Below, piece by piece: positions 1-64,000 of a stretch of DNA of 64,000 nt. The notes under the pieces are model-generated. The model was not told the DNA's origin. It worked only from the letters and a program-made list of their open reading frames with translations, and did not search any database. Numbering within the stretch: the stretch's first letter is position 1; every line of letters starts with the position of its first letter. The stretch spans positions 248,001 to 312,000 of the forward strand of contig JAJZMX010000004.1 of assembly GCA_021848145.1 (NCBI GenBank), given 5' to 3'. Origin of the DNA: a bacterium (GTDB lineage: Bacteria > Patescibacteriota > Saccharimonadia > Saccharimonadales > UBA4665). The translations under genes and the position numbers were made by a program.

Positions 1-346
1 CGTCAAATTTAACCGGATTTGTTTTTGGAACTATCCGGCTGGCCTCTTCTACCGAATAACGCTTTTCCGTATCTATAAGGGTTTGCTTTTCCCGGTATGT
101 CTTTGATCGACGTTCTAGGCGGGACCTAGTCGGTTTAGCCACTGGCTTCCCAGCTTTAGCCTCCTCTTTATCCTTTGTTTGCTTGCGTTCTTCTTTAGCC
201 TGTTTGGCTTCAACTTCTTTGAGTGATTTGGCACTGCGCTTACCAGCTTTGGCGGTTACTTCTTTCTTATCTTCATCTGCCTTAGTTTCTACCGGCTGGG
301 TACTTAATTTCTTATCTTTATCGTCTATTGCCTTATTATCGGCCAT
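1..346 (-). CDS. rplA: Ribosomal protein L1, 5' part only
   Basis: This is the start of the gene for 50S protein L1, which builds the L1 stalk and in many bacteria represses its own mRNA. The first 115 codons are in the window and the rest lies beyond the left edge. The ATG is at 346, with AGGAT upstream as a weak ribosome site. Residues 1 to about 90 form a highly charged Lys/Glu/Ala-rich extension absent from ordinary L1. Normal L1 sequence then begins (KRYSVEEASRIV...NPVKFD). It follows rplK by 73 bases in the usual rplK-rplA order. Identity rests on this short L1 N-terminal motif plus the order, so it is good but not complete. Confidence 0.85.
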   Translation of the reverse strand, partial: MADNKAIDDKDKKLSTQPVETKADEDKKEVTAKAGKRSAKSLKEVEAKQAKEERKQTKDKEEAKAGKPVAKPTRSRLERRSKTYREKQTLIDTEKRYSVEEASRIVPKTNPVKFD

Positions 347-419
347 ATTTATCCTTTCGTGGTATTAGCGGCTATAAATTGCCTCCCACAATTATTAATT
401 ACTACCTTTTAGTTAAGCT

Positions 420-854
420 TTATGCACTCTCAACTTCAACGCCCATGCTTCTTGCAGTTCCAGCAACCATTTTCTTAACGGAATCAATGTCATCAGTGTT
501 CATATCTTTTGCCTTATCTTCAGCAATCTTAGTAAGATCTGCTTGGCTTAACTTTTTGCTTAACTTCTCACTATTAGGACGTCCTGAACCTTTAGGGATC
601 TTAAGAGCGGCCTTAATTCTTTCGTCTGTTGGCGTAGTAACAACCCTAAAGTCCATAGTCCTGTCTTCGTAAATAGTAATGTGAACTGTTAGTTCCGATC
701 CTTGCATGTCCTTAGTCTGGTCATTGAAGGGATTAATGAAATCCATCATGTTAACACCGTACTGACCTAGGGTGCTTCCAACTGGTGGTGCCGGGCTCGC
801 CTGTCCTGCTCGTATTTTCATTTTCAAATTAGCTCTAACGGCTTTGTCTGCCAT
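420..854 (-). CDS. rplK: Ribosomal protein L11
   Basis: This is 50S protein L11, which binds 23S rRNA at the GTPase-associated centre together with L10. It has 144 residues, the usual length. The N-terminal motif KMKIRAGQASPAPPVGSTLG and the C-terminal rRNA-binding domain ending in VKKMVAGTARSMGVEVE are typical. A clear Shine-Dalgarno (AAGGAG) lies 6 bases before the ATG. It is first in the rplK-rplA unit and has a long leader (855-1163) carrying two dyads. Confidence 0.97.
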   Translation of the reverse strand: MADKAVRANLKMKIRAGQASPAPPVGSTLGQYGVNMMDFINPFNDQTKDMQGSELTVHITIYEDRTMDFRVVTTPTDERIKAALKIPKGSGRPNSEKLSKKLSQADLTKIAEDKAKDMNTDDIDSVKKMVAGTARSMGVEVESA

Positions 855-1163
855 ATTTACTCCTTAAGTGTTTGGGTACCTAATAAAGATATCCTAGTGC
901 GTAACCGCTCAATTTTACTAAATACTACCTCTGTTGTCCAGAGTGTAGGCTTGAGCGTAAGATTTTTGCTAACATATCTGAGTATTCTTTAAAATTCGTT
1001 CTTCGGTTTTAGCTCGGTTAGGTTTGAAACGGCAATAATGGAGTCGGGAAACTAATAATTAGAATTTAACCTAAGGTTGAATTATTATATTGAGTAGTAC
1101 TATCACTTTCATACATGAAAGTATAGCCTACAATATTCAAGCTCGTGTTGCAAGAATGCTTGT
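855..1163 (-). promoter_or_regulatory. Leader region between nusG and rplK
   Basis: These 309 bases contain no convincing ORF or known RNA gene. On the minus strand they hold a TATAAT at 1084-1089 with no good -35, and a TATACT at 1120-1125. Two dyads are visible. One spans 1100-1126 (arms CTATcACTTTCAT and ATGAAAGTATAG). The other spans 1063-1083 (arms AATTTAACCT and AGGTTGAATT, one mismatch). A promoter plus an mRNA leader for rplK-rplA is the simplest reading; autogenous control by L1 is known elsewhere, but I could not identify its binding structure here. Confidence 0.5.
1100..1126 (-). promoter_or_regulatory. Hairpin/dyad downstream of nusG
   Basis: There is a 12-base-pair inverted repeat with one bulged base (CTATcACTTTCAT / ATGAAAGTATAG) and almost no spacer, so in RNA it would form a stem with a 4-base loop. 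No U-tract follows on the minus strand, so it is not a standard terminator. It overlaps possible -10 boxes for rplK, which fits either a protein operator or an RNA leader element. Confidence 0.45.
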
Positions 1164-1718
1164 CTAGACGCGTTTCACCTGTAGGCTATCTAGCTCTACA
1201 GGGGTTTCTCGGCCAAACATATTAACTAGTACTTTAAGCTTGCCTTTTTGGGCGTCAATTTCGTTAATGCTTCCATCGAAGCCCTTGAATGGCCCATCGA
1301 TAATGTTTACAACTTCACCTATGTTGTAATCGATCTTATGTTTAGGTTGTTCTAGGCCCATTCGTTTCTGGATCTTTTCTATTTCTTCCTTTTCGATCGG
1401 TGTTGGGTCAGTGCCACTACCGACAAAACCAGTTACACTTGGAGTATTACGGACTATATACCAGGCATCTTCACTTAACTTCATTTGAACAAGCACATAA
1501 CCTTGGAAGATCCTCTTTTCAACTACTCGCCTTTTGCCGTTTTTTATTTCAATCATCTTTTCCTTTGGAACAAGCACTTCAAATATCTTATCTCCCATGT
1601 CCAGACTATCTGCGCGTTGGCGGATACTTTCGGCAACTTTTTCTTCGTAACCGCTGTAGGTGTGAATTGCATACCAGCGCTTACTGGTGTCATAGCGTTT
1701 GTTGGTCGTTACTGCCAT
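1164..1718 (-). CDS. nusG: Transcription termination/antitermination factor NusG
   Basis: NusG binds RNA polymerase and couples it to Rho or to the ribosome. It has 184 residues. The NGN domain starts RWYAIHTYSGYEEKVAESI (about residues 15-33). The KOW domain lies near residues 127-184 (IGEVVNIIDGPFKGFDGSI...). It sits 13 bases downstream of secE, the universal secE-nusG order, so both are on one transcript. Confidence 0.97.
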   Translation of the reverse strand: MAVTTNKRYDTSKRWYAIHTYSGYEEKVAESIRQRADSLDMGDKIFEVLVPKEKMIEIKNGKRRVVEKRIFQGYVLVQMKLSEDAWYIVRNTPSVTGFVGSGTDPTPIEKEEIEKIQKRMGLEQPKHKIDYNIGEVVNIIDGPFKGFDGSINEIDAQKGKLKVLVNMFGRETPVELDSLQVKRV

Positions 1719-1731
1719 AGCTATCTCCTAT

Positions 1732-2136
1732 TTACTTCTTTCCTAAAATTATTAGCCTGAATAAGTGGCTCAAGCCATAGTCTAGGCTTGCTACTAAAGC
1801 TCCGAAGACTACAGCAAAACCTAGAACAGCTACTGTTAAACGGCGACTCTCGTTCCAGTTTGGCCAAGTTACAAGCTTAATCTCACGCCAGCTACTGCGC
1901 AAGTACTCTGGCCATAATATTCGACCAATAAATTTGAGCACCTTGCCGATTATCCTAAAAACCTTATATTTGTTTAAAAATTTGCCTAGTTTTTTAAAAG
2001 GGCTAAAAGACCAAGCAAAAGCTTTTTTTAGTCTTTTAAAGCGTACTTTTTTAACTGGCTTCTCTTCCTTGGATGCCTCTACACGTTCTCGTACAGTTTG
2101 TGCTGGACGTAGTTTTCTTTTTGGCTTATCTGCCAT
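1732..2136 (-). CDS. secE: Preprotein translocase subunit SecE
   Basis: This is the small membrane subunit of the SecYEG channel. It has 134 residues; the first 75 or so are a basic extension (KPKRKLRPAQTVRERVE...) before the conserved SecE amphipathic helix (REIKLVTWPNWNESRR) and a single C-terminal membrane span (TVAVLGFAVVFGALVASLDYGL). A GGAGA sequence lies about 7 bases upstream of the ATG. A terminator-like hairpin ends only 20 bases before the start, so that hairpin may attenuate secE-nusG. Confidence 0.93.
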   Translation of the reverse strand: MADKPKRKLRPAQTVRERVEASKEEKPVKKVRFKRLKKAFAWSFSPFKKLGKFLNKYKVFRIIGKVLKFIGRILWPEYLRSSWREIKLVTWPNWNESRRLTVAVLGFAVVFGALVASLDYGLSHLFRLIILGKK

Positions 2137-2156
2137 CTGGTCTATTTCTCCAAATT

Positions 2157-2185
2157 AAAAAACCTACAATCACTATAATTGTAGG
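2157..2185 (-). terminator. Intrinsic terminator or attenuator before secE
   Basis: On the minus strand an 8-bp stem (CCTACAAT / ATTGTAGG) with a 7-base loop is followed directly by TTTTTT. This is a standard rho-independent shape. It could end the lipoprotein transcript. Because secE begins 20 bases further on and possible promoters lie upstream of the hairpin (TATAAT at 2215-2220; TTGACT...TATAGT overlapping the stem), it may instead act as an attenuator of secE-nusG. Confidence 0.7.
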
Positions 2186-2276
2186 CGAATAAAGTCAAGT
2201 GTAGCATTCAATACATTATAGTTCAAGCATTTTGCACTTACTCACTACATCGTGGACACTTCGGCTGTTGGAATAG

Positions 2277-2777
2277 TTATGCCTGTGTGTGGTTTTGCGC
2301 TGATACTTGTACGCAAATTAGACCAATAAAATTTGTTGGTCCATCGATTTCGGCAGCGGTCTGGTTTTTATACTCTGCTTGCCACGTAACACAGGTATAA
2401 TCTGGGTTAATATTGGGCACATTGACTATTATGCCAGCCTCTTGTAGCATACTGGCGGTCATTGATCGTTGACAGGTAGCTAGACCGAATCGGGCATTAG
2501 CTTTAATCTCTTGTGCTGTTTGATGAAAGTATGTACTAATAGTTACTGCTGCATTAGTAAGGCCTGCCTCCTTCAGTGTTTTTGGTGAAGTGTCCATCGT
2601 GCAACTAAAGACCTCACCAGGTTTGGCGAGCGGAGGCAAACTTGAATTAGTACTAGTATTTATTGGGCTAACAGGCGTGTTTTCACTCTTCGTGTTTGAA
2701 CAAGCGCTAATTAATAATGCAGACATTAACCCCGCTCCAGCAACGCTAGCTACCTTTCTACCAACAAATTCGAACAT
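2277..2777 (-). CDS. Putative lipoprotein of unknown function
   Basis: The 166-residue product starts with a basic/hydrophobic signal (residues 1-25) ending in a lipobox-like ISAC with Cys26, so lipid-anchored export is likely. A Ser/Thr/Asn/Pro-rich linker follows to about residue 52. The rest is a small domain with Cys residues in FSCTMD, LATCQRS, YTCVTW and GLICVQV, which could pair as disulfides outside the cell. I recognise no family. Its own promoter (2788-2816) predicts a leaderless start, and it is divergent from the HIT gene. Confidence 0.7.
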   Translation of the reverse strand: MFEFVGRKVASVAGAGLMSALLISACSNTKSENTPVSPINTSTNSSLPPLAKPGEVFSCTMDTSPKTLKEAGLTNAAVTISTYFHQTAQEIKANARFGLATCQRSMTASMLQEAGIIVNVPNINPDYTCVTWQAEYKNQTAAEIDGPTNFIGLICVQVSAQNHTQA

Positions 2778-2787
2778 TTAAGATAAT

Positions 2788-2816
2788 AAGATAGAATAAA
2801 CACGAGAAGTAGTCAA
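2788..2816 (-). promoter_or_regulatory. Promoter of the lipoprotein gene
   Basis: TTGACT, 17 bases, TATCTT on the minus strand. Only 10 bases separate the -10 box from the ATG at 2777, so the predicted 5' leader is about 3 bases. Confidence 0.65.
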
Positions 2817-2836
2817 ATAATTTATTCATTTTAGTT

Positions 2837-2866
2837 TTGATTGTGTATTTGTCGTAGTTATATAAT
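2837..2866 (+). promoter_or_regulatory. Promoter of the HIT-GT2 unit
   Basis: TTGATT, 18 bases, TATAAT. The -10 box ends 12 bases before ATG 2879, so the transcript would begin about 6 bases before the start codon with no room for a Shine-Dalgarno. It is back to back with the lipoprotein promoter. Confidence 0.65.
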
Positions 2867-2878
2867 GAGTTGTGGAAA

Positions 2879-3310
2879 ATGTATAGAAACAGAAAATTAA
2901 CCAAGGCGTATAAGCCTTCCGCCAGTCGTAAAGTTCATTATGCTTCGTCATCTAATTGTCCTTTTTGTAAAAAAGGCCAGGTTAAAGTCATTGAATCCGG
3001 AAAAGACTTTAGGATAGTTAAGAACACCTATGGTTATAGTTACTGGGAATTTATGGATGTGGTTGACCATCTAATGATTGTTCCTAAAAGGCATGTTGAA
3101 AATATGAGCGACTTTAGTGATAAGGAATGCGCAGAGGTAGTTAGATTTATGGCAAAGTATGAAAAGCTAGGATATAACGTTTATGCCCGTGAAAAGTATA
3201 ATGTAATTAAGTCAGTTCCCCATCAACATACCCATCTGATTAAAACTACGAATAAAAAGTCTTCTTTTTTCATATACATTAGGAGACCGTACATTGTGGC
3301 TAAGGTCTAG
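2879..3310 (+). CDS. HIT-family (histidine triad) protein
   Basis: HIT proteins are nucleotide hydrolases or transferases acting on nucleoside phosphoramidates and dinucleotides. The triad PHQHTHLI is near residue 118-125, and a CPFC pair near residue 29 suits the N-terminal metal site seen in some HIT proteins. The central WEFMDVVDHLMIVPKRHV is also HIT-like. The 143-residue length fits. I chose ATG 2879; a TTG at 2870 is in frame but lies around the predicted transcription start. The GT2 gene begins 6 bases after the stop, so they form one operon. The substrate is unknown. Confidence 0.85.
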   Translation: MYRNRKLTKAYKPSASRKVHYASSSNCPFCKKGQVKVIESGKDFRIVKNTYGYSYWEFMDVVDHLMIVPKRHVENMSDFSDKECAEVVRFMAKYEKLGYNVYAREKYNVIKSVPHQHTHLIKTTNKKSSFFIYIRRPYIVAKV

Positions 3311-3316
3311 TCATTC

Positions 3317-4825
3317 ATGCCATTAGTTTTATATATTATTTTAGCCAGCGGTCTGCTTGATGTTTTTCTAAATTTTAGCTTGTTTTGGAAGGCTAGGCGT
3401 TATCTTGGAGTCTTGCTTCTTAGTATTGTGACTATATCTACTCTTATGTTATTAATTTTATATTTTAATAAACCTTTTGCTTACGTTGTTGTCTTTGTCT
3501 CGGTATATAGGGTTTTTAACTTGTATAGAGGTATTCATAGTAAGATTCAAATTGAGCATTTAAGACGAATATCTCTTAACAGCTCATTTAGGTTATGGTT
3601 AGCGCAAATATTTATAGCGTTTATATGGCTATGCTTTATATCGGTTAAAGTTTTAACTAATGCTGGATGGGAGATACTTGCAAGCCTCAATTTATTAGTT
3701 GGCCTTGTCGTGTATGTATCAGTTCTTAGGAACAAGAAAGTCACCCATAAAATTAGTCTTAATACTAACCTTGAAGATTCTAAAGTCCCAACGCTTACGG
3801 TTGCTATACCGGCGAGAAACGAAACGGACACACTTAATGAATGCCTAGAGTCCCTTATATCTAGTGACTACCCAAAGTTAGAAATTTTGGTGTTAGATGA
3901 TCAATCAACGAACCGGCGGACTCCAGAAATAATTAGATCCTTCGCCCACGACGGGGTTGAGTTTATTCCTGGACGAGCTTTTAATTATGAATGGCTAGCT
4001 AAGAACTGGGCCTACCAGCAACTACTAGATGTTGCTAACGGTGATGTTATCCTTTTTTGCGGTGCTGATACTAGGTTCGACAGGGAATCATTACGGTTTT
4101 TGGTATCAGTACTTGAGAACAGAAATAAACAGATCATTTCAATATTGCCCAAGAATGTTATGCCGGGGTCTATCATGCAACGGATTCTTCAACCTTTGCG
4201 TTATTGCTGGGAAATCGCCTTGCCAAGAAGGGTTTTTAATCGTCCGCCTATACTTTCTACGTGCTGGGTTGTACGTAGGGATTTCTTAACCAAGAATGGC
4301 GGTTTTAAGGCTGTAAGTAGACGTGTCTCTCCAGAGAGTTATTTTGCAAAGCTTGCCCTTGCTGAGGATGGGTATAGCTTTTTCCAATACCATAATGTAG
4401 TCAGCAATAAGTTACCTTCAGATCAGTACGAAACAGCTTTAAGACTACGGTATCCGCAGTCGCATCGTCAGCCCGAAACGATAGCTCTAATTACTTTAAG
4501 CGAAACACTAGCAGTTCTAGTGTCTTTTGTGCTGTTACTTGCTTCATTAATCAATGGCAACTGGATAGTTGCTGTTTTAAGTTTTGTTGCGATTATTCTT
4601 TTTAGTTTATGTTTTGGTACGGTCTCTAACATTACTTATGCCAAGAATTCTCTTAGCTCATATTTTATTTGGCCACTTGCGCTGTTTATGGATCTTTGGC
4701 TGTTGCACCTTTCAATGTGGCGTTATGAATTCGGAACAGTGCTATGGAAGGGTCGCAGTATTGCTCCCTCAGTAATGTCGCATGACACTAGCGGGGAGGA
4801 TCCTTTGCTTTACCGAGCTCATTGA
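3317..4825 (+). CDS. Membrane glycosyltransferase, family 2
   Basis: This is a 502-residue multi-pass protein. About five membrane spans lie in residues 1-136. A cytoplasmic GT-A domain follows from about residue 158 (TLTVAIPARNETDTLNECLESL), with the nucleotide-sugar motif LDDQS at 193-197 and a metal-site ADT at 250-252 in place of DxD. Two or three spans follow residue 390. It probably transfers a sugar to a lipid or envelope polymer; acceptor and donor cannot be told. The usual QxxRW motif is not evident (RYPQSHRQ lies near the expected place). Its 3' end overlaps the convergent histidine kinase gene by 38 bases. Confidence 0.85.
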   Translation: MPLVLYIILASGLLDVFLNFSLFWKARRYLGVLLLSIVTISTLMLLILYFNKPFAYVVVFVSVYRVFNLYRGIHSKIQIEHLRRISLNSSFRLWLAQIFIAFIWLCFISVKVLTNAGWEILASLNLLVGLVVYVSVLRNKKVTHKISLNTNLEDSKVPTLTVAIPARNETDTLNECLESLISSDYPKLEILVLDDQSTNRRTPEIIRSFAHDGVEFIPGRAFNYEWLAKNWAYQQLLDVANGDVILFCGADTRFDRESLRFLVSVLENRNKQIISILPKNVMPGSIMQRILQPLRYCWEIALPRRVFNRPPILSTCWVVRRDFLTKNGGFKAVSRRVSPESYFAKLALAEDGYSFFQYHNVVSNKLPSDQYETALRLRYPQSHRQPETIALITLSETLAVLVSFVLLLASLINGNWIVAVLSFVAIILFSLCFGTVSNITYAKNSLSSYFIWPLALFMDLWLLHLSMWRYEFGTVLWKGRSIAPSVMSHDTSGEDPLLYRAH

Positions 4826-5927
4826 TATTTGGAAAGAAGACGTTAAAAGTAGTACCTTTATTTAATTCGCTGTGGTAGGTTATTTTAGCTCCTGTAAGAT
4901 GGGCAAGCTTCATTGTTACATATAGGCCTAAGCCGGTGCCGTTTGACTGTCTGGTTCTAAAGTCTTCTGATCTAAAGAATTTTTCAAAAACATGTTCCTG
5001 GTCGGCCTTGTTAATGCCAATACCTGTATCGCTAACACTAATTTGAACGCCACCCTCTTTTTGTTTAGCTTCGATAGATACATGGCCTTTTTGTGTGTAT
5101 TTAAGAGCGTTTGTTATAAAGTTCTGAAGGATTTCTCGTACGTACAACTTAGAAGACCATAGACGTTCTAAATTAGAGTCTATGTCGGTTTTAAGTTGAA
5201 GACCTCGCGAATCTGCCTGTGCTGAATAGTTGTCAACTAGTTCTTTAATTAGATCATGCACGTTTATTGGTTCTATATCTAGAGTCAACTTTCCTCGTTC
5301 TGCCCGGCTTAAAGTAGATAAGTCATTGATTAGGTCTGCAAGATATAGAATCTGGCTGTGGGCATCGTTAAGGGCTTTTTTAATTGAAGAAAGCTCCCCT
5401 CCTTTATCTAGGATCAATTGTGCGTTTGAGACGTTACCTTCCGCAATTGCAACAGGTGTTCTTAGCTCATGAGACACTACACTTATGAATTCATCTCTTT
5501 CTTCTTCAAGGGATTTTTCTGCTGTGATGTCACGCATCAAAAGAATATACCCCTCTTGGTCTTTGCTTTCTCCATAACCGAGCCTTACTGGAGCTATGCT
5601 TAAATACAAATTTGATTTGCTGCCATCGGAGTATGTTAATAACATGTCTCTGCTAGAAGTTGGTATTTTAGTGCTACCGACAAGTTTTTCAATGTCGACT
5701 GGATGATAGTCTTTGTCTATTGGTTCTAGAACTTTTCCTAACTTGTCGCCTTGTTTAAGGTTGTTGCGGTCTAAGATGTTTAATGCAGCACCATTAAATA
5801 GAACTAGTTTCATGTTATCGTCAACAGCAATTACACCGTCTGCCATGCTGTTGATTAGGCTTGTCATCCTGCTATGAGCAAGGTGTTCGACCGTTATTTC
5901 GGGTGATTCTTTGGCTTTTGAATCCAT
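4788..5927 (-). CDS. Soluble PAS-domain sensor histidine kinase
   Basis: The 379-residue protein has a PAS domain (about 20-135, ending in the ILLMRDITAEKSLEEE linker) and a HisKA dimerisation helix with the phospho-acceptor His153 in FISVVSHELRTPVA. The HATPase domain has an N box (EILQNFITNALKY), G1 (VSDTGIGI), F box (FEKFFRS) and G2 (GTGLGLYV). No membrane segment or signal peptide is visible, so it senses something inside the cell. No response regulator is adjacent. It is the last gene of a minus-strand run after the kinase and ygjP-like genes, 31 bases from the latter. Confidence 0.93.
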   Translation of the reverse strand: MDSKAKESPEITVEHLAHSRMTSLINSMADGVIAVDDNMKLVLFNGAALNILDRNNLKQGDKLGKVLEPIDKDYHPVDIEKLVGSTKIPTSSRDMLLTYSDGSKSNLYLSIAPVRLGYGESKDQEGYILLMRDITAEKSLEEERDEFISVVSHELRTPVAIAEGNVSNAQLILDKGGELSSIKKALNDAHSQILYLADLINDLSTLSRAERGKLTLDIEPINVHDLIKELVDNYSAQADSRGLQLKTDIDSNLERLWSSKLYVREILQNFITNALKYTQKGHVSIEAKQKEGGVQISVSDTGIGINKADQEHVFEKFFRSEDFRTRQSNGTGLGLYVTMKLAHLTGAKITYHSELNKGTTFNVFFPNINELGKAKDPPR

Positions 5928-5958
5928 AAACTATACTTCTAATGTTTATTGTAACTTA

Positions 5959-6675
5959 TTATTGCTGAAGAGCACTAGATATAATGCCGGGATGGTATGA
6001 GTTTAGTTGCTTCTTTAATTGTTTAGCATTCGGCAACATAGACTCTAAAGTTGACCAGAACTCGGGACCGTGGTTTAAGTGTTTTGTGTGGGTTAGTTCA
6101 TGCAAAATTACGTAATCTATTAATTCCCAAGGCATTTGTATTAAAAACAAATTAAGTACAATTAGTTTTTTTTGGTCACAACTTCCCCATCGGCGACTTA
6201 ACCGTTTAATTTTAACTTCACTAACAGGTAATGATTGTTGCTCAGAAATTAAACGTAATCTTTGTGGCAATAAGCTTTCAGCTTGCTTTCTTAGTGCCCT
6301 AATAGCTGTCTGATTGGCTATTTTTTGCACTTCGGAGCTGTCTATAGATAGGCTGGCAGGATAAGTAACTAATACTAAGTTCTTATTAATTCTTCCTCTA
6401 GGATGAATAATGTCTTCATTTGTCTCGTAGTGGATATGATGGGCACGTCCAATAGTATCTCCTTCTTTTAATAACTTTGGCGCAGTTAATTGCGTATCTA
6501 TCCATGGCTGCTTAGATTTAACAAAGTCTAGGCCTGCCTGGTATGGGACCCATGTAGGTATTGAAACCCGAACTATGCCTCCTGGCGCAAGCGTTAATCT
6601 TAGGTGACGGTTTCCCCTACGTTTTACTACGGTGACATCACCTATATTTTCCAGGACAAATGTTTTTGAGGCCAA
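5959..6675 (-). CDS. YgjP-like metallopeptidase (DUF45, WLM/SprT type)
   Basis: This 238-residue protein carries the zinc motif HELTHTKHLNHGPEFW near residues 192-207, with a third ligand expected in the H..GPEFW part. The upstream RWGSCDQKKLIVLN block is diagnostic of the YgjP/DUF45 family. The family resembles zinc proteases of the SprT/WLM group; its biological substrate is not established. The start is TTG at 6675, supported by AGGAAG about 6 bases upstream. It follows the P-loop kinase gene by 28 bases. Confidence 0.88.
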   Translation of the reverse strand: MASKTFVLENIGDVTVVKRRGNRHLRLTLAPGGIVRVSIPTWVPYQAGLDFVKSKQPWIDTQLTAPKLLKEGDTIGRAHHIHYETNEDIIHPRGRINKNLVLVTYPASLSIDSSEVQKIANQTAIRALRKQAESLLPQRLRLISEQQSLPVSEVKIKRLSRRWGSCDQKKLIVLNLFLIQMPWELIDYVILHELTHTKHLNHGPEFWSTLESMLPNAKQLKKQLNSYHPGIISSALQQ

Positions 6676-6703
6676 AGCTTACTTCCTGTTTGGAGTGTTC
6701 TAT

Positions 6704-7366
6704 CTAGCGTATTATTATGTTTCGCCGTTTCATATCTACTCTGCCTGAATTCGGGTTGGGGACTAGGTTAACAAGGCCGGGTTTGGCTAGTTTACTGTTT
6801 ATGTCTTCACCAGTTAATAGGTTCATATCGTGTAGTTTTTTTACAATTGCGGATAATTGGGTTGTAAATACGTGTTTGCCGCTTATAACTACATAATCTT
6901 CTATAGCTGACGGGTTTTGCATGTAAGAGAGTACATTATCGAACATCGTACGATCTATTGATGTTGAATAGCGGTCGTCTGCTTTGCGTCTGTCTCTTCG
7001 TTGCGTTCTTAGAAAAGCGGATTCTACATCGATCTGTAGCCAGACTACTAGAGGCTGGGCGTGGGACTTGCGAGCCATCTCTCTTAAAGAGTGTCTTTGA
7101 GCTGACCTTAGAGCATTGGTGTCATATATGACAGACATACCAGCGCCTAAGAATTCTTGTGTCATATAGTCCATTAACTGCGCTATTACATCATTTTCCT
7201 GTTTGTCATAACGGGGGTGCTCGAATAGTTCGTTTCTAATACGTTCACCCTGAACATGTGCGGCTTGGATATTGCTAGCGAGTTGACGTGCCACATAACT
7301 TTTACCTGAGCCTGGATAACCGTAGAGCATTATCAATAGAGGCTTGGTTGGCACAATTTTACTCAT
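6704..7366 (-). CDS. P-loop kinase of the zeta-toxin/AAA_33 type
   Basis: The 220-residue protein has a Walker A motif GYPGSGKS at 16-23 and the overall pattern of small predicted kinases (IYDTNALRSAQRHSLREMARK; LQIDVESAFLRTQRRDRR). Such proteins phosphorylate small molecules, nucleotides or RNA ends; the substrate here is unknown. It leads a three-gene minus-strand run with the YgjP-like protease and the histidine kinase. An extended -10 (TGCTATAGA) ends 7 bases before the ATG, which predicts a leaderless start. Confidence 0.82.
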   Translation of the reverse strand: MSKIVPTKPLLIMLYGYPGSGKSYVARQLASNIQAAHVQGERIRNELFEHPRYDKQENDVIAQLMDYMTQEFLGAGMSVIYDTNALRSAQRHSLREMARKSHAQPLVVWLQIDVESAFLRTQRRDRRKADDRYSTSIDRTMFDNVLSYMQNPSAIEDYVVISGKHVFTTQLSAIVKKLHDMNLLTGEDINSKLAKPGLVNLVPNPNSGRVDMKRRNIIIR

Positions 7367-7373
7367 TACACTA

Positions 7374-7382
7374 TCTATAGCA
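7374..7382 (-). promoter_or_regulatory. Extended -10 of the P-loop kinase gene
   Basis: TGC-TATAGA on the minus strand, 7 bases from ATG 7366. The -35 is weak (TTTCAA region). A leader of about 0-1 base is predicted. Confidence 0.5.
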
Positions 7383-7511
7383 GAATTTCATCTAATTTGA
7401 AAGCTTTTATAGGGGAATTATAAATAATAAGTTTTGCTCTGATTAATCTAATTTGAGTGTTTATTATCGGATTTCTAAATATAATAGGCTATAGTGATTG
7501 CTATCGAACTT

Positions 7512-7587
7512 AGGGGAGTAGCTCAGTTGGTAGAGCATCGGTCTCCAAAACCGAGGGTCGCAGGTTCGAGTCCTGTCTCCCCTGCCA
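7512..7587 (+). tRNA. tRNA-Trp (anticodon CCA)
   Basis: A complete cloverleaf is visible. The acceptor arm AGGGGAG pairs with CTCCCCT, the discriminator is G and CCA is encoded. The anticodon loop CTCCAAA gives CCA, reading UGG. The T arm contains GGTTCGAGTCC. A TATAAT-like box lies about 30 bases upstream. Confidence 0.97.
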
Positions 7588-7627
7588 CATTGTTTGTCAT
7601 AAGTACTTGCCCAATAGTTTAGTTAGT

Positions 7628-7657
7628 TTGTGTTGCATTTCTTAACTTCGTTATAAT
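7628..7657 (+). promoter_or_regulatory. Promoter of the papain-fold-like gene
   Basis: TTGTGT, 18 bases, TATAAT. The -10 box ends 15 bases before ATG 7673, leaving a leader of about 8 bases with no Shine-Dalgarno. Confidence 0.6.
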
Positions 7658-7672
7658 TTATAAACTTAAGAT

Positions 7673-8389
7673 ATGACAAATGAGCGTTTATTTGAGCCAC
7701 GAGAAAATATCCTGAGTATCCAACCTTCCTTGGAAGAGACTCGTAAGTTAGGAAGATGTCTTATGGCATGGGATGCATTAAATTCAGAATATGACTTGCC
7801 TAATAAAAGCCAATACGTGGTTGAACCAGAATTGAATGATGGGTTGTGTACACAGATCGCAGAGCCAGAAGGATTACATACATGCGATATGACAACTACG
7901 GTTAACGCTTTTATTTGGCAAGGTTGGTTGAGTACCGACCAGGGTCAATTGGTTCATGAACAATTTCCAAATTGGCAACCTGACCGTAAATTTTTCCGCA
8001 AAACAATTAATGGCTTAAGCGTTCTAATTGCCGGAAAAGAAATTCAAGCAATTAGAGCTATTACGGGCGAAGAGTTACTGACGGCGGAAATTGGGCTAAA
8101 AAATTTAAATAGGCATAAAATTATAAATAAAGTCTGTGGTGTGCTGTCTAGAGATATTGTACTTAACGTGGGCAATGGTGAGCATGCTAGATTGGTTGTT
8201 GGGTATGCTATTGACAATCGAAATGTCTATTTGCGAATATCTGATCCATATGTGCCTAATAAGTTTGAATTTGAGCAGATCGATAAAGTTATGGAATTTG
8301 GCGCATATGCTTCGATTTTAGGAGTAGCTAAGAAGAATTCCTCTATTGGTTATATTGATAGCTATGAAACAGATAAGCTTAGCAGATAG
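7673..8389 (+). CDS. Orphan protein, possible papain-like (C39-like) fold
   Basis: This 238-residue protein has no signal peptide or membrane span. I do not recognise it with certainty. The pattern GLHTCDMTTTVNAFIWQGW near residues 68-86, followed about 100 residues later by GEHARLVVGYAIDNRNVYLRISDPY, resembles the Cys...His...Asp layout of peptidase C39-like/papain-fold proteins (Cys before a helix; HxxxxxGY; DPY). If right, the nucleophile is the Cys of HTCDMTT, the His is in EHARLVV and the Asp in SDPY. The usual CGP around the nucleophile is absent, so it may be inactive or divergent. It stands alone with its own promoter between tRNA-Trp and trhO. Confidence 0.45.
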   Translation: MTNERLFEPRENILSIQPSLEETRKLGRCLMAWDALNSEYDLPNKSQYVVEPELNDGLCTQIAEPEGLHTCDMTTTVNAFIWQGWLSTDQGQLVHEQFPNWQPDRKFFRKTINGLSVLIAGKEIQAIRAITGEELLTAEIGLKNLNRHKIINKVCGVLSRDIVLNVGNGEHARLVVGYAIDNRNVYLRISDPYVPNKFEFEQIDKVMEFGAYASILGVAKKNSSIGYIDSYETDKLSR

Positions 8390-8442
8390 TGTGCTGCTAT
8401 AGTGATTCGATAAGATTTATGATAAATAGTAAAATTTAGAAT

Positions 8443-9345
8443 ATGCAAAAAGTAATATTGTTTTATAAGTTTATTCCATTAGCAGATCCTAAAGTTGTCA
8501 TGCTCTGGCAAAAAACATTAACAGATAGTCTTGGTCTTAAGGGTAGAATAATAATCTCTAAGGATGGAATTAATGGAACTGTAGGAGGGAACATCAATGA
8601 AGTCAAATGCTACATAAAAGCTAATAAGCGCTACCAACCTTTTAAAAATATTGTGTATAAATGGAGCGATGGACAAGGTAATGACTTCCCTAAGATGTCA
8701 GTAAAAGTGCGAGATGAACTAGTGACTTTTAATGCCCTGGGCGAGCTTGAGGTTAACGAGAATGGAGTTATTGGCGGTGGCAAAAAGTTGAAACCTGCTG
8801 AATTAAATGAACTTGTCGAAAAAAGACCCAATGATGTAGTTATGTTTGATGGCCGCAGTTTATATGAGGCTAAAGTGGGTAAATTTAAAAACGCAGTAAC
8901 CCCTAATGTTCGCACGGCTAAAGATTTCATACCTATCATTGAAAGTGGACAGTATGATGACATTAAGGACAAGGCCGTCGTCACTTACTGTACGGGAGGT
9001 ATACGCTGCGAAATTCTAACTAAAGTTATGAAAAACCGTGGCTTTAAAGAGGTCTACCAACTAGATGGCGGTATAGTTAAGTATGGTGAAACGTATGGGG
9101 ATAAGAGTTTATGGGAAGGCTCTTTATATGTTTTTGATGGGCGTATGGGTCTTAAATTCTCAGATGAATCTAAAGATATTGGTGAATGTATTCATTGCCA
9201 ATCTAAGACCAGTAATTACGAAAACTGTGCAAATAAAAGCTGCAATGATTTAGTCCTAATCTGTTCCAGCTGCGTAAATCATAAAACTCATTGTCAGAAA
9301 TGTATCTCACAGAATAAAATTAAAGCAAACCTGCTTAAGAAGTAA
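8443..9345 (+). CDS. trhO: tRNA uridine(34) hydroxylase, rhodanese family
   Basis: TrhO (YceA/UPF0176) uses O2 to hydroxylate U34 of certain tRNAs, a step to 5-carboxymethoxy- or methoxyuridine. The 300 residues hold the N-terminal UPF0176 domain ([10 protein letters not shown]...GINGTVGG), a rhodanese domain with Cys183 in [10 protein letters not shown], and a C-terminal cysteine cluster (CIHCQ...CANKSC...[14 protein letters not shown]) probably binding metal. No good Shine-Dalgarno is seen, and a TATGAT box lies 19 bases before the ATG. Confidence 0.93.
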
Positions 9346-9373
9346 CAAAATATACAACCAGGTTTTAAAAGGG

Positions 9374-9402
9374 TTGTGCTTAAGCTTATCATCACCTATA
9401 AT
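9374..9402 (+). promoter_or_regulatory. Promoter of the glycogen operon
   Basis: TTGTGC, exactly 17 bases, TATAAT, about 50 bases upstream of the GT4 start. It implies a leader of about 45 bases, unlike the many very short leaders in this window. Confidence 0.65.
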
Positions 9403-9454
9403 GAGCTGGAGGCTTTATAACAAAACCTTAAATAAACAAAACAGATTTAACTAA

Positions 9455-10660
9455 ATGAAAGTGTTGATGCTCGGTTGGGAGCTCCCCCCGCACAACAGCG
9501 GTGGTTTGGGCGTGGCCTGTTATCAATTATGCGAGGCCCTGGCAAAGAACGAGATTGATCTCGAGTTCATATTGCCATATAAAGCGGAGCATAATATAGG
9601 CTTTATGAAAGTAACAGCTGCTCGTCCAGCTGGAGTTCTTGAGATTCTTAAATCAGGTATTGCTTATGATAGTTATAAGTATGTCTTTAAAGATGGGCAT
9701 TCAGAAACTAAGGATATTTATTCTCAATCCAAGTTGTATGAACAGGCAGTCGCAGATATGGCGCAAAACATGAGCTTCGATATAGTTCACGCTCATGACT
9801 GGCTTACTTTTAGGGCCGCATTAAGGATTAAGGCTAAAACCGGGTGCCCAATTATACTTCATGTGCATTCCGTTGAGTCTGACAGAGCCGGGGGAAAGTC
9901 TGGCAATCCATTAGTTAGAGAGATTGAAGAAGTTGCTATGCTTTCTGCAGATAGCGTTATTGCTGTGAGTGAATTAACCAAGAAAGCTATTGTTAGGGAC
10001 TACAGTATCCCGGAAGAAAAGATTGAGGTTGTATATAACAGTATTGACTCTTCTACTCTAGAACCTGCAGATGACAATAATGCCTATAGGTATTTACAGC
10101 AGCTTAAAGATAACGGTTATAAAATTGTTACTAACGTAGGACGTCTGACTGTGCAAAAAGGGCTTGTTAACCTAATGCATGCCGTTAGGATTGTTGTTGA
10201 GAAATTACCTAACACGGTCTTTTTGGTTGTAGGGAGCGGCGAGCAATACCAGGAGTTGATTGGGTTATCTGCCGATCTGGGTATCGGCGCAAACGTAGTG
10301 TTTACTGGATTCCAGCGTGGTAAAACTTGGAGAGATTCTTTTTCTATATCTGATTTATTCGTTATGCCTTCTGTTTCAGAGCCGTTTGGACTAACTCCTC
10401 TTGAGGCTGGGTTTTACGGCGTCCCTTCACTAATCTCTAAACAGTCAGGTGTCAGTGAAGTACTGCGTAGTGCCCTCAAGGTAGATTTCTGGGACATTAA
10501 TGAAATGGCTAATCAGATAGTTGGCGCTCTTCGCAGCCAGTCAATCAGAGAAGTCTTAAAGGAAGAGCTAGATAAAGAGTTGATGACCGTTGGATGGGAG
10601 CGGCCTGCAGGTCAAATTAAACAGCTTTACGAAAGACATTTATCAGGAGTGGCGGCATGA
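9455..10660 (+). CDS. GT4 glycosyltransferase, glycogen/starch synthase-like
   Basis: This 401-residue GT-B fold enzyme probably elongates an alpha-glucan from a nucleotide sugar. The N-terminal domain has the glycine loop LGWELPPHNSGGLGVACYQL (6-25) and DIVHAHDWLT. The C-terminal domain has NVGRLTVQKGL and the donor motif EPFGLTPLEAGFYGVPSLIS (about 309-328) with the paired glutamates of GT4. It begins a three-gene operon; its TGA overlaps the ATG of the GH57 gene. The context argues for glucan synthesis, but trehalose- or sucrose-type GT4 enzymes cannot be excluded. Confidence 0.87.
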   Translation: MKVLMLGWELPPHNSGGLGVACYQLCEALAKNEIDLEFILPYKAEHNIGFMKVTAARPAGVLEILKSGIAYDSYKYVFKDGHSETKDIYSQSKLYEQAVADMAQNMSFDIVHAHDWLTFRAALRIKAKTGCPIILHVHSVESDRAGGKSGNPLVREIEEVAMLSADSVIAVSELTKKAIVRDYSIPEEKIEVVYNSIDSSTLEPADDNNAYRYLQQLKDNGYKIVTNVGRLTVQKGLVNLMHAVRIVVEKLPNTVFLVVGSGEQYQELIGLSADLGIGANVVFTGFQRGKTWRDSFSISDLFVMPSVSEPFGLTPLEAGFYGVPSLISKQSGVSEVLRSALKVDFWDINEMANQIVGALRSQSIREVLKEELDKELMTVGWERPAGQIKQLYERHLSGVAA

Positions 10661-11862
10661 AGTCGATACTTCTATACATGCATGTTCACCAGCCATTTAG
10701 GCTACGCCATTACACAATCTTTGATACTGGTATAAACCATAATTATTTCGACGCCGACTGGGAGGCTAAAGAGAACAACCGAAAGATCTTAAGTAAAGTG
10801 TCTCAAAAAAGCTATATTCCGGCGAACGAACGATTATTAAAACTTCTTAAAACTCACCAAGAGTTTAAGCTAAGTTTGTCTATGTCGGGGATATTCTTGG
10901 AGCAGTTAGAAAAGTGGGAACCAGAGGTTCTTAAATCATTCCAGAAACTTACAGATACTGGCCGTGTAGAGATAGTTGCAGAAACATACCACCATAGTTT
11001 GGCCTTCTTTTATTCAAGAGATGAATTTGAAACGCAAGTACAGATGCACCGTGAAATTGTAAAACGGTTATTCGACCAGGAGCCTAAGGTGTTTCGTAAT
11101 ACTGAGCTAGCTTATAACAACGATTTAGCGGCTTGGGCCCAGGATGCTGGATATAAGGGCATTATAACCGAAGGATGGGATAATGTTCTTGATTGGCGTA
11201 GCCCTAACTATGCCTATACTCCTATAAGCGCTAAAGACATTAAATTACTGCTTAAGAACTATAAGTTAAGTGACGATATTGCATTTCGCTTTGGAGATAG
11301 CAGTTGGAGCGAATGGCCACTAACGGCTGACAAGTTTTCTCATTGGTTGAGTGAGGATAACAATGCTACCAACTTTAACTTGTTTATGGACTATGAAACA
11401 TTTGGTGAGCACCAATGGCATGAGTCTGGAATATTCGAATTCCTTGAGCACTTTCCTAAAGAATGGTTAAAGACTGACGGACACAATTTTATGACCTTAA
11501 GCGAAGCGGCAGAGAGTATACCTTCTGTTGGAGAAATTGATTGCCCTACAACCATAACCTGGGCCGACACTGAGAGAGATCTGAGCGCGTGGTTGGGTAA
11601 CTCAATGCAAAGACAAGCTATAGAGGCTTTATATAAGTTGCAAAAGCCGTTACTTGAGTTAAACGATTGGTCTCTAATAGAAGACTGGCGAAAACTTCAG
11701 ACAAGCGATCATTTCTACTATATGTGTGTTAAATGGTTCAACGATGGAGATATCCATGCATACTTTAGCCCTTATGAGACACCTTATGAGGCATATATTA
11801 ATTTTATGAACGTTTACCATGACTTAAAGTCGCGATTAATGGATAAAGGTATTAAAGTTTAA
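10657..11862 (+). CDS. Glycoside hydrolase family 57 (alpha-amylase-like)
   Basis: GH57 enzymes cut or branch alpha-glucans by a retaining mechanism. The protein has 401 residues. The family start HVHQPFRL is at 9-16, the likely nucleophile Glu150 lies in RNTELAYN, and the acid/base Asp245 lies in LFMDYETFGEH. No signal peptide is seen, so it works in the cytoplasm on internal glucan. The start overlaps the upstream stop (ATGA) and has AGGAG ahead of it, so translation is coupled to the GT4. Confidence 0.92.
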   Translation: MKSILLYMHVHQPFRLRHYTIFDTGINHNYFDADWEAKENNRKILSKVSQKSYIPANERLLKLLKTHQEFKLSLSMSGIFLEQLEKWEPEVLKSFQKLTDTGRVEIVAETYHHSLAFFYSRDEFETQVQMHREIVKRLFDQEPKVFRNTELAYNNDLAAWAQDAGYKGIITEGWDNVLDWRSPNYAYTPISAKDIKLLLKNYKLSDDIAFRFGDSSWSEWPLTADKFSHWLSEDNNATNFNLFMDYETFGEHQWHESGIFEFLEHFPKEWLKTDGHNFMTLSEAAESIPSVGEIDCPTTITWADTERDLSAWLGNSMQRQAIEALYKLQKPLLELNDWSLIEDWRKLQTSDHFYYMCVKWFNDGDIHAYFSPYETPYEAYINFMNVYHDLKSRLMDKGIKV

Positions 11863-11882
11863 AAAATTAAAGGGGTGGGAGC

Positions 11883-13814
11883 ATGTCGAGACCAGTAGTC
11901 TTAAGTAATGGCAGTCTATTTGTAGGACTAAATGATAACGGTCTAGTGCATGACTTTTATTATCCTTATGTTGGTTTAGATAACTTAACTAACGCTAGAA
12001 GTATCCCCCACAAGATTGGTGTATGGGTTAACGGAGTTTTCTCTTGGGTTGATGACGGCAGTTGGAAAGTTGATGCTAGCTTTGAGGAAAGAGCGCTTAT
12101 AAGCCATGTAAGTATGCATTCAGATAAGCTTGGGATTACTCTTCAATTTGAGGATTTTATAGACAAAGAATATAACGCACTAGTACGCAGAATTAAGGTT
12201 AAAAATGATTACGCAAAAGAACGCGATGTCAGGTTATTTATGCATCAGGTTTTTGAGATATCCAGGCGGGGTCGTGCCGATACTGCACTATACGTGCCTG
12301 ACGATCATTATTTGCTCGACTATAAAGGTCGTTGTTGTTTATTGATAGCCGGTAAATTTGTTGGTGGCGGAGACTACGACCAATACGCTGTCGGAAGTTT
12401 TGAGTTAGAGGGCAAAGAAGGTACCTTCAAGGATGCTGAAGATGGAGAGCTCTCGAACAATCCAGTAGAACATGGTGGGGTGGATAGTGTTATTCGTTTT
12501 GCAAAACGATTAGAGGCTGGTCAATCCTGCGAGATAGATTACTGGGTTGTAGCTGCAGAAAGTCAATATGACGCACAATTGGTTCATACCTATATGAAGC
12601 ATTACGACATTTCTGAGCGAGAGGAAGCGGTTAGGATTTTCTGGCATGAATGGATTACTCCGGCTGTAGAAAAGATAAGCCATATGAGTTCTGATCATAT
12701 TAACGCAATAACTAAAAGCCTTCTAGTCATTAAAGCTCACTGTGACAGTGGAGGTTCTATTTTAGCTAGTGGTGATTCCTCGATTTTTAATTATGGGAGA
12801 GATTATTATTGTTATTGCTGGCCTCGCGATGCAGCTTATGCAGTATGGCCATTAATTCGCCTTGGCATGTTTAATGAGGCTAAGAACTTCTTCGCATTTG
12901 CTAAAGATACTATGCACCGTGAAGGTTATATGATGCATAAATATCAGCCTGATAGGTCTATAGGCAGTACTTGGCATCCGTTAATACATAATAGATCTAA
13001 AGAATTAGCCATACAGGAAGACGAAACCGCGGGAGTAATTTTCATGCTAGGCGAATATTACCGTGCTAGTCGTGACGAAGCATTAATTCAAAATTACTAT
13101 GATAGTTTTATTTCTCCAGGTGCTCATTTTATCTGTCATTACTTGGATCCTGAAACCGGGCTTCCTCATGCCAGTTACGACCTTTGGGAAGAGAAATTCC
13201 TTACTTCAACCTATACGGTCTGTACTGTCCTTGCTGGACTCGATACGGCAGTAAAATTAGCTAAGATGACTGACCATTTAGAAGACGCTAAGGTTTGGCA
13301 AGAAGCTGCAGATAACTTTAGGTCTAATCTAGGAAAGTTGTTTCATCCAGACGGATATTTCAGAAAAGGTTTCCTATATAGCAAGGACGGGCCTATTCAA
13401 TATGATGATGCACTGGACATCTCTTCCCTTTACGGACCATTTATGTATAGCGGTTTACCATTAGAAGATGAAAGAATCGCAAAAACCGCTGATAACGTCA
13501 AAAAGAAGCTAGCCGATGTAGTTCCAGCTGGTGGTGTTGTTCGTTATGAGCATGATGGGTATTTTTTGAGCAAGACTCAATTCGTAGGTAATCCTTGGAT
13601 TGTCTGTAGTTTGTGGCTAGCCCAGTATCTTATTGCTAATAAGAATAAGGAATTAGCTTTAAAATATATTAATTGGGCACTAGATAGACGCTTGCCTAGC
13701 GGAATATTGAGCGAGCAATTTGACCCCGAAACTGGTAGTCCACTTGGAGTAGCTCCACTAGTTTGGAGTCATGCCGAGGTAGTGAATACATTACTTGATT
13801 TTTACGACCTGTAG
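11883..13814 (+). CDS. Glucoamylase family GH15 protein
   Basis: GH15 enzymes release glucose from the non-reducing ends of alpha-glucans, or hydrolyse trehalose. The 643 residues contain an N-terminal beta-sandwich (SLFVGLNDNGLVHDFYYPYVG) and a C-terminal (alpha/alpha)6 barrel (SIFNYGRDYYCYCWPRDAAYAVWPL). Catalytic Glu436 is in the DLWEE motif and Glu632 in WSHAEVVN. No signal peptide is seen. It lies 20 bases after the GH57 gene with GGGGTGGGAG before the ATG. The trio gives synthesis, internal cutting and end trimming of storage glucan. Confidence 0.93.
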   Translation: MSRPVVLSNGSLFVGLNDNGLVHDFYYPYVGLDNLTNARSIPHKIGVWVNGVFSWVDDGSWKVDASFEERALISHVSMHSDKLGITLQFEDFIDKEYNALVRRIKVKNDYAKERDVRLFMHQVFEISRRGRADTALYVPDDHYLLDYKGRCCLLIAGKFVGGGDYDQYAVGSFELEGKEGTFKDAEDGELSNNPVEHGGVDSVIRFAKRLEAGQSCEIDYWVVAAESQYDAQLVHTYMKHYDISEREEAVRIFWHEWITPAVEKISHMSSDHINAITKSLLVIKAHCDSGGSILASGDSSIFNYGRDYYCYCWPRDAAYAVWPLIRLGMFNEAKNFFAFAKDTMHREGYMMHKYQPDRSIGSTWHPLIHNRSKELAIQEDETAGVIFMLGEYYRASRDEALIQNYYDSFISPGAHFICHYLDPETGLPHASYDLWEEKFLTSTYTVCTVLAGLDTAVKLAKMTDHLEDAKVWQEAADNFRSNLGKLFHPDGYFRKGFLYSKDGPIQYDDALDISSLYGPFMYSGLPLEDERIAKTADNVKKKLADVVPAGGVVRYEHDGYFLSKTQFVGNPWIVCSLWLAQYLIANKNKELALKYINWALDRRLPSGILSEQFDPETGSPLGVAPLVWSHAEVVNTLLDFYDL

Positions 13815-13880
13815 ACAAGTAATATTTGAACTTTCTTCTGCTAAGTTTATATTATTGATTCATTCTTGAGGTATGAATTA

Positions 13881-16800
13881 TTAAGGCGTAGTATCTAGGC
13901 TTTGTAATGAACCATTATTAAAAGTAGCTCCACCGCGTAAACGCATAGATGTATTGGGGTGGTAGTAGATTTTAAGACTAGTTATACTGCTGTGGTTTGA
14001 ATATATGTCAGGGAATGTAGTGGTCAGGGAATCATTTAAGGTGAAGTATAGTTGAGCATACTGCGCTACAGCATCAGAATTTCCGCAACCATCTGCAGTC
14101 ATAGCTATTTTGTATAATAAATCAAATTGGCTTCCGTTTATTCTTGTTGGGTTGTTGAATGTTGTACAAGACGTTGACGCGTAGCTATATTGTATAGAAA
14201 TCCCCCCAGTTCCACTTAATCCACCAATTAAAGGATTCCCTAAAGCTTGTCCATAGTACATTAACTCAACCGGCGTTACGTCAACTCCATTGCCCATGTC
14301 TATAGATATAGAGTAATGACCAACTCTAGCGATTGATTGTATGGGGTAGTAAGTGGTGTCGTTATAATAAGTACTTCCACTATTTCCTCCCAATATATAT
14401 AAATAACCTTTAAAGACAGTTGCAGATAGTCCATTTCCAGCGTTGTAACTGGTGTTTATTGGAGTCGTGTATTGCCAATTACCTAGCGTGCCGTCGCTAT
14501 TAATTGGGGCATACTGTATGTCTGAATAGTTCGTGCTCGAGTCATTGTCGCCTCCTATTACATATAGATATCCGTTATATGCAACAGCTGAGTTGTATAC
14601 TCGGGCATTTTCGTAGACTGAAGTGGTGTAGTTCCATTGTCCAACAGAGCCATTGCTATTTATTTTGGCGTATTGTACTAACTGATAGTAATAGTTAGCG
14701 TTCACTCCCCCAACAGCATAAATGTAGCCATTATATTCTGTAAAACCAAAATAGGCGACATCAATATACATACTATTGCTATCTGTAGTCCATGAACCAA
14801 TAGTTCCATTATTATTGATGCTGGCATACTGGACATCTGAATAGTACGTTGATCCTTCCCCGCCAAATAAATACAATTTACCGTTATATACTACAGCGCC
14901 TTCTCCCTCACGGGCATTCGTAAAACCACCACTAAAGGTCGTTCCGTTATTAGCACTGTTGTATGTATAATTCCAACTACCTAATGTGCCATTGCTATTT
15001 ATAATGGCGTACTGTACGTCATTAAGACTCGATGATCCATTATAGCCACCCAATATGTACATGTATCCGTTATATGCTACCGCTGCTAAACCACCCCGGG
15101 GGCCAGAAAAGCTAGTAGTGTATACCCAAGTTCCTAAAGATCCATTGGCGTTTATGGGTGCATATTGAACGCCATTACAATACATGTAGGTTCCTGTAGT
15201 GCAATCATTACCCGAATTGCCCGATCCTGCTACTCCACCTAACAAGTACAAATACCCATTATAGGCTACTGTTGCGGCTAAATTCCTACCTTTAGTAAAC
15301 GCACTGGTAAGATTAACGGAGCTAAGGCCACCACCACCTCCGTTATTAATAGCAAAAATATAGTTATTAACTGTTGATGTATTTGCCGCTGTAGCCCCAC
15401 CAATTGAGTATAAATAGCCATTATTTATTACAACTCCCATGCCACTTTCACCGCTCGGTAAACTACTGCTAGGACACCAAACTCCACTGCATCCTGATGC
15501 TCCAGGGGGCGCCGATAAACTACCATCGGTCGCAATAACAGAATAATAAATATTAGACGACATGCTGCTACCGTTGTATCCACCTAGTGCATAGATGTAG
15601 CCGTTATTAGATGCCACGCCAATGCCATACATGCTAGCGGGATAATTATTTGCTGATAGTACTTGCCATGTACCAATACTTCCATACGCACTACTAGTTG
15701 TGCAGCCTAAGTTGGTATTTTGCCCCGTACAGATTGCCGTATATTGAACTAGGTTATTATAGCTGCCACTCCCCGAAGAATCTCCACCAATTACATATAT
15801 ATAGCCATCATATATGGTTACTCCAGGTGCTTCCTCTGCTGTAGATAACGACGTCGCCGCTGTCCAGCTAGATCCTAGTGTTCCGCTAGAACTTATGGTG
15901 TCATAATAAACATTAGGTACAGCAACAAGGCTAAGTAAGTTCTGTTGACCCCCACCGACCAAATAAACATATCCATTATATTGACCAACGCCCATTAACG
16001 CTTCACCCGTTGGCATACCAATGTTAGCACTGCTAAATTTACCTGGGGCTCCTCCTGTGCCTATTGTAGATTCAGATATTGTGCCTTGAGCTACACCGTT
16101 TGTGCCGCCAAATATCAATATATGTCCATAGTAAATTACTATGCCGGCACCTGAAACGGCTGTACCAATAGTATTTGATGACGTAGTCCATGATCCAAGC
16201 GTACCGTTACTATTTATTTTGGCGTACTGAACCGCTCCTGAGGAAGCACCATTATTATCTCCTGTAATAGTGTATATATATCCATTGTATGTGGCCGTAG
16301 CCGCCGAGTATACTGCCGTATTTAAACTAGTCGTAGTGATAGGATTGGGTAGTGCACCCGCAGGAGCGATTTGTGCATATTGAACATCCGGTGAATTTGT
16401 AGAGTTATTGTAATAGCCACCCACCAAGTAAATATAATTGTTATAAATAGTTGCTCCATTATTATTGTCGTAAATACTTTGAGCTAAACTGGTTGATTGC
16501 TCCCAGGGGTTTATTGTGCCGTTAGCATTAATTGAAGCTAGACTGAATACGTTGTCATTCGTGCCATATGCTTGATATGGCGTTACGTTAGTACAAGATG
16601 CTTCACCCAAACCACCTATTGAATATAGGTATCCATCATATACGCCATAATCCATTGCATCTGTGCCTACCTGTTGCCCTGAACAAGAGTATGATGAGTC
16701 AATTGTTGTAGTAGGAATAGTGCCAATAGAACTCCAAGCTCCTACATCACCATTAGACTGTATAGGCGCGTACTGTATATCATTAAGAGTCTGATATTCT

Positions 16801-18431
16801 CCACTACAGCTAGATCCACCATTTGCTGTGTTTATATATTGGCCGCCCCAAATATAGATGAACCCATTGTATATTACGCTAGCAGCTAATGAGCGAGCAG
16901 TGCTAAAACTATTAGAACTAGTAGTCCATGTTGAAGTACTGCCGTCACTATTAATTCTTGCATATCTAACTGAGTTATAGAATGAGCATCCGTTTTGACC
17001 AGCTAAGACATAAAGATATCCGTTGTAGGCATCAATATTAACGCCTTCTGAAGTATTGCCGTAACTGTTACTATCTGCAGTCCAGCTTCCCAGACTACCG
17101 TTAGAATTTATTTTTGCATAGTATATATTGCTAGTGCTTAAAGCGCTACTGGCGATATATATGTAACCGTTATAAGTAACGGCTGATATTTGAGTATTGC
17201 TGCTAATAGGTATGCTCGTTGTGCTGCACCATGCACCGGTACACGTGCCTACTCCAGGAGATACAAGACTGCCATTTGAATTAATTTGAGAGAAATTAAC
17301 TGCATTGTCATTACTTCCGTCGCCTATTGAGTAAATAAAGCCATCGTAATTTACACTTGCTGGACCAAAACTACCGCTTGGAAGATAGTTGGCAGAAGAA
17401 TTAGTCCACCCACTATCTATGCCACCACCTGTTAAATTGGCATTTGTTACTGAAGATCCAGTACCGTTAAGGCTTACCCCGCCTTGGTTGTTGCCTAAGT
17501 TAAAATTGTAAGCGGAATTTACCAGAATACTTGGATCTATGGTTATTGGGTAGTTTAGGTTTGCTAAGTCGGATGCAGCTATTGTTATGTTGTTTCCGTT
17601 TAGCCTAAATCTAGCTTTTCCGGCTATTTTACCTCCTTTTTGGCCATTTGTTTCTTTGACTACGGGTGGCAATAACTCAAATACTAAGTTATTTTTAGGT
17701 GACTTCTGTCTAGCTTCTTGTACTTTTTGCATATCTGATTGTGAACCGTAACTTATGTGGCCAAATAATACGGAACTGGCTGAATATATTCCTATAGCGC
17801 CATTCGGCATTGCTTTAGCAGCTAGGTCACTTGGTAATTTAAGTTTGTATGAAAAACTTAGCTTGTTGCCTGCTGGTTTATTAATTATTAGATCTTCCTT
17901 AACTCCATCGCTTCTGATTGTGTAGATTGCTTGGTTTTGTCTGTTGGATAATAATGGATAAACAAAGTGGCTTTTAACTTCTTTAGCAGGATAAGTACCG
18001 AATTGTGGAATTAATCTAAATGAAAGGTTACTTTTGTTATCTTGAACTTTAATCCCCTGAGACAAAATCCTTGGAATTTTTGTACCATATGATAAAGGAT
18101 CGTAATTGCTGTTGCTTATTTGGATGTTTGGAACAGAACTTTTCTGGGAACTGTTACTTTTAAGAACATAGGTGTTGTTGGTAAAAACTAACTTGTTTGT
18201 AAGTTTTGTGTCAACAGCCCCTACTAAATTTTTAGTCTGATTATTGAAGTTGTAGTTTGGTCTAGTTGTAACATACAATAGCCCTATAGAGATTGCCGGC
18301 ACTATAAATAGAATCGCAAAAAGCGACACATGAAAACTAAGTTTGGTTTTTGTATACCAATGTATCTTAAATCGCTGTCGTTTGGATTTATAACGCAACA
18401 TTGATATGTTTTTTTTATTTAAGGCGAACAC
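13881..18431 (-). CDS. Giant Kelch-repeat surface protein
   Basis: This 1516-residue protein has a basic N-terminus and one membrane span (about 33-52, FHVSLFAILFIVPAISIGLLYV), so its bulk should face outside as a type II protein. Residues 55-300 are a beta-rich module ending in YPITIDPSI, as in some RHS-type wall proteins. From about 340 to 1370 I count 18 Kelch-like units of 45-70 residues built on a YNGYIY-hydrophobic-GG core, usually followed by YAxINSNGSLGSWT. That is enough for about three six-bladed propellers. The C-terminal 130 residues are another beta-rich module with no anchor. It is very rich in Asn, Ser, Gly and Tyr. The start is GTG 18431 (ATG at codon 11 is possible). Adhesion to a host or matrix is a guess. 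Confidence 0.85.
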   Translation of the reverse strand: MFALNKKNISMLRYKSKRQRFKIHWYTKTKLSFHVSLFAILFIVPAISIGLLYVTTRPNYNFNNQTKNLVGAVDTKLTNKLVFTNNTYVLKSNSSQKSSVPNIQISNSNYDPLSYGTKIPRILSQGIKVQDNKSNLSFRLIPQFGTYPAKEVKSHFVYPLLSNRQNQAIYTIRSDGVKEDLIINKPAGNKLSFSYKLKLPSDLAAKAMPNGAIGIYSASSVLFGHISYGSQSDMQKVQEARQKSPKNNLVFELLPPVVKETNGQKGGKIAGKARFRLNGNNITIAASDLANLNYPITIDPSILVNSAYNFNLGNNQGGVSLNGTGSSVTNANLTGGGIDSGWTNSSANYLPSGSFGPASVNYDGFIYSIGDGSNDNAVNFSQINSNGSLVSPGVGTCTGAWCSTTSIPISSNTQISAVTYNGYIYIASSALSTSNIYYAKINSNGSLGSWTADSNSYGNTSEGVNIDAYNGYLYVLAGQNGCSFYNSVRYARINSDGSTSTWTTSSNSFSTARSLAASVIYNGFIYIWGGQYINTANGGSSCSGEYQTLNDIQYAPIQSNGDVGAWSSIGTIPTTTIDSSYSCSGQQVGTDAMDYGVYDGYLYSIGGLGEASCTNVTPYQAYGTNDNVFSLASINANGTINPWEQSTSLAQSIYDNNNGATIYNNYIYLVGGYYNNSTNSPDVQYAQIAPAGALPNPITTTSLNTAVYSAATATYNGYIYTITGDNNGASSGAVQYAKINSNGTLGSWTTSSNTIGTAVSGAGIVIYYGHILIFGGTNGVAQGTISESTIGTGGAPGKFSSANIGMPTGEALMGVGQYNGYVYLVGGGQQNLLSLVAVPNVYYDTISSSGTLGSSWTAATSLSTAEEAPGVTIYDGYIYVIGGDSSGSGSYNNLVQYTAICTGQNTNLGCTTSSAYGSIGTWQVLSANNYPASMYGIGVASNNGYIYALGGYNGSSMSSNIYYSVIATDGSLSAPPGASGCSGVWCPSSSLPSGESGMGVVINNGYLYSIGGATAANTSTVNNYIFAINNGGGGGLSSVNLTSAFTKGRNLAATVAYNGYLYLLGGVAGSGNSGNDCTTGTYMYCNGVQYAPINANGSLGTWVYTTSFSGPRGGLAAVAYNGYMYILGGYNGSSSLNDVQYAIINSNGTLGSWNYTYNSANNGTTFSGGFTNAREGEGAVVYNGKLYLFGGEGSTYYSDVQYASINNNGTIGSWTTDSNSMYIDVAYFGFTEYNGYIYAVGGVNANYYYQLVQYAKINSNGSVGQWNYTTSVYENARVYNSAVAYNGYLYVIGGDNDSSTNYSDIQYAPINSDGTLGNWQYTTPINTSYNAGNGLSATVFKGYLYILGGNSGSTYYNDTTYYPIQSIARVGHYSISIDMGNGVDVTPVELMYYGQALGNPLIGGLSGTGGISIQYSYASTSCTTFNNPTRINGSQFDLLYKIAMTADGCGNSDAVAQYAQLYFTLNDSLTTTFPDIYSNHSSITSLKIYYHPNTSMRLRGGATFNNGSLQSLDTTP

Positions 18432-18656
18432 CTCTTTTTTCTATTCTCCACCTATAAAATAAAATGCAGGAAACTTTAAATATATTTTAGCATAAGCACT
18501 TGTAATATAACTGATAATTGCTTAAATGCACTGAATTATAAACTAATCTTTATTGAATCTAATTTAGTAATATATATTTATAGCCATAAATGCACAATTA
18601 AATACCAATATGCCTTAGCATAATCAGTTCTTTATTAGTTTTATATAATTTAAAAG

Positions 18657-18860
18657 CTACTTACGCTTTGGTGCTTCGTTTCTGCCAAGACTTTTCTTTG
18701 TTTCTGTAAACACTACATGACGCCTTAGCTTAGGACTGTACTTTCTTAAGTTTAACTTATCAGGTGTGTTTATAGTGTTTTTAGTGGTGTAGTAGATCCG
18801 TTCACCACTTTCTTCACTAACAAGTCCGATTATCTTTCTCTTGTCGCTCTTTTTTGCCAT
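18657..18860 (-). CDS. rpmG: Ribosomal protein L33, cysteine-free type
   Basis: This is 50S protein L33, 67 residues. The core [45 protein letters not shown] matches L33. The two CxxC pairs of the zinc-binding form are absent. A short basic tail (GRNEAPKRK) extends it. It stands alone between a tRNA and the Kelch gene, with its own promoter just upstream. Confidence 0.92.
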
Positions 18861-18868
18861 AGGAAATT

Positions 18869-18896
18869 ATTCTAACAGATGTATTAAGTTATGTAA
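18869..18896 (-). promoter_or_regulatory. Promoter of rpmG
   Basis: TTACAT, 16 bases, TAGAAT on the minus strand, ending 8 bases before ATG 18860. The -35 starts one base past the tRNA-Thr 3' end. A leader of 0-2 bases is predicted. Confidence 0.55.
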
Positions 18897-18897
18897 A

Positions 18898-18973
18898 TGG
18901 AGCCACGACCGGGGTTCGAACCCGGGACCTCATCCTTACCATGGATGCGCTCTACCAACTGAGCTATCGCGGC
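18898..18973 (-). tRNA. tRNA-Thr (anticodon GGT)
   Basis: The acceptor arm GCCGCGA pairs with TCGTGGC (one G-U), and CCA is encoded. The anticodon loop ATGGTAA gives GGT, reading ACC/ACU. It is transcribed away from the tRNA-Thr(TGT)-tRNA-Tyr pair on the other strand. Confidence 0.96.
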
Positions 18974-19126
18974 AATATCTGTAATAGTATATATCTTAGT
19001 ATTATATTCAGGTAGTAAATGAAGCAGCAAACAGAATTCTACTTAGACGTATCTTTTAAATTTAAAGAACTTACTGTAGTCTAATTGGTGAATTATTGGT
19101 AAACTTTTAAGCTAGATACAGGTTAC

Positions 19127-19203
19127 GCCGCCTTAGCTCAGTTGGTTAGAGCGTCAGTTTTGTAAACTGAAAGTCGTCGGTTCGAATCCGACAGGCGGCT
19201 CCA
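19127..19203 (+). tRNA. tRNA-Thr (anticodon TGT)
   Basis: The acceptor arm GCCGCCT pairs with AGGCGGC, discriminator T, CCA encoded. The anticodon loop TTTGTAA gives TGT, reading ACA. It is 7 bases from tRNA-Tyr, so the two are co-transcribed. Confidence 0.97.
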
Positions 19204-19210
19204 TTAAGTA

Positions 19211-19296
19211 GCAGGGATAGTGAAGCGGTCAAACACGACTGTCTGTAAAACAGTTGGCATTCGCCTTCGGGGGTTCGAATCCCTCTCCCTGCACCA
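19211..19296 (+). tRNA. tRNA-Tyr (anticodon GTA)
   Basis: A class II tRNA with a long variable arm. The acceptor GCAGGGA pairs with TCCCTGC, discriminator A, CCA encoded. The anticodon loop CTGTAAA gives GTA. It is the partner of tyrS near the other end of the window. Confidence 0.97.
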
Positions 19297-19647
19297 GACT
19301 TAAGTTCAGGTTGAATATATCACCAATCCTTAAACTTGAACCTAGCAGAATATCTTTCATTATAGTAAAGATCCTTTTGGGTTAGTTGGTGATCATTTTA
19401 ATTCGAAGCTTGCTAATAGAGACTGTTCTGGCTTTTTTTCTTTTCTAAGGAAAGAGCTTATTTTTCTAATTGCAGTGTTGTGGTTAAAGAACCATTAACT
19501 CTTGTTGAGCCTCGGTTATCACAAGTGAATTTTGCTAATAAATACGATAATACTTGGTTAGATTAGGACAATAAATTATCCGTAACGGTGTTGTTGCATA
19601 ATTTCTTTATTGGTTAAATTGAAAATAATCAGGTTTATAATAATATT
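19297..19647. other. AT-rich intergenic stretch after the tRNA pair
   Basis: These 351 bases have no credible ORF or RNA gene that I can recognise. A pyrimidine-rich run near 19430-19445 is followed by an imperfect hairpin (CTTTTC/GAAAG) and TTATTTTTC, which might end a transcript. The right end holds the promoter of the YdeI-like gene. Confidence 0.4.
19636..19641 (+). promoter_or_regulatory. -10 box of the YdeI-like gene
   Basis: A perfect TATAAT ends 6 bases before ATG 19648, so transcription should start at or next to that codon. No clear -35 at the right distance. Confidence 0.5.
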
Positions 19648-19959
19648 ATGATTAAAATGGAAATGCCCGAAGGGACAGTTCATAAAGTTCCAATAGATTT
19701 GAGGGAAGCACTATATTCAAACCAAAAAGCGTTATTAGCATGGAGAAGTTTAACTCCTTTAGCTCGTAATGAATGGATATGCTGGACAATCTCAGTAAAA
19801 CAAAAATCTACTAGAGATAAGCATATAAGACGTGTAATTTTAGAACTTAGTGATGGTGTTAGGCGTCCTTGTTGCTGGATAGGTTGTATACACAGAAAGG
19901 ACAAAGCTTTAAGTCCTTCTGTTAAGTGGGTTTTAAGTAATAAGCCTAAATTTAAGTAG
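19648..19959 (+). CDS. YdeI/OmpD-associated family protein (C-terminal domain type)
   Basis: The 103 residues match the short domain of the YdeI family: DLREALYSNQKALLAWRSLTPLARNEWICWT, then KSTRDKHIRRVILELSDGVRRPCCWIGCIHR. The family occurs near stress and antimicrobial-peptide resistance genes, but the biochemical role is unclear. ATG 19648 sits next to a -10 box, and a second ATG at 19657 is also possible. The next small gene follows by 21 bases and has a Shine-Dalgarno, so the two form an operon. Confidence 0.75.
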   Translation: MIKMEMPEGTVHKVPIDLREALYSNQKALLAWRSLTPLARNEWICWTISVKQKSTRDKHIRRVILELSDGVRRPCCWIGCIHRKDKALSPSVKWVLSNKPKFK

Positions 19960-19980
19960 TTAATGATACGGAGTAGTAAT

Positions 19981-20229
19981 ATGAATCATGACGTAATTAG
20001 TGATCGATTAAGATTCGAAGTTTTGGATCGAGCTATGAGTGTTTTGGAAGGAGTTGGTTTTTTAGCCTTATCTGGCACTGGAGCATTTGCCATTTCTAGT
20101 GGTGATTTTGTTGGTATTTTACCGGCAGTTGTAGGATTAGGGTTGTCAGCATTATGTTTTAATGAAGCTGTAGATTCTACAAGAGATATAAAAAATCTTA
20201 AAAATAAAGCCGATTCAATTATTTTCTAA
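19981..20229 (+). CDS. Small two-span membrane protein, unknown
   Basis: The 82-residue product has a charged N-terminal segment (MNHDVISDRLRFEVLDRAMSVLEG), two hydrophobic stretches (VGFLALSGTGAFAISS and VGILPAVVGLGLSALCF) and a charged tail. I chose ATG 19981 because GGAG lies 8 bases upstream; an in-frame ATG at 19963 has nothing comparable. Family unknown. It lies behind the YdeI-like gene. Confidence 0.6.
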   Translation: MNHDVISDRLRFEVLDRAMSVLEGVGFLALSGTGAFAISSGDFVGILPAVVGLGLSALCFNEAVDSTRDIKNLKNKADSIIF

Positions 20230-20399
20230 CCAAACTTCCTTTGGGTTTAATCTTGGTAAAAGTAGTAAATGAATTCATTAATTTTATTAATTTCCAAGTG
20301 ATTTTTTTGCTAACATAAATAATTAACATAGATTCAATCGTAATTTTAAATCGTTCGTACTATTATGGGCATTAAATAAGCTGAAATTTGGAGGAAATT

Positions 20400-20759
20400 A
20401 TGGGAGAAGTACTAAAACAAGATGGAGCAGCAGAATATAGGGTGTTCGGCGATGCATACAGTTTAAAAGATGGCATGTCCGATGAAGAAACAAGGCTTTC
20501 TTTCTTTACGTCGAGGTTAGAACAAATTAATTCTGGTGCATTAACTTGGCTTCCTAGAACGTTAGAGTCAGATAGTGGTATAGCTGCTGATCTATATAAG
20601 AATTCTAAAATTATTGCAACATTAGTCTTTGAATATGACCAAGGACTTGCAAGTGTATATACAGTTAGTTCTGAAAGTCCTTTAGTAGGCACTACATTAC
20701 TGGATAACGTAAGCTTCAGCGATGCTGTAACTGCAGCCGAACTTTTCGCTGATAAATAA
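20400..20759 (+). CDS. Small orphan protein, unknown
   Basis: A soluble 119-residue acidic protein (MGEVLKQDGAAEYRVFG...), without membrane segments or recognised motif. The start is fixed by GGAGG five bases before ATG 20400, one of the best ribosome sites in the window. An in-frame TTG at 20388 lies upstream of that site. A long ORF on the opposite strand overlaps nearly all of it, but has no such signal. Confidence 0.6.
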   Translation: MGEVLKQDGAAEYRVFGDAYSLKDGMSDEETRLSFFTSRLEQINSGALTWLPRTLESDSGIAADLYKNSKIIATLVFEYDQGLASVYTVSSESPLVGTTLLDNVSFSDAVTAAELFADK

Positions 20760-20820
20760 ACTAATATTTTGCTTCCGTCATTGATTAATAAATGCAACTA
20801 TTGGATTGTCTTTAGTGCCG

Positions 20821-20850
20821 TTGTATTTAATACTATTTGAGATATATAAT
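20821..20850 (+). promoter_or_regulatory. Promoter of the DUF4118-like gene
   Basis: TTGTAT, 18 bases, TATAAT. It is followed directly by the ATTCTAG-T-CTAGAAT palindrome that would cover the start of transcription. Confidence 0.5.
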
Positions 20851-20865
20851 ATTCTAGTCTAGAAT
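20851..20865 (+). promoter_or_regulatory. Operator-like palindrome
   Basis: A perfect 7-bp inverted repeat ATTCTAG-T-CTAGAAT directly abuts the -10 box. The place is right for a repressor site; no regulator can be named. Confidence 0.4.
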
Positions 20866-20902
20866 TGTTACACCTAAGTAGGGCATAATTTAATAATTCA
20901 TA

Positions 20903-21463
20903 ATGCTTAGTTGGAAGATGCTGAATGTTAAGAAAATACTAAACTTTTTATGGCCTTATTTCGGTGTTGTTATGGGCATGGCCCTAATGGCACTGTTTGA
21001 ACAGGAGTTTAGTTTTGTTAGAAAGGACTTTTTAGATCTACCTTTCATTTTGGTCTCAGTAATTGCTTCTATTTACGGCAATCTTTCGGTTGGTGTTTTT
21101 GGGATAGTTACTGGCATAACTTCAGTTGTGTTACTAGGATCGGAAGGTTATAGCCTAGATTTTCATAGTTTACCCCGAGTTTTAGCGTTCGCGATTACTT
21201 CAATCGTAATATTAATCCTCGCACGAAGAAGTAATAATTTGATAGTAAATAATCTAACTCTTTCTGAAACTGTTAGTCAGCTGACTCAGGCGACTAAAAA
21301 TCTTAAGAGTCAAGTTAGGTTAAATAAGAAAGATTTAAAGCATTTAAATAATCTTAATAAAGAGCTACGCATATTGGTAGATGACATAATGGATGACGAT
21401 AAGCTTTGGGCATCCAGTTTAAAAAACGATGTCCAGTCCAAGAAAAATAGTAGTTCGAAATAA
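20903..21463 (+). CDS. Membrane sensor-like protein (DUF4118-type) with coiled coil
   Basis: The 186 residues show four membrane spans within about residues 12-106 (YFGVVMGMALMALFE; PFILVSVIASIYG; VGVFGIVTGITSVVLLG; VLAFAITSIVILILARR). This pattern resembles the DUF4118 input region of KdpD-type sensor kinases. A predicted coiled coil follows (LSETVSQLTQATKNLKSQVRLNKKDLKHLNNLNKELRILVDDI). The kinase part is absent and the protein ends normally, so it is not obviously a broken gene. It may pair with a separate cytoplasmic kinase. ATG 20903 is used; ATG 20918 is possible. Confidence 0.55.
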   Translation: MLSWKMLNVKKILNFLWPYFGVVMGMALMALFEQEFSFVRKDFLDLPFILVSVIASIYGNLSVGVFGIVTGITSVVLLGSEGYSLDFHSLPRVLAFAITSIVILILARRSNNLIVNNLTLSETVSQLTQATKNLKSQVRLNKKDLKHLNNLNKELRILVDDIMDDDKLWASSLKNDVQSKKNSSSK

Positions 21464-21470
21464 ATATTAG

Positions 21471-22127
21471 CTAAACAACTACGCGTCTTTGTGGTCTAAG
21501 CATTTTTTTAGGTTTGCTAGATTGTTTAGATAACTTCTTTAGTTTATCTTCAACTAGATCAGCTTCCTCTGGCATGCCATGGCTTTCATAAGCTCTTTTT
21601 AAAAGTGATAAGGTCTCTTTATTGGTTTCAAGTTTTGCTGCAGTCTCTAGCTCTTGAAACATCATTTTATAGTTACCAAGTTTTTCTTGAACTTTTGCAT
21701 ATGCCACATGTCTTGCCGCGAGGTTATCTTCAAGTTTTAGTGCTTGCTCAAAGGCTATAGACGCTTTTTCGTAATTTTCGGTTTCATAATAAATTAGCCC
21801 AAGGTTATGCAGTGAAGATGGCGTTGCTTCTATGCTGCTAGCTATTTCAAAACAGTCGATGGCATCACGGTATTCCTTTTGCTTTGCGTAAAGTATGCCT
21901 AAGCGATTATATGCTGCAGCATTACGTTCGTCGATCTTTAATATTGTAAGAAGCGCTTTTTCTGCCCGAAGCATGCGGTTCTCTCGCATACTACTGTGTG
22001 CTATATCCCAAAGTTTACCGATATGGTCACCTATCTTTCTTGATGCGTTTGCGAACTCGTCTTCATGAACTGTTAGGTTGCGATATGCTAGTCCAGCGAA
22101 CGCTACAAGAATTAAAAGCTCATACAT
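21471..22127 (-). CDS. Membrane-anchored TPR protein
   Basis: The 218-residue protein has a short hydrophobic N-terminus (MYELLILVAFAGLAY) as a likely anchor, then tetratricopeptide repeats from about residue 50 to 185 (AAAYNRLGILYAKQKEYRDAIDCFEIASSIE; SSLHNLGLIYYETENYEKASIAFEQALKLE), and a basic tail (SSKPKKMLRPQRRVVV). TPRs bind other proteins, so a scaffold role is likely; the partner is unknown. It is the last gene of the trpS-rluD-holB run, 23 bases after the holB-like gene. Confidence 0.85.
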   Translation of the reverse strand: MYELLILVAFAGLAYRNLTVHEDEFANASRKIGDHIGKLWDIAHSSMRENRMLRAEKALLTILKIDERNAAAYNRLGILYAKQKEYRDAIDCFEIASSIEATPSSLHNLGLIYYETENYEKASIAFEQALKLEDNLAARHVAYAKVQEKLGNYKMMFQELETAAKLETNKETLSLLKRAYESHGMPEEADLVEDKLKKLSKQSSKPKKMLRPQRRVVV

Positions 22128-22150
22128 GGTTTAGAGATAAGTATACATTA

Positions 22151-23011
22151 TTAGATATGGAGCATTAAATAGGTTAGGGTTAGCCTAAGATTTGTCCTAG
22201 TCTCCAGATATCTATCTGATTGGTAAGATGATATAAGGACTTTATTCCAGCGTTTAACTTGTTTACCCTGAGCTGTCTCTAATGCCACCTTAGCCATTTG
22301 CTGTAATACACTAAGGGTATTAATTACGAGTTTGGGATCTTTAGTTAGGTTGTTTATTAGTGATAATCTTTCATAAGTATTTGCGATGAGTATTTTTCTT
22401 GCTGTAGCTACAGCTTGAGCCAATGGATGGTTTTTGTCTTCTGTAGCTACCGCAATAGCTAAACCAATCGTTCCTCCACTTATTGCTAATGCTTGCCTAG
22501 CCTTATCTTTGTCTATGCCTTGATCTTCTAAATATTTAATGAACTGGTTTTTTTCAGGATTTATTATTCTGATTAGATTTAGTCTCGAAAGAACTGTAAC
22601 TAATAGTTTAGTTGGATTTGAAGTAGATAAGATAAAAATAGTATCTTCTGGTGGTTGCTCCAATATTTTAAGCAATGCATTTTGTGCTTCTATGGTTAAG
22701 CACTCCGCATCATCTATGAGAATAACTCTTTTAATTCCCGGCTTTTTTAGAGGCACAGCCCTTGATATAAAATGATCTATAAGACGCGAAGAATCTATAG
22801 GTATTATTCCTTTTTCATTCGGTTTCAGATTTAATAAATAGGGGTAGGAACTTAGTTGGTCTTCTTCAATATCAAGAATTTGGCTAGCCAGCCATAATAA
22901 TATCGTCGACTTTCCGCTCCCCCTACTACCTTGAATTAGTATTTGACTAGGGTTTTTTAGGAAGGCTTTAATCTGTTTTTCAGTCTGAGGGTTAATCAAG
23001 AGTTTACTCAT
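22151..23011 (-). CDS. holB: DNA polymerase III delta-prime-like AAA+ ATPase
   Basis: The clamp-loader delta-prime subunit helps load the sliding clamp. The 286 residues have a Walker A motif GSRGSGKS at 28-35, the sensor region VILIDDAECLTIEAQNALLKILEQPPEDTIFILSTSNPTKLLVTVLSRL typical of DnaX/HolB, and a helical C-terminal region. The SRC arginine-finger motif of DnaX is seen only as LSRLN. Unlike many delta-prime proteins it keeps an intact P-loop. Its start overlaps the rluD stop by 8 bases, so the two are translated together. Confidence 0.82.
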   Translation of the reverse strand: MSKLLINPQTEKQIKAFLKNPSQILIQGSRGSGKSTILLWLASQILDIEEDQLSSYPYLLNLKPNEKGIIPIDSSRLIDHFISRAVPLKKPGIKRVILIDDAECLTIEAQNALLKILEQPPEDTIFILSTSNPTKLLVTVLSRLNLIRIINPEKNQFIKYLEDQGIDKDKARQALAISGGTIGLAIAVATEDKNHPLAQAVATARKILIANTYERLSLINNLTKDPKLVINTLSVLQQMAKVALETAQGKQVKRWNKVLISSYQSDRYLETRTNLRLTLTYLMLHI

Positions 23012-23885
23012 TTGGTAATCCTGCTTCTTTATTAATCAACATGTTAAACTCTTTTGGAGTAGTTGCCTTGAAAATTTTACGTTTCTTATTTGGTAGAGTT
23101 ATTTCAAGGCTTGATGCATGCAACATTAAACGATCATATGCCTTACCTCCATAAAAACTATCACCAACTATTGGGTGGTTAATTGCTTTTAGGTGGACAC
23201 GAAGTTGGTGAGTTCGACCAGTAGTAGGCATTAACTCCACCAAACAGTAGTTATTATTTTCTGATACAACCTTGTATTTGGTTATTGCTTCTTTTCCGTT
23301 TGGACCAGGCCTAAATGTAGATGGATGCTTTGGATTTCGTTCTATTGGCATATTGATGATAGCCTCTTTTTGACTAAGTTCTCCTTCAATAATAGCTAAA
23401 TATGTTTTTTTTACCTTTCTTTGGCTGAATTGTTTTTGTAAGTACTTAAGTGCTTCGTCGGTTTTAGCGCATATCATTACACCTGAGGTTGCTCGATCCA
23501 AACGGTGTACTATACCGCCACGCTCTCCACTTAAGTCTCTTAGTTTCGGCGCTAACCATGTTGCAACAGTAGCTTCTGGATTAAATGATCCTTTGCTGTG
23601 GGTTAAGACACCAACTGGCTTATTAATAACGATGCATTCATTGTCTTCATATATCGTTTGTATATTAATTTCTGGAACCCGACTAGTTTGCGTTTCAAAA
23701 TTAACTGTTATATTATCTCCGCTTTTAAGTTTATACCGAGCTGGATAGGGCTTTGAATTGACTAGAATCTTGTCCATTGCAAAAAGTTTTTGTATGTGTG
23801 ATCTGCTTAGATCTGTTATTTTACTTGTTAAATATAGATCTATTCGCCTACCTGCTTCCGAATTTAAAACCTTAAATTTAAGCAT
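23004..23885 (-). CDS. rluD: RluA/RluD-family rRNA pseudouridine synthase
   Basis: The enzyme isomerises specific uridines in 23S rRNA. The 293 residues start with an S4 RNA-binding domain (AGRRIDLYLTSKITDLSRSHIQKLF), followed by the synthase domain with catalytic Asp130 in GIVHRLDRATSG and the TGRTHQLRVHL motif. The exact target (RluD-type against RluC-type) cannot be set from sequence alone. It overlaps trpS by 8 bases and holB by 8 bases. Confidence 0.9.
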   Translation of the reverse strand: MLKFKVLNSEAGRRIDLYLTSKITDLSRSHIQKLFAMDKILVNSKPYPARYKLKSGDNITVNFETQTSRVPEINIQTIYEDNECIVINKPVGVLTHSKGSFNPEATVATWLAPKLRDLSGERGGIVHRLDRATSGVMICAKTDEALKYLQKQFSQRKVKKTYLAIIEGELSQKEAIINMPIERNPKHPSTFRPGPNGKEAITKYKVVSENNNYCLVELMPTTGRTHQLRVHLKAINHPIVGDSFYGGKAYDRLMLHASSLEITLPNKKRKIFKATTPKEFNMLINKEAGLPNE

Positions 23886-25017
23886 CTTTTAATCTAAGAC
23901 CGACGGCTTTTTGGACTTTTAATAAAGTTGAATTCGCAATTTCGTTCATTCTTATTTCTGATTCTTCTAGTTTTTTTTGTAGCGTTGTTTCATTGACGTT
24001 TTTAATTTTAGTTTGAAATTCTTCTAGAAAGTCCTTCATTACGTTTGCTACATTCTGTTTAAGTGGTCCATATTGGGTTTGGCCTGCATATATTGAGTGA
24101 GTTTCTTCTATCGTCTTACCGTTCAATAAAGCTAAAATTTGTAATAAGTTGCTTACTCCTGGTTGTTTTTCGTAGTCTGGTTTAATTGGTATCATTGCAA
24201 TTGAATCTGTTGCTGCGGCCTTTATTTTATTTGCTGCGATATTAGGATCGTCACCTAGAAATATCACGCCTTTTTCGCTTTCATCGCTTTTGCTCATTTT
24301 TTTAGTTGGATTTTGTAGATCCCTAATTCTAAGTCCCTGGTCATTGCCAAAGAATTCATTCTGCAATTTAACTTCTTTTGGAACTATTAATATTTCTCCA
24401 AAGCGCTTATTTATGCGTTCTGCAATATCCCTAGTAAACTCTAGGTGTTGGGTTTGGTCGTCTCCTACGGGTACATAAGTTGCGCCGTAAAGTAAAATAT
24501 CTGATGCCATCAGTACTGGATAATTAAATAATCCTACGGTTATGCTCTTTTCCGCATTTCTTGTCAGATCATCATCATGCTTTTCCCAATCAATATCCCC
24601 ATTCTTAGTTCTAGGGAATGTAACATATCCTGAACCATCTTTGATAATTAAGCTTGCTGACTTGTCTTTAAATTGTGTCATACGTCGCATTTCGCCAAAT
24701 CCGGTAAAACAGTCGAGTATCCATGTTAATTCACTATGTGCAGGTATAAAACTTTGTCGGTATATAAATATATCTTCATGATTAATTGGTAATCCTGCGG
24801 CAATAAAGAGTTTTATATTATGAATAGTTTGCTCATATAGGTTTTTATGGTCAATTGGTGTAGTAAAGCTATGTAGGTCTGGCACGAATAAGTTAATCTG
24901 GTATTCGCCGGCTTTATTTTTTGCCATATCAACAATTGGCATTAACGCGCCAAAATAGTTGCCAATATGCAAGTCGTTGTTTGACCTTAAACCGGTGAGA
25001 ATTACTTTTTTAGTCAT
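23878..25017 (-). CDS. trpS: Tryptophanyl-tRNA synthetase
   Basis: This class I synthetase charges tRNA-Trp. The ATG at 25017 gives 379 residues starting MTKKVILTGLRSNNDLHIGN. It carries the HIGH-like LHIGN near residue 15 and KMSKS in KKMSKSDES. An upstream in-frame start at 25053 would add 12 residues with no family match and would lie before the -10 box. That TATAAT is 12 bases from the chosen ATG. It leads the trpS-rluD-holB-TPR operon. Confidence 0.95.
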   Translation of the reverse strand: MTKKVILTGLRSNNDLHIGNYFGALMPIVDMAKNKAGEYQINLFVPDLHSFTTPIDHKNLYEQTIHNIKLFIAAGLPINHEDIFIYRQSFIPAHSELTWILDCFTGFGEMRRMTQFKDKSASLIIKDGSGYVTFPRTKNGDIDWEKHDDDLTRNAEKSITVGLFNYPVLMASDILLYGATYVPVGDDQTQHLEFTRDIAERINKRFGEILIVPKEVKLQNEFFGNDQGLRIRDLQNPTKKMSKSDESEKGVIFLGDDPNIAANKIKAAATDSIAMIPIKPDYEKQPGVSNLLQILALLNGKTIEETHSIYAGQTQYGPLKQNVANVMKDFLEEFQTKIKNVNETTLQKKLEESEIRMNEIANSTLLKVQKAVGLRLKDA

Positions 25018-25029
25018 CTTGATGAATAC

Positions 25030-25035
25030 ATTATA
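25030..25035 (-). promoter_or_regulatory. -10 box of the trpS operon
   Basis: TATAAT on the minus strand, 12 bases before ATG 25017; the -35 is poor. A leader of about 5 bases is predicted, which supports the ATG at 25017 over the longer start. Confidence 0.5.
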
Positions 25036-25076
25036 TAGCTTTGTGTAGTGCAAGCTAAAATTTGCCCATAAACTAA

Positions 25077-25262
25077 TTATGAGGCTGGAGGGAAATAGTC
25101 TGGATACCCATCTTCATGGGATGGACGCCTGGTTATTGATCTTAACAGGCATTCTTCGTCTATGCTTCTTCCAAGCACCTTAAGATCAGGTTCTTCACCT
25201 TCATTTGCATTACCCTCACCTTCTCCTGGGATTAAATTTAGATCAGGTTTTTCGCCCTTCAT
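25077..25262 (-). CDS. Small acidic hypothetical protein after rpsI
   Basis: The 61-residue ORF (MKGEKPDLNLIPGEGEGNANEGEEPDLKVLG...) begins 10 bases after the rpsI stop. It has two PDLN/PDLK units and an acidic Gly/Glu-rich middle. No Shine-Dalgarno is obvious. Being right behind rpsI it would be co-transcribed. It may be real or a chance ORF. Confidence 0.4.
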   Translation of the reverse strand: MKGEKPDLNLIPGEGEGNANEGEEPDLKVLGRSIDEECLLRSITRRPSHEDGYPDYFPPAS

Positions 25263-25272
25263 GGTTCAACTA

Positions 25273-25680
25273 TTATCGTTTAGTGAATTGCCTTTGCTTC
25301 CTAGCGCCACGAAGACCAAATTTCTTACGTTCTTTTTCTCGAGGGTCTCGTCCAAGTAAATCAGCTCGCTTGAGAGTAGATTTCAGTTCTGGTTTAAAAG
25401 CCACTAGGCCTTTTGCAATACCAAGCCGTATGGCCTCTATCTGGCCGTCGTGACCGCCTCCAGATACTTTTGCGCTAATATTTAGCTTATTTACTAAATC
25501 AACGACTACAAATGGCTCATTTAGCTTGCTAAGTAAATACTTGCTCCCACTAAAGTATTCCTGTGCCGGTTTCCCATTTATAGTGACTTCGCCCTTTCCA
25601 GTAGTTAACCTAACTCTAGCGGTTGCGCTTTTTCGCCGTCCAAGGCCATAGTAATAATTGTTCTTAGTAGTTTGAGCCAT
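25273..25680 (-). CDS. rpsI: Ribosomal protein S9
   Basis: 30S protein S9, 135 residues. It starts YYGLGRRKSATARVRL and ends RKQRQFTKR, the tail that reaches the P-site tRNA. The stop of rplM and the start of rpsI overlap by one base. It is the last clear gene of the infA-to-rpsI unit. Confidence 0.97.
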   Translation of the reverse strand: MAQTTKNNYYYGLGRRKSATARVRLTTGKGEVTINGKPAQEYFSGSKYLLSKLNEPFVVVDLVNKLNISAKVSGGGHDGQIEAIRLGIAKGLVAFKPELKSTLKRADLLGRDPREKERKKFGLRGARKQRQFTKR

Positions 25681-26126
25681 TAACTAGTCTCACCTTTCTT
25701 TATGCTAAATGGAATTGGTTTTTGAGCAGCGTGTTGGTGGTCTTCACCAGGATATACTTTAAGTCTATTTAATCTTTGGGCAAGTAATTTATTATTTGGC
25801 AGCATTCCTTTGACGGCATGATTAATTGCAACCGCTGGATCTCGATCAAGTTGTTCCTTCAGTGATCTACTGTGTAAGCCTCCAGGGTATCCGCTATGGC
25901 GATAATATCTCTTTTGCTCAAGCTTATTGCCAGTTACCTTAAGACTAGAAGCGTTTATGATTACTACGTAGTCACCGCAATCTATGTGGTGTGTAAACAT
26001 GGGTTTATTCTTGCCAAGAAGTAATTTTGCTGTAGCTGTAGAGACCCTCCCCAGACTATCCTCACTTGCGTCAATAACGTACCACTGACGATTTACTTCT
26101 TTAGGTTTTGCTGAGTATGTCTTCAT
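25680..26126 (-). CDS. rplM: Ribosomal protein L13
   Basis: 50S protein L13, 148 residues, an early assembly protein of the large subunit. DASEDSLGRVSTATAKLLLGK and GMLPNNKLLAQRLNRLKVYPGEDHQHAAQKP are typical. It overlaps rplQ by 4 bases (ATGA-type coupling) and is paired with rpsI as in most bacteria. Confidence 0.97.
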   Translation of the reverse strand: MKTYSAKPKEVNRQWYVIDASEDSLGRVSTATAKLLLGKNKPMFTHHIDCGDYVVIINASSLKVTGNKLEQKRYYRHSGYPGGLHSRSLKEQLDRDPAVAINHAVKGMLPNNKLLAQRLNRLKVYPGEDHQHAAQKPIPFSIKKGETS

Positions 26127-26536
26127 GCTTTACTCTCCGCTGTATTTTCTTTAGCTGGTAATTCACCTTTAGAACTAACGTCATCCACAAACTCAATTAC
26201 TGCAAGTTGGGCGTTGTCGCCTCTTCTGGATGTCGTTTTGCTGATCCTTAGATGTCCGCTGCTTCTATTCTTAAGCTTTGGAGCTATTTCATCAACTAAC
26301 TTATGAGCTGCGTTTAGCGTCTGAAGATCAGATATTATTAGGCGTCTGCTATGAAGATCACCCTTTTTGGCTCTAGTTATTAGCTTTTCTACGTAGGGTA
26401 ATACTTCTTTCGCCTTAGGCAATGTTGTCTCTATATGTCCGTGAAGGATTAAAGAATCAGCTAACCCTTTAATAAGGGCTTCCCTTTGATCCCTTTCTCG
26501 ATGTAATTTTCGTCCTTGGTAACCGTGTCGGTGCAT
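26123..26536 (-). CDS. rplQ: Ribosomal protein L17
   Basis: 50S protein L17, 137 residues. The start MHRHGYQGRKLHRERDQREAL and the LRISKTTSRRGDNAQLAVIEFV end are diagnostic. An acidic tail of about 20 residues is added at the C-terminus. It lies 9 bases after rpoA, the standard order. Confidence 0.97.
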   Translation of the reverse strand: MHRHGYQGRKLHRERDQREALIKGLADSLILHGHIETTLPKAKEVLPYVEKLITRAKKGDLHSRRLIISDLQTLNAAHKLVDEIAPKLKNRSSGHLRISKTTSRRGDNAQLAVIEFVDDVSSKGELPAKENTAESKA

Positions 26537-26545
26537 ATTTGTTCC

Positions 26546-27499
26546 TTAAAGTTCTAGCTCTGTCATTTTCTCTTTCACTTCATCAAGGGCTTTACTGCCG
26601 AAACCCTTAAGGTCTTTTAGCTCTGCATCGTTAAGGCTAAATAAATCTTTTATAGTGTGTATGTCGTTATTTATAAGAGCGTTAGTAGTGCGTGCTGAGA
26701 GGTTAAGGTCTTCTATAGATGTATTTAATGCGGCTAACTCTTCTCCAATAATGTCGCTGTCTTCCTGATCATCTTGATTAAGTGATTCGTTTAGGCTAGG
26801 ACTAACTGCTACGCGAGTCTTACCGGCTAAAGCCGTATATTGATTAACTAAAATTGCTGCAGCTTCTTCAAATGCGTCAGTGGGAGATATTGAACCATCG
26901 GTGTCCACCGTTAATATCAACTTATCTAGGTCCGTAATCTGTCCTACACGTGTGTTTTCTACCTTATAACGTACTCTTAGCACTGGAGTAAAGACTGCAT
27001 CAAGAGCAATCATATCACTAGGTTTCTTCGCTGTTCCTTCTTCGATAGTCCTATATCCTCTTCCTACCTCTACTACCATATCTACTACAAACTTTGACTT
27101 GTCGTCGTCAATTGTGGCTATCAAGTGGTCAGGGTTAACAACCTCTACGTCTGCGTTAAGTGTTATGTCTTTTGCAGTAACAGGTCCTTTGCCTTGTTTT
27201 ACTAGTCGTAAAGTTTGTTGCTCATCTCCGTATACTCGGAATCTAATACCCTTAAGATTCATCATTATGTCGACAACATCTTCTTTTACGCCTTTTACGG
27301 TCGTAAATTCATGTGAAGAGCCTTCTATTTTAAATGCCGTAATTACTGCACCTGAAATACTTGAGAGTAATACTCTCCTAATAGAGTTCCCTAAAGTCAT
27401 TCCATAACCACTGTGTAATGGTTCTATAGTGAAAGTAGTTGATGTTTTGTTATGTTCATCAACCTTTACTACTCCTGGTGTGTGAATTACGTTTGACAT
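26546..27499 (-). CDS. rpoA: RNA polymerase alpha subunit
   Basis: Alpha forms the dimer that scaffolds RNA polymerase assembly, and its C-terminal domain contacts promoter DNA and activators. The 317 residues show the N-terminal domain (EPLHSGYGMTLGNSIRRVLLSSISGAVITAFKIEG) and a C-terminal domain (LNLSARTTNALINNDIHTIKDLFSLNDAELKDLKGFGSKALDEV). Length and motifs are normal. It sits between rpsD and rplQ as usual. Confidence 0.98.
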   Translation of the reverse strand: MSNVIHTPGVVKVDEHNKTSTTFTIEPLHSGYGMTLGNSIRRVLLSSISGAVITAFKIEGSSHEFTTVKGVKEDVVDIMMNLKGIRFRVYGDEQQTLRLVKQGKGPVTAKDITLNADVEVVNPDHLIATIDDDKSKFVVDMVVEVGRGYRTIEEGTAKKPSDMIALDAVFTPVLRVRYKVENTRVGQITDLDKLILTVDTDGSISPTDAFEEAAAILVNQYTALAGKTRVAVSPSLNESLNQDDQEDSDIIGEELAALNTSIEDLNLSARTTNALINNDIHTIKDLFSLNDAELKDLKGFGSKALDEVKEKMTELEL

Positions 27500-27522
27500 G
27501 ATACTTCTCCTATACCTCCCTA

Positions 27523-28140
27523 TTAGCGTGAATAATACTCGACTATTAATTGTTCGTTGATGTCTTGTTCGGCGTCATCCCGTGTCGGAACTGACTCTAC
27601 GACTACCTCGCCTTTCTTACGGTTTACCTTAATCCAGCCAGGAATAGTACTTGGAGCTGGACTAGTGTCATCAAGCCTTTTGAAGTAGTCGGAGTTTAAA
27701 CTATGAGGGCGAAAGTTAAGTGTATCTCCTGGTTTCATCTGTATAGAAGGAATATCTACTCTTCTATCATTAAGCAAGAAGTGTCCGTGAGTAACAAGTT
27801 GCCTCGCTGCCCTTCTTGATGGAGCAAAGCCTGCTCTATATATAGTGTTATCAGCTCGGCTTTCTAGCATTTGGAGTAAGTTTTCTCCAGTTTGACCTTG
27901 CCGTCTTGTAGCTTCTTTCATCATGTTCGCAAATTGCTTTTCAAGTAAGCCATATAACCTCTTGACTTTTTGTTTCTCGCGCAATTGTAGTGCATACTGA
28001 CTAGGTTTTGAAGGTCTAGCGTTTGCAGACTGTTGGCCTGGAGGAGTCGGCCTTTTGACTAATGCCTTATGGGCTTTAGGGTGAAGAGCGTAACCTTCTC
28101 GACGGCTCATCTTAACAATCGATCCCCTGTCTCGTGCCAT
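27523..28140 (-). CDS. rpsD: Ribosomal protein S4, cysteine-free type
   Basis: 30S protein S4, an assembly initiator and often a translational repressor of its operon. The 205 residues have the S4 fold (LESRADNTIYRAGFAPSRRAARQLVTHGHFLLNDRRVDIPS). The N-terminus MARDRGSIVKMSRREG lacks the zinc-binding cysteines of the C-plus form. Confidence 0.97.
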   Translation of the reverse strand: MARDRGSIVKMSRREGYALHPKAHKALVKRPTPPGQQSANARPSKPSQYALQLREKQKVKRLYGLLEKQFANMMKEATRRQGQTGENLLQMLESRADNTIYRAGFAPSRRAARQLVTHGHFLLNDRRVDIPSIQMKPGDTLNFRPHSLNSDYFKRLDDTSPAPSTIPGWIKVNRKKGEVVVESVPTRDDAEQDINEQLIVEYYSR

Positions 28141-28142
28141 GT

Positions 28143-28598
28143 CTAGACTCTCCTTGCCTTTCGTGGTCTTGCGCCACCGTGAGGTACGCCAGTTACATCC
28201 TTTATAGATTCAACCGATATGTCTAGTTGGCCTAAGGTCCTAATTGATGCGTCTCTTCCTAAGCCAATTCCTTTAACAAATACTTCAGCTTTGCTAAAGC
28301 CGTATTGCTGTTTTGCGGATTGCCCTGCTTTCTCGGTGGCAACTTGAGCAGCATATGCCGTGCCTTTTTTTGAACCTCTAAATCCGCATGCGCCTGCACT
28401 TGAGGCACTTAGTACCGCACCATTGGAATCTGTAAAAGTAATAATTGTATTGTTGAAGGTGGCCAAAATATGTACCTGACCATTGCTGATACTACGCTTT
28501 GTTTTTCGTTTGCGCGACGTAGTAGTGGTAGCTTTCTTATCAGTTTCGTTTACAGCTAATTCGTTGTTATTAGTTGTGATTTCTTGTTCTTCTGTCAT
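28143..28598 (-). CDS. rpsK: Ribosomal protein S11
   Basis: 30S platform protein S11. The core GQVHILATFNNTIITFTDSNGAVLSASSAGACGFRGSKKGTAYAAQ and the tail PHGGARPRKARRV are typical. A 35-residue Thr/Lys-rich N-terminal extension makes it 151 residues against the usual 125-130. Confidence 0.97.
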   Translation of the reverse strand: MTEEQEITTNNNELAVNETDKKATTTTSRKRKTKRSISNGQVHILATFNNTIITFTDSNGAVLSASSAGACGFRGSKKGTAYAAQVATEKAGQSAKQQYGFSKAEVFVKGIGLGRDASIRTLGQLDISVESIKDVTGVPHGGARPRKARRV

Positions 28599-28605
28599 AT
28601 ATTCC

Positions 28606-28992
28606 CTATGTCTTCGATGGTGCTTTCTTTGCTGTACCTGATACAGTTAATTTCTTACCACGACGCGTACGAGCATTAGTTTTGGTACGCTGGCCTCTAA
28701 CGGGTAGCCCGCTAGAATGGCGCATACCTCGGTAGCTTTTAATATCTTTCAGGCGTTTTATATTTCCGCTAACTACTCTCTGTAATTCACCTTCAACAGT
28801 GTAGGTACTAGCTATTGCATCCTGTATGCGAGAAATTTCAGAATCATTAAGGTCTTTTGTGCGAATAGTTGGTTCGACCTGTGCCTTGGTTAGAATGTCA
28901 TAGCTTGACTTCTTACCAATACCATATACATAAGTCAACGCTACCCAGATCTGTTTTTCATTAGGTATAGTTACACCCGAGATTCTCGCCAT
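28606..28992 (-). CDS. rpsM: Ribosomal protein S13
   Basis: 30S head protein S13, 128 residues, contacting tRNA and L5. The start MARISGVTIPNEKQIWVALTYVYGIG and the end RTKTNARTRRGKK are diagnostic. It follows rpmJ by 3 bases. Confidence 0.97.
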   Translation of the reverse strand: MARISGVTIPNEKQIWVALTYVYGIGKKSSYDILTKAQVEPTIRTKDLNDSEISRIQDAIASTYTVEGELQRVVSGNIKRLKDIKSYRGMRHSSGLPVRGQRTKTNARTRRGKKLTVSGTAKKAPSKT

Positions 28993-28995
28993 ATA

Positions 28996-29112
28996 TTATC
29001 CCTGCCTCTGTTTATGTTTAGGCTTACGCTTGTTAATGATATAAACACGGCCTTTACGGCGAACTATGATGTCATCTGGACTGATTTTTTTGACGCTGGC
29101 ACGCACTTTCAT
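28996..29112 (-). CDS. rpmJ: Ribosomal protein L36, cysteine-free type
   Basis: A 38-codon gene between infA and rpsM, read directly from the sequence: it begins [14 protein letters not shown] and ends KPKHKQRQG. The [10 protein letters not shown] start and KHKQRQG end identify L36. The three Cys and one His of the zinc site are replaced (SPDD; no Cys anywhere). GGAGG lies upstream of the ATG. Confidence 0.95.
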
Positions 29113-29155
29113 GCGGATCAATGCCTCCTTAGGCCGACACACTGCCGATTAATTG

Positions 29156-29377
29156 TTATGATTTGCGATACGTGATTCTGCCCTTAGTAAGGTCGTAAGG
29201 TGTCAACTCGACCGTAACGCTATCTCCTGGAACGATTCGGATAAAGTGTTTCCTCATCTTCCCGGCGACGTGAGCTATAATTTGATGGCCGTTTTCAAGC
29301 TCTACACGGAACTGTGTACCTGGTAAGGTTTCAACTACAGTTCCATTGAGTTCGATTACTTCTTTATTGGCCGCCAT
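29156..29377 (-). CDS. infA: Translation initiation factor IF-1
   Basis: IF-1 occupies the A site during initiation. The 73-residue S1-fold protein reads [44 protein letters not shown], typical in full. It is the first gene of the infA-rpmJ-rpsM-rpsK-rpsD-rpoA-rplQ-rplM-rpsI unit, with a strong promoter 18 bases upstream. Confidence 0.97.
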
Positions 29378-29395
29378 ACCTATAACTAAGGCGCA

Positions 29396-29425
29396 ATTAT
29401 ATCAACTAACTTGTGTCCTTGTAAA
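29396..29425 (-). promoter_or_regulatory. Promoter of the infA-rpoA operon
   Basis: TTTACA, 18 bases, TATAAT with an extended TGA before it, on the minus strand. It lies in the 165-base gap after secY, and splits the spc/alpha cluster into two transcripts. Confidence 0.7.
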
Positions 29426-29542
29426 GAGTTTTTTCATAATTATCATTGAGCGGTTCAAGCTATTGCTCGCCGTTTGTTTATAAAAACATAATAACATAGG
29501 ACAATCAGTCGTGCTTAACATTGCATAAATCTACTAGATTTT

Positions 29543-31045
29543 TTAGGACTTGCTACTTTTTTTGCTGTTAAACTTAGGTAATTTTAATCTTCTAGCCCCA
29601 GTGGCGGCATCTAGTGGCGTTTCTGCGTCATAGAAAAAATCAGGCTGGCTATATTGGTCATATGTAACCATTAGAGCCCTGGACTCTACGGCTCTTAAGG
29701 TCTGTAAAGCAACCGATACTAAGATTAATATTGACGTGCCACCTATGGCAATATTCTGGTTAATGAAAATCTGGGCGATTATTGGTATCAGAGCTAATAG
29801 CCCTAAGCTTGCTGCTCCAAACAAAGTCAGTCGATTAACAATTTTGGAAAGATATACTTCGGTTCTTTTTCCGCTTCTAACGCCTTCTAGAAAACCTCCT
29901 TGCTTCTGTAAGTTCTCAGCTATTTCTTTCGAATTAAAAGTAATGCTGGTATAGAAAAAGGTGAAAACAAACACTAAAACAAAATATACTACTGGGTAAA
30001 TATAGGCTTTCCAGTGTTCTGTAGCGAATGTTGTTGCTGAAGGAGTTTGGAACCATGCAACTAAATCTTGTCCAATATGGGCTAAGCTTTGACTGTGAGA
30101 ACCACTTAATAACTGTCCGACAAAACTAGGTACGCTTAAGAATGCAACTGCAAATATTATAGGAATAACTCCGGCGGTTATTAACTTAACTGGTAGAGTA
30201 GTTGTTACGCCTCCATACGTACGGTTTCCTTGGACCCTTTTCGCATAATTGATAGTTAAGTTTCTCGAAGCCTCATTGAGTTTAACTACTACCCAGGTGA
30301 GTATTATAGTGCCCCCAACAATACCTAAAAGATAAAGGAATGCCCTTGTGTCCATCGGCCAGGTATGACCAAAAAATTTCCAACGGTCATGTTTCCCGAG
30401 TTGGGAGTTAACGATATCATAGATATTAGATGGTAAGCGACTAACAATACCGACAGTAATAATTAAAGATATACCGTTACCAATTCCTTGTTCTGTTACT
30501 ATCTCACCGAGCCACATTAGAAGCATTGAGCCGCCAGTTAATGCCCCCACCATTATTACCCATTGCAGAAGGGAAGCGTGAGCCGTTAGGCTACCTGATC
30601 CACCAATACTTTGGGCTGCTTGACTAATTAAAAAGATTGAGCCAATGGATTGGACGATGGCCAGAGGAAAAGTAAGAATACGTGTGTATTGGTTGATCTT
30701 TTTTTGTCCAAACTCACCTTCATTATGTAAGGCTTCAAGTTGAGGAATAGCTTTCGTTAAAAGCTGCATAATAATTGAGGCATTAATGTAGGGGCCTAAT
30801 CCTGCAAGCATTATTGAGAAGTTAGCCAAGGCTCCACCACTTAGGACGTTAAATATACTTAATAGTTGTGGTGTGTTTTTAGAATTAAAAAGGTTATTTA
30901 AGACCTGGTGTAGGTTCTGAGAGCTTCCGAGTGGGACTGGAATGTTTATAAGGATACGGAAAATTACGATAATGCCTAGTACAGCAAGGATACGCTTTTG
31001 CATATCTCTGTTCTTGAGTGATTGCCAAATTATTTTCCAGTTCAT
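29543..31045 (-). CDS. secY: Preprotein translocase subunit SecY
   Basis: SecY forms the protein-conducting channel with SecE. The 500 residues show about ten membrane spans and family motifs (FNVLSGGALANFSIMLAGLGPYINASIIMQLL; GNGISLIITVGI; GNRTYGG). It is longer than the usual 430-440, mainly through a periplasmic loop near residues 315-345 (HSQSLAHIGQDLVAWFQTPSATTFATEHW) and a basic tail. adk and map, which often follow secY, are absent here. Confidence 0.97.
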   Translation of the reverse strand: MNWKIIWQSLKNRDMQKRILAVLGIIVIFRILINIPVPLGSSQNLHQVLNNLFNSKNTPQLLSIFNVLSGGALANFSIMLAGLGPYINASIIMQLLTKAIPQLEALHNEGEFGQKKINQYTRILTFPLAIVQSIGSIFLISQAAQSIGGSGSLTAHASLLQWVIMVGALTGGSMLLMWLGEIVTEQGIGNGISLIITVGIVSRLPSNIYDIVNSQLGKHDRWKFFGHTWPMDTRAFLYLLGIVGGTIILTWVVVKLNEASRNLTINYAKRVQGNRTYGGVTTTLPVKLITAGVIPIIFAVAFLSVPSFVGQLLSGSHSQSLAHIGQDLVAWFQTPSATTFATEHWKAYIYPVVYFVLVFVFTFFYTSITFNSKEIAENLQKQGGFLEGVRSGKRTEVYLSKIVNRLTLFGAASLGLLALIPIIAQIFINQNIAIGGTSILILVSVALQTLRAVESRALMVTYDQYSQPDFFYDAETPLDAATGARRLKLPKFNSKKSSKS

Positions 31046-31100
31046 TCTAACTAAAGTCTCTCTAGTAACTTTTAGCGGTTATTGCTTATTTAAGTATGCC

Positions 31101-31127
31101 ATGTTAGTTATGGATAATAACCAACAT
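31101..31127 (-). promoter_or_regulatory. mRNA hairpin between rplO and secY
   Basis: In the minus-strand RNA an 11-bp stem forms between AUGUUGGUUAU and AUAACUAACAU, with one G-U pair and a 5-base loop. No U-tract follows. It lies 55 bases before the secY ATG and could adjust secY expression relative to the ribosomal genes, by processing or partial pausing. Confidence 0.45.
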
Positions 31128-31142
31128 TTAAATTACCCTATT

Positions 31143-31610
31143 TTATTTACTGTCTTGTTTAGTTGGACGTGGTATGCGTTCAACTTTTGTAAATGACCCT
31201 CCCGATTTTTCTATTGTATCAATCGACTTTACTGACGCACCGGTAAGCTTGACGTCAACTTTGCTTTTAATATCTCCTCGGTACAGTAGTTTAACGCTTA
31301 AATATGGATTCGGAATTATCCCTGCTTTGGCCAAAGTAACTGCGGTAATTTCATTGTCTTTGATTGTATTTAGCTGGTCAGTGTAGACGTTCTCTGGCTT
31401 TACCTTATGGCTTTTAAATCCAGGCAATTTTGGCAACTGCTGCATTAACGGGTTTTGTCCACCAGCAAAACCCGGTCTCAGCGACCAACCTGCGCGGGCT
31501 TTTTGGCCCTTAGTTCCGCGTCCTGCTGTTTTACCTTGACCAGCAGATATACCACGCCCTACACGCTTCTTATTAATCTTAGATTTAACTTCTAATTGGT
31601 GATACTTCAT
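31143..31610 (-). CDS. rplO: Ribosomal protein L15
   Basis: 50S protein L15, 155 residues, with the glycine-rich N-terminus VGRGISAGQGKTAGRGTKGQKARAGW. It overlaps rpsE by 4 bases. The gene for L30 (rpmD), which normally sits between rpsE and rplO, is absent. Confidence 0.97.
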   Translation of the reverse strand: MKYHQLEVKSKINKKRVGRGISAGQGKTAGRGTKGQKARAGWSLRPGFAGGQNPLMQQLPKLPGFKSHKVKPENVYTDQLNTIKDNEITAVTLAKAGIIPNPYLSVKLLYRGDIKSKVDVKLTGASVKSIDTIEKSGGSFTKVERIPRPTKQDSK

Positions 31611-32140
31611 TTACTAACCTTTTTAGTTGTGGTCTTATTAGTAAGTTCTTTTCTAACCCATTCTTTTGCTGGTTTCAATTGTTTGAGTGCCTCTAGAGTC
31701 GCGTAAGCAGTGTTTGCTTTATTGGTTGATCCTAACGACTTGCTTAATACGTTACTTAATCCAGCTACCTCTAATATAGTCCTGACTACTCCACCTGCAA
31801 TTAATCCAGTACCGGCGGCTGCGGGTTTAATAAATATCTTTGCTCCTCCTACCTTAGCTTCTGACTCGTGAGGAATTGTGTCTTTATACATAGGAACTGT
31901 TATTAAGTTCTTAATAGCTACCTCATTGGCTTTAGTGACAGCCGATGTAACGTCAGCTCCTTTACCTAGTCCAATACCTACTTTTCCTTTGTGATCACCT
32001 ACTGTAACTAAGGCTCGGAACCGAAAACGCCTACCACCCTTAACCACCCGCGCTACACGGTCAATGTGTAGTGTGCGTTCGTCGTATTGCTTCTCTTCAG
32101 TCATCCCACGTCCCGGTCTCGTAGATGTATTATCTGCCAT
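31607..32140 (-). CDS. rpsE: Ribosomal protein S5
   Basis: 30S protein S5, 177 residues, involved in decoding accuracy. RVARVVKGGRRFRFRALVTVGDHKGKVGIGLGKGADV and the C-terminal domain GTGLIAGGVVRTILEVAGLSNVLSKSLGSTN are typical. It directly abuts rplR. Confidence 0.97.
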   Translation of the reverse strand: MADNTSTRPGRGMTEEKQYDERTLHIDRVARVVKGGRRFRFRALVTVGDHKGKVGIGLGKGADVTSAVTKANEVAIKNLITVPMYKDTIPHESEAKVGGAKIFIKPAAAGTGLIAGGVVRTILEVAGLSNVLSKSLGSTNKANTAYATLEALKQLKPAKEWVRKELTNKTTTKKVSK

Positions 32141-32494
32141 TTAAAACTCCAATCCCTCTGCTCTTGCAGCATCAGCCAAGGCCTTAATTCTACCGTGGTA
32201 AAGTTTCCCACCTCGATCAAATACTACCTTCTTTATCTTTGCATTAAGGGCCTTTTTTGCCACATCTTTACCTATGGCTGCAGCCTTCTCGGTCATCGTT
32301 CCGTTGAGTTTACGTCCGACTGAAGACACATAAACTAATGTTTGTCTGTTATCGTCATCAATAATTTGAGCCTGTATGTGGTTGTTGGAAATATGAACGC
32401 TTAGCCTTGGTCGATCTTGCGTTCCGTGCATCTTAGACCTGACTCTATTCTGACGAAGCTTTAAATTCTTGATTGAACGGGGTAGATGGTCCAT
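32141..32494 (-). CDS. rplR: Ribosomal protein L18
   Basis: 50S protein L18, 117 residues, a 5S rRNA binder. RPRLSVHISNNHIQAQIIDDDNRQTLVYVSS and VVFDRGGKLYHGRIKALADAARAEGLEF are typical. It overlaps rplF by one base. Confidence 0.97.
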   Translation of the reverse strand: MDHLPRSIKNLKLRQNRVRSKMHGTQDRPRLSVHISNNHIQAQIIDDDNRQTLVYVSSVGRKLNGTMTEKAAAIGKDVAKKALNAKIKKVVFDRGGKLYHGRIKALADAARAEGLEF

Positions 32495-33033
32495 TATTTT
32501 TCCTTCCCACTTTTACCGCTCTTACGGATTATATATTCGTTCTCGTATTTTATGCCTTTACCTTTGTATGGCTCTGGTTTTCTGAGTTCCCTAATATCGC
32601 TAGCTACCTGCCCTACTTGTTGTTTATCCATGCCGGATATTGTGATAGTGTTTTGCTCAACTAGAGCGCTAATCCCCTGAGGAAGTTTAAATGTTATCTC
32701 GTGTGAAAAACCTAGAGATAGTTTAAGATCGGTTCCTTGTTGGGTTACCCTATAACCAACTCCATTTATTTCAAGTTTTTTAGAGAAGCCATTGCTTACT
32801 CCCTCAACCATGTTATTAATTAATGATCGCATTAATCCATGGTTAGCTCTGTTAATTGCGTCATCATTAATTCTTGTAACGCTAATACTATCGTTTTCTT
32901 GACTTATATTAACCCCATTAAGTATAGGCTGACTAAGTTCGCCTTTAGATCCATTGACGGTTATTACACCCTCGTTAATACTTACGTTAACGCCCGATGG
33001 TATAGCTATGGGTTGTTTACCTACACGACTCAT
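32494..33033 (-). CDS. rplF: Ribosomal protein L6
   Basis: 50S protein L6, 179 residues, near the sarcin-ricin loop. It starts SRVGKQPIAIPSGVNVSI and has the C-terminal repeat LRKPEPYKGKGIKYENEYIIRKSGKSGK. Two bases separate it from rpsH. Confidence 0.97.
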   Translation of the reverse strand: MSRVGKQPIAIPSGVNVSINEGVITVNGSKGELSQPILNGVNISQENDSISVTRINDDAINRANHGLMRSLINNMVEGVSNGFSKKLEINGVGYRVTQQGTDLKLSLGFSHEITFKLPQGISALVEQNTITISGMDKQQVGQVASDIRELRKPEPYKGKGIKYENEYIIRKSGKSGKEK

Positions 33034-33035
33034 TT

Positions 33036-33437
33036 CTAATACACCTTACAGATTAATTCACCGCCAATTTTATTCTTTCGTGCTTCATCGCCACTCATGA
33101 TTCCTTTGGATGTCGAAACAATGACCACACCCCTTCCTCGCATAATAACAGGGATATCGTTAGCTTTGGCATAAGACCTTCGACCAGGCTTACTAACGCG
33201 CTGTATTTCAGTTATCCTGGCATTTCTACCTTCATCTGCAATTGTCAGTACTAACTTTTTGTCTTTTTCTTTACCATCTACTTTGATGCCATCTATGAAA
33301 TTAGTCTCTAAGAGTATTTTAGCTACAGATTCCTTGATTTTGGAGTAAGGTAAACTAATAATAGCTTGGTTAACTGCAATAGCATTACGGATTCTGGTTA
33401 GCATGTCTGCGATTGGATCGGTGGTTACTTGACTCAT
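33036..33437 (-). CDS. rpsH: Ribosomal protein S8
   Basis: 30S protein S8, 133 residues, a central-domain binder and in other bacteria the repressor of the spc operon. DPIADMLTRIRNAI at the start and GRGVVIVSTSKGIMSGDEARKNKIGGELICKVY at the end are diagnostic. Confidence 0.97.
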   Translation of the reverse strand: MSQVTTDPIADMLTRIRNAIAVNQAIISLPYSKIKESVAKILLETNFIDGIKVDGKEKDKKLVLTIADEGRNARITEIQRVSKPGRRSYAKANDIPVIMRGRGVVIVSTSKGIMSGDEARKNKIGGELICKVY

Positions 33438-33444
33438 ATTATCC

Positions 33445-33714
33445 TTACCAACTTGATTTAGTTACGCCTGGTATTTCGCCCTTACTGGCGTGGTCTCTGA
33501 AACTAATACGGCTTAAACCGAATTGACGCATATATCCTCGGGGGCGGTGTGTTTCTACGCAACGGTTCTTCCATCTAGTAGGTGAACTGTTGCGAGGAAG
33601 TTTAGCTAGACCTTCATAATCACCAAGTTCTTTAAGCTCAGCTCTTTTAGCAGCGTATTGCTGGATCATCGCCTTTCTCTTTTCGTCCCTGGCTACAATT
33701 GATTTCTTAGCCAT
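33445..33714 (-). CDS. rpsN: Ribosomal protein S14, cysteine-free long type
   Basis: 30S protein S14, 89 residues. This is the long type without the CxxC-CxxC zinc ribbon. [48 protein letters not shown] is typical. Confidence 0.97.
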
Positions 33715-34295
33715 TACTTATTCTCCTTAGCGAAGGGCATACCAAACTTCTCAAGCAATGCTCGCCCGTGTGATGGTTCCTCCGCTTTAATTACAAAAAT
33801 TACTTGCAGTCCATGAGCCGGTGAAGTCTCTTCAAAACTTAATTCCGGAAAGACTGATTGATCTGTTAATCCTATCGCATAGTTACCTTGTTTGTCAAAG
33901 GCGTTAACACTTAAACCGTGGAAATCTCGTAACCTTGGCAAAACTATATTTACCAGACGATCCATGAATTCATACATTTTGTCGCCACGTAAGGTAACTT
34001 TTAGGCCTATTTTATTGCCTTCACGTAATTTAAATGTAGCTATAGATTTTTTAGCAAATGTATCTACTGGCTGTTGGCCAGTAATTTTACGTAAGGTGTT
34101 CGCTGCAGTTTCCATTAGGCGATTGTCATCTTTGCCCTTACCTAAACCGCAGTTAATTACAATTTTTTCTAGTTTTGGTGCTTGATTAATATTTCCGAGT
34201 TTTAGATCTGATTTAAGTTCATTTCTATACTTGTTCTTATATTCAATACTAAGTCTCGGGCTATATTTAGTGGCAGCTTTGGTCTTCGTAGCCAT
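33714..34295 (-). CDS. rplE: Ribosomal protein L5
   Basis: 50S protein L5, 193 residues, binding 5S rRNA and contacting S13. [43 protein letters not shown] and [12 protein letters not shown] are typical. It overlaps rplX and rpsN by one base each. Confidence 0.97.
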
Positions 34296-34624
34296 TATTT
34301 TATCTCCTTAGAGCTAGCCACATACTCACGAATTTTAGTACCGTTTGTTACCTTGTAGCGTATTCTACTAGCTTTTTTAAGTGTTGGTTCGTAGATTCCA
34401 ACTTTTGAAACGCTTATCGGTTTAGTAACTTCAATAATCCCACCTTGAGGGTATTCTTTGTTCGGCTTAGTATGCTTTTTAACTACATTGATTCCTTCAA
34501 CACTAACGCAGTTAATAGAAGGATGAGTACTAATAACCTTACCGGTCTTGCCTTTGTACTTACCGCTTCTTACTATCACAGTATCGCCCTTTTTAATTCT
34601 GATCTTGTATCTCTTGTCAGTCAT
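34295..34624 (-). CDS. rplX: Ribosomal protein L24
   Basis: 50S assembly initiator L24, 109 residues. The KOW motif IKKGDTVIVRSGKYKGKTGKVISTHP and GGIIEVTKPISVSKV are diagnostic. It is two bases after rplN. Confidence 0.97.
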   Translation of the reverse strand: MTDKRYKIRIKKGDTVIVRSGKYKGKTGKVISTHPSINCVSVEGINVVKKHTKPNKEYPQGGIIEVTKPISVSKVGIYEPTLKKASRIRYKVTNGTKIREYVASSKEIK

Positions 34625-34626
34625 AT

Positions 34627-34995
34627 TTATAACACCTCCGGAGCAAGGCTAATGATTCTTGAGTAACCCATTTCTCGAAGTTCTCTAGGTACTGGTCCGA
34701 ATATACGCGTTGCGCGCGGTGTCTTATCTTCGCCAATTATTACTGCTGCGTTGTCGTCAAATTTAATAGTAGAACCATCTTTTCTTCTAATTTGGTCTGT
34801 GGTTCGTACTACTACTGCTCTTATTACACTTTTTTTCTTTACGTTACCATTTGGGCTAGCATCTTTTACAGTTGCCACAATGACGTCACCAACCCTGGCA
34901 TAGCGTCTTCTTGACCCACCTAGAACACGGATACACAAGATTTCTTTTGCACCACTGTTGTCTGTAACAACCAATCTGCTTTCTTGTTGAATCAT
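34627..34995 (-). CDS. rplN: Ribosomal protein L14
   Basis: 50S protein L14, 122 residues. [44 protein letters not shown] and [23 protein letters not shown] are typical. Overlaps rpsQ by 4 bases. Confidence 0.97.
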
Positions 34996-35324
34996 GAAGC
35001 ATCCTCCTCGACAGGCGCTTTATCTTCAGATTTTTGCTTTGTCGTTTCCTTAACCTTAATTACGTCAAGAGCTTCTTCTCTTAGTTCTGCGCGTTCAATA
35101 ATCTTATTAAGTATAAAGTGTTTTTTGGCACTAATTGGCTTAGATTCTATTATTTCAACTTTATCGCCAACACTGGCTTTATTCTTATCGTCATGCGCCA
35201 TGTATTTCTTTGTATAGCTATATTGTTTCCTATATAAAGGATGAGTTTTGCGTGTTTCGACTTTAACTACAATGGTCTTGTTATTAGCAGAAGAGCTAAC
35301 AGTACCAATAATTGTTCTGGGCAT
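34992..35324 (-). CDS. rpsQ: Ribosomal protein S17
   Basis: 30S protein S17. The OB-fold core ([64 protein letters not shown]) is normal. A charged tail of about 25 residues makes it 110 long against about 85. Overlaps rpmC by one base. Confidence 0.97.
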
Positions 35325-35524
35325 TATATCTTCTCCTTAGCTAATTGCTCACTAAGTACGGTCAGAACGCGTGCTAAATCTTTACGTTTATGTCTCACTA
35401 AACGTACATTAGAACTTTCCCCTAGTACTTTTTGCTTTTTTAACTCAACTATCTCATCTCTTAATTTACTGCTTTCTTTGGTCAGTTCGTCGGTAGACAA
35501 TTTTCGAATTTCAATAATTTTCAT
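35324..35524 (-). CDS. rpmC: Ribosomal protein L29
   Basis: 50S protein L29, 66 residues, near the exit tunnel. Two helices with [25 protein letters not shown] and [20 protein letters not shown]. It sits between rplP and rpsQ as usual. Confidence 0.96.
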
Positions 35525-35526
35525 CG

Positions 35527-35940
35527 CTATGACTCCTCTCTAACCAAAAACCTTGTCTTAACTGGAAGCTTGTGTGCCGCTAAGCGCATTGCTTCTCTAG
35601 CAGTTTCTTCACTTACGCCCTGCATTTCGAACAGAATTGTTCCTGGCTTAACTTTAGCTACAAAAAATTCAGGGCTTCCTTTACCGCTACCCATCTTTAC
35701 ATCCTGAGGCTTACGAGTCACGGGTGTGTGCGGGAATATCCTTATCCAAATCTTACCGCCTCGCTTAATGTATCGTGTCATTGCTTGGCGTGAGGCTTCA
35801 ATTTGCCTTGAAGTCAGTCTTTCATGACCTCTTGATTGCAAAGCAAAGTCACCATAAGCAATAGTATTGCCGCTGCTAGCAACTCCAGTAATTCGCCCTT
35901 TTCGAACTTTTCGGTACTTTGTACGTGATGGAATAAGCAT
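35527..35940 (-). CDS. rplP: Ribosomal protein L16
   Basis: 50S protein L16, 137 residues, at the A site and peptidyl transferase side. [19 protein letters not shown] and [42 protein letters not shown] are diagnostic. Confidence 0.97.
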
Positions 35941-36570
35941 CTAAAGCACCTCTCCCTTATATATCCAGACTTTAACCCCAATGATTCCAGCGTTCGTATG
36001 TGCCGGTACGAATGCATAATCTATGTCAGCCCTTAAAGTGTGCAGAGGAACAGATCCGGCAACTTCTTTTTCCCTACGGCTCATCTCGGCGCCATTTAAC
36101 CGACCGGAGACTTCGATACGAACACCCTTAGCTCCGGCGCGCATCGTAGCTGCACTAGCACTCTTTATTGCTCTTCTGAAGCTCATTCTTCGTTCAAGCT
36201 GGTGTGCTATGTTTTCGGCTACTAATTTAGCATATAGCTCTGGCTTTTTAACTTCTTCAATATTGACTCTGGTTGGTGTTGAATAAATCTTTTCGATAGC
36301 GTCTTTAAGTTCTTGTGCTCCGGTACCACCTCGGCCTATAACTACACCAGCTTTCGCAGTATGTATAGTAACAGTAACTAAATTAGCTGTACGGCTAATC
36401 TCTACTCGGTTAATTGCTGCGCGGCTTCCTAGATTCTTTTGTATAAGGCTTCGGACCTTTAAATCGTCCTCTAGATAATTTGCATAAGATCTTTTACCAG
36501 CAAACCAGCGACTGGACCAGTCTTTATTGACTTGTAGTCGCATACTAATTGGATTGACTTTCTGTCCCAT
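35941..36570 (-). CDS. rpsC: Ribosomal protein S3
   Basis: 30S protein S3, 209 residues, lining the mRNA entry. MGQKVNPISMRL, the KH loop VVIGRGGTGAQELKDAI and the C-terminal KGVRIEVSGRLNGAEMSRREKEVAGSVPLHTLRADIDYAF are typical. Overlaps rplV by one base. Confidence 0.97.
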   Translation of the reverse strand: MGQKVNPISMRLQVNKDWSSRWFAGKRSYANYLEDDLKVRSLIQKNLGSRAAINRVEISRTANLVTVTIHTAKAGVVIGRGGTGAQELKDAIEKIYSTPTRVNIEEVKKPELYAKLVAENIAHQLERRMSFRRAIKSASAATMRAGAKGVRIEVSGRLNGAEMSRREKEVAGSVPLHTLRADIDYAFVPAHTNAGIIGVKVWIYKGEVL

Positions 36571-37010
36571 TATGACTTCTCCTTTGCTGGCTTATTTTTA
36601 GTATCAGCATCTTTTATCTTCACCGAACTAGTATTAGCTTTAGCTGCAGGTTTGCTTGGGGTTGGCTTAGCTTGCCGCTTTTCACCGTCAACAACAACTT
36701 TAATGTGGGATGACTTCTTTTCGTAAGGCTGAGCCGTACCTCTCCATGCGGCCCTATAACGTTTCAATCTAGGTCCTGGAGTAACACTAATTTCTATAAT
36801 TCTTAAACTAGCCGGTTTGTAGCCGTGGTTATAATCAGCATTAGCTCTGGCACTTTGGATTACTTTTTTAACCGCAATAGCACTTCGTCTTGGTGTGTGC
36901 TCCAAAATAGTTAAAGCCTCATCTACGCTCCTGCCTCTTACTAATGAAGCCACTACAGCTACTTTGCGAGGGCTTTGTTTTACACCTTTAGCGATTGCGT
37001 GAACTGACAT
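36570..37010 (-). CDS. rplV: Ribosomal protein L22
   Basis: 50S protein L22, lining the exit tunnel. AIAKGVKQSPRKVAVVASLVRGRSVDEALTILEHTPRRSA is typical. A Lys/Ala/Pro-rich tail of about 35 residues makes it 146 long. Confidence 0.97.
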   Translation of the reverse strand: MSVHAIAKGVKQSPRKVAVVASLVRGRSVDEALTILEHTPRRSAIAVKKVIQSARANADYNHGYKPASLRIIEISVTPGPRLKRYRAAWRGTAQPYEKKSSHIKVVVDGEKRQAKPTPSKPAAKANTSSVKIKDADTKNKPAKEKS

Positions 37011-37015
37011 ATACT

Positions 37016-37291
37016 TTACCTCGAGGCCTTTGCTAATTTACCGCCATGACTTCGGAACTTCCTTGTAGGCGCAAACTCGCCAAGTTTATGACCAACCATA
37101 TTCTCTGTAATAAAAACTGGTACATGAACTTTACCGTTATGTACGGCTATAGTCCGGCCTACAAACTCAGGGGCTATTGTGCTAGACCTAGCCCAAGTTT
37201 TAATAATGGTGCGGTCTTCGGACCCTAATGCTGCAACTTTCTTAGCTAGTTTGTAGTCGATATATGGTCCTTTTTTCAGTGAACGGCTCAT
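37016..37291 (-). CDS. rpsS: Ribosomal protein S19
   Basis: 30S head protein S19, 91 residues. [18 protein letters not shown] and [34 protein letters not shown] are diagnostic. Lies 3 bases after rplB. Confidence 0.97.
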
Positions 37292-37294
37292 CTA

Positions 37295-38131
37295 TTATCT
37301 CCTCTTACTCGCATGGCGACTTCTAGCTATATACTTATCTGTTGACTTGTTGTGCCTTGTTTTGTAGCCAAGTGTCTTTTGACCCCAAGGCGTACGAGGC
37401 GCTTTTGCCATTCGGTGTCGGCCACCATCACCACCTCCATGTGGATGGTCAGCGGCGTTCATTACTACACCTCGAACTGTAGGCCTCTTTCCCTTATGTC
37501 GGTTTCTTCCAGCTTTACCAATTGAAACGTTTTGATGCTGTTCATTTCCAATGACACCTAAGCTTGCACTACAATCAACTCTTAAAATCCTGACTTCACC
37601 GCTCGGTAAACGTACCTGAGCATTAGTTTCATCTTTTGCTACAAGTTGAGCACTCGTTCCAGCACCACGCACTAATTGAGCGCCTTTTCCGGGAATTAAT
37701 TCAACTGCATGTATTACACTTCCTACGGGTATGCTTTTCAGCGGTAAACGATTACCACTATTTATAGCAGCATCGCTACCATTTTGAATTTTTTGGCCTT
37801 GTCGCATTCCTTGAGCTGCTAACACATATCTGTATCGACCGTCGTCACCCTTTATTCTGGCTATTCTTGAACTTCGGTTAGGGTCGTATTCAATATGTTC
37901 TATAGTGCCTGAAAATCCTTCCGGAAGACTAAAACTTATGTTTCTGTAAAGTCGACGTGCGCCACCGCCTTTATGCCTAGTGGTAATCCTTCCTTGGTTA
38001 TTACGACCTTGATTTCGTTTAATGTTTTGGGAAAGAGAACGAACTGGCTTTTTAGTTGTTATTGAAGAGTTATCCTGACTCATCATCCCACGTCGGCCAC
38101 TGCTAGTTGGTTTATATATTTCTATCGCCAT
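37295..38131 (-). CDS. rplB: Ribosomal protein L2
   Basis: 50S protein L2, 278 residues, needed for subunit joining and peptidyl transfer. KGGGARRLYRNISF, RVDCSASLGVIGNEQHQNVSIGKAGRNRHKGKRPTVRGVVMNAADHPHGGGDGG is the strongly conserved part, including the essential His of the HPHGGG motif. Confidence 0.98.
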   Translation of the reverse strand: MAIEIYKPTSSGRRGMMSQDNSSITTKKPVRSLSQNIKRNQGRNNQGRITTRHKGGGARRLYRNISFSLPEGFSGTIEHIEYDPNRSSRIARIKGDDGRYRYVLAAQGMRQGQKIQNGSDAAINSGNRLPLKSIPVGSVIHAVELIPGKGAQLVRGAGTSAQLVAKDETNAQVRLPSGEVRILRVDCSASLGVIGNEQHQNVSIGKAGRNRHKGKRPTVRGVVMNAADHPHGGGDGGRHRMAKAPRTPWGQKTLGYKTRHNKSTDKYIARSRHASKRR

Positions 38132-38133
38132 AA

Positions 38134-38556
38134 TTATTTCTCCGAGTCCTCTTTATTAGACTTGCGGCTACGACGGTTACCTTTTTCGCTCTTAGCAGCT
38201 TCTTTCTCTTGCTGCTTAGCGTACTCAGCTTGAATTTTCTCAGCCCTTTCCTCTTCTTCTTCAACAGCTTCAAAGAAAGGTAAAGTCTGGCCATCGCTTA
38301 GTGTTAGGTATGCTTTCTTAAAGTCTGAATTACGACCTGGAGATACACGCCTCCCGCCTTTAGATATAGTCCTTTTAGATTTACCCTTTACCTTGACAAC
38401 ATTGACATTTGACACTTTTACGTCAAACCTTGATTCAACGTTACGTTTAATTTCCTGTTTTGTAGAATTGATCGGGACATCGACAACGTAAACACCCGTT
38501 TCGCTTAAGGTGTATGTCTTCTCGCTTAATCTAGGTTTAAATTCCATAGGATGCAT
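38134..38556 (-). CDS. rplW: Ribosomal protein L23 with acidic/basic tail
   Basis: 50S protein L23, at the tunnel exit where trigger factor and SRP dock. The core (RLSEKTYTLSETGVYVVDVPINSTKQEIKRNVESRFDVKVSNVNVVKVKGKSKR) is normal. Residues 95-140 form a Glu/Lys-rich, probably helical tail not found in standard L23 (about 95-100 residues). Confidence 0.95.
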   Translation of the reverse strand: MHPMEFKPRLSEKTYTLSETGVYVVDVPINSTKQEIKRNVESRFDVKVSNVNVVKVKGKSKRTISKGGRRVSPGRNSDFKKAYLTLSDGQTLPFFEAVEEEEERAEKIQAEYAKQQEKEAAKSEKGNRRSRKSNKEDSEK

Positions 38557-38558
38557 GA

Positions 38559-39212
38559 TTAACCTTTATCGCCCTTAGGGGTTACTTTTAGCCAATTCTC
38601 AACTATAGCTAAAGCCGGTTTAGTAAAAACTAGGCTATCACAATCCATGAGTCGAGCAATATTTAAGTATTGGGCTTGTACTACTTTAACATCGCTTAAA
38701 TTATTACTTGCTTTAAGTAGCTCTGTGCTAGGATTATCGCTTACTACTAAAGTATATCCAGTCGTGCCGATTTTATTTAACAGTTTGTTTAATTCAGCAG
38801 TCTTAGGAGCTTTTAATGAGAAATCTTCAATAACACTAATAGCATTTTCGGAATTTAATGCGGAAAGAGCATGTCTGATTGCCACTTTCTTTGATTTGGC
38901 ATTAATCTTATGTGAATAGTTTTCATTTCCTGTAGGTCCGAAAACTATACCGCCTCCTCTCCATAAAGGATTTCTCCTTGATCCAACTCTAGCGCGTCCA
39001 GTTCCCTTTTGGCGCCATGGCTTCCGTCCACCACCTCTAACTAATCCTCTTGTTTTAGTGTTTGCAAGGTTCGCCCTGCCATTCGCCTGATAGGCATCAT
39101 ATGCTTGATGAAGTAGTTTATGATTAATATCCTTAATAGAGAATATTTTGGGATCGAGTTTAGCTTCGGCAGCAGCTTTAGCTCCGGTTTTAGTAAAGGT
39201 TGTAGTTGGCAT
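38559..39212 (-). CDS. rplD: Ribosomal protein L4
   Basis: 50S protein L4, 217 residues, in the tunnel wall. NTKTRGLVRGGGRKPWRQKGTGRARVGSRRNPLWRGGGIVFGP is diagnostic. In other bacteria L4 represses the S10 operon. Overlaps rplC by one base. Confidence 0.97.
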   Translation of the reverse strand: MPTTTFTKTGAKAAAEAKLDPKIFSIKDINHKLLHQAYDAYQANGRANLANTKTRGLVRGGGRKPWRQKGTGRARVGSRRNPLWRGGGIVFGPTGNENYSHKINAKSKKVAIRHALSALNSENAISVIEDFSLKAPKTAELNKLLNKIGTTGYTLVVSDNPSTELLKASNNLSDVKVVQAQYLNIARLMDCDSLVFTKPALAIVENWLKVTPKGDKG

Positions 39213-39829
39213 TAACTTATCTCCTTCACTATGACCATGCCCTTTTTAGGACCAGGTACAGACCCTATAACTCCTATAGTGTTAGTATCGTTATCTATTA
39301 GTGCCACTTTTAGGCCTCTAGTAGTTACTTGAGTATGACCCATTTGTCCTGCCATCTTTTTGCCCTTAAATATATGTTGAGGGTACATTGATCCAATTGA
39401 GCCAACACGTCTGTAACTACGTCCACCGTGTGTTTTCCTACCTCTATGGAAGTTGTGTCTCTTGATTGTTCCGGCCCATCCTTTACCCTTAGAAGTCCCA
39501 GTGACAGATACTATATCTCCAACACTGAAAACGTCGGCGTTGATTTTACTGCCGACGTCTAAGTTAGATTCTTCTGAACCACCTCTAATACGAAACTCCT
39601 TAATAATTGCTGGGCTAGTTTTACTATCTTTTAATATTCCAGCAACTGGCTTTGAGATATGCTTTGCATACTCTGCGCCAATCATGATTGCTTTATACCC
39701 ATCAATTTCGTCGGTTCTCTTACCTATAACAACGTTATTATTTACACTCAGTAGAGTAACTGGCGTAACTTTACCGTCATCATTAATGATTGACGTCATT
39801 CCTAATTTCCGGGTAATTAATGCTTTCAT
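39212..39829 (-). CDS. rplC: Ribosomal protein L3
   Basis: 50S assembly initiator L3, 205 residues. MKALITRKLGMTSIINDDGKVTPVTLLSV and KGKGWAGTIKRHNFHRGRKTHGGRSYRRVGSIGSMYPQHIFKGKKMAGQMG are diagnostic. It is separated from rpsJ by 252 bases, and a TATAAT ends 4 bases before its ATG, so it may start its own leaderless transcript. Confidence 0.97.
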   Translation of the reverse strand: MKALITRKLGMTSIINDDGKVTPVTLLSVNNNVVIGKRTDEIDGYKAIMIGAEYAKHISKPVAGILKDSKTSPAIIKEFRIRGGSEESNLDVGSKINADVFSVGDIVSVTGTSKGKGWAGTIKRHNFHRGRKTHGGRSYRRVGSIGSMYPQHIFKGKKMAGQMGHTQVTTRGLKVALIDNDTNTIGVIGSVPGPKKGMVIVKEIS

Positions 39830-39833
39830 AAAA

Positions 39834-39839
39834 ATTATA
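39834..39839 (-). promoter_or_regulatory. -10 box directly before rplC
   Basis: TATAAT on the minus strand, 4 bases from ATG 39829. The -35 is weak. If used, transcription would start at or within the first codon. Confidence 0.45.
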
Positions 39840-39985
39840 TAGACCTATTTTTAGTCTTACTGACTATTTGTAACTTAACCATTAAGTATTGCTTATACTA
39901 AAATGCTTGGTTGTGGCCGGTATCCCAATATTTATTTAAGACCTGACCTAACCACCAAGTATTCCCTAGTGAAAGATACCGTAAT

Positions 39986-40014
39986 AGATTAGCAATTTAA
40001 GGTTAAAGTGTCAA
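39986..40014 (-). promoter_or_regulatory. Promoter in the rpsJ-rplC gap
   Basis: TTGACA, 17 bases, TAATCT on the minus strand; a perfect -35. It would give rplC a leader of about 150 bases containing a GC-richer stretch (39905-39975) that could fold. Confidence 0.6.
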
Positions 40015-40081
40015 TACGTTGATAATATTACTTCAATTATCATAACTTTTTATTTCTATATTTTGCTTAGCTTAGGTGTTA

Positions 40082-40408
40082 TTACATCTTAATTTCAACA
40101 TCGCAGCCCGCTGGTAAAGACAGATTCATTAAGCTGTCAATAGTTTTTGGGGTTGGATCAAAAACGTCTATAAGCCGCTTATGAACTCTCATCTCAAATT
40201 GTTCCCGACTCTTTTTATATACGTGAGGACTTTTTACAATAGTAAACGTAGACTTGCGCGTTGGTAATGGTATCGGCCCAGCTAACGTGGCACCAGTGCG
40301 TAGCGCAGTGTCTACGATCTGCTTTGCGGCCTGGTCAATGACCTTATGGTCATACGCTTTTAGCCTGATACGGATACGTTGCTTACTCTCTGTCTTTACT
40401 TCAGCCAT
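40082..40408 (-). CDS. rpsJ: Ribosomal protein S10 (NusE)
   Basis: 30S protein S10, also the NusG partner in antitermination. The 108 residues include [72 protein letters not shown]. It lies 35 bases after tuf and is separated from the rest of the S10 genes by a promoter-containing gap. Confidence 0.97.
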
Positions 40409-40443
40409 TATTTTAAAGTTCTGCTTGATTTAATTATATTTCT

Positions 40444-41625
40444 CTACTTAGCAATCTTAGTTACTACACCAGCACCGACTGTACGACCACCCTCACGAAT
40501 GGCAAATCTTAATCCTTGGTCCATAGCGATGGGGGCTAGTAACTTAACATTAAATGTAACAGTGTCTCCTGGCATCACCATTTCTTTATCTGCTGGAAGT
40601 TCTACTTCACCAGTTACATCCGTTGTCCTGAAATAAAATTGTGGCTTGTAGCCCTTAAAAAATGGAGTGTGCCGTCCGCCTTCTTCTTTTGTTAATATGT
40701 AGACTTCACTTTCAAACTCTGTGTGTGGTGTTATAGTTCCAGGCTTAGCAAGAACCTGCCCACGTTCGATGTCGTCGCGTTCAATTCCCCTTAGTAGAAT
40801 TCCAGCGTTGTCTCCGGCCCTACCTTCATCGAGAGATTTCTTGAATGCTTCAATGCCTGTTACGACAGATTTGCTAGTAGGCCGAATTCCGACTATTTCT
40901 ACTTCGTCGTTCATCTTAACTACGCCAGATTCAATCCTTCCTGTAGCGACTGTACCTCGACCTTTAATTGAGAATACGTCCTCAATTGGCATTAGGAATG
41001 GTTTGTCTAAATCGCGCACAGGCTCAGGTATGTAGTCATCCATCGCTTTAATAAGTTCCATGATTGCGTCTTCGTTATCTTTGTCGCCTTCAAGTGCTTT
41101 AGTTGCTGAGCCACGAATTATTGGGCAGTCACGATCAAAGTCGTATTTAGCAAGAAGGTCTCTAATTTCTTCTTCTACTAAATCAACTAGCTCTGGATCA
41201 GCCAAGTCCATCTTGTTCATGAATACTAAGATGCTAGGAACACCAACTTGTCGTGCTAATAGAACGTGTTCACGTGTTTGAGGCATAGGACCATCAGCAG
41301 CACTAACTACCAAGATAGCACCATCTATTTGAGCTGCACCCGTGATCATGTTCTTTACGTAGTCTGCGTGTCCAGGCATGTCGACGTGAGCATAGTGTCT
41401 AGTTTCGCTCTCATATTCCTGATGTGAGGTAGCAATTGTAATACCACGTGCTCTTTCTTCAGGTGCCTTGTCAATCTGGTCATAGGGTACGGGTTTATTT
41501 ACATCACTGGGTAGCCTTTTAGATAATACTGCAGTAATAGCAGCAGTTAGTGTCGTTTTTCCGTGGTCAACGTGACCCATGGTACCGACATTGATATGCG
41601 GCTTGCTTCTGTCAAATGTGGCCAT
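40444..41625 (-). CDS. tuf: Elongation factor Tu
   Basis: EF-Tu carries aminoacyl-tRNA to the ribosome. The 393 residues hold the P-loop GHVDHGKT, the effector [21 protein letters not shown], the NKMD guanine motif and domains 2 and 3. AAGGAG lies 10 bases before the ATG. It has a strong promoter of its own and is cut off from fusA by a plus-strand gene. Confidence 0.98.
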
Positions 41626-41715
41626 CTTGTAAGTGCTCCTTTAGTCTTATCTGACTTTTAAGATTAATCTTTTAATACATAAAGCCTCAACGGCCCACGT
41701 ATTTTTACCGTGCAT

Positions 41716-41744
41716 AGTATAGAGAAAACCCTTATCTTTGTAAA
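41716..41744 (-). promoter_or_regulatory. Promoter of tuf-rpsJ
   Basis: TTTACA, exactly 17 bases, TATACT on the minus strand, with a leader of about 85 bases carrying a good Shine-Dalgarno. It lies back to back with the promoter of the plus-strand orphan gene. Confidence 0.7.
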
Positions 41745-41785
41745 GAGTCAGTGTTAACAATATATCTATTCACAAAATTACATGC

Positions 41786-41813
41786 TTGATTATAGCGTAG
41801 CGGAGCATAAAAT
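41786..41813 (+). promoter_or_regulatory. Promoter of the orphan gene between tuf and fusA
   Basis: TTGATT, 16 bases, TAAAAT, ending 5 bases before ATG 41819. A leaderless transcript is predicted; no Shine-Dalgarno is present. Confidence 0.55.
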
Positions 41814-41818
41814 TAGAT

Positions 41819-42637
41819 ATGAAAGTTTATTTAATTGTTTGCGAAATGGAAGATTTAAATTTTGAAAATAATTTCGCCTTTAGTGTGTATGGCGAAGGTG
41901 ATCTAGAGTATTCGTATGAATTGATGGATAGCTTAGTTGCCAACAACAATGCGATTAGGGTATTAGAACAGAGGATAGCTAATGGAGATAATAATCCATC
42001 AACTAATGAAATGAAAAATGATCTATATAACCATCGGTTTAATTTAATTGATGAAATTGGCGGGTTATTAGTTGCAGCTAGCGATGAAGCTACTAGGGAT
42101 AAGAGTTTATGCACATCTCAATCTGTGGCAGTTGCGTATTTTGATTTTCTTTATAAACAATACGAAGGAAAAGAAGAAGATATTCAAGATAACGTCTTAG
42201 GAAGATATGCCCTAGCTGCTTTACTAAGACTCCAGTCAATGATGAAATGCGTCCCTATTGTTACAGATATAGACTACAGGCCCAGAGGAGGTGTAATCGT
42301 TTCTCAACCTAATGTGAGGATATATGAATCTGAAGATGACGAAGATCCGTATTGGCCAGAGGACTTATCTACAGTTAAGTTACAGGGATCGATTAAATTG
42401 TATTACTTCGATAGAACTAAAAAAGTACGCTTTGGATTAGATTCGCTTGATCAAATGCGTATAGGTAGTAGATCTATCAATAGATATATTGAAGAAGTTG
42501 CTAGTGATAAAGAAATAGTTGACCCACAATTGTACTTAAAAAATGTACTGCCCATCGCAAATTTTTATAAGCCACATGTTATAGACGACCCTGTATTAAA
42601 CGGAGAGATTGACCTAACACCAGTGATTAGCCTCTAG
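41819..42637 (+). CDS. Orphan protein inserted between tuf and fusA
   Basis: A 272-residue, acidic, probably soluble protein ([39 protein letters not shown]...). The first half looks helical, and the second half has short strands and a [11 protein letters not shown] stretch near 180-190. No signal peptide, membrane span or known motif is seen, and I do not recognise the family. It runs opposite to all neighbours, has its own promoter, and its last 11 bases overlap the fusA 3' end. Base composition (more A/T and Asn/Asp/Tyr codons) differs from the translation genes around it, so later insertion is plausible. Confidence 0.7.
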
Positions 42638-44717
42638 CGTTTTTTGAAACTATAGACTCTGTTATTTGGGAGGGTACGTCTGCGTAATGGTCTAATTCCA
42701 TCGATGAACTAGCACGTCCCTGTGTCATTGAGCGAAGGTTTGTCGTATATCCAAACATTTCGCCGAGTGGCACAAAAGCAGTTATTTCTTTTACGCCTGA
42801 ACTTAAGTCTTCCATACTTTCGATTCTTCCACGTTTTGAATTTAAGTCACCAATGACGTCACCCATGAATTCTTCAGGACAGACTACTACTAATTTCATT
42901 ACTGGCTCAAGCAGTACTGGGTTTGCTTTTTTTACGCCTTCTTGTAAAGCCATAGAGCCTGCGATTGAAAAAGCCATTTCTGATGAGTCTACTTCGTGGT
43001 AGCTTCCGTCGTAAAGTTCGGCTTTAATATCTACTACTGGATATCCAGCAACGACTCCGTTAGACATAGCCTCTTCTATGCCTTTTTTGACTGCAGGTAT
43101 GTATTCGCTGGGTATTACACCACCTTTAATAGAGTTGATGAATTCAAAACCTGATCCTGCTTCGTTGGGTGATAATCTCAACCACACATCGCCATACTGA
43201 CCACGGCCACCACTTTGTCGTATAAACTTTCCCTGTACCTCGACGTTATCCTTTCGGATGGTCTCACGGTAGGCAACTTGAGGCTGACCAACGTTCGCTT
43301 CGACATTAAACTCTCGCTTCATTCGATCAACAATTATTTCAAGGTGTAATTCGCCCATTCCGCTAATTATTGTCTGACCGGTCTCTTCGTCTACATGAAT
43401 TCTAAACGTAGGGTCCTCTTCAGCCAAACGCTGTAATGCAGTACTCATTTTTTCTTGGTCTGCTTTGGTCTTAGGCTCAATAGCAATAGAAACTGGAGGC
43501 TCGGGAAATGTTATGCTTTCAAGAACAATTGCATTATTAGTATCGCTCAACGTATTACCGGTCGTAGTACCTTTAAGACCAACTATGGCAGCAATGTCAC
43601 CGGCAGACACTGATTCTACATCCTCGCGTTTATCTGCCTGCATCCTTACAATTCGCCCAACCCTTTCCTTTTCGTTGGTAGTACTATTTAGAATGTAGCT
43701 GCCAGCAAGCAACTTACCGGAATAAACTCTAAAGTATGCTAACTTACCAACAAATGGATCGGTCGCAATTTTAAATGCCAATGCAGCAAATGGATCATTA
43801 ACGTCTGGTTTTCTTTCTATCTCATCACCAGACTTTGGGTGTTTGCCCCACGTAGAGCCTCTTTCAATTGGGCTTGGCAATAAGTCAGTAATTAAGTCTA
43901 ACACCTTCTCTACAATTACACCTCTTCCGTCGCCACCTGTAACTGGGAAGAATTTACCTGAAAGCGTAGCATACCTAACGGCGTGTCGAATCTCGTCTTC
44001 GCTCATACCTTCTTCGCCGACATCAAGGTATTTCTCCAGCATACCTTCGTCCTCGGCAACCGCGTTCTCAACTAGTAATGAACGGTAACGCTTAGCCTCC
44101 TCAAGCATGTCTTCTGGTATATCTCCGATAACCAACTCATGATCTGTAAAATCTTTGTAGGTGTAGGTTTTCATGGTAATGAGATCGACCACACCATTAA
44201 TCGATTGTTCAAAGCCAATTGGCAAATGAATTGGGAAAGCTTGTTTACTTAAACGGTGGTGAATCGATTCAAGCGATTTATAAAAATCGCCACCAGTTTG
44301 ATTTATTTTATTAATAAAACAAATTCGAGGAACGTTATATTTGTCAGCTTGTCGCCAAACAGTTTCTGACTGGCTTTCTACGCCCATCTTGCCGTCAAAT
44401 ACCACTACAGCGCCATCAAGGACTCTAAGGCTTCGTTCAACTTCAACGGTGAAGTCGATATGCCCAGGAGTATCGATTATGTTAATCTGATGGTCTTTCC
44501 AATAGCAGGTAACTGCAGCTGAAACAATTGTTATACCGCGTTCCCTTTCTTGAGCCATCCAGTCAGTAGTCGTCTCGCCTTCATGAACCGCACCGATTTT
44601 GTGCTTTAGGCCTGTTCTATAAAGAATACCTTCTGTGGTCGTAGTTTTGCCAGCGTCAATATGGGCAATAATACCTATGTTACGTAGTTTCTCAATTGGA
44701 TATGCTTTTGTTGCCAT
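42627..44717 (-). CDS. fusA: Elongation factor G
   Basis: EF-G drives translocation and, with RRF, ribosome recycling. The 696 residues contain the G domain ([61 protein letters not shown]) and domains II-V through [32 protein letters not shown]. Lies 32 bases after rpsG. Confidence 0.98.
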
Positions 44718-44749
44718 TTAGTTTCTTAATTCCTGTAATTAATAGATAA

Positions 44750-45229
44750 TTAACCCCTGGCAAAATGTGCAAAGGCTCTGTTAGCTTCCGCCATCTTATG
44801 GGTATCTTCTTTTTTCTTAACTGCCGCACCTTGCCCGTTATAAGCATCTTGTAATTCAGCTGCTAGTCGATCAGACATTGGCATACCATTTCTAGCTCTC
44901 GACGCTTGGACTAGCCACATAATTGTTAAATGTGTTTGCCTTTGGCCTTTTACTTCAAATGGAATTTGGTAATTAGCACCACCTACTCGACGGGAGCGTG
45001 TTTCCATATGGGGCTGTATATTCTTATAAGCCTGTTCAAAAACATCAAGTGGGTTATCTACCTTAAGTTTGTCGGCTGCTTTTTGCATAGCAGTATATAC
45101 AATACGTTCAGCCAGTTGTTTTTTACCATTAACCATTATCCTGTTAATAAGCCTCTGTACCTGGACGCTGTTATATAATCTATCAGGATCAATTGGGCGC
45201 ACTAAAGTCTTGGTCTTCTTACGTGGCAT
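44750..45229 (-). CDS. rpsG: Ribosomal protein S7
   Basis: 30S head assembly initiator S7, 159 residues. MPRKKTKTLVRPIDPDRLYNSVQVQRLINRIMVNGKKQLAERIVYTAM and YQIPFEVKGQRQTHLTIMWLVQASR are typical. Five bases after rpsL. Confidence 0.97.
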   Translation of the reverse strand: MPRKKTKTLVRPIDPDRLYNSVQVQRLINRIMVNGKKQLAERIVYTAMQKAADKLKVDNPLDVFEQAYKNIQPHMETRSRRVGGANYQIPFEVKGQRQTHLTIMWLVQASRARNGMPMSDRLAAELQDAYNGQGAAVKKKEDTHKMAEANRAFAHFARG

Positions 45230-45234
45230 CGCTT

Positions 45235-45642
45235 CTAACCTTTCTTGGCGCCATACTTACTGCGCCCTTGCTTACGGTTACTAACACCTTGAAGATCCAA
45301 GGATCCACGTACAATGTGATATCGCACACCAGGAAGGTCCTTAACCCTACCCCCACGTACTAAGACAACAGCATGCTCTTGAAGATTGTGTCCTTCACCA
45401 CCAATGTACGCCCAAACTTCATATCCGTTCGTTAAACGCACTCGTGCGACTTTTCTGAGTGCTGAGTTAGGTTTCTTCGGAGTTTTTGTAGTAACTTTAA
45501 TACAGACGCCACGCTTAAAGGGTGATGGCTTTTCATAGTTTGTAGTATTTAGGTTGTTCACTACACGTTGCATTGCGGGTGACTTACTCTTGTGGGTCAC
45601 TTTACTGCGTGGTTTACGTACCAATTGGTTAATTGTTGGCAT
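45235..45642 (-). CDS. rpsL: Ribosomal protein S12
   Basis: 30S decoding protein S12, 135 residues. [72 protein letters not shown] are diagnostic. The lysine of KKPNS and the GGRVKDLPG loop match streptomycin-sensitive forms. AAGGAGAA lies 9 bases before the ATG. It starts the rpsL-rpsG-fusA unit after a 189-base gap. Confidence 0.97.
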
Positions 45643-45812
45643 TAGACTATTATTCTCCTTGTTTCTTAGATAGGATATCTGATCTACTGCTGCGACCTGA
45701 TAAAATCTGGATTTGCCAACTTCCGCAGATTTACTCAGACTGGCTCAAACCAGATATTCACTGTCTAAGTTGCTTATATACTTTAAACTTATTTAGTTTA
45801 GGCTAAATTTTA

Positions 45813-45830
45813 CCAGATAAGCCCATCTGG
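45813..45830 (-). terminator. Hairpin right after rpoC
   Basis: A 6-bp stem CCAGAT/ATCTGG with a 6-base loop, two bases after the rpoC stop, followed by TAAAATTT. The broken T-run makes it a weak terminator or a 3'-end stabiliser rather than a strong stop. Confidence 0.4.
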
Positions 45831-45831
45831 A

Positions 45832-48800
45832 TCAACTGACGTAGGAGTTTTCCTCTTCGACCTCGACTTCTTCAAACTCTTTTTCTTCTACAAACCCCGT
45901 ACCGACAGGTATCTTGCGTCCTAAAATCACATTCTCTTTAAGTCCGAACAATTTATCTACCTTGCCTGATGTTGCGGCAGCGATCAGTACTCTCGTTGTG
46001 TCTTGGAACGATGCTGCAGACAAGAATGAATCTGTAGATAATGAAGCCTTCGTAATACCAAGTAGTAATTGGACATATCTTGCTGGCTGTTTACCTTCAG
46101 ATACTAATTTTTCGTTAGTTTCACTAACTGCTAACTTAGAAACTACGTCTCCTGTTACGAATTCGCTATCACCACTATCTTCAATCTGAACCCGGCTAAA
46201 CATTTGTCTTACAATTATTTCAAGATGTTTATCGGCAATGTTTTGGCCTTGGCCGACAAATATCTTCAGTATCTCATTCATTATGTATCGCTGGGTTGAC
46301 TCAACACCCTGTAAGCGCATAAGGTCATGTAAATTAATTGATCCACCTGTTATGCGTTGCCCGGCAACTACCTGGTCTCCGTCTTTAACTAGAAGCTGTT
46401 TAAAACCAGGAATTTCGTAACGTACTACGCTTTGGCTTGTAGGAGTAATGATGATTGAAGTGTCTGTTAGATTAATCTTACCGGACATTGGCGCAACTAA
46501 TGGTTCACTGCCATTTTCATTTGTAGCAATTACATCTCCAACAGAAACGTCACTACCACTAGCCAGCTTAGGCTGGCGTCCACTTAGTTCAAATGTAAGT
46601 TTTTCCTTATCGTTAGCGGTAACTTGTACGATATAGTGGTCTCCCTCTTCCCAGGCATTAACTGTACCGCTAATGTCCGTTAAGAAAGCTACACCCTTCG
46701 GAGATCGAACTTCAAACAATTCTTCAATACGACTTAACCCTTGTGCTGAATCGTCGGCTACGACGGCACCGGAACGGTGCTTAGAGTCTAAACTTAATTG
46801 CGTTCCAGGTTCGCCGATACTTTGGGCGGCAATAACTCCAATCGGATGATGATCATTTACTAATTCACCGGTAGCAGGATCCATACCATAGCTGCGGCGA
46901 GGTACGCCACGTACATTCGTGCAAGATAAGGCGCTCATTATCTTCACGCCGTCTAGCTTTTGGTCATCGTCAATTGCTTGAGCTATATCTGCAGTGATTA
47001 GTTCACCATGTTTAACATGCTTTCCAATATCTTCAGCAGCGTAACGGCCAATTAGCCTAGATGCATAACTGATACCTATTTCCTCCGCATCAGACCTTAG
47101 CATCGCAAAACCTGGGTCAGTAAGGTCATCATCGATAGTGAATACGTCTTGGGATACATCCACTAAACGTCTAGTGAGGTATCCAGCATCAGCTGTTTTT
47201 AGGGCAATATCGATCAAAGCTTTTCTAGTACCTCTAGTACCCGTAAAGTACTCAAGAGGTGTTAAGCCACTTATATAGTTTGATCTAACAGGGAGCTCTA
47301 TTGTCCTTCCGGCCGCGTCCTGTAGTACGCCTAACATTCCTACTGAAGCTTTCATCTGAGAGATACTTCCTCTAGCTCCAGATATAAAGGCTATAGCCAT
47401 TGAGGAATCTTTATCTACCATCTGTTCAGCCAACAAGTCTTGGATTTGGTTCTCAACCTTTGTCCAGTTATCTACTGTCAACCTTGCTCTTTCATCATCG
47501 GTAATGAAGCCTTGTTCATACTGTTCAGAAATGGCAGCTGAACGTTCATCGCCGGCACTAATGAGTTCATCCATGCCTTCAACTTTTTCAAAATCGCTCA
47601 TGCCCATACTTAAGCCTGAGATAGTTGCATATCGGAACCCAAGATCTTTCAATTCGTCTGCAATTAATGCTGTCTTTTCCTGTCCGTATTTAGCATAAAC
47701 ACTAGCCATAACAGCTTGTAAGCGTTTCTTTGTCATAGGCTCATCTTGATATGGGAAATCTTCGGGAAACGTTTCGTTAAAGAACAGCCTACCCGCTGTA
47801 GTAGTTCGAATTTCGCCCCTGAAAGAAACTCTAACAAACGACTGCAGGTTAATTTTACCTTTGTCGAGGGCTAGAATAACTTCATCTATACTACTAAATG
47901 CGGTCACTTCTTCACTTTGACCTGGACGTACATACGTTAAAAAGTAACACCCTAAGACAATATCTTGTTCAATATGCAGAATTGGTGATCCGTCAGCCGG
48001 TTTAAGTAAGTTTCGATTTGAGGCCATAATGTTTTTGGCTTCTTCCTGGGCTTCATCGCTTAACGGTAAGTGAACTGCCATTTGGTCACCATCAAAGTCT
48101 GCGTTGAATCCTCTACAGACTAGTGGGTGTAATTGAATCGCCCTACCTTCAATCAAGACAGGCTGGAAAGCCTGGATACTTAATCTGTGAAGGCTTGGGG
48201 CACGGTTTAGGAGTACGTACTTACCCTTAATTACCTCATCTAAAGCATCCCAAACTACGGTTTCGCTAAGCTCAATTAATCGAGTTGCGCTGCGTATGTT
48301 GTGTGCGTGTTCTTTAGATATTAGCTCACCAATAACGAATGGCTTAAATAACTCTAAGGCCATCATTTTCGGTAGTCCACATTGGTTAATCTTTAGCTCT
48401 GGTCCAGCAACGATAACTGATCTTCCCGAGTAGTCAACTCGCTTGCCTAACAGGTTCTGACGGAACCTTCCCTGCTTTCCTTTAAGCATGTCAGATAATG
48501 ATTTTAATCTGCGCCGTTGTCCAGTAGCAGCAACTGCTCTACCGCTTCTAGCGGCAGAATTATCAATTAACGCGTCGATTGCCTCTTGTAACATTCTCTG
48601 TTCGTTACGTCTAATTACTTCTGGTGCGTTTAAGTCAATTAGCTTCTTTAGCCGATTGTTACGATTAATGACTCTTCTGTATAAATCGTTTAAATCGCTG
48701 GTTGCAAACCGACCACCTGTTAACTGAACCATGGGTCTTAAATCGGGAGGGATAACCGGAAGTATCGAAATACACATGCTACCGGGCTGAATTCCAGCAC

Positions 48801-49656
48801 GTTGAATACTTTCCAATAAGCGGAGCCTTTTCATTAAACGTTTGCGGCGTTGTCCTTTAGCATCTTCTGTCTCAGCAGTTAAGTCGTCTATTAACTTAGA
48901 TAAATTAATTTCGTCTAGTAACTCCTTAAGTGCAGACCCACCCATGCCAACTTTAACAATAGATTGTAGTTCATCTGGCAATGCCCTATAGTCTGTTTCG
49001 CTAATAAGACTTAGTCTTACTAGACCTTTAACCTGGTCATGATAGGTTTCAAAATCTTTTGTAAGATCTTCGAGTTCTTTAGTTTGCATTTCGGCCAATG
49101 CTTTAACGTTAGCCTCTGGGTTTTCAGCCTCTTTTTCAAAACGAAGTTTAATTGCTTCCTTTGCTGCATTGAACTCTGCTTCTTTATCACTAAATAACTT
49201 GTCTCTTTTTTCTTCATCTACGGAGATGATGACATAGCTAGCAAAGTATGCAATACGCTCTAGATTCTTAACAGTCATGCCTAAAATTAGACCCATCGCA
49301 CTTGGAGTGCCTCTCAAAAACCAAATATGCGCAACAGGGACGGCGAGATTAATGTGCCCCATTCGCTCACGCCTAACAATACTTTTAGTAACCAATTCTC
49401 CGTTTTTATCTACAGCTGCTTCCCGGCTTCTTACACCCTTATATTTAGCATCATGTGGGTTAATGTCCTTAACTGGACCAAATATCCTTTCACAAAATAG
49501 GCCATCTCTTTCTGGTTTTTGTGTACGGTAGTTAATAGTTTCCGGTTTGGTAACTTCACCGTAACTCCATTCCAAAATGTCGGCAGGGCTAGCAATAGCT
49601 AATCTAACTGCATCAAAATCGGCAATATCTGTTCCATAAATGTAATTTTGTGCCAT
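45832..49656 (-). CDS. rpoC: RNA polymerase beta-prime subunit, zinc sites lost
   Basis: Beta prime holds the active site of RNA polymerase. The 1274 residues include NADFDGDQMAVHLPLS with the three catalytic aspartates, the bridge helix and trigger loop region (HHPIGVIAAQSIGEPGTQL). The N-terminal zinc ribbon (four Cys after FCERIFGP) is replaced by DINPHDAKYKGVRSREAAVDKNGELVT at about 64-90, with no Cys. The second zinc site keeps one Cys only (LSCTNVRGVPRRSYG). It abuts rpoB with no gap and ends in TGA, showing UGA is a stop. Confidence 0.98.
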   Translation of the reverse strand: MAQNYIYGTDIADFDAVRLAIASPADILEWSYGEVTKPETINYRTQKPERDGLFCERIFGPVKDINPHDAKYKGVRSREAAVDKNGELVTKSIVRRERMGHINLAVPVAHIWFLRGTPSAMGLILGMTVKNLERIAYFASYVIISVDEEKRDKLFSDKEAEFNAAKEAIKLRFEKEAENPEANVKALAEMQTKELEDLTKDFETYHDQVKGLVRLSLISETDYRALPDELQSIVKVGMGGSALKELLDEINLSKLIDDLTAETEDAKGQRRKRLMKRLRLLESIQRAGIQPGSMCISILPVIPPDLRPMVQLTGGRFATSDLNDLYRRVINRNNRLKKLIDLNAPEVIRRNEQRMLQEAIDALIDNSAARSGRAVAATGQRRRLKSLSDMLKGKQGRFRQNLLGKRVDYSGRSVIVAGPELKINQCGLPKMMALELFKPFVIGELISKEHAHNIRSATRLIELSETVVWDALDEVIKGKYVLLNRAPSLHRLSIQAFQPVLIEGRAIQLHPLVCRGFNADFDGDQMAVHLPLSDEAQEEAKNIMASNRNLLKPADGSPILHIEQDIVLGCYFLTYVRPGQSEEVTAFSSIDEVILALDKGKINLQSFVRVSFRGEIRTTTAGRLFFNETFPEDFPYQDEPMTKKRLQAVMASVYAKYGQEKTALIADELKDLGFRYATISGLSMGMSDFEKVEGMDELISAGDERSAAISEQYEQGFITDDERARLTVDNWTKVENQIQDLLAEQMVDKDSSMAIAFISGARGSISQMKASVGMLGVLQDAAGRTIELPVRSNYISGLTPLEYFTGTRGTRKALIDIALKTADAGYLTRRLVDVSQDVFTIDDDLTDPGFAMLRSDAEEIGISYASRLIGRYAAEDIGKHVKHGELITADIAQAIDDDQKLDGVKIMSALSCTNVRGVPRRSYGMDPATGELVNDHHPIGVIAAQSIGEPGTQLSLDSKHRSGAVVADDSAQGLSRIEELFEVRSPKGVAFLTDISGTVNAWEEGDHYIVQVTANDKEKLTFELSGRQPKLASGSDVSVGDVIATNENGSEPLVAPMSGKINLTDTSIIITPTSQSVVRYEIPGFKQLLVKDGDQVVAGQRITGGSINLHDLMRLQGVESTQRYIMNEILKIFVGQGQNIADKHLEIIVRQMFSRVQIEDSGDSEFVTGDVVSKLAVSETNEKLVSEGKQPARYVQLLLGITKASLSTDSFLSAASFQDTTRVLIAAATSGKVDKLFGLKENVILGRKIPVGTGFVEEKEFEEVEVEEENSYVS

Positions 49657-52600
49657 TTAAGCCTCCTCTCCTTCTGCCACATCTTCATCGACAGAATTAT
49701 CATCTCCGCTTACAACCGTAGTTACGCCATCATCTGGCATAGCGCTTTTGCTATCACCTTCAATCTCGACAATGTCAAACTCGTCACCGATCGTTTCCTC
49801 GGTGACATCTATATCTGAAATTACTGGATCCGGTACACTAATGCTACTTAAACTAGACGCTTCATCTTGAACGCTAGTTGCTAAGACCTCTTCAGCATCG
49901 ACGATTTCAGCTTCTTTGATTAAGTCAACTTTCAACCCTAGTCCTTGTAGCTCTTTAACTAATACGTTAAAGCTTTCTGGAACCTTAGGACCTACAATGT
50001 CTGTACGTTTAATGATAGACTCGTAAGCTTTGCTACGACCATAAACATCATCAGACTTTAATGTCAGCATTTCCTGTAACGTAGTCGCTGCGCCAAATGC
50101 TTCTAGCGCCCATACCTCCATTTCGCCGAATCGCTGACCACCATTTTGAGCTTTACCACCTAGAGGTTGTTGCGTAACCATTGTGTATGGACCGGTTGAT
50201 CGTGCATGTATCTTATCCGCGACCATGTGGTTTAGCTTAATTATGTACATACTTCCTACGGTGGTGCGTTCTTTAAATGATTCACCTGTACGGCCGTCGT
50301 ACAGTTGTTGCTTACCATCACGAGGATGACCTGCTTCTTCCAGTAAATCTTGAATTTTTTCTTCTGAAACACCATTAAATGACGGGCTTGCAACATGTAT
50401 GCCCAAAGCACGCGCAGCCATTCCAAGGTGTGTTTCGAAAAGCTGTCCAATATTCATTCTTGATGGAACACCTAAAGGATTCAAGATTATATCTACAGGA
50501 GTTCCATCTTCCATGAAAGGCATGTCTTCGACCGGTAGAATTCGCGCAATAACACCCTTATTTCCATGACGACCGCCTAACTTATCACCTACAGATATCT
50601 TTCGCATTTGGGCAACAAAAACTTGAATTTGCATGATAACGCCAGCTTTAAGTTCATGCCCATTTTCGCGACTGAATATCTTTACGCCAACAACCTTACC
50701 ATGCTTACCATTACTCATTCTTTGCGAAGTATCTCGTACCTCTTTAGCCTTTTCACCGAAAATGGCCCGCAAAAGCCTTTCTTCTGAGCTAAGTTCTTGT
50801 TCGCCTTTTGGCGTGATCTTTCCTACTAATATGTCTCCTGGATGAACTTCTGCACCTATGCGCACGATCCCATCCTCATCCAAATGCCTGAGTGTCTCTT
50901 CCGATACATTAGGTATATCTCTAGTAACAATTTCAGGACCAAGTTTTGTTTCTCTAACTTCAATCATGAAGTCAACAATATGAATTGAAGTCAGTGTGTC
51001 ATCTTCCACAAGTTTTCTAGAAATGATAATAGCGTCTTCGAAGTTATATCCGGACCATGGCATAAAAGCAACGACTAGATCTTTACCTAACGCTAACTCA
51101 CCATTAGCAATCGACATTCCTTCAGCAAGAACATCTCCAGCTTTAACGATATCTCCGCTATTAACTACAACTTTTTGGTTGATTGAAGTACCCTCATTGC
51201 TTCGTACAAAATGGAGTGGTTCATAAGTTTTATTACTACCATCCTTGTACTTCACAATAATGTTATTTGCGGTCGCACTTACTACTTCGCCATCACCTTC
51301 AGCAAGAATTACTTGACCGGTATTTAATGCCGCGGATCTTTCAAGCCCTGTACCTACAATTGGTGATCGTGGTTGTATTAAAGGAACAGCCTGCCTTTGC
51401 TGGTTGCTGCCCATTAATGAACGATACACATAATTTTTCTCTATAAATGGAATTAGTCCGGCACTGCTACCTATGATCTGGTTCATAGATGCGTCCATGT
51501 AATTTATATCGTTAGCATCTACCTCACCGGAATTAAGCCGACTCCTAGCGCTAATTCTGTCGTTAACAAAATATCCATTTTCGTCGATATCGTTACCAGC
51601 ACCAGCAATTACAGCAGCTTCTTCCTCAGCGGCGTCAAGATAAGCAACTTCTTTCGTCACACGGGCTTTAACTGGCCATGTGATTTGATTTTTAACCTTA
51701 GCTAATTTTTCGGCGTCGGATTTAGTAATAGTCTTGCCCGCTTTAACCAGTACCTTGCCAGACTCATCAACGAAATCTATTGCTGCAATATGACCTTCTA
51801 TGTCTTTATAGGTCGCTGAGTTAATTACTTTTCGGTATGGTGTTTCAATGAACCCGTAATCATTTACTCGAGCGTAATTAGCCAGATTCAATACCAAACC
51901 AATATTTGCTCCTTCTGGAGTCTCAACTGCGCATATTCTTCCATAGTGAGTTGCATGAGCATCCCTAACTTCAAAACCTGCACGCTCTCGGCTTAAACCG
52001 CCAGGGCCCATTGAACTTAAGCGTCTTTTATGTGCAAGCTCGCTAAGTGGATTAATTTGATCCATGAACTGGCTAAGCTGGCTTGATGCAAAAAACTCTC
52101 TAACTGCGGCAACTACTGGTCTAGCATTTATTAGCTGAGATGGTTGAACTGCCTCAATATCACTCATGCTCATGCGGTCTTTTGTATTTCGTTCCATCCT
52201 TAATAGACCGATACGGAATTGACGTTGAACTAACTCGCCGACTAACTTGATTCTACGGTTTGCTAAGCTGTCGATATCGTCTGCTGGTTCCTGAGTGTTA
52301 TTTAGTCTAATTATCTCAGCAACTATAGCGATGATGTCTTCCAGCCTAAGAATACGGTTTTCGATTGTATTAGGTACATCAAGATTTAAACGTTTATTAA
52401 TCTTGTATCGTCCTACTCGAGAGAAATCAAAACGCTTAAAATCATAAAACATGTGCTCTATGAGTCCACGGGCATTTTCTACGGTAGCTAGATCTCCGGG
52501 TCTTAATCTTCGGTAAACCTCAATTAAAGCATCATTTTGTCCATGAGTTGGATCTTTTTCTAAAGTCGCCTCTAGATAGTTGGTTTGACCACTATCCACA

Positions 52601-53241
52601 TGAGCAAGCGATTCTTTCATTTGAGCCTCAGTCATGCCTAAAGCCCTTAAAAGAGTAGATACTGCAATCTTTCGTTTACGGTCAATCTTTACGTATATAG
52701 CGCCGTTTGCCGCTGTCTCAAATTCTAACCATGCACCCCGGCCTGGTATAATTTTTGCCCCATACAAATAACCAGCTGCATGCTGTTCTCTAGTGAAGAA
52801 TACCCCTGCTGATCGAATAAGCTGGCTTACTACTACCCTTTCAGCTCCATTAATAACAAATGTACCTCTACTAGTCATCCACGGATAATCACCAAGGTAT
52901 ATTTCTTGCTCCTTAACCTCTCCAGTGACTTTATTGGTTAAAACAACAGTTGCCTTAAGTGGAGCTTCATAACTAACGTTATTCTCTCTAGCTTCAAATT
53001 CGGTCATCTTAGGGTCATCAAAGTGATAATCCTTAAAAGCTAATGATAATTTCGCGCCAGTATAGTCGTCAATTGGACTTACTTCAGCTAATAATTCCCC
53101 AAGGCCCTCACTAACAAACCAATTAAATGATTTATTCTGATGATCTACTAAGTTCGGTAAGTCAATTACATTATCCTGATTACTAAAATATGCCCTTTGC
53201 AAGTTATTTTTTTTGGATTTAGCGGTGATTGCTTTAGCCAT
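49657..53241 (-). CDS. rpoB: RNA polymerase beta subunit
   Basis: Beta subunit, 1194 residues. The rifampicin pocket reads [50 protein letters not shown], with the usual Asp, His and Ser, so it looks drug-sensitive. [14 protein letters not shown] and [25 protein letters not shown] are typical. The C-terminus has an extra acidic tail of about 80 residues ([29 protein letters not shown]...). The start follows GGGGG about 17 bases upstream in a 218-base leader that holds a TTGACAG-N13-CTGTCAA dyad. Confidence 0.98.
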   Translation of the reverse strand: [1194 protein letters not shown]

Positions 53242-53412
53242 ACGCCTTGAATAGCCCCCTTTATAACGACTTTTCTGAGTCGAGCTTTATTGCACTTAAT
53301 AAATATAAGTAAGAGATTTTTATGATTAAAGCGAAGCTAACTAAGTCAAGCGGTATTTGTACTGTACTTTTAACTACAAACACCCCATCTTACACTACTT
53401 CTTAAATAGAGT

Positions 53413-53439
53413 TTGACAGATGCATAGCACAACTGTCAA
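53413..53439. promoter_or_regulatory. TTGACAG-N13-CTGTCAA dyad upstream of rpoB
   Basis: A perfect 7-bp inverted repeat separated by 13 bases in the clpP-rpoB gap, 172 bases before the rpoB ATG. The same half-sites with the same spacing occur at 56950-56974. It may be a regulator site; neither strand has a convincing -10 at 16-18 bases. Confidence 0.4.
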
Positions 53440-53459
53440 GTATTATCGGTAAAAATGCC

Positions 53460-54080
53460 CTACTCTTTTGTTGGCTTAAATATCTGATCAATAATACCGT
53501 ACTTTTTAGCTTCTTCAGCAGAAAGCCACTTATCTCTTTCCATGTCTTCGTGGATCTGACTGCGAGGTTTTCCGGTATTCTTTGCCATTATTTCTTCAAG
53601 AAGTTTCTTTAATCGTAAACCTTCTCGCAGGCTTATTTCCTGATCAGTAATCTTGCCCTGCGTTCCGCTGGAGGGTTGGTGAATCATTACAGTAGAATTT
53701 GGCAATAGAAAACGTTTACCTTTAGTTCCACTACTTAAAATAAATGCTGCGGCTGACGCCTGAACACCTATTCCGACAGTCTGAATATCGTTATTCACGT
53801 ACTGCATAGTGTCATAAATTGCCAATGCATCATATGCTGATCCTCCAGGGCTATTTATATAAAGATAAATATCTTTTTTAGGATCAGCAGCCTGTAAAAA
53901 TAGTAATTGAGCTACTACAATGTTGGCACTAGCTTCGTTTATGTCACTGCCAAGAAATATGATTCGTTCCTTGAGAAGGCGCGAATAGATATCGTAAGCT
54001 CGTTCATATCGTCCATCCTGTTCAACAACGGTTGGGATTAATACCTGCGAGTTAACTTTGAATATATCTTCCATAATCAT
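53460..54080 (-). CDS. clpP: ATP-dependent Clp protease proteolytic subunit
   Basis: ClpP is the barrel peptidase that works with ClpX/ClpC-type unfoldases. The 206 residues show the triad Ser109 (GVQASAAAF), His134 (VMIHQPSSG) and Asp183 ([12 protein letters not shown]). The ATGs at 54080 and 54074 are both possible; both lie within 10 bases of the -10 box. A CIRCE element overlaps its promoter, so it should belong to the HrcA heat-shock regulon. The trigger factor gene lies upstream, as tig-clpP does in many bacteria. Confidence 0.97.
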
Positions 54081-54084
54081 ATCT

Positions 54085-54113
54085 ATAATAGGAAACTAGC
54101 ACTCAATAGTCAA
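54085..54113 (-). promoter_or_regulatory. Promoter of clpP
   Basis: TTGACT, exactly 17 bases, TATTAT on the minus strand. It ends 4 bases before ATG 54080 and is overlapped by the CIRCE element, so a bound repressor would block the -35 and spacer. Confidence 0.75.
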
Positions 54114-54122
54114 GAGTGCCAA
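54096..54122 (-). promoter_or_regulatory. CIRCE element (HrcA operator) at clpP
   Basis: On the minus strand TTGGCACTC, 9 bases, GAGTGCTAG. The known CIRCE consensus is TTAGCACTC-N9-GAGTGCTAA; only one base differs in each arm and the spacer is exact. CIRCE is the binding site of the heat-shock repressor HrcA, usually before groESL and dnaK. Confidence 0.88.
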
Positions 54123-54140
54123 TAACTATACTATATTGAC

Positions 54141-55424
54141 TTAGCTATTAAGTTTCTCAAGAAGTTGGACAGTTTTTTCAACAAGTATCCTGTTTTTGAT
54201 ATCTTCCTGATTTTGAGGTTTTTCAAGTTCAGCTAACATGCTGGCGTCTTCTGTATACTGTAATTTCAATTTACTAATACGATCCGCAAGTTCATTTTTA
54301 GATACAGATATATTTTCCGTATTGGCTATTTCTCCCAAAACTAGTCCGGCTTTAATTCTTTGTTTAGCCTGATCTTGAGCTATCCTTGTAAAATCTTGTT
54401 CGCTTAGCCCCTCTGCTTGTAAATATTCTTTCCACGTAAGTCCACTATAAGCAGCATTTTGCCTTTGATCTCGTTCAAAACGTCCCACTTCGTCAATTAT
54501 TAAGCTTTCTGGTAAATCTACCTCGGATGCATCAACAATTAAAGCTACAAGTTCATTCTGGAACTGAGCGGCTACTTCATTTTCTTTATTGGATCTTAAT
54601 TGCTTCTTGATATCTGCTTTAAGGTCTTCAAGCGTTTTAAACGGTCCAGATTGACTTGCGAATTTATCGTCAAGTTTTGGCAGTTTCATTGAGTTAACTT
54701 TATTAATTGTTACTCGAAATTTAGCCTTTTTACCCTTAAGAGACGAAACTGAATAGTCATTAGGAAATGTGACTTCGAATTCTTTACTTTCGCTAGTTTT
54801 TAGTCCAACAAGATTAGGTTCAAAACCTGGAATAAAAGTATTACTGCCAAGCACAAGCGGGTAGTCCTTGCCGCTCCCACCATCAATAGGTTCATTATTG
54901 ATTGCATAAAACCCATCAAAGTCTATGATGACTTCATCCCCATCTGAGGCGGGCTTGTTTGATTCAACACGTTCAGCTGACTGTTTTTGTAGTTGTTTGA
55001 TAACTTCATTTATTTCTTTAGCAGAAACTTTGACATCGCTTTTGTCTACTTTAAGCCCGTTGTATTTGCCAAGTTTTACTTTACCGATCACCTCAACGGT
55101 AGTTTCAAATTTTAAACTTTCAAAAGGCACAAATTCCTTAATTGTAACTTCAGGACGATCAACAGTCCTAAGCTTATTATCGATAATAGCTTTAGTGTAT
55201 AGATCATTAACAGCAACTTCTAGCACTTCCTGGGCTAATATATTCTCGTCTAAGTGTTTCTCGGCTACATTTAGCGGAACCTTACCGGGACGAAAACCTG
55301 GGATTCTTAAATTGTTGCTTAATTTAGTGACAGCAATTAACTTAGCCTCATTAATATCATCAGCACTTGCTTCAATGTTCAGTTTTGCAACCGTTGGCTT
55401 TACAAATTCTATTGTAGCTTGCAT
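54141..55424 (-). CDS. tig: Trigger factor
   Basis: Trigger factor is the ribosome-bound chaperone and peptidyl-prolyl isomerase. With ATG 55424 it has 427 residues: the ribosome-binding domain with the FRPGKVP-type loop (GFRPGKVPLNVAEKHL), a PPIase-like middle (DGDEVIIDFDGFYAINNEPIDGG...) and a helical C-terminal domain. A longer reading from TTG 55460 would start before the promoter. The -10 box is 8 bases before ATG 55424, which supports the shorter form. Confidence 0.95.
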   Translation of the reverse strand: MQATIEFVKPTVAKLNIEASADDINEAKLIAVTKLSNNLRIPGFRPGKVPLNVAEKHLDENILAQEVLEVAVNDLYTKAIIDNKLRTVDRPEVTIKEFVPFESLKFETTVEVIGKVKLGKYNGLKVDKSDVKVSAKEINEVIKQLQKQSAERVESNKPASDGDEVIIDFDGFYAINNEPIDGGSGKDYPLVLGSNTFIPGFEPNLVGLKTSESKEFEVTFPNDYSVSSLKGKKAKFRVTINKVNSMKLPKLDDKFASQSGPFKTLEDLKADIKKQLRSNKENEVAAQFQNELVALIVDASEVDLPESLIIDEVGRFERDQRQNAAYSGLTWKEYLQAEGLSEQDFTRIAQDQAKQRIKAGLVLGEIANTENISVSKNELADRISKLKLQYTEDASMLAELEKPQNQEDIKNRILVEKTVQLLEKLNS

Positions 55425-55432
55425 AAGTGTTA

Positions 55433-55460
55433 ATTCTATCAGCAATAGAGTTAGTATCAA
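55433..55460 (-). promoter_or_regulatory. Promoter of tig
   Basis: TTGATA, 16 bases, TAGAAT on the minus strand, 8 bases before ATG 55424. A leader of 0-2 bases is predicted. Confidence 0.55.
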
Positions 55461-55478
55461 AACCTAGATGGCAGAACT

Positions 55479-56774
55479 CTACCGCTTTAACCTATTGGCT
55501 ATTTGTTCTATATCTAATTTATCCTCTGTAGACTTAGTAATATCACGAAGCGTAAATCGTTGAGTTTTTGACTCTTCAGGTCCAATAATTAAAACGTAGT
55601 TAATGGCTTTTTTTTCAGCTATTTTAATCTGATTACCTAATTTTCTGCCTGAATAATCTATAGCTACATTTATTCCATTTGACCTGAGTTGGTTAGCAGC
55701 ATTAATCGCAGAATCGTATTCATCTCCAATAATCACTACGTATAAATCAACCTCGCTAGTGAAATTAGGAGTTAAATTATGTATTTCTAAGAAATTTAAT
55801 AAGGTCGCATCACCTAAACCAAACCCTACTGTAGGGATGGGCTCAACTCCAAATAATCCGACAAGCCCATCATAGCGCCCGCCGCCCATCATTGACCTGT
55901 TGTTTTCTGGGCTAGTGTCAAATAACTCAAATACAAGTCCGCTATAGTAATCAAAACCTCTCACAATACCTATATCAAATTTAATATTCTTGATACCATG
56001 TGCTTTGCTTGATTCTATCAATGTTTTAATTTCCTTAACGGCGTCAGTCTCGCTCAGTTCTTTTGGAAGTTTTTCAATTGATTCTGCAGATAGTGCAGAA
56101 AGCAATTTTTCAGAGGCACCATTATCTCTCTGCTTAGCAGTCAAAATAGAGTCAACAATATCTAAGAATTCAGTCTTAGATATTTTATCTTTTTTATCTA
56201 ATAACCTAGCCATTTTATGACTTTGATCACCATCTAAGCCTAAATAAACTCCAAAAAGTTCATCGAGAAGTTGCCGGTGGTTTACCTTAATCTCATACAT
56301 AGTTGGATTGGCGCCAAACTCTTTAAGTAGGCTATTTGTTAGCATGATAATCTCTAGCTCCGCCAAATAACTATCTACTCCGAATACATCAACGTTTAAT
56401 TGCCTATGCTCTCTCATCCTGCCCTTCTGCGGCCTTTCGTAACGCCATAGAATTGGGATTGAAAACCACCTTAGAGGATAAGCTAATTCTTGTCGTTTAC
56501 TAGCTACTAAACGACTAACACTTGGTGTCATTTCGGGACGAATTGCAACTTTTCTACCTCCCCGGTCGACAAAACTATACGTTTGTTCGTTAACAATCTC
56601 TTCACCACTTTTAGCTATATAAAGATCAATCGGCTCTATTAGTGGTGTGTCGTATTCCTCATATCCATATTCTTTTACGACTTTTCTGAATACTCTAAAA
56701 ATATAGTCTTGCAGACGTTTATCTTCCGGAAAAAAATCTTTTGTGCCCTTATAAGGATTAACGTTTAAACTCAT
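55479..56774 (-). CDS. hisS: Histidyl-tRNA synthetase
   Basis: This class II enzyme charges tRNA-His. The 431 residues hold motif 1 region (YKGTKDFFPEDKRLQDYI), motif 2 (RWFSIPILWRYERPQKGRMREHRQLNVDVFG), the His-specific motif RGFDYYSGLVFE and motif 3 (GGGRYDGLVGLFG...PTVGFGLG), then an anticodon-binding domain. It lies only 19 AT-only bases behind tRNA-Leu on the same strand, with no Shine-Dalgarno. Confidence 0.96.
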   Translation of the reverse strand: MSLNVNPYKGTKDFFPEDKRLQDYIFRVFRKVVKEYGYEEYDTPLIEPIDLYIAKSGEEIVNEQTYSFVDRGGRKVAIRPEMTPSVSRLVASKRQELAYPLRWFSIPILWRYERPQKGRMREHRQLNVDVFGVDSYLAELEIIMLTNSLLKEFGANPTMYEIKVNHRQLLDELFGVYLGLDGDQSHKMARLLDKKDKISKTEFLDIVDSILTAKQRDNGASEKLLSALSAESIEKLPKELSETDAVKEIKTLIESSKAHGIKNIKFDIGIVRGFDYYSGLVFELFDTSPENNRSMMGGGRYDGLVGLFGVEPIPTVGFGLGDATLLNFLEIHNLTPNFTSEVDLYVVIIGDEYDSAINAANQLRSNGINVAIDYSGRKLGNQIKIAEKKAINYVLIIGPEESKTQRFTLRDITKSTEDKLDIEQIANRLKR

Positions 56775-56793
56775 AATTTTTTAATTAATTTTT

Positions 56794-56877
56794 TGGTGCG
56801 CGGGAGAGGACTTGAACCTCCATGGGTTTCCCCGCTAGCTCCTAAGGCTAGTGCGTCTACCATTTCGCCACCCGCGC
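56794..56877 (-). tRNA. tRNA-Leu (anticodon TAG)
   Basis: A class II tRNA. The acceptor GCGCGGG pairs with CCCGCGC, discriminator A, CCA encoded. The anticodon loop CTTAGGA gives TAG, reading CUA/CUN. It is directly upstream of hisS, so tRNA processing probably creates the hisS 5' end. Confidence 0.96.
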
Positions 56878-56948
56878 TTGATCATAAATAATTATGAAGC
56901 ATATTGTACCCTACCTCAGTTATATCTACTAGATGAATTAAATAAGGA

Positions 56949-56978
56949 TTGACAGCGTTTGTTTGAAACTGTCATATT
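56949..56978 (+). promoter_or_regulatory. Promoter with dyad before the membrane-protein gene
   Basis: TTGACA, 18 bases, CATATT, ending 6 bases before ATG 56985 (leaderless). A TGACAG-N13-CTGTCA dyad (56950-56974) covers the -35 and reaches the -10, a typical repressor position. Confidence 0.6.
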
Positions 56979-56984
56979 CCCTTT

Positions 56985-57710
56985 ATGAATACAAAGCAAA
57001 GCCCTTTTAGTCGTCAAGTAAAAGCTATTAGTAGCTGGCAATTGGTACCCCTTAGTCTTAGACTCGCTATAAAAAATTATGAACAGATAACCTTTTTATT
57101 TTTTCTACCAGCCTTGATTATGGTTCTTGGATTATTTTACTTAGGTAACTATACAATTAATCTACACAACATTCTTAATCCGACACTAAATTTAAAACAA
57201 TCAATAGGCGCAGGATTAGTAATACTATGGTTAATTTTAAGTATATTAAATTTTCCTCCTGCAATATACTTTAGGCTTCATGCATCGTCAGATGATAAGT
57301 CACCATCAATAATGACTTGTTACAGAGAAGGATTCAAGCATTTTTTTAAAGTTTGGCTATGCGAAATAATATCAATTGTTTTAATTACTATAGGGTTTAT
57401 TGCTTTTATAGTTCCTGGTGTTCTAATTTTTCCGAGATTGATTTTATCACCATATTACGCAGTGGATAATCAAAAATTAAATATTAAAGAAATTCTTTCA
57501 AAAACTTCAAAACAATCTTCTAGATTCATTTATCCAATATATGGAACATATGGAATTATTATTCTGTTAAGTTTCGTCACCCAAATAATCCTAGGAACCT
57601 ACGCAATTAGCGAAATTCTGATTGTGTTAATTTCTTATACTGTATTATTTATGCCTGCTCTTAGGTATATCGAAATTTCCAAGTTCTACAGTAAAAAAGC
57701 AAAAAACTAA
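56985..57710 (+). CDS. Multi-pass membrane protein, unknown
   Basis: The 241 residues show about six membrane spans after a basic start (MNTKQSPFSRQVKAISSWQLVPLSLRLAIKNYEQ), for example FLFFLPALIMVLGLFYLG, GAGLVILWLILSILNFPPAIYF, WLCEIISIVLITIGFIAFIVPGVLIFPRLILSPYYAVD and GTYGIIILLSFVTQIIL. The FIVPGVL...PYYAVD stretch recalls DUF975-like/GlpQ-membrane-domain proteins, but I cannot assign it. Convergent with rsmD, overlapping by 4 bases. Confidence 0.75.
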   Translation: MNTKQSPFSRQVKAISSWQLVPLSLRLAIKNYEQITFLFFLPALIMVLGLFYLGNYTINLHNILNPTLNLKQSIGAGLVILWLILSILNFPPAIYFRLHASSDDKSPSIMTCYREGFKHFFKVWLCEIISIVLITIGFIAFIVPGVLIFPRLILSPYYAVDNQKLNIKEILSKTSKQSSRFIYPIYGTYGIIILLSFVTQIILGTYAISEILIVLISYTVLFMPALRYIEISKFYSKKAKN

Positions 57711-58231
57711 AATCTGTAAAATCCAACTTGAGCATCACCAAAAATTTTGTGATTAATTAACTTTAGGTTTTCTATGTTGGGTAATTCTATTTTACCAGGC
57801 CACGAAAGAACAAGTAATCCATTCTTATTCAAATGACGACTAAGACTATTTAAAACCTCAAGATTTTTATTATCATATGGCGGATCTGCAAATACTAAAT
57901 CAAATGTAGAACTAGAAGTTTTAATCCAAGATTCAATTTTAGCTTTAATAACTTTAACTTGTGAGTTAATTCCTAGTTCTTCAAGATTTATTAATATTTG
58001 TTTGGCAGCCTTAGGATTAAGTTCTATTGCTGTCGACTTAATTGCGCCTCTGCTTATTGCTTCAATCGAAAGTGATCCGCTACCACTATAAGCATCTAGC
58101 ACTTTTAAATTAGAGACATCCCCCAAGCTGGAAAATATTGAGCCTCTAATTTTTTCGCTCATTGGGTGGACGGTTTTTAGATTTGGTGCTTGAAAGCTTC
58201 TGCCGCCTAATTTTCCAGAGACTACACGCAT
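57707..58231 (-). CDS. rsmD: 16S rRNA (guanine966-N2)-methyltransferase
   Basis: RsmD methylates G966 of 16S rRNA. The 174 residues start MRVVSGKLGGRSFQAPNLKTVHPMSEKIRGSIFSSLG, with the SAM motif VLDAYSGSGSLSIEAISRGA and the catalytic DPPY in LVFADPPYDNK. Length and motifs are normal. Three bases downstream of the PLC-like gene. Confidence 0.93.
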   Translation of the reverse strand: MRVVSGKLGGRSFQAPNLKTVHPMSEKIRGSIFSSLGDVSNLKVLDAYSGSGSLSIEAISRGAIKSTAIELNPKAAKQILINLEELGINSQVKVIKAKIESWIKTSSSTFDLVFADPPYDNKNLEVLNSLSRHLNKNGLLVLSWPGKIELPNIENLKLINHKIFGDAQVGFYRF

Positions 58232-58234
58232 ATC

Positions 58235-59053
58235 TTAACTATTCGTTTTATCTGCTTCCATCGCAGCTCCGTACCAAACAAGAACTACTGTTCTAATAAT
58301 TAAAGGGAGTAACTGATCTTTGATGTCACTAGCTATGGCAGTCGTCCATCCTTTATCATAAAAACGGTTATACAGGTCTAAATCTACAACCATTTGCGCA
58401 GTTTTACGATACCAAGATCCAAGGTTCTTGCTATTAACTATAAAAAGATCACTACCAAGACACTTATCCTTTGAGTAGCTCAGCGGCTTAATCATTGTAG
58501 CGATGCCCATTTCAAAAGCGATGTGAGTCATCATTAAACCTTTTGGTCCCCAAAACCTCCAATTATTAAGTAGAAATCTCCATGCCGTAGTGCCGGGAAA
58601 GATTAGCTTATCTTTTATTGTTGATCGCGAATCTAAACTTTGTCCGCCCCTTAGTTCGATAATTTTCTGTCCATAAGGAAAATGGTGCGCAGGAGTTAAC
58701 CCATCAACGATCGCGTGAGCGAGCCAGGCTGCCTCAAAAGCAGACCTAACTTCATCATTTTGCTTCAAGCTTTGTACCAGCCTGTTGTAGTGACTCTCGA
58801 TAATATCAATTATTCCTTTATCACTATTATCGTATGGCATGAAATAGTGCCACGGCTCGTCTTTGGCTGGGCTTTTACGCTTAACTGCATCAGGACCGTT
58901 ATGGCCTTCAAAATGCAAAATTTCCTTTATGTTTGGAAACATAAGGTTAGATGGAAGAATATCTTGTAATTGTTTAACAGCGATACGATCGATTTTTTGG
59001 TGTGCACCAAGAAAACGGCCAGAAGTTTTATTGAAAGTTGTTCCAGAATACAT
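58235..59053 (-). CDS. Zinc-dependent phospholipase C / P1 nuclease-like protein
   Basis: The 272 residues lack a signal peptide. His/Asp positions match the zinc-dependent PLC/S1-P1 nuclease fold: GAHQKIDRIA (16-25), HFEGHNGPDAV, PWHYFMPYDNSDKG, SHYNRLVQSL and AAWLAHAIVDGLTPAHHFPYG, the last like the HxxxD...PxH core of PLC. Two motifs seem spread by insertions. Substrate (lipid, nucleic acid or none) is unknown. It lies between rsmD and recG, 2 bases after recG. Confidence 0.55.
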   Translation of the reverse strand: MYSGTTFNKTSGRFLGAHQKIDRIAVKQLQDILPSNLMFPNIKEILHFEGHNGPDAVKRKSPAKDEPWHYFMPYDNSDKGIIDIIESHYNRLVQSLKQNDEVRSAFEAAWLAHAIVDGLTPAHHFPYGQKIIELRGGQSLDSRSTIKDKLIFPGTTAWRFLLNNWRFWGPKGLMMTHIAFEMGIATMIKPLSYSKDKCLGSDLFIVNSKNLGSWYRKTAQMVVDLDLYNRFYDKGWTTAIASDIKDQLLPLIIRTVVLVWYGAAMEADKTNS

Positions 59054-59055
59054 TA

Positions 59056-61089
59056 TTAGTTGAGATAGGTTATTCGTCGAGCTTCATCGACCCTAGATTG
59101 TAACTCTGGATATTTTAGCAACTTTTCACCTTTATCTATAAAGATTTTGACGCCTTTTTTTACCATCTTAATTAAATTTTGATCATCTAGTGTTAATAAC
59201 CTGCTGAAACCTTTACCATGTTGAAGTTTACCGTAAATAACTCCAGGTCCACGTAGTTTAAGATCAAGCTCACTTAATTTAAACCCATTGTCAATGTTAG
59301 CAAAGCTTCTTAATCTTATATTAGGAACAAGTGAATCACTTAACATCAAGTAACAATAACTATCGTAATTTCCTCTTCCGACCCTACCCCTAAGTTGGTG
59401 AAGCTGGGCTAGCCCAAAGTGATCAGGACCATAAATTACCATAACACTAGCGTTAGCAACGTCAACGCCAACTTCAATAACAGTAGTGGCAACCAGTAAA
59501 TTTATTTTGTTATCTATAAAATCTTTCATCACTTCATCTTGCTGATTAGATTTCATCTGACCGTGCAATAAACCAACACTGTAATCATTAAAAACTTTGC
59601 TATAAGTTTGATATACCTTTTCCGCAGCCAATTCGTCATCTTCGGCTTGACTATGAATATGTGGGCATACTACATATATCTGTCTCCCCATTTCCAATTG
59701 ATTTCTCAATTCAGTCATTTGTATAGAATTTGACGATGGTGGAATTAAACGCGTCGTTACTGGCCGCCTGTTGGCAGGCATTTCCCTTAAAACCGATAAG
59801 TCCAAGTCATTAAAAATCGTTAAAGCCAATGATCGTGGTATTGGTGTTGCGGTAATACTCAAAAAATGAGGCAAATGACCAGTTTGTCTCTGAAGCTCCA
59901 TCCTCTGATCAACGCCAAACCTGTGTTGTTCATCAATAATTATTAAAGCTAGATTATCCCACCGAACTCCGCTTGTTAGTAAGCTATGCGTACCGACGAC
60001 AAAACTGTTTACTTTGTCATTGGCACAATCTATAACTTTTCTTTTTTGAGATAAACTTAAACTTCCCGTAAGTAGAAACAGGCTTTCTTCCATGCCTAAT
60101 GGCTTCAGTAGCTTAAATACCGTTTCATAATGTTGTTTTGCTAGTAGCTCAGTTGGAGCCATAAACGCAACCTTATAGCCTTCTTCGAGAGCCATTACCG
60201 CCGCCATAACAGCCACTACAGTCTTGCCACTTCCAACATCTCCTTCAACTAAACGATTCATTGGTAGATCGCTTTGCATATCTTTATATATTTGCCAGAT
60301 TATCATTCTTTGATCATTAGTTAGCTTAAATGGTAGTCGATCGACAAAACGTCGCGCTAGATCGAGATTAAAGTTAACTATCAATGCCTTTTGCGATCTA
60401 CGATCTAAGCTGTTTAATTCATTAGCCAAAAGTAAAGGAAAAAGGTCGTCAAATTTAAGCCTCGTTTTAGCTACTTCTAAAGTTTTTGTATTTTCAGGAA
60501 AGTGAACTTGAGGGATAGCTTGAGAAATTTTAATAAGCCCTAGATTATCAAGTATATACGACGGCAAAAATTCATTTATTTTTTGAGCTAAGGGCAGTGC
60601 AGCCTTTATAGATTTTCTTACTTGCCATGAACCTAAAGACTTACTCTCCGAGTAAATAGGAACGATTCCAGGTCCAGACTCTATTTCATTAGTTGCTTGT
60701 TCTAACGACGGATTAATCAAACTAAACTGACTATTAGATAATTTAAAGTTTCCAGAGATGTAGTAATCACAATCAGCTTTTATGCTAGTTTTACGATATG
60801 GTTGATTAAACCAGACGACTCTAACCGAACCGCTACTATCACTTGCTACCGCTTCTGTTACTAATAGCCCCCTCCTAGCTCGCCGAACACTAATATTCAA
60901 TATTCTTGCCTTTATCGTAACTAGACCAGGTCTCAAATTACTTATTTTAGAAACGTTGCTGTAATCTTCATATCTACGAGGTAAATAAAATAACAAGTCA
61001 TAAATAGTAAGTACATTTTTGTTAGCAAATGCCTGAGTTAGCTTTTCTCCGATTCCCGGTAACGAACTGATGTTATCGGATAATTCCAT
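59056..61089 (-). CDS. recG: ATP-dependent DNA helicase RecG
   Basis: RecG remodels stalled replication forks and Holliday junctions. The 677 residues hold the wedge OB domain, Walker A GDVGSGKT, Walker B DEQH in LIIIDEQHRFG, SITATPIPRSLALTIF, and the C-terminal helicase and TRG-type motif (HQLRGRVGRGNYDSYCYLM). A TATAAT lies 18 bases before the ATG within the 27-base gap after tyrS. Confidence 0.96.
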   Translation of the reverse strand: MELSDNISSLPGIGEKLTQAFANKNVLTIYDLLFYLPRRYEDYSNVSKISNLRPGLVTIKARILNISVRRARRGLLVTEAVASDSSGSVRVVWFNQPYRKTSIKADCDYYISGNFKLSNSQFSLINPSLEQATNEIESGPGIVPIYSESKSLGSWQVRKSIKAALPLAQKINEFLPSYILDNLGLIKISQAIPQVHFPENTKTLEVAKTRLKFDDLFPLLLANELNSLDRRSQKALIVNFNLDLARRFVDRLPFKLTNDQRMIIWQIYKDMQSDLPMNRLVEGDVGSGKTVVAVMAAVMALEEGYKVAFMAPTELLAKQHYETVFKLLKPLGMEESLFLLTGSLSLSQKRKVIDCANDKVNSFVVGTHSLLTSGVRWDNLALIIIDEQHRFGVDQRMELQRQTGHLPHFLSITATPIPRSLALTIFNDLDLSVLREMPANRRPVTTRLIPPSSNSIQMTELRNQLEMGRQIYVVCPHIHSQAEDDELAAEKVYQTYSKVFNDYSVGLLHGQMKSNQQDEVMKDFIDNKINLLVATTVIEVGVDVANASVMVIYGPDHFGLAQLHQLRGRVGRGNYDSYCYLMLSDSLVPNIRLRSFANIDNGFKLSELDLKLRGPGVIYGKLQHGKGFSRLLTLDDQNLIKMVKKGVKIFIDKGEKLLKYPELQSRVDEARRITYLN

Positions 61090-61107
61090 TAATGCTACAC
61101 TTAATAA

Positions 61108-61113
61108 ATTATA
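61108..61113 (-). promoter_or_regulatory. -10 box of recG
   Basis: TATAAT on the minus strand, 18 bases before ATG 61089, giving a leader of about 11 bases without a Shine-Dalgarno. The -35 would lie in the end of tyrS. Confidence 0.45.
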
Positions 61114-61116
61114 TCG

Positions 61117-62364
61117 TTATCTTAATTCTATTAAAGCTGAATCTTTAAACGCCTTTCCTTTTCTAAGGAGTAAACGTCGGTTATTAAAATCACTACTATT
61201 AAAAACATCATTCGCTTTACGTTGGTTATTGACATAAATTGCACCACTAGCTATAAGCTTTCTGCCTTCATTATTTGAACTTGCTAGTCCACATTCAACC
61301 AACGCCTTGGCTATGCTACTTCCTTCAGACACTCTTATAGAAGGAATTTCTTGAGTTAAAAATTTTAAGTCATTACCGTTTGCTTCTGAAACTTGCATTT
61401 TTCCTAAAAGAAAACTAGTAACAAGGCTAGCGACCTTTGCAGAATGCTCACCATGAACTATCTTTGTAACTTCATCAGCAAGCTTAAACTGAGCGAGACG
61501 TAATTTAGGGTTCTCATTATGCTGAATCATTAAGTGCTTAATCTCTTCGAAGGATAAGAAAGTAAATATTTTAAGATAATGCTCTACTGCGTAATCATCG
61601 GCATTGATCCAAAACTGGTAAAAGCTAGTTACGGAAGTCTTATTAGAATCTAACCAAACTGCCCCACCTTCACTCTTACCAAACTTAATACCAGTCTGAG
61701 GATTAACTATTAAAGGCGCTGACCATACATGAGCAATTTCGCCAGTCACGCGACGAATTAAATCAACTCCAGCTATACTGTTGCCCCACTGGTCAGAACC
61801 ACACAATTGAAGATTAACACCGTACTGTTTGTGCAAGTGCAAGAAATCATAAGCCTGGATCAAAACATAGCTAAATTCTGCATAACTAATTCCATTACCA
61901 TTTTCTCCTAGACGATTCTGCACGAACTCTCGTCCTAGCATTTGGCGCATAGGAACATGTTTACCGATATCTCTTAGAAATTCTAGATATCCAAAACCTT
62001 TAAACCAATCAAAGTTATCAACAATTTCGAAATTACTACCAGCGAATATTCTTTTATATTGTTCTGAAATATTATGCTTGTTTTGAGTGATTTGCTTAAC
62101 TGTTAGCAGTTGACGTTCTTCAGATTTGCCATCAGGGTCACCTATCATTCCTGTGGCGCCTCCAACTAATAGATATGCCTGATGGCCGTGATTAATAAAA
62201 TGCTTAACCATCATTGCGGAAGCCAGATTCCCGATTTGCATAGAATCTGCACTTGGATCAATACCAAAGTAAAACTTAAATTTTTTCATATCTAGTTGGC
62301 TTATATCATCTAAAGTGCTTTGGTTTACAAAACCGCGCCAACTTAATTCTTCAGATAAAGTCAT
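61117..62364 (-). CDS. tyrS: Tyrosyl-tRNA synthetase
   Basis: Charges tRNA-Tyr. The 415 residues have the HIGH-like DPSADSMQIGN, QLCGSDQWGNS, the KMSKS-like KFGKSEGGAVWLD and a C-terminal S4 domain (SIAKALVECGLASSNNEGRKLIASGAIYVNNQ). AGGAT lies 12 bases before the ATG. Divergent from the penicillin-binding protein gene. Confidence 0.96.
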   Translation of the reverse strand: MTLSEELSWRGFVNQSTLDDISQLDMKKFKFYFGIDPSADSMQIGNLASAMMVKHFINHGHQAYLLVGGATGMIGDPDGKSEERQLLTVKQITQNKHNISEQYKRIFAGSNFEIVDNFDWFKGFGYLEFLRDIGKHVPMRQMLGREFVQNRLGENGNGISYAEFSYVLIQAYDFLHLHKQYGVNLQLCGSDQWGNSIAGVDLIRRVTGEIAHVWSAPLIVNPQTGIKFGKSEGGAVWLDSNKTSVTSFYQFWINADDYAVEHYLKIFTFLSFEEIKHLMIQHNENPKLRLAQFKLADEVTKIVHGEHSAKVASLVTSFLLGKMQVSEANGNDLKFLTQEIPSIRVSEGSSIAKALVECGLASSNNEGRKLIASGAIYVNNQRKANDVFNSSDFNNRRLLLRKGKAFKDSALIELR

Positions 62365-62459
62365 AATTTGTATAATCCTTATTTATCATTCTAGCTAACT
62401 CTTATAAGCAACATCAAATTTTAATAACTCAAAATACTTACAAAGCTCTCAGTTAAGTT

Positions 62460-62468
62460 TGCTATAAT
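62460..62468 (+). promoter_or_regulatory. Extended -10 promoter of the PBP gene
   Basis: TGC-TATAAT, an extended -10, 43 bases before GTG 62512. The -35 is weak, as is common with extended -10 boxes. Confidence 0.55.
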
Positions 62469-62511
62469 GCTAGACATTCTGACATCAAACTTAAGTAAAG
62501 GGAATATTTAA

Positions 62512-64000
62512 GTGGGCAATGCATCAAGTGGCCGAAATAGGCGAACTAAAAAATATCGCCGATCTGGCTCTATTCAAGTTAACCATAGCTTGACGAGTAG
62601 ACATAAGGAGAAGAAATCTGCTCAGAAGGCGGCTAAAGCTGAATATCTAGCTAGCCTTCCTAAAGACCCGTGGAAAAGGCTTGCAGCCCGTTTACGCCCC
62701 AGACATTTAGTTGAATACTGGTTTTCTAGAGAAGGCGCAATTATGGGCCTTAAAATTATTGGCATAGTAATAGTTGTATGTTTTTTCTTGGTTATAGGCA
62801 TATTTGCATACTTCAGAAAAGACATTCTAGCCTTTAAGAGTATTTCGGGAGGGAATTTAGGCGGCAGTATTAGCTTCTATGACCGTACTGGAAAGGTACT
62901 TCTCTGGCAAGATTACAACTCAGTGAAGCGCGTTGCTGTCCCTTATAACCAAATTAGTCCTTACGTAAAAGAAGCGACTGTTGCAATTGAGGATAAGAAC
63001 TTTTACCACGAAAGCGGAGTAGATTTATTATCTATTTTAAGGTCAGGAGTACACGACCTACTACATCCAGGTCATCTAGAGGGTGCTTCAACAATTACGG
63101 AACAAGTTGTGAAAATGAACAAAGGCTGGAAAGATCCTTTAACTATTCCAGAGAAAATAGAGGAAATTGGTCTATCTATAGAATTAGCTAGAGAATATTC
63201 AAAAGCGCAAATACTAAATGCTTATTTAAATCTAGCTCCCTATGGAAATATTGACTACGGAGTTCAAGCAGCGTCAGAAGATTATTTTCACGAAAATGCC
63301 TCGCAGCTAACATTGGCTCAGTCCGCAATGCTGGCTTCAATACCGCAAGCGCCTACCGCATATTCACCGTTTTCTAGTCCAGTATACAACCCGGCAGTAA
63401 CAGTAAATTATTTCGATGAAGCAGGCTTAACGGCTAGGGCTCATTACGTTCTGTTACTAATGAAGCAGCAACATATGATAACGCAGGCCCAATATAATGC
63501 CGCTATAAAAGTTAACGTTCTGAATCAAGTTAAACAGCTACAACCCAAATATACGAATATAAAATATCCATACTTCTTAGAAGCAGTAAAGCAACAACTC
63601 CTAAGGACTTACGGGCAAAAGTTAGTGGACAAGGGGTCCTGGAAGGTAGTTACAACGTTAAGTGTTCCCCTTCAAAATTTGGCCCAAAATGTAGTATCGA
63701 GTAATGCTCGAAATGCTTTAGCTAGTGGGGCTGATGAAGAAGCCTTAGTAGCTGAGCAAACTCAAACAGGCCAAGTTGTAGCTTATGTGGGAGGTGAAAA
63801 TTTCAACAACCCGATAGACGGAAAAATTAATTACGCTAACATCAATATAAACCCGGGTTCTACTATTAAGCCGTATGTTTATTCAACATTTATAAACAAT
63901 CCTAAAAATAACGCGGGCGCGGGCTCTGTAATCTATGATGTTCAGCAACCACTTCCTGGCTACCCATGCACAAATCATAACTTGCCACAAAACGGAGGTA
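62512..64000 (+). CDS. Class A penicillin-binding protein (PBP1A-like), 5' part
   Basis: A bifunctional peptidoglycan glycosyltransferase and transpeptidase. 496 codons are in the window with no stop, so it runs past the right edge. GTG 62512 has AAGGGA about 10 bases upstream. A basic cytoplasmic tail (1-75) and one membrane span (about 77-100) are followed by the GT51 domain: catalytic Glu160 in EDKNFYHESG, EGASTITEQVVK (GGSTITQQ-like), KAQILNAYLNLAPYG and LTLAQSAMLASIPQAP. The transpeptidase domain follows with the Ser450 SxxK motif in PGSTIKPY. No later ATG fits the tail. Confidence 0.95.
   Translation, partial: MGNASSGRNRRTKKYRRSGSIQVNHSLTSRHKEKKSAQKAAKAEYLASLPKDPWKRLAARLRPRHLVEYWFSREGAIMGLKIIGIVIVVCFFLVIGIFAYFRKDILAFKSISGGNLGGSISFYDRTGKVLLWQDYNSVKRVAVPYNQISPYVKEATVAIEDKNFYHESGVDLLSILRSGVHDLLHPGHLEGASTITEQVVKMNKGWKDPLTIPEKIEEIGLSIELAREYSKAQILNAYLNLAPYGNIDYGVQAASEDYFHENASQLTLAQSAMLASIPQAPTAYSPFSSPVYNPAVTVNYFDEAGLTARAHYVLLLMKQQHMITQAQYNAAIKVNVLNQVKQLQPKYTNIKYPYFLEAVKQQLLRTYGQKLVDKGSWKVVTTLSVPLQNLAQNVVSSNARNALASGADEEALVAEQTQTGQVVAYVGGENFNNPIDGKINYANININPGSTIKPYVYSTFINNPKNNAGAGSVIYDVQQPLPGYPCTNHNLPQNGG

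Follow-up and report, generated by a model that had tools for sequence, protein, structure and literature searches.

In the 64-kb stretch of DNA analysed here (the window), the gene for the proteolytic subunit of the Clp protease (clpP) is preceded on the same strand by the trigger factor gene tig, and the closest named relatives of the encoded ClpP belong to Candidatus Saccharibacteria, with identities of up to 89%. Directly in front of clpP, the minus strand from 54122 to 54096 reads TTGGCACTC-TTGACTATT-GAGTGCTAG, an inverted repeat that deviates at 2 of 18 positions from the CIRCE consensus TTAGCACTC-N9-GAGTGCTAA and of which both 6-bp core arms are exact and separated by a spacer of 9 nt. 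It is the sole site in the window at three or fewer mismatches, where 0.03 would be expected by chance. The hexamer TTGACT opens the CIRCE spacer and is followed, after exactly 17 nt, by TATTAT; the overlap of dyad and promoter is thus as originally predicted, and its position (54085-54122) was correct. Two in-frame ATG codons follow, at 4 and 10 nt past the −10 box (54080 and 54074, respectively), and no Shine-Dalgarno sequence was seen at either of them at this locus. The features are collected in Table 1. The significance of the dyad derives mainly from evidence outside the window, namely the number of exact cores in the genome as compared to a control pattern and the conservation in related organisms.

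Table 1 Features of the clpP promoter region and its flanking genes (positions in the window)
Feature	Position	Strand	Evidence
CIRCE operator TTGGCACTC-N9-GAGTGCTAG	54096-54122	−	Exact 6-bp core arms; chance 0.03 per window; kept upstream of clpP in relatives
−35 box TTGACT within CIRCE spacer	54108-54113	−	Sequence; TTGAC in spacer of 96/116 distinct clpP loci
−10 box TATTAT, 17 nt from −35	54085-54090	−	Sequence; co-shift with TTGAC register in relatives
Two candidate clpP start codons (A at 54080, A at 54074)	54072-54080	−	Sequence; distance statistics, 116 loci
Predicted clpP transcription start	about 54078-54079	−	Sequence
clpP, Clp protease proteolytic subunit, 206 aa	53460-54080	−	Pfam PF00574 CLP_protease, E 9.5e-75; NCBIfam PRK00277, 287.6 bits, over cut-off
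tig, trigger factor, same-strand upstream neighbour	54141-55460	−	NCBIfam TIGR00115, 377 bits; true start probably within the ORF

The source genome (0.95 Mb, 97.8% complete) carries a single copy of hrcA and five exact CIRCE cores, against none of the reversed control pattern. The five cores precede hrcA-grpE, dnaK, clpP, clpC and hsp20, and in the direction of the gene all have the form GCACTC-TTGAC(A/T)NNN-GAGTGC, with TTGAC in every spacer; those of hrcA and clpP are identical over the 21-bp core. Two sites with one mismatch are present upstream of groESL. The element at clpP is thus situated at the promoter of a stress gene, and further copies stand at dnaK and groESL of the same genome, as is characteristic of CIRCE. 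Both hrcA and additional CIRCE sites, which were to be sought according to the original prediction, are thus present, and its proposal that protein quality control is wired to HrcA is supported, with the regulation itself read from sequence. Its scope was too narrow, since the clpP promoter is accompanied by five or more others in a single HrcA regulon, and overlap between operator and −35 box is the rule rather than an isolated case. Some details of these regions deserve mention. The groESL sites form a tandem of imperfect elements (L015:4066-4130), the first of which holds a −10 box, TATAGT, in its spacer. Besides its CIRCE promoter, dnaK has a degenerate CIRCE-like site, TTAGCACTC-N9-TGCTGCTAA, downstream of that promoter (L012:4447-4517), and grpE and dnaK are separated by an open reading frame for a 512-aa protein without Pfam match (L012:4557-6095).

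Other heat-shock regulators were also sought. The source genome encodes one protein with a sigma70_r2 domain, a primary-type sigma factor of 374 aa, and an RpoH-type alternative sigma, on which a sigma-32 regulon would depend, was not found beside it. A ctsR gene, the mark of a CtsR regulon, was detected in none of 99 genomes of the class, including the source genome, which is a weak result because the control search also missed the B. subtilis gene. No ClpX scored above the cut-off in the source genome, though clpP is present, which leaves ClpC as the sole recognised partner of ClpP.

Judged from its sequence, the repressor is a shortened HrcA homologue and by score not an equivalog of NCBIfam TIGR00331, a model of 338 positions against which it reaches 179.7 bits, below the cut-off of 197.2. 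The Pfam domains HrcA (PF01628, 68 bits) and HrcA_DNA-bdg (PF03444, 28.6 bits) were both found above their curated cut-offs, with positions 1-102 of PF01628 left without a match, and about 100 aa are missing. At 236-240 aa, the protein is about 100 residues shorter than the 338 aa of the Thermotoga maritima HrcA (1stz). An AlphaFold2 model (pLDDT 82) gave 1stz_A as the best match in the PDB, with a TM score of 0.85 by query length, and thus has the overall fold of HrcA. The segment that is missing as compared to 1stz is presumably the inserted dimerisation domain of that structure. The gene, at L012:6636-7358 (G000:C3:15635-16357), is no exception in size, HrcA being short throughout the class, with open frames mostly of 230-280 aa. 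In total, hrcA is present in 144 of 147 class genomes.

The arrangement at clpP is widely conserved. Among the 80 loci most similar by ClpP, 78 have CIRCE upstream of clpP, and the two that lack it are labelled Ruminococcus and Clostridia; tig is found upstream of clpP in 75. Since this set had been selected by similarity, genomes were additionally sampled by taxonomy, with CIRCE scored as a site with at most one core mismatch before clpP. It was found in 44 of 49 members of the order (a sample with hand-picked genera that includes the window and in which genus g8 is undersampled), in 6 of 22 other members of the class, and in 3 of 50 other Patescibacteria. The dyad is therefore kept in relatives, which is the second check to which the original prediction had been tied. 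On the ClpP tree the trait requires 8 changes, compared to 55 with shuffled labels. A saccharibacterial-type clpP with CIRCE was also encountered on a contig labelled Chlamydiae (L122), probably as a result of a binning or labelling error. In nine other genomes of the class and one that was partly read, nearly all exact CIRCE elements precede hrcA, dnaK, dnaJ, groESL, hsp20, clpC or nusA-clpC, and clpP, the exceptions being two orphan elements and a site in a tRNA region, with no clear target. Orphan exact elements occur beside a possible flavin reductase gene (L183:2501, genome G123) and, with TTGAC and a good −10 box, at L189:2501 (genome G200); neither has a recognised chaperone target.

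Genus g8 seemed to deviate, as all 18 genomes examined lack CIRCE directly before clpP. Loss of clpP control in this genus was rejected when a CIRCE-clpC-(orf)-clpP cluster was found in seven genomes, six of g8 of which the full region was read and one of genus g16 (G245), and further g8 loci have clpC directly 5′ of clpP. Thus, clpP has left tig in these organisms, yet remained downstream of a CIRCE promoter. Neither this cluster nor CIRCE before clpP was found in genus g17 (G253, G270). Most basal families of the class have no CIRCE at clpP; in the basal genome G299 clpP directly follows tig without it, and some genomes, such as G168, have no clpP. In genome G228 (family f10), a CIRCE-like core situated about 1.9 kb upstream of clpP was considered as an operator of tig-clpP and discarded because of its ill-fitting outer arms and its position between tRNA genes.

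A set of 116 distinct clpP loci from the class allows the nesting of promoter and operator to be followed. The 9-nt CIRCE spacer contains TTGAC in 96 of these, as compared to 0.47% of background 9-mers, and the motif occurs at three offsets within the spacer: 0 (61 loci), 2 (4 loci) and 4 (31 loci). When the best TATAAT-like hexamer was located without reference to the −35 box, its distance from the operator start peaked at 32-33 nt for offset 0, about 35 nt for offset 2 and 36-37 nt for offset 4, so the spacing of the two boxes stays at 17-18 nt. The association between TTGAC register and −10 position gave a Fisher p of 2.6e-17, a value that overstates independence because the sequences are related. 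At least 20 changes of register are required on the ClpP tree, against a mean of 29 for shuffled labels. At groES of the source genome and of G149, G219 and G190, it is the −10 box that is located in the CIRCE spacer, with TTGAC 17-18 nt upstream and outside the dyad, and in the basal genomes G228 and G049 a promoter-like pair lies upstream of CIRCE.

In 71 of the 116 loci, the −10 box is separated from the first in-frame ATG by 0-13 nt, with a mode of 6-7 nt, and a Shine-Dalgarno-like motif is present in 1 of these 71 versus 36 of the other 45. The clpP gene of the window, with its ATG codons at 4 or 10 nt, falls in the short-distance group. If a leaderless mRNA is taken as one that starts at the start codon or within about 5 nt of it and has no Shine-Dalgarno sequence, the spacing in the window is compatible with it. 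The leaderless clpP mRNA that had been proposed along with the dyad is supported for the family by both spacing and the scarcity of Shine-Dalgarno motifs; for the window, the transcript may just as well have a leader of 4-5 nt.

These data bear on what the conserved element is. The near-constant presence of TTGAC in the spacer (96/116) could also mean that in this clade the motif is part of what HrcA recognizes rather than a −35 box, but its occurrence at offsets 0, 2 and 4 with a −10 box that shifts alongside identifies it as a −35 box, beyond any part it has in the dyad. The groES spacer, which holds the −10 box while TTGAC is positioned outside the dyad, points the same way, and recognition by HrcA was rejected as highly improbable. 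We give even less credit to the notion, likewise rejected, that the dyad owes its conservation to a role as RNA hairpin or as tig terminator instead of one as HrcA operator. It is true that the inverted repeat comes just after tig and would be transcribed on read-through, but no run of T follows it, its arms match the CIRCE consensus instead of forming just any stem, and the same arms are found before hrcA, dnaK, clpC and hsp20; the −35 box in the spacer, which moves in step with the −10 box, also speaks against a hairpin.

A more serious alternative is that HrcA binds CIRCE, but that clpP is mainly expressed by read-through from tig, with the CIRCE promoter contributing a minor, heat-inducible share. 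In 75 of the 80 similarity-selected loci, tig is the immediate same-strand neighbour 5′ of clpP, which fits this explanation, as does the gap between the two genes, with a median of 53 nt in loci without CIRCE and 220 nt in loci with it, which suggests an ancestral tig-clpP operon. On the other hand, most loci have retained a near-consensus promoter inside the operator, many clpP genes have their start codon at the expected transcription start and lack a Shine-Dalgarno sequence, in agreement with initiation at that site, and in genus g8 and G245 clpP is found behind clpC instead of tig. Predominant read-through appears rather unlikely. Expression data exist for Nanosynbacter lyticus TM7x, where RNA-seq showed a joint response of most chaperones and the opposite response of a predicted clp protease, TM7x_03020 (PMC10768705). 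This may count against control by HrcA, as do the repressor's short length and NCBIfam score below the cut-off and the lack of CIRCE at clpP in genus g17 and most basal families.

We consider it very probable that the element unites an HrcA operator and the clpP core promoter in one unit, on which HrcA would act as repressor and from which it would be released by heat, together with its sites at the chaperone genes. Known HrcA biology, in which the protein represses at CIRCE and loses DNA binding on heat (PMC8762339), suggests how this might work. At normal temperature an HrcA dimer on CIRCE would cover the −35 box in the spacer, which would exclude RNA polymerase carrying the single sigma-70-type factor; at groES, binding would cover the −10 box instead. 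Under heat or unfolded-protein stress HrcA would become inactive, and clpP would be transcribed along with hrcA-grpE, dnaK-dnaJ, groESL, hsp20 and clpC. Because this release is shared, the chaperones would rise together with ClpP and with ClpC, the one ATPase recognised as its partner. The clpP transcript would begin at the AUG or a few nucleotides before it. As deduced from these sequence patterns, repression of ClpCP and the chaperones most probably comes about because HrcA masks elements of their core promoters. Since the arrangement recurs in relatives and at most of their chaperone genes, the entire protein-repair system is probably under the control of one repressor.

For the whole order to which this small-genome Saccharibacterium belongs a broader picture can be drawn, which on balance we favour with some reservation. 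A single shortened HrcA would be the only transcriptional heat-shock regulator and would control the complete ClpCP protease as well as all major chaperones; core promoter elements would be kept in the operator spacer and would have been re-embedded repeatedly in different registers; and many clpP transcripts would be leaderless, so that under stress they could be translated without the normal initiation step. How Saccharibacteria and other Patescibacteria regulate their genes is little known. A compact regulon that can be read from sequence, with six or seven promoters, one repressor and one sigma factor, offers a testable model of protein quality control in a reduced cell.

Known HrcA regulons have groESL and dnaK at their core (PMC545781, PMC3842655), and our literature searches yielded no publication that deals with HrcA or CIRCE in Saccharibacteria or other Patescibacteria. 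A search for CIRCE overlapping a −35 region gave nothing with the terms used, which is no proof that it is unreported. The system resembles the class I HrcA/CIRCE regulon of Bacillus subtilis, lactic acid bacteria and delta-proteobacteria (PMC3842655, PMC545781) in its TTAGCACTC-N9-GAGTGCTAA operator, its hrcA-grpE operon and the presence of sites at dnaK, groESL and hrcA itself. However, that class normally comprises groESL and hrcA-grpE-dnaKJ, the clp genes being controlled by CtsR or sigma-32, whereas here CIRCE also precedes clpP, clpC and hsp20, and the spacer contains the −35 box (or, at groES, the −10 box). Control of clpP by HrcA has a precedent in Streptococcus salivarius, where according to the statement in PMC3842655 HrcA and CtsR act jointly (Chastanet and Msadek 2003); the present case differs in that clpC is included and the arrangement is order-wide, and in that no CtsR was found in 99 class genomes, by a search whose control missed B. 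subtilis. The HrcA regulon of Mollicutes also belongs to reduced genomes and has a Clp ATPase and a protease among its targets, but these are clpB and lon instead of clpP and clpC, and the consulted portion of that study reports no promoter-in-spacer pattern (PMC5138195). Thus, HrcA acting on clpP is not new in itself, while its clade-wide form with the promoter inside the operator appears to be undescribed. The CtsR (class III) regulon has similar targets, clpP and clpC, with a different repressor and operator. The regulon described here would also illustrate how a role that falls to CtsR or sigma-32 in other bacteria can be taken by one repressor, and how promoter and operator can nest while their register drifts.
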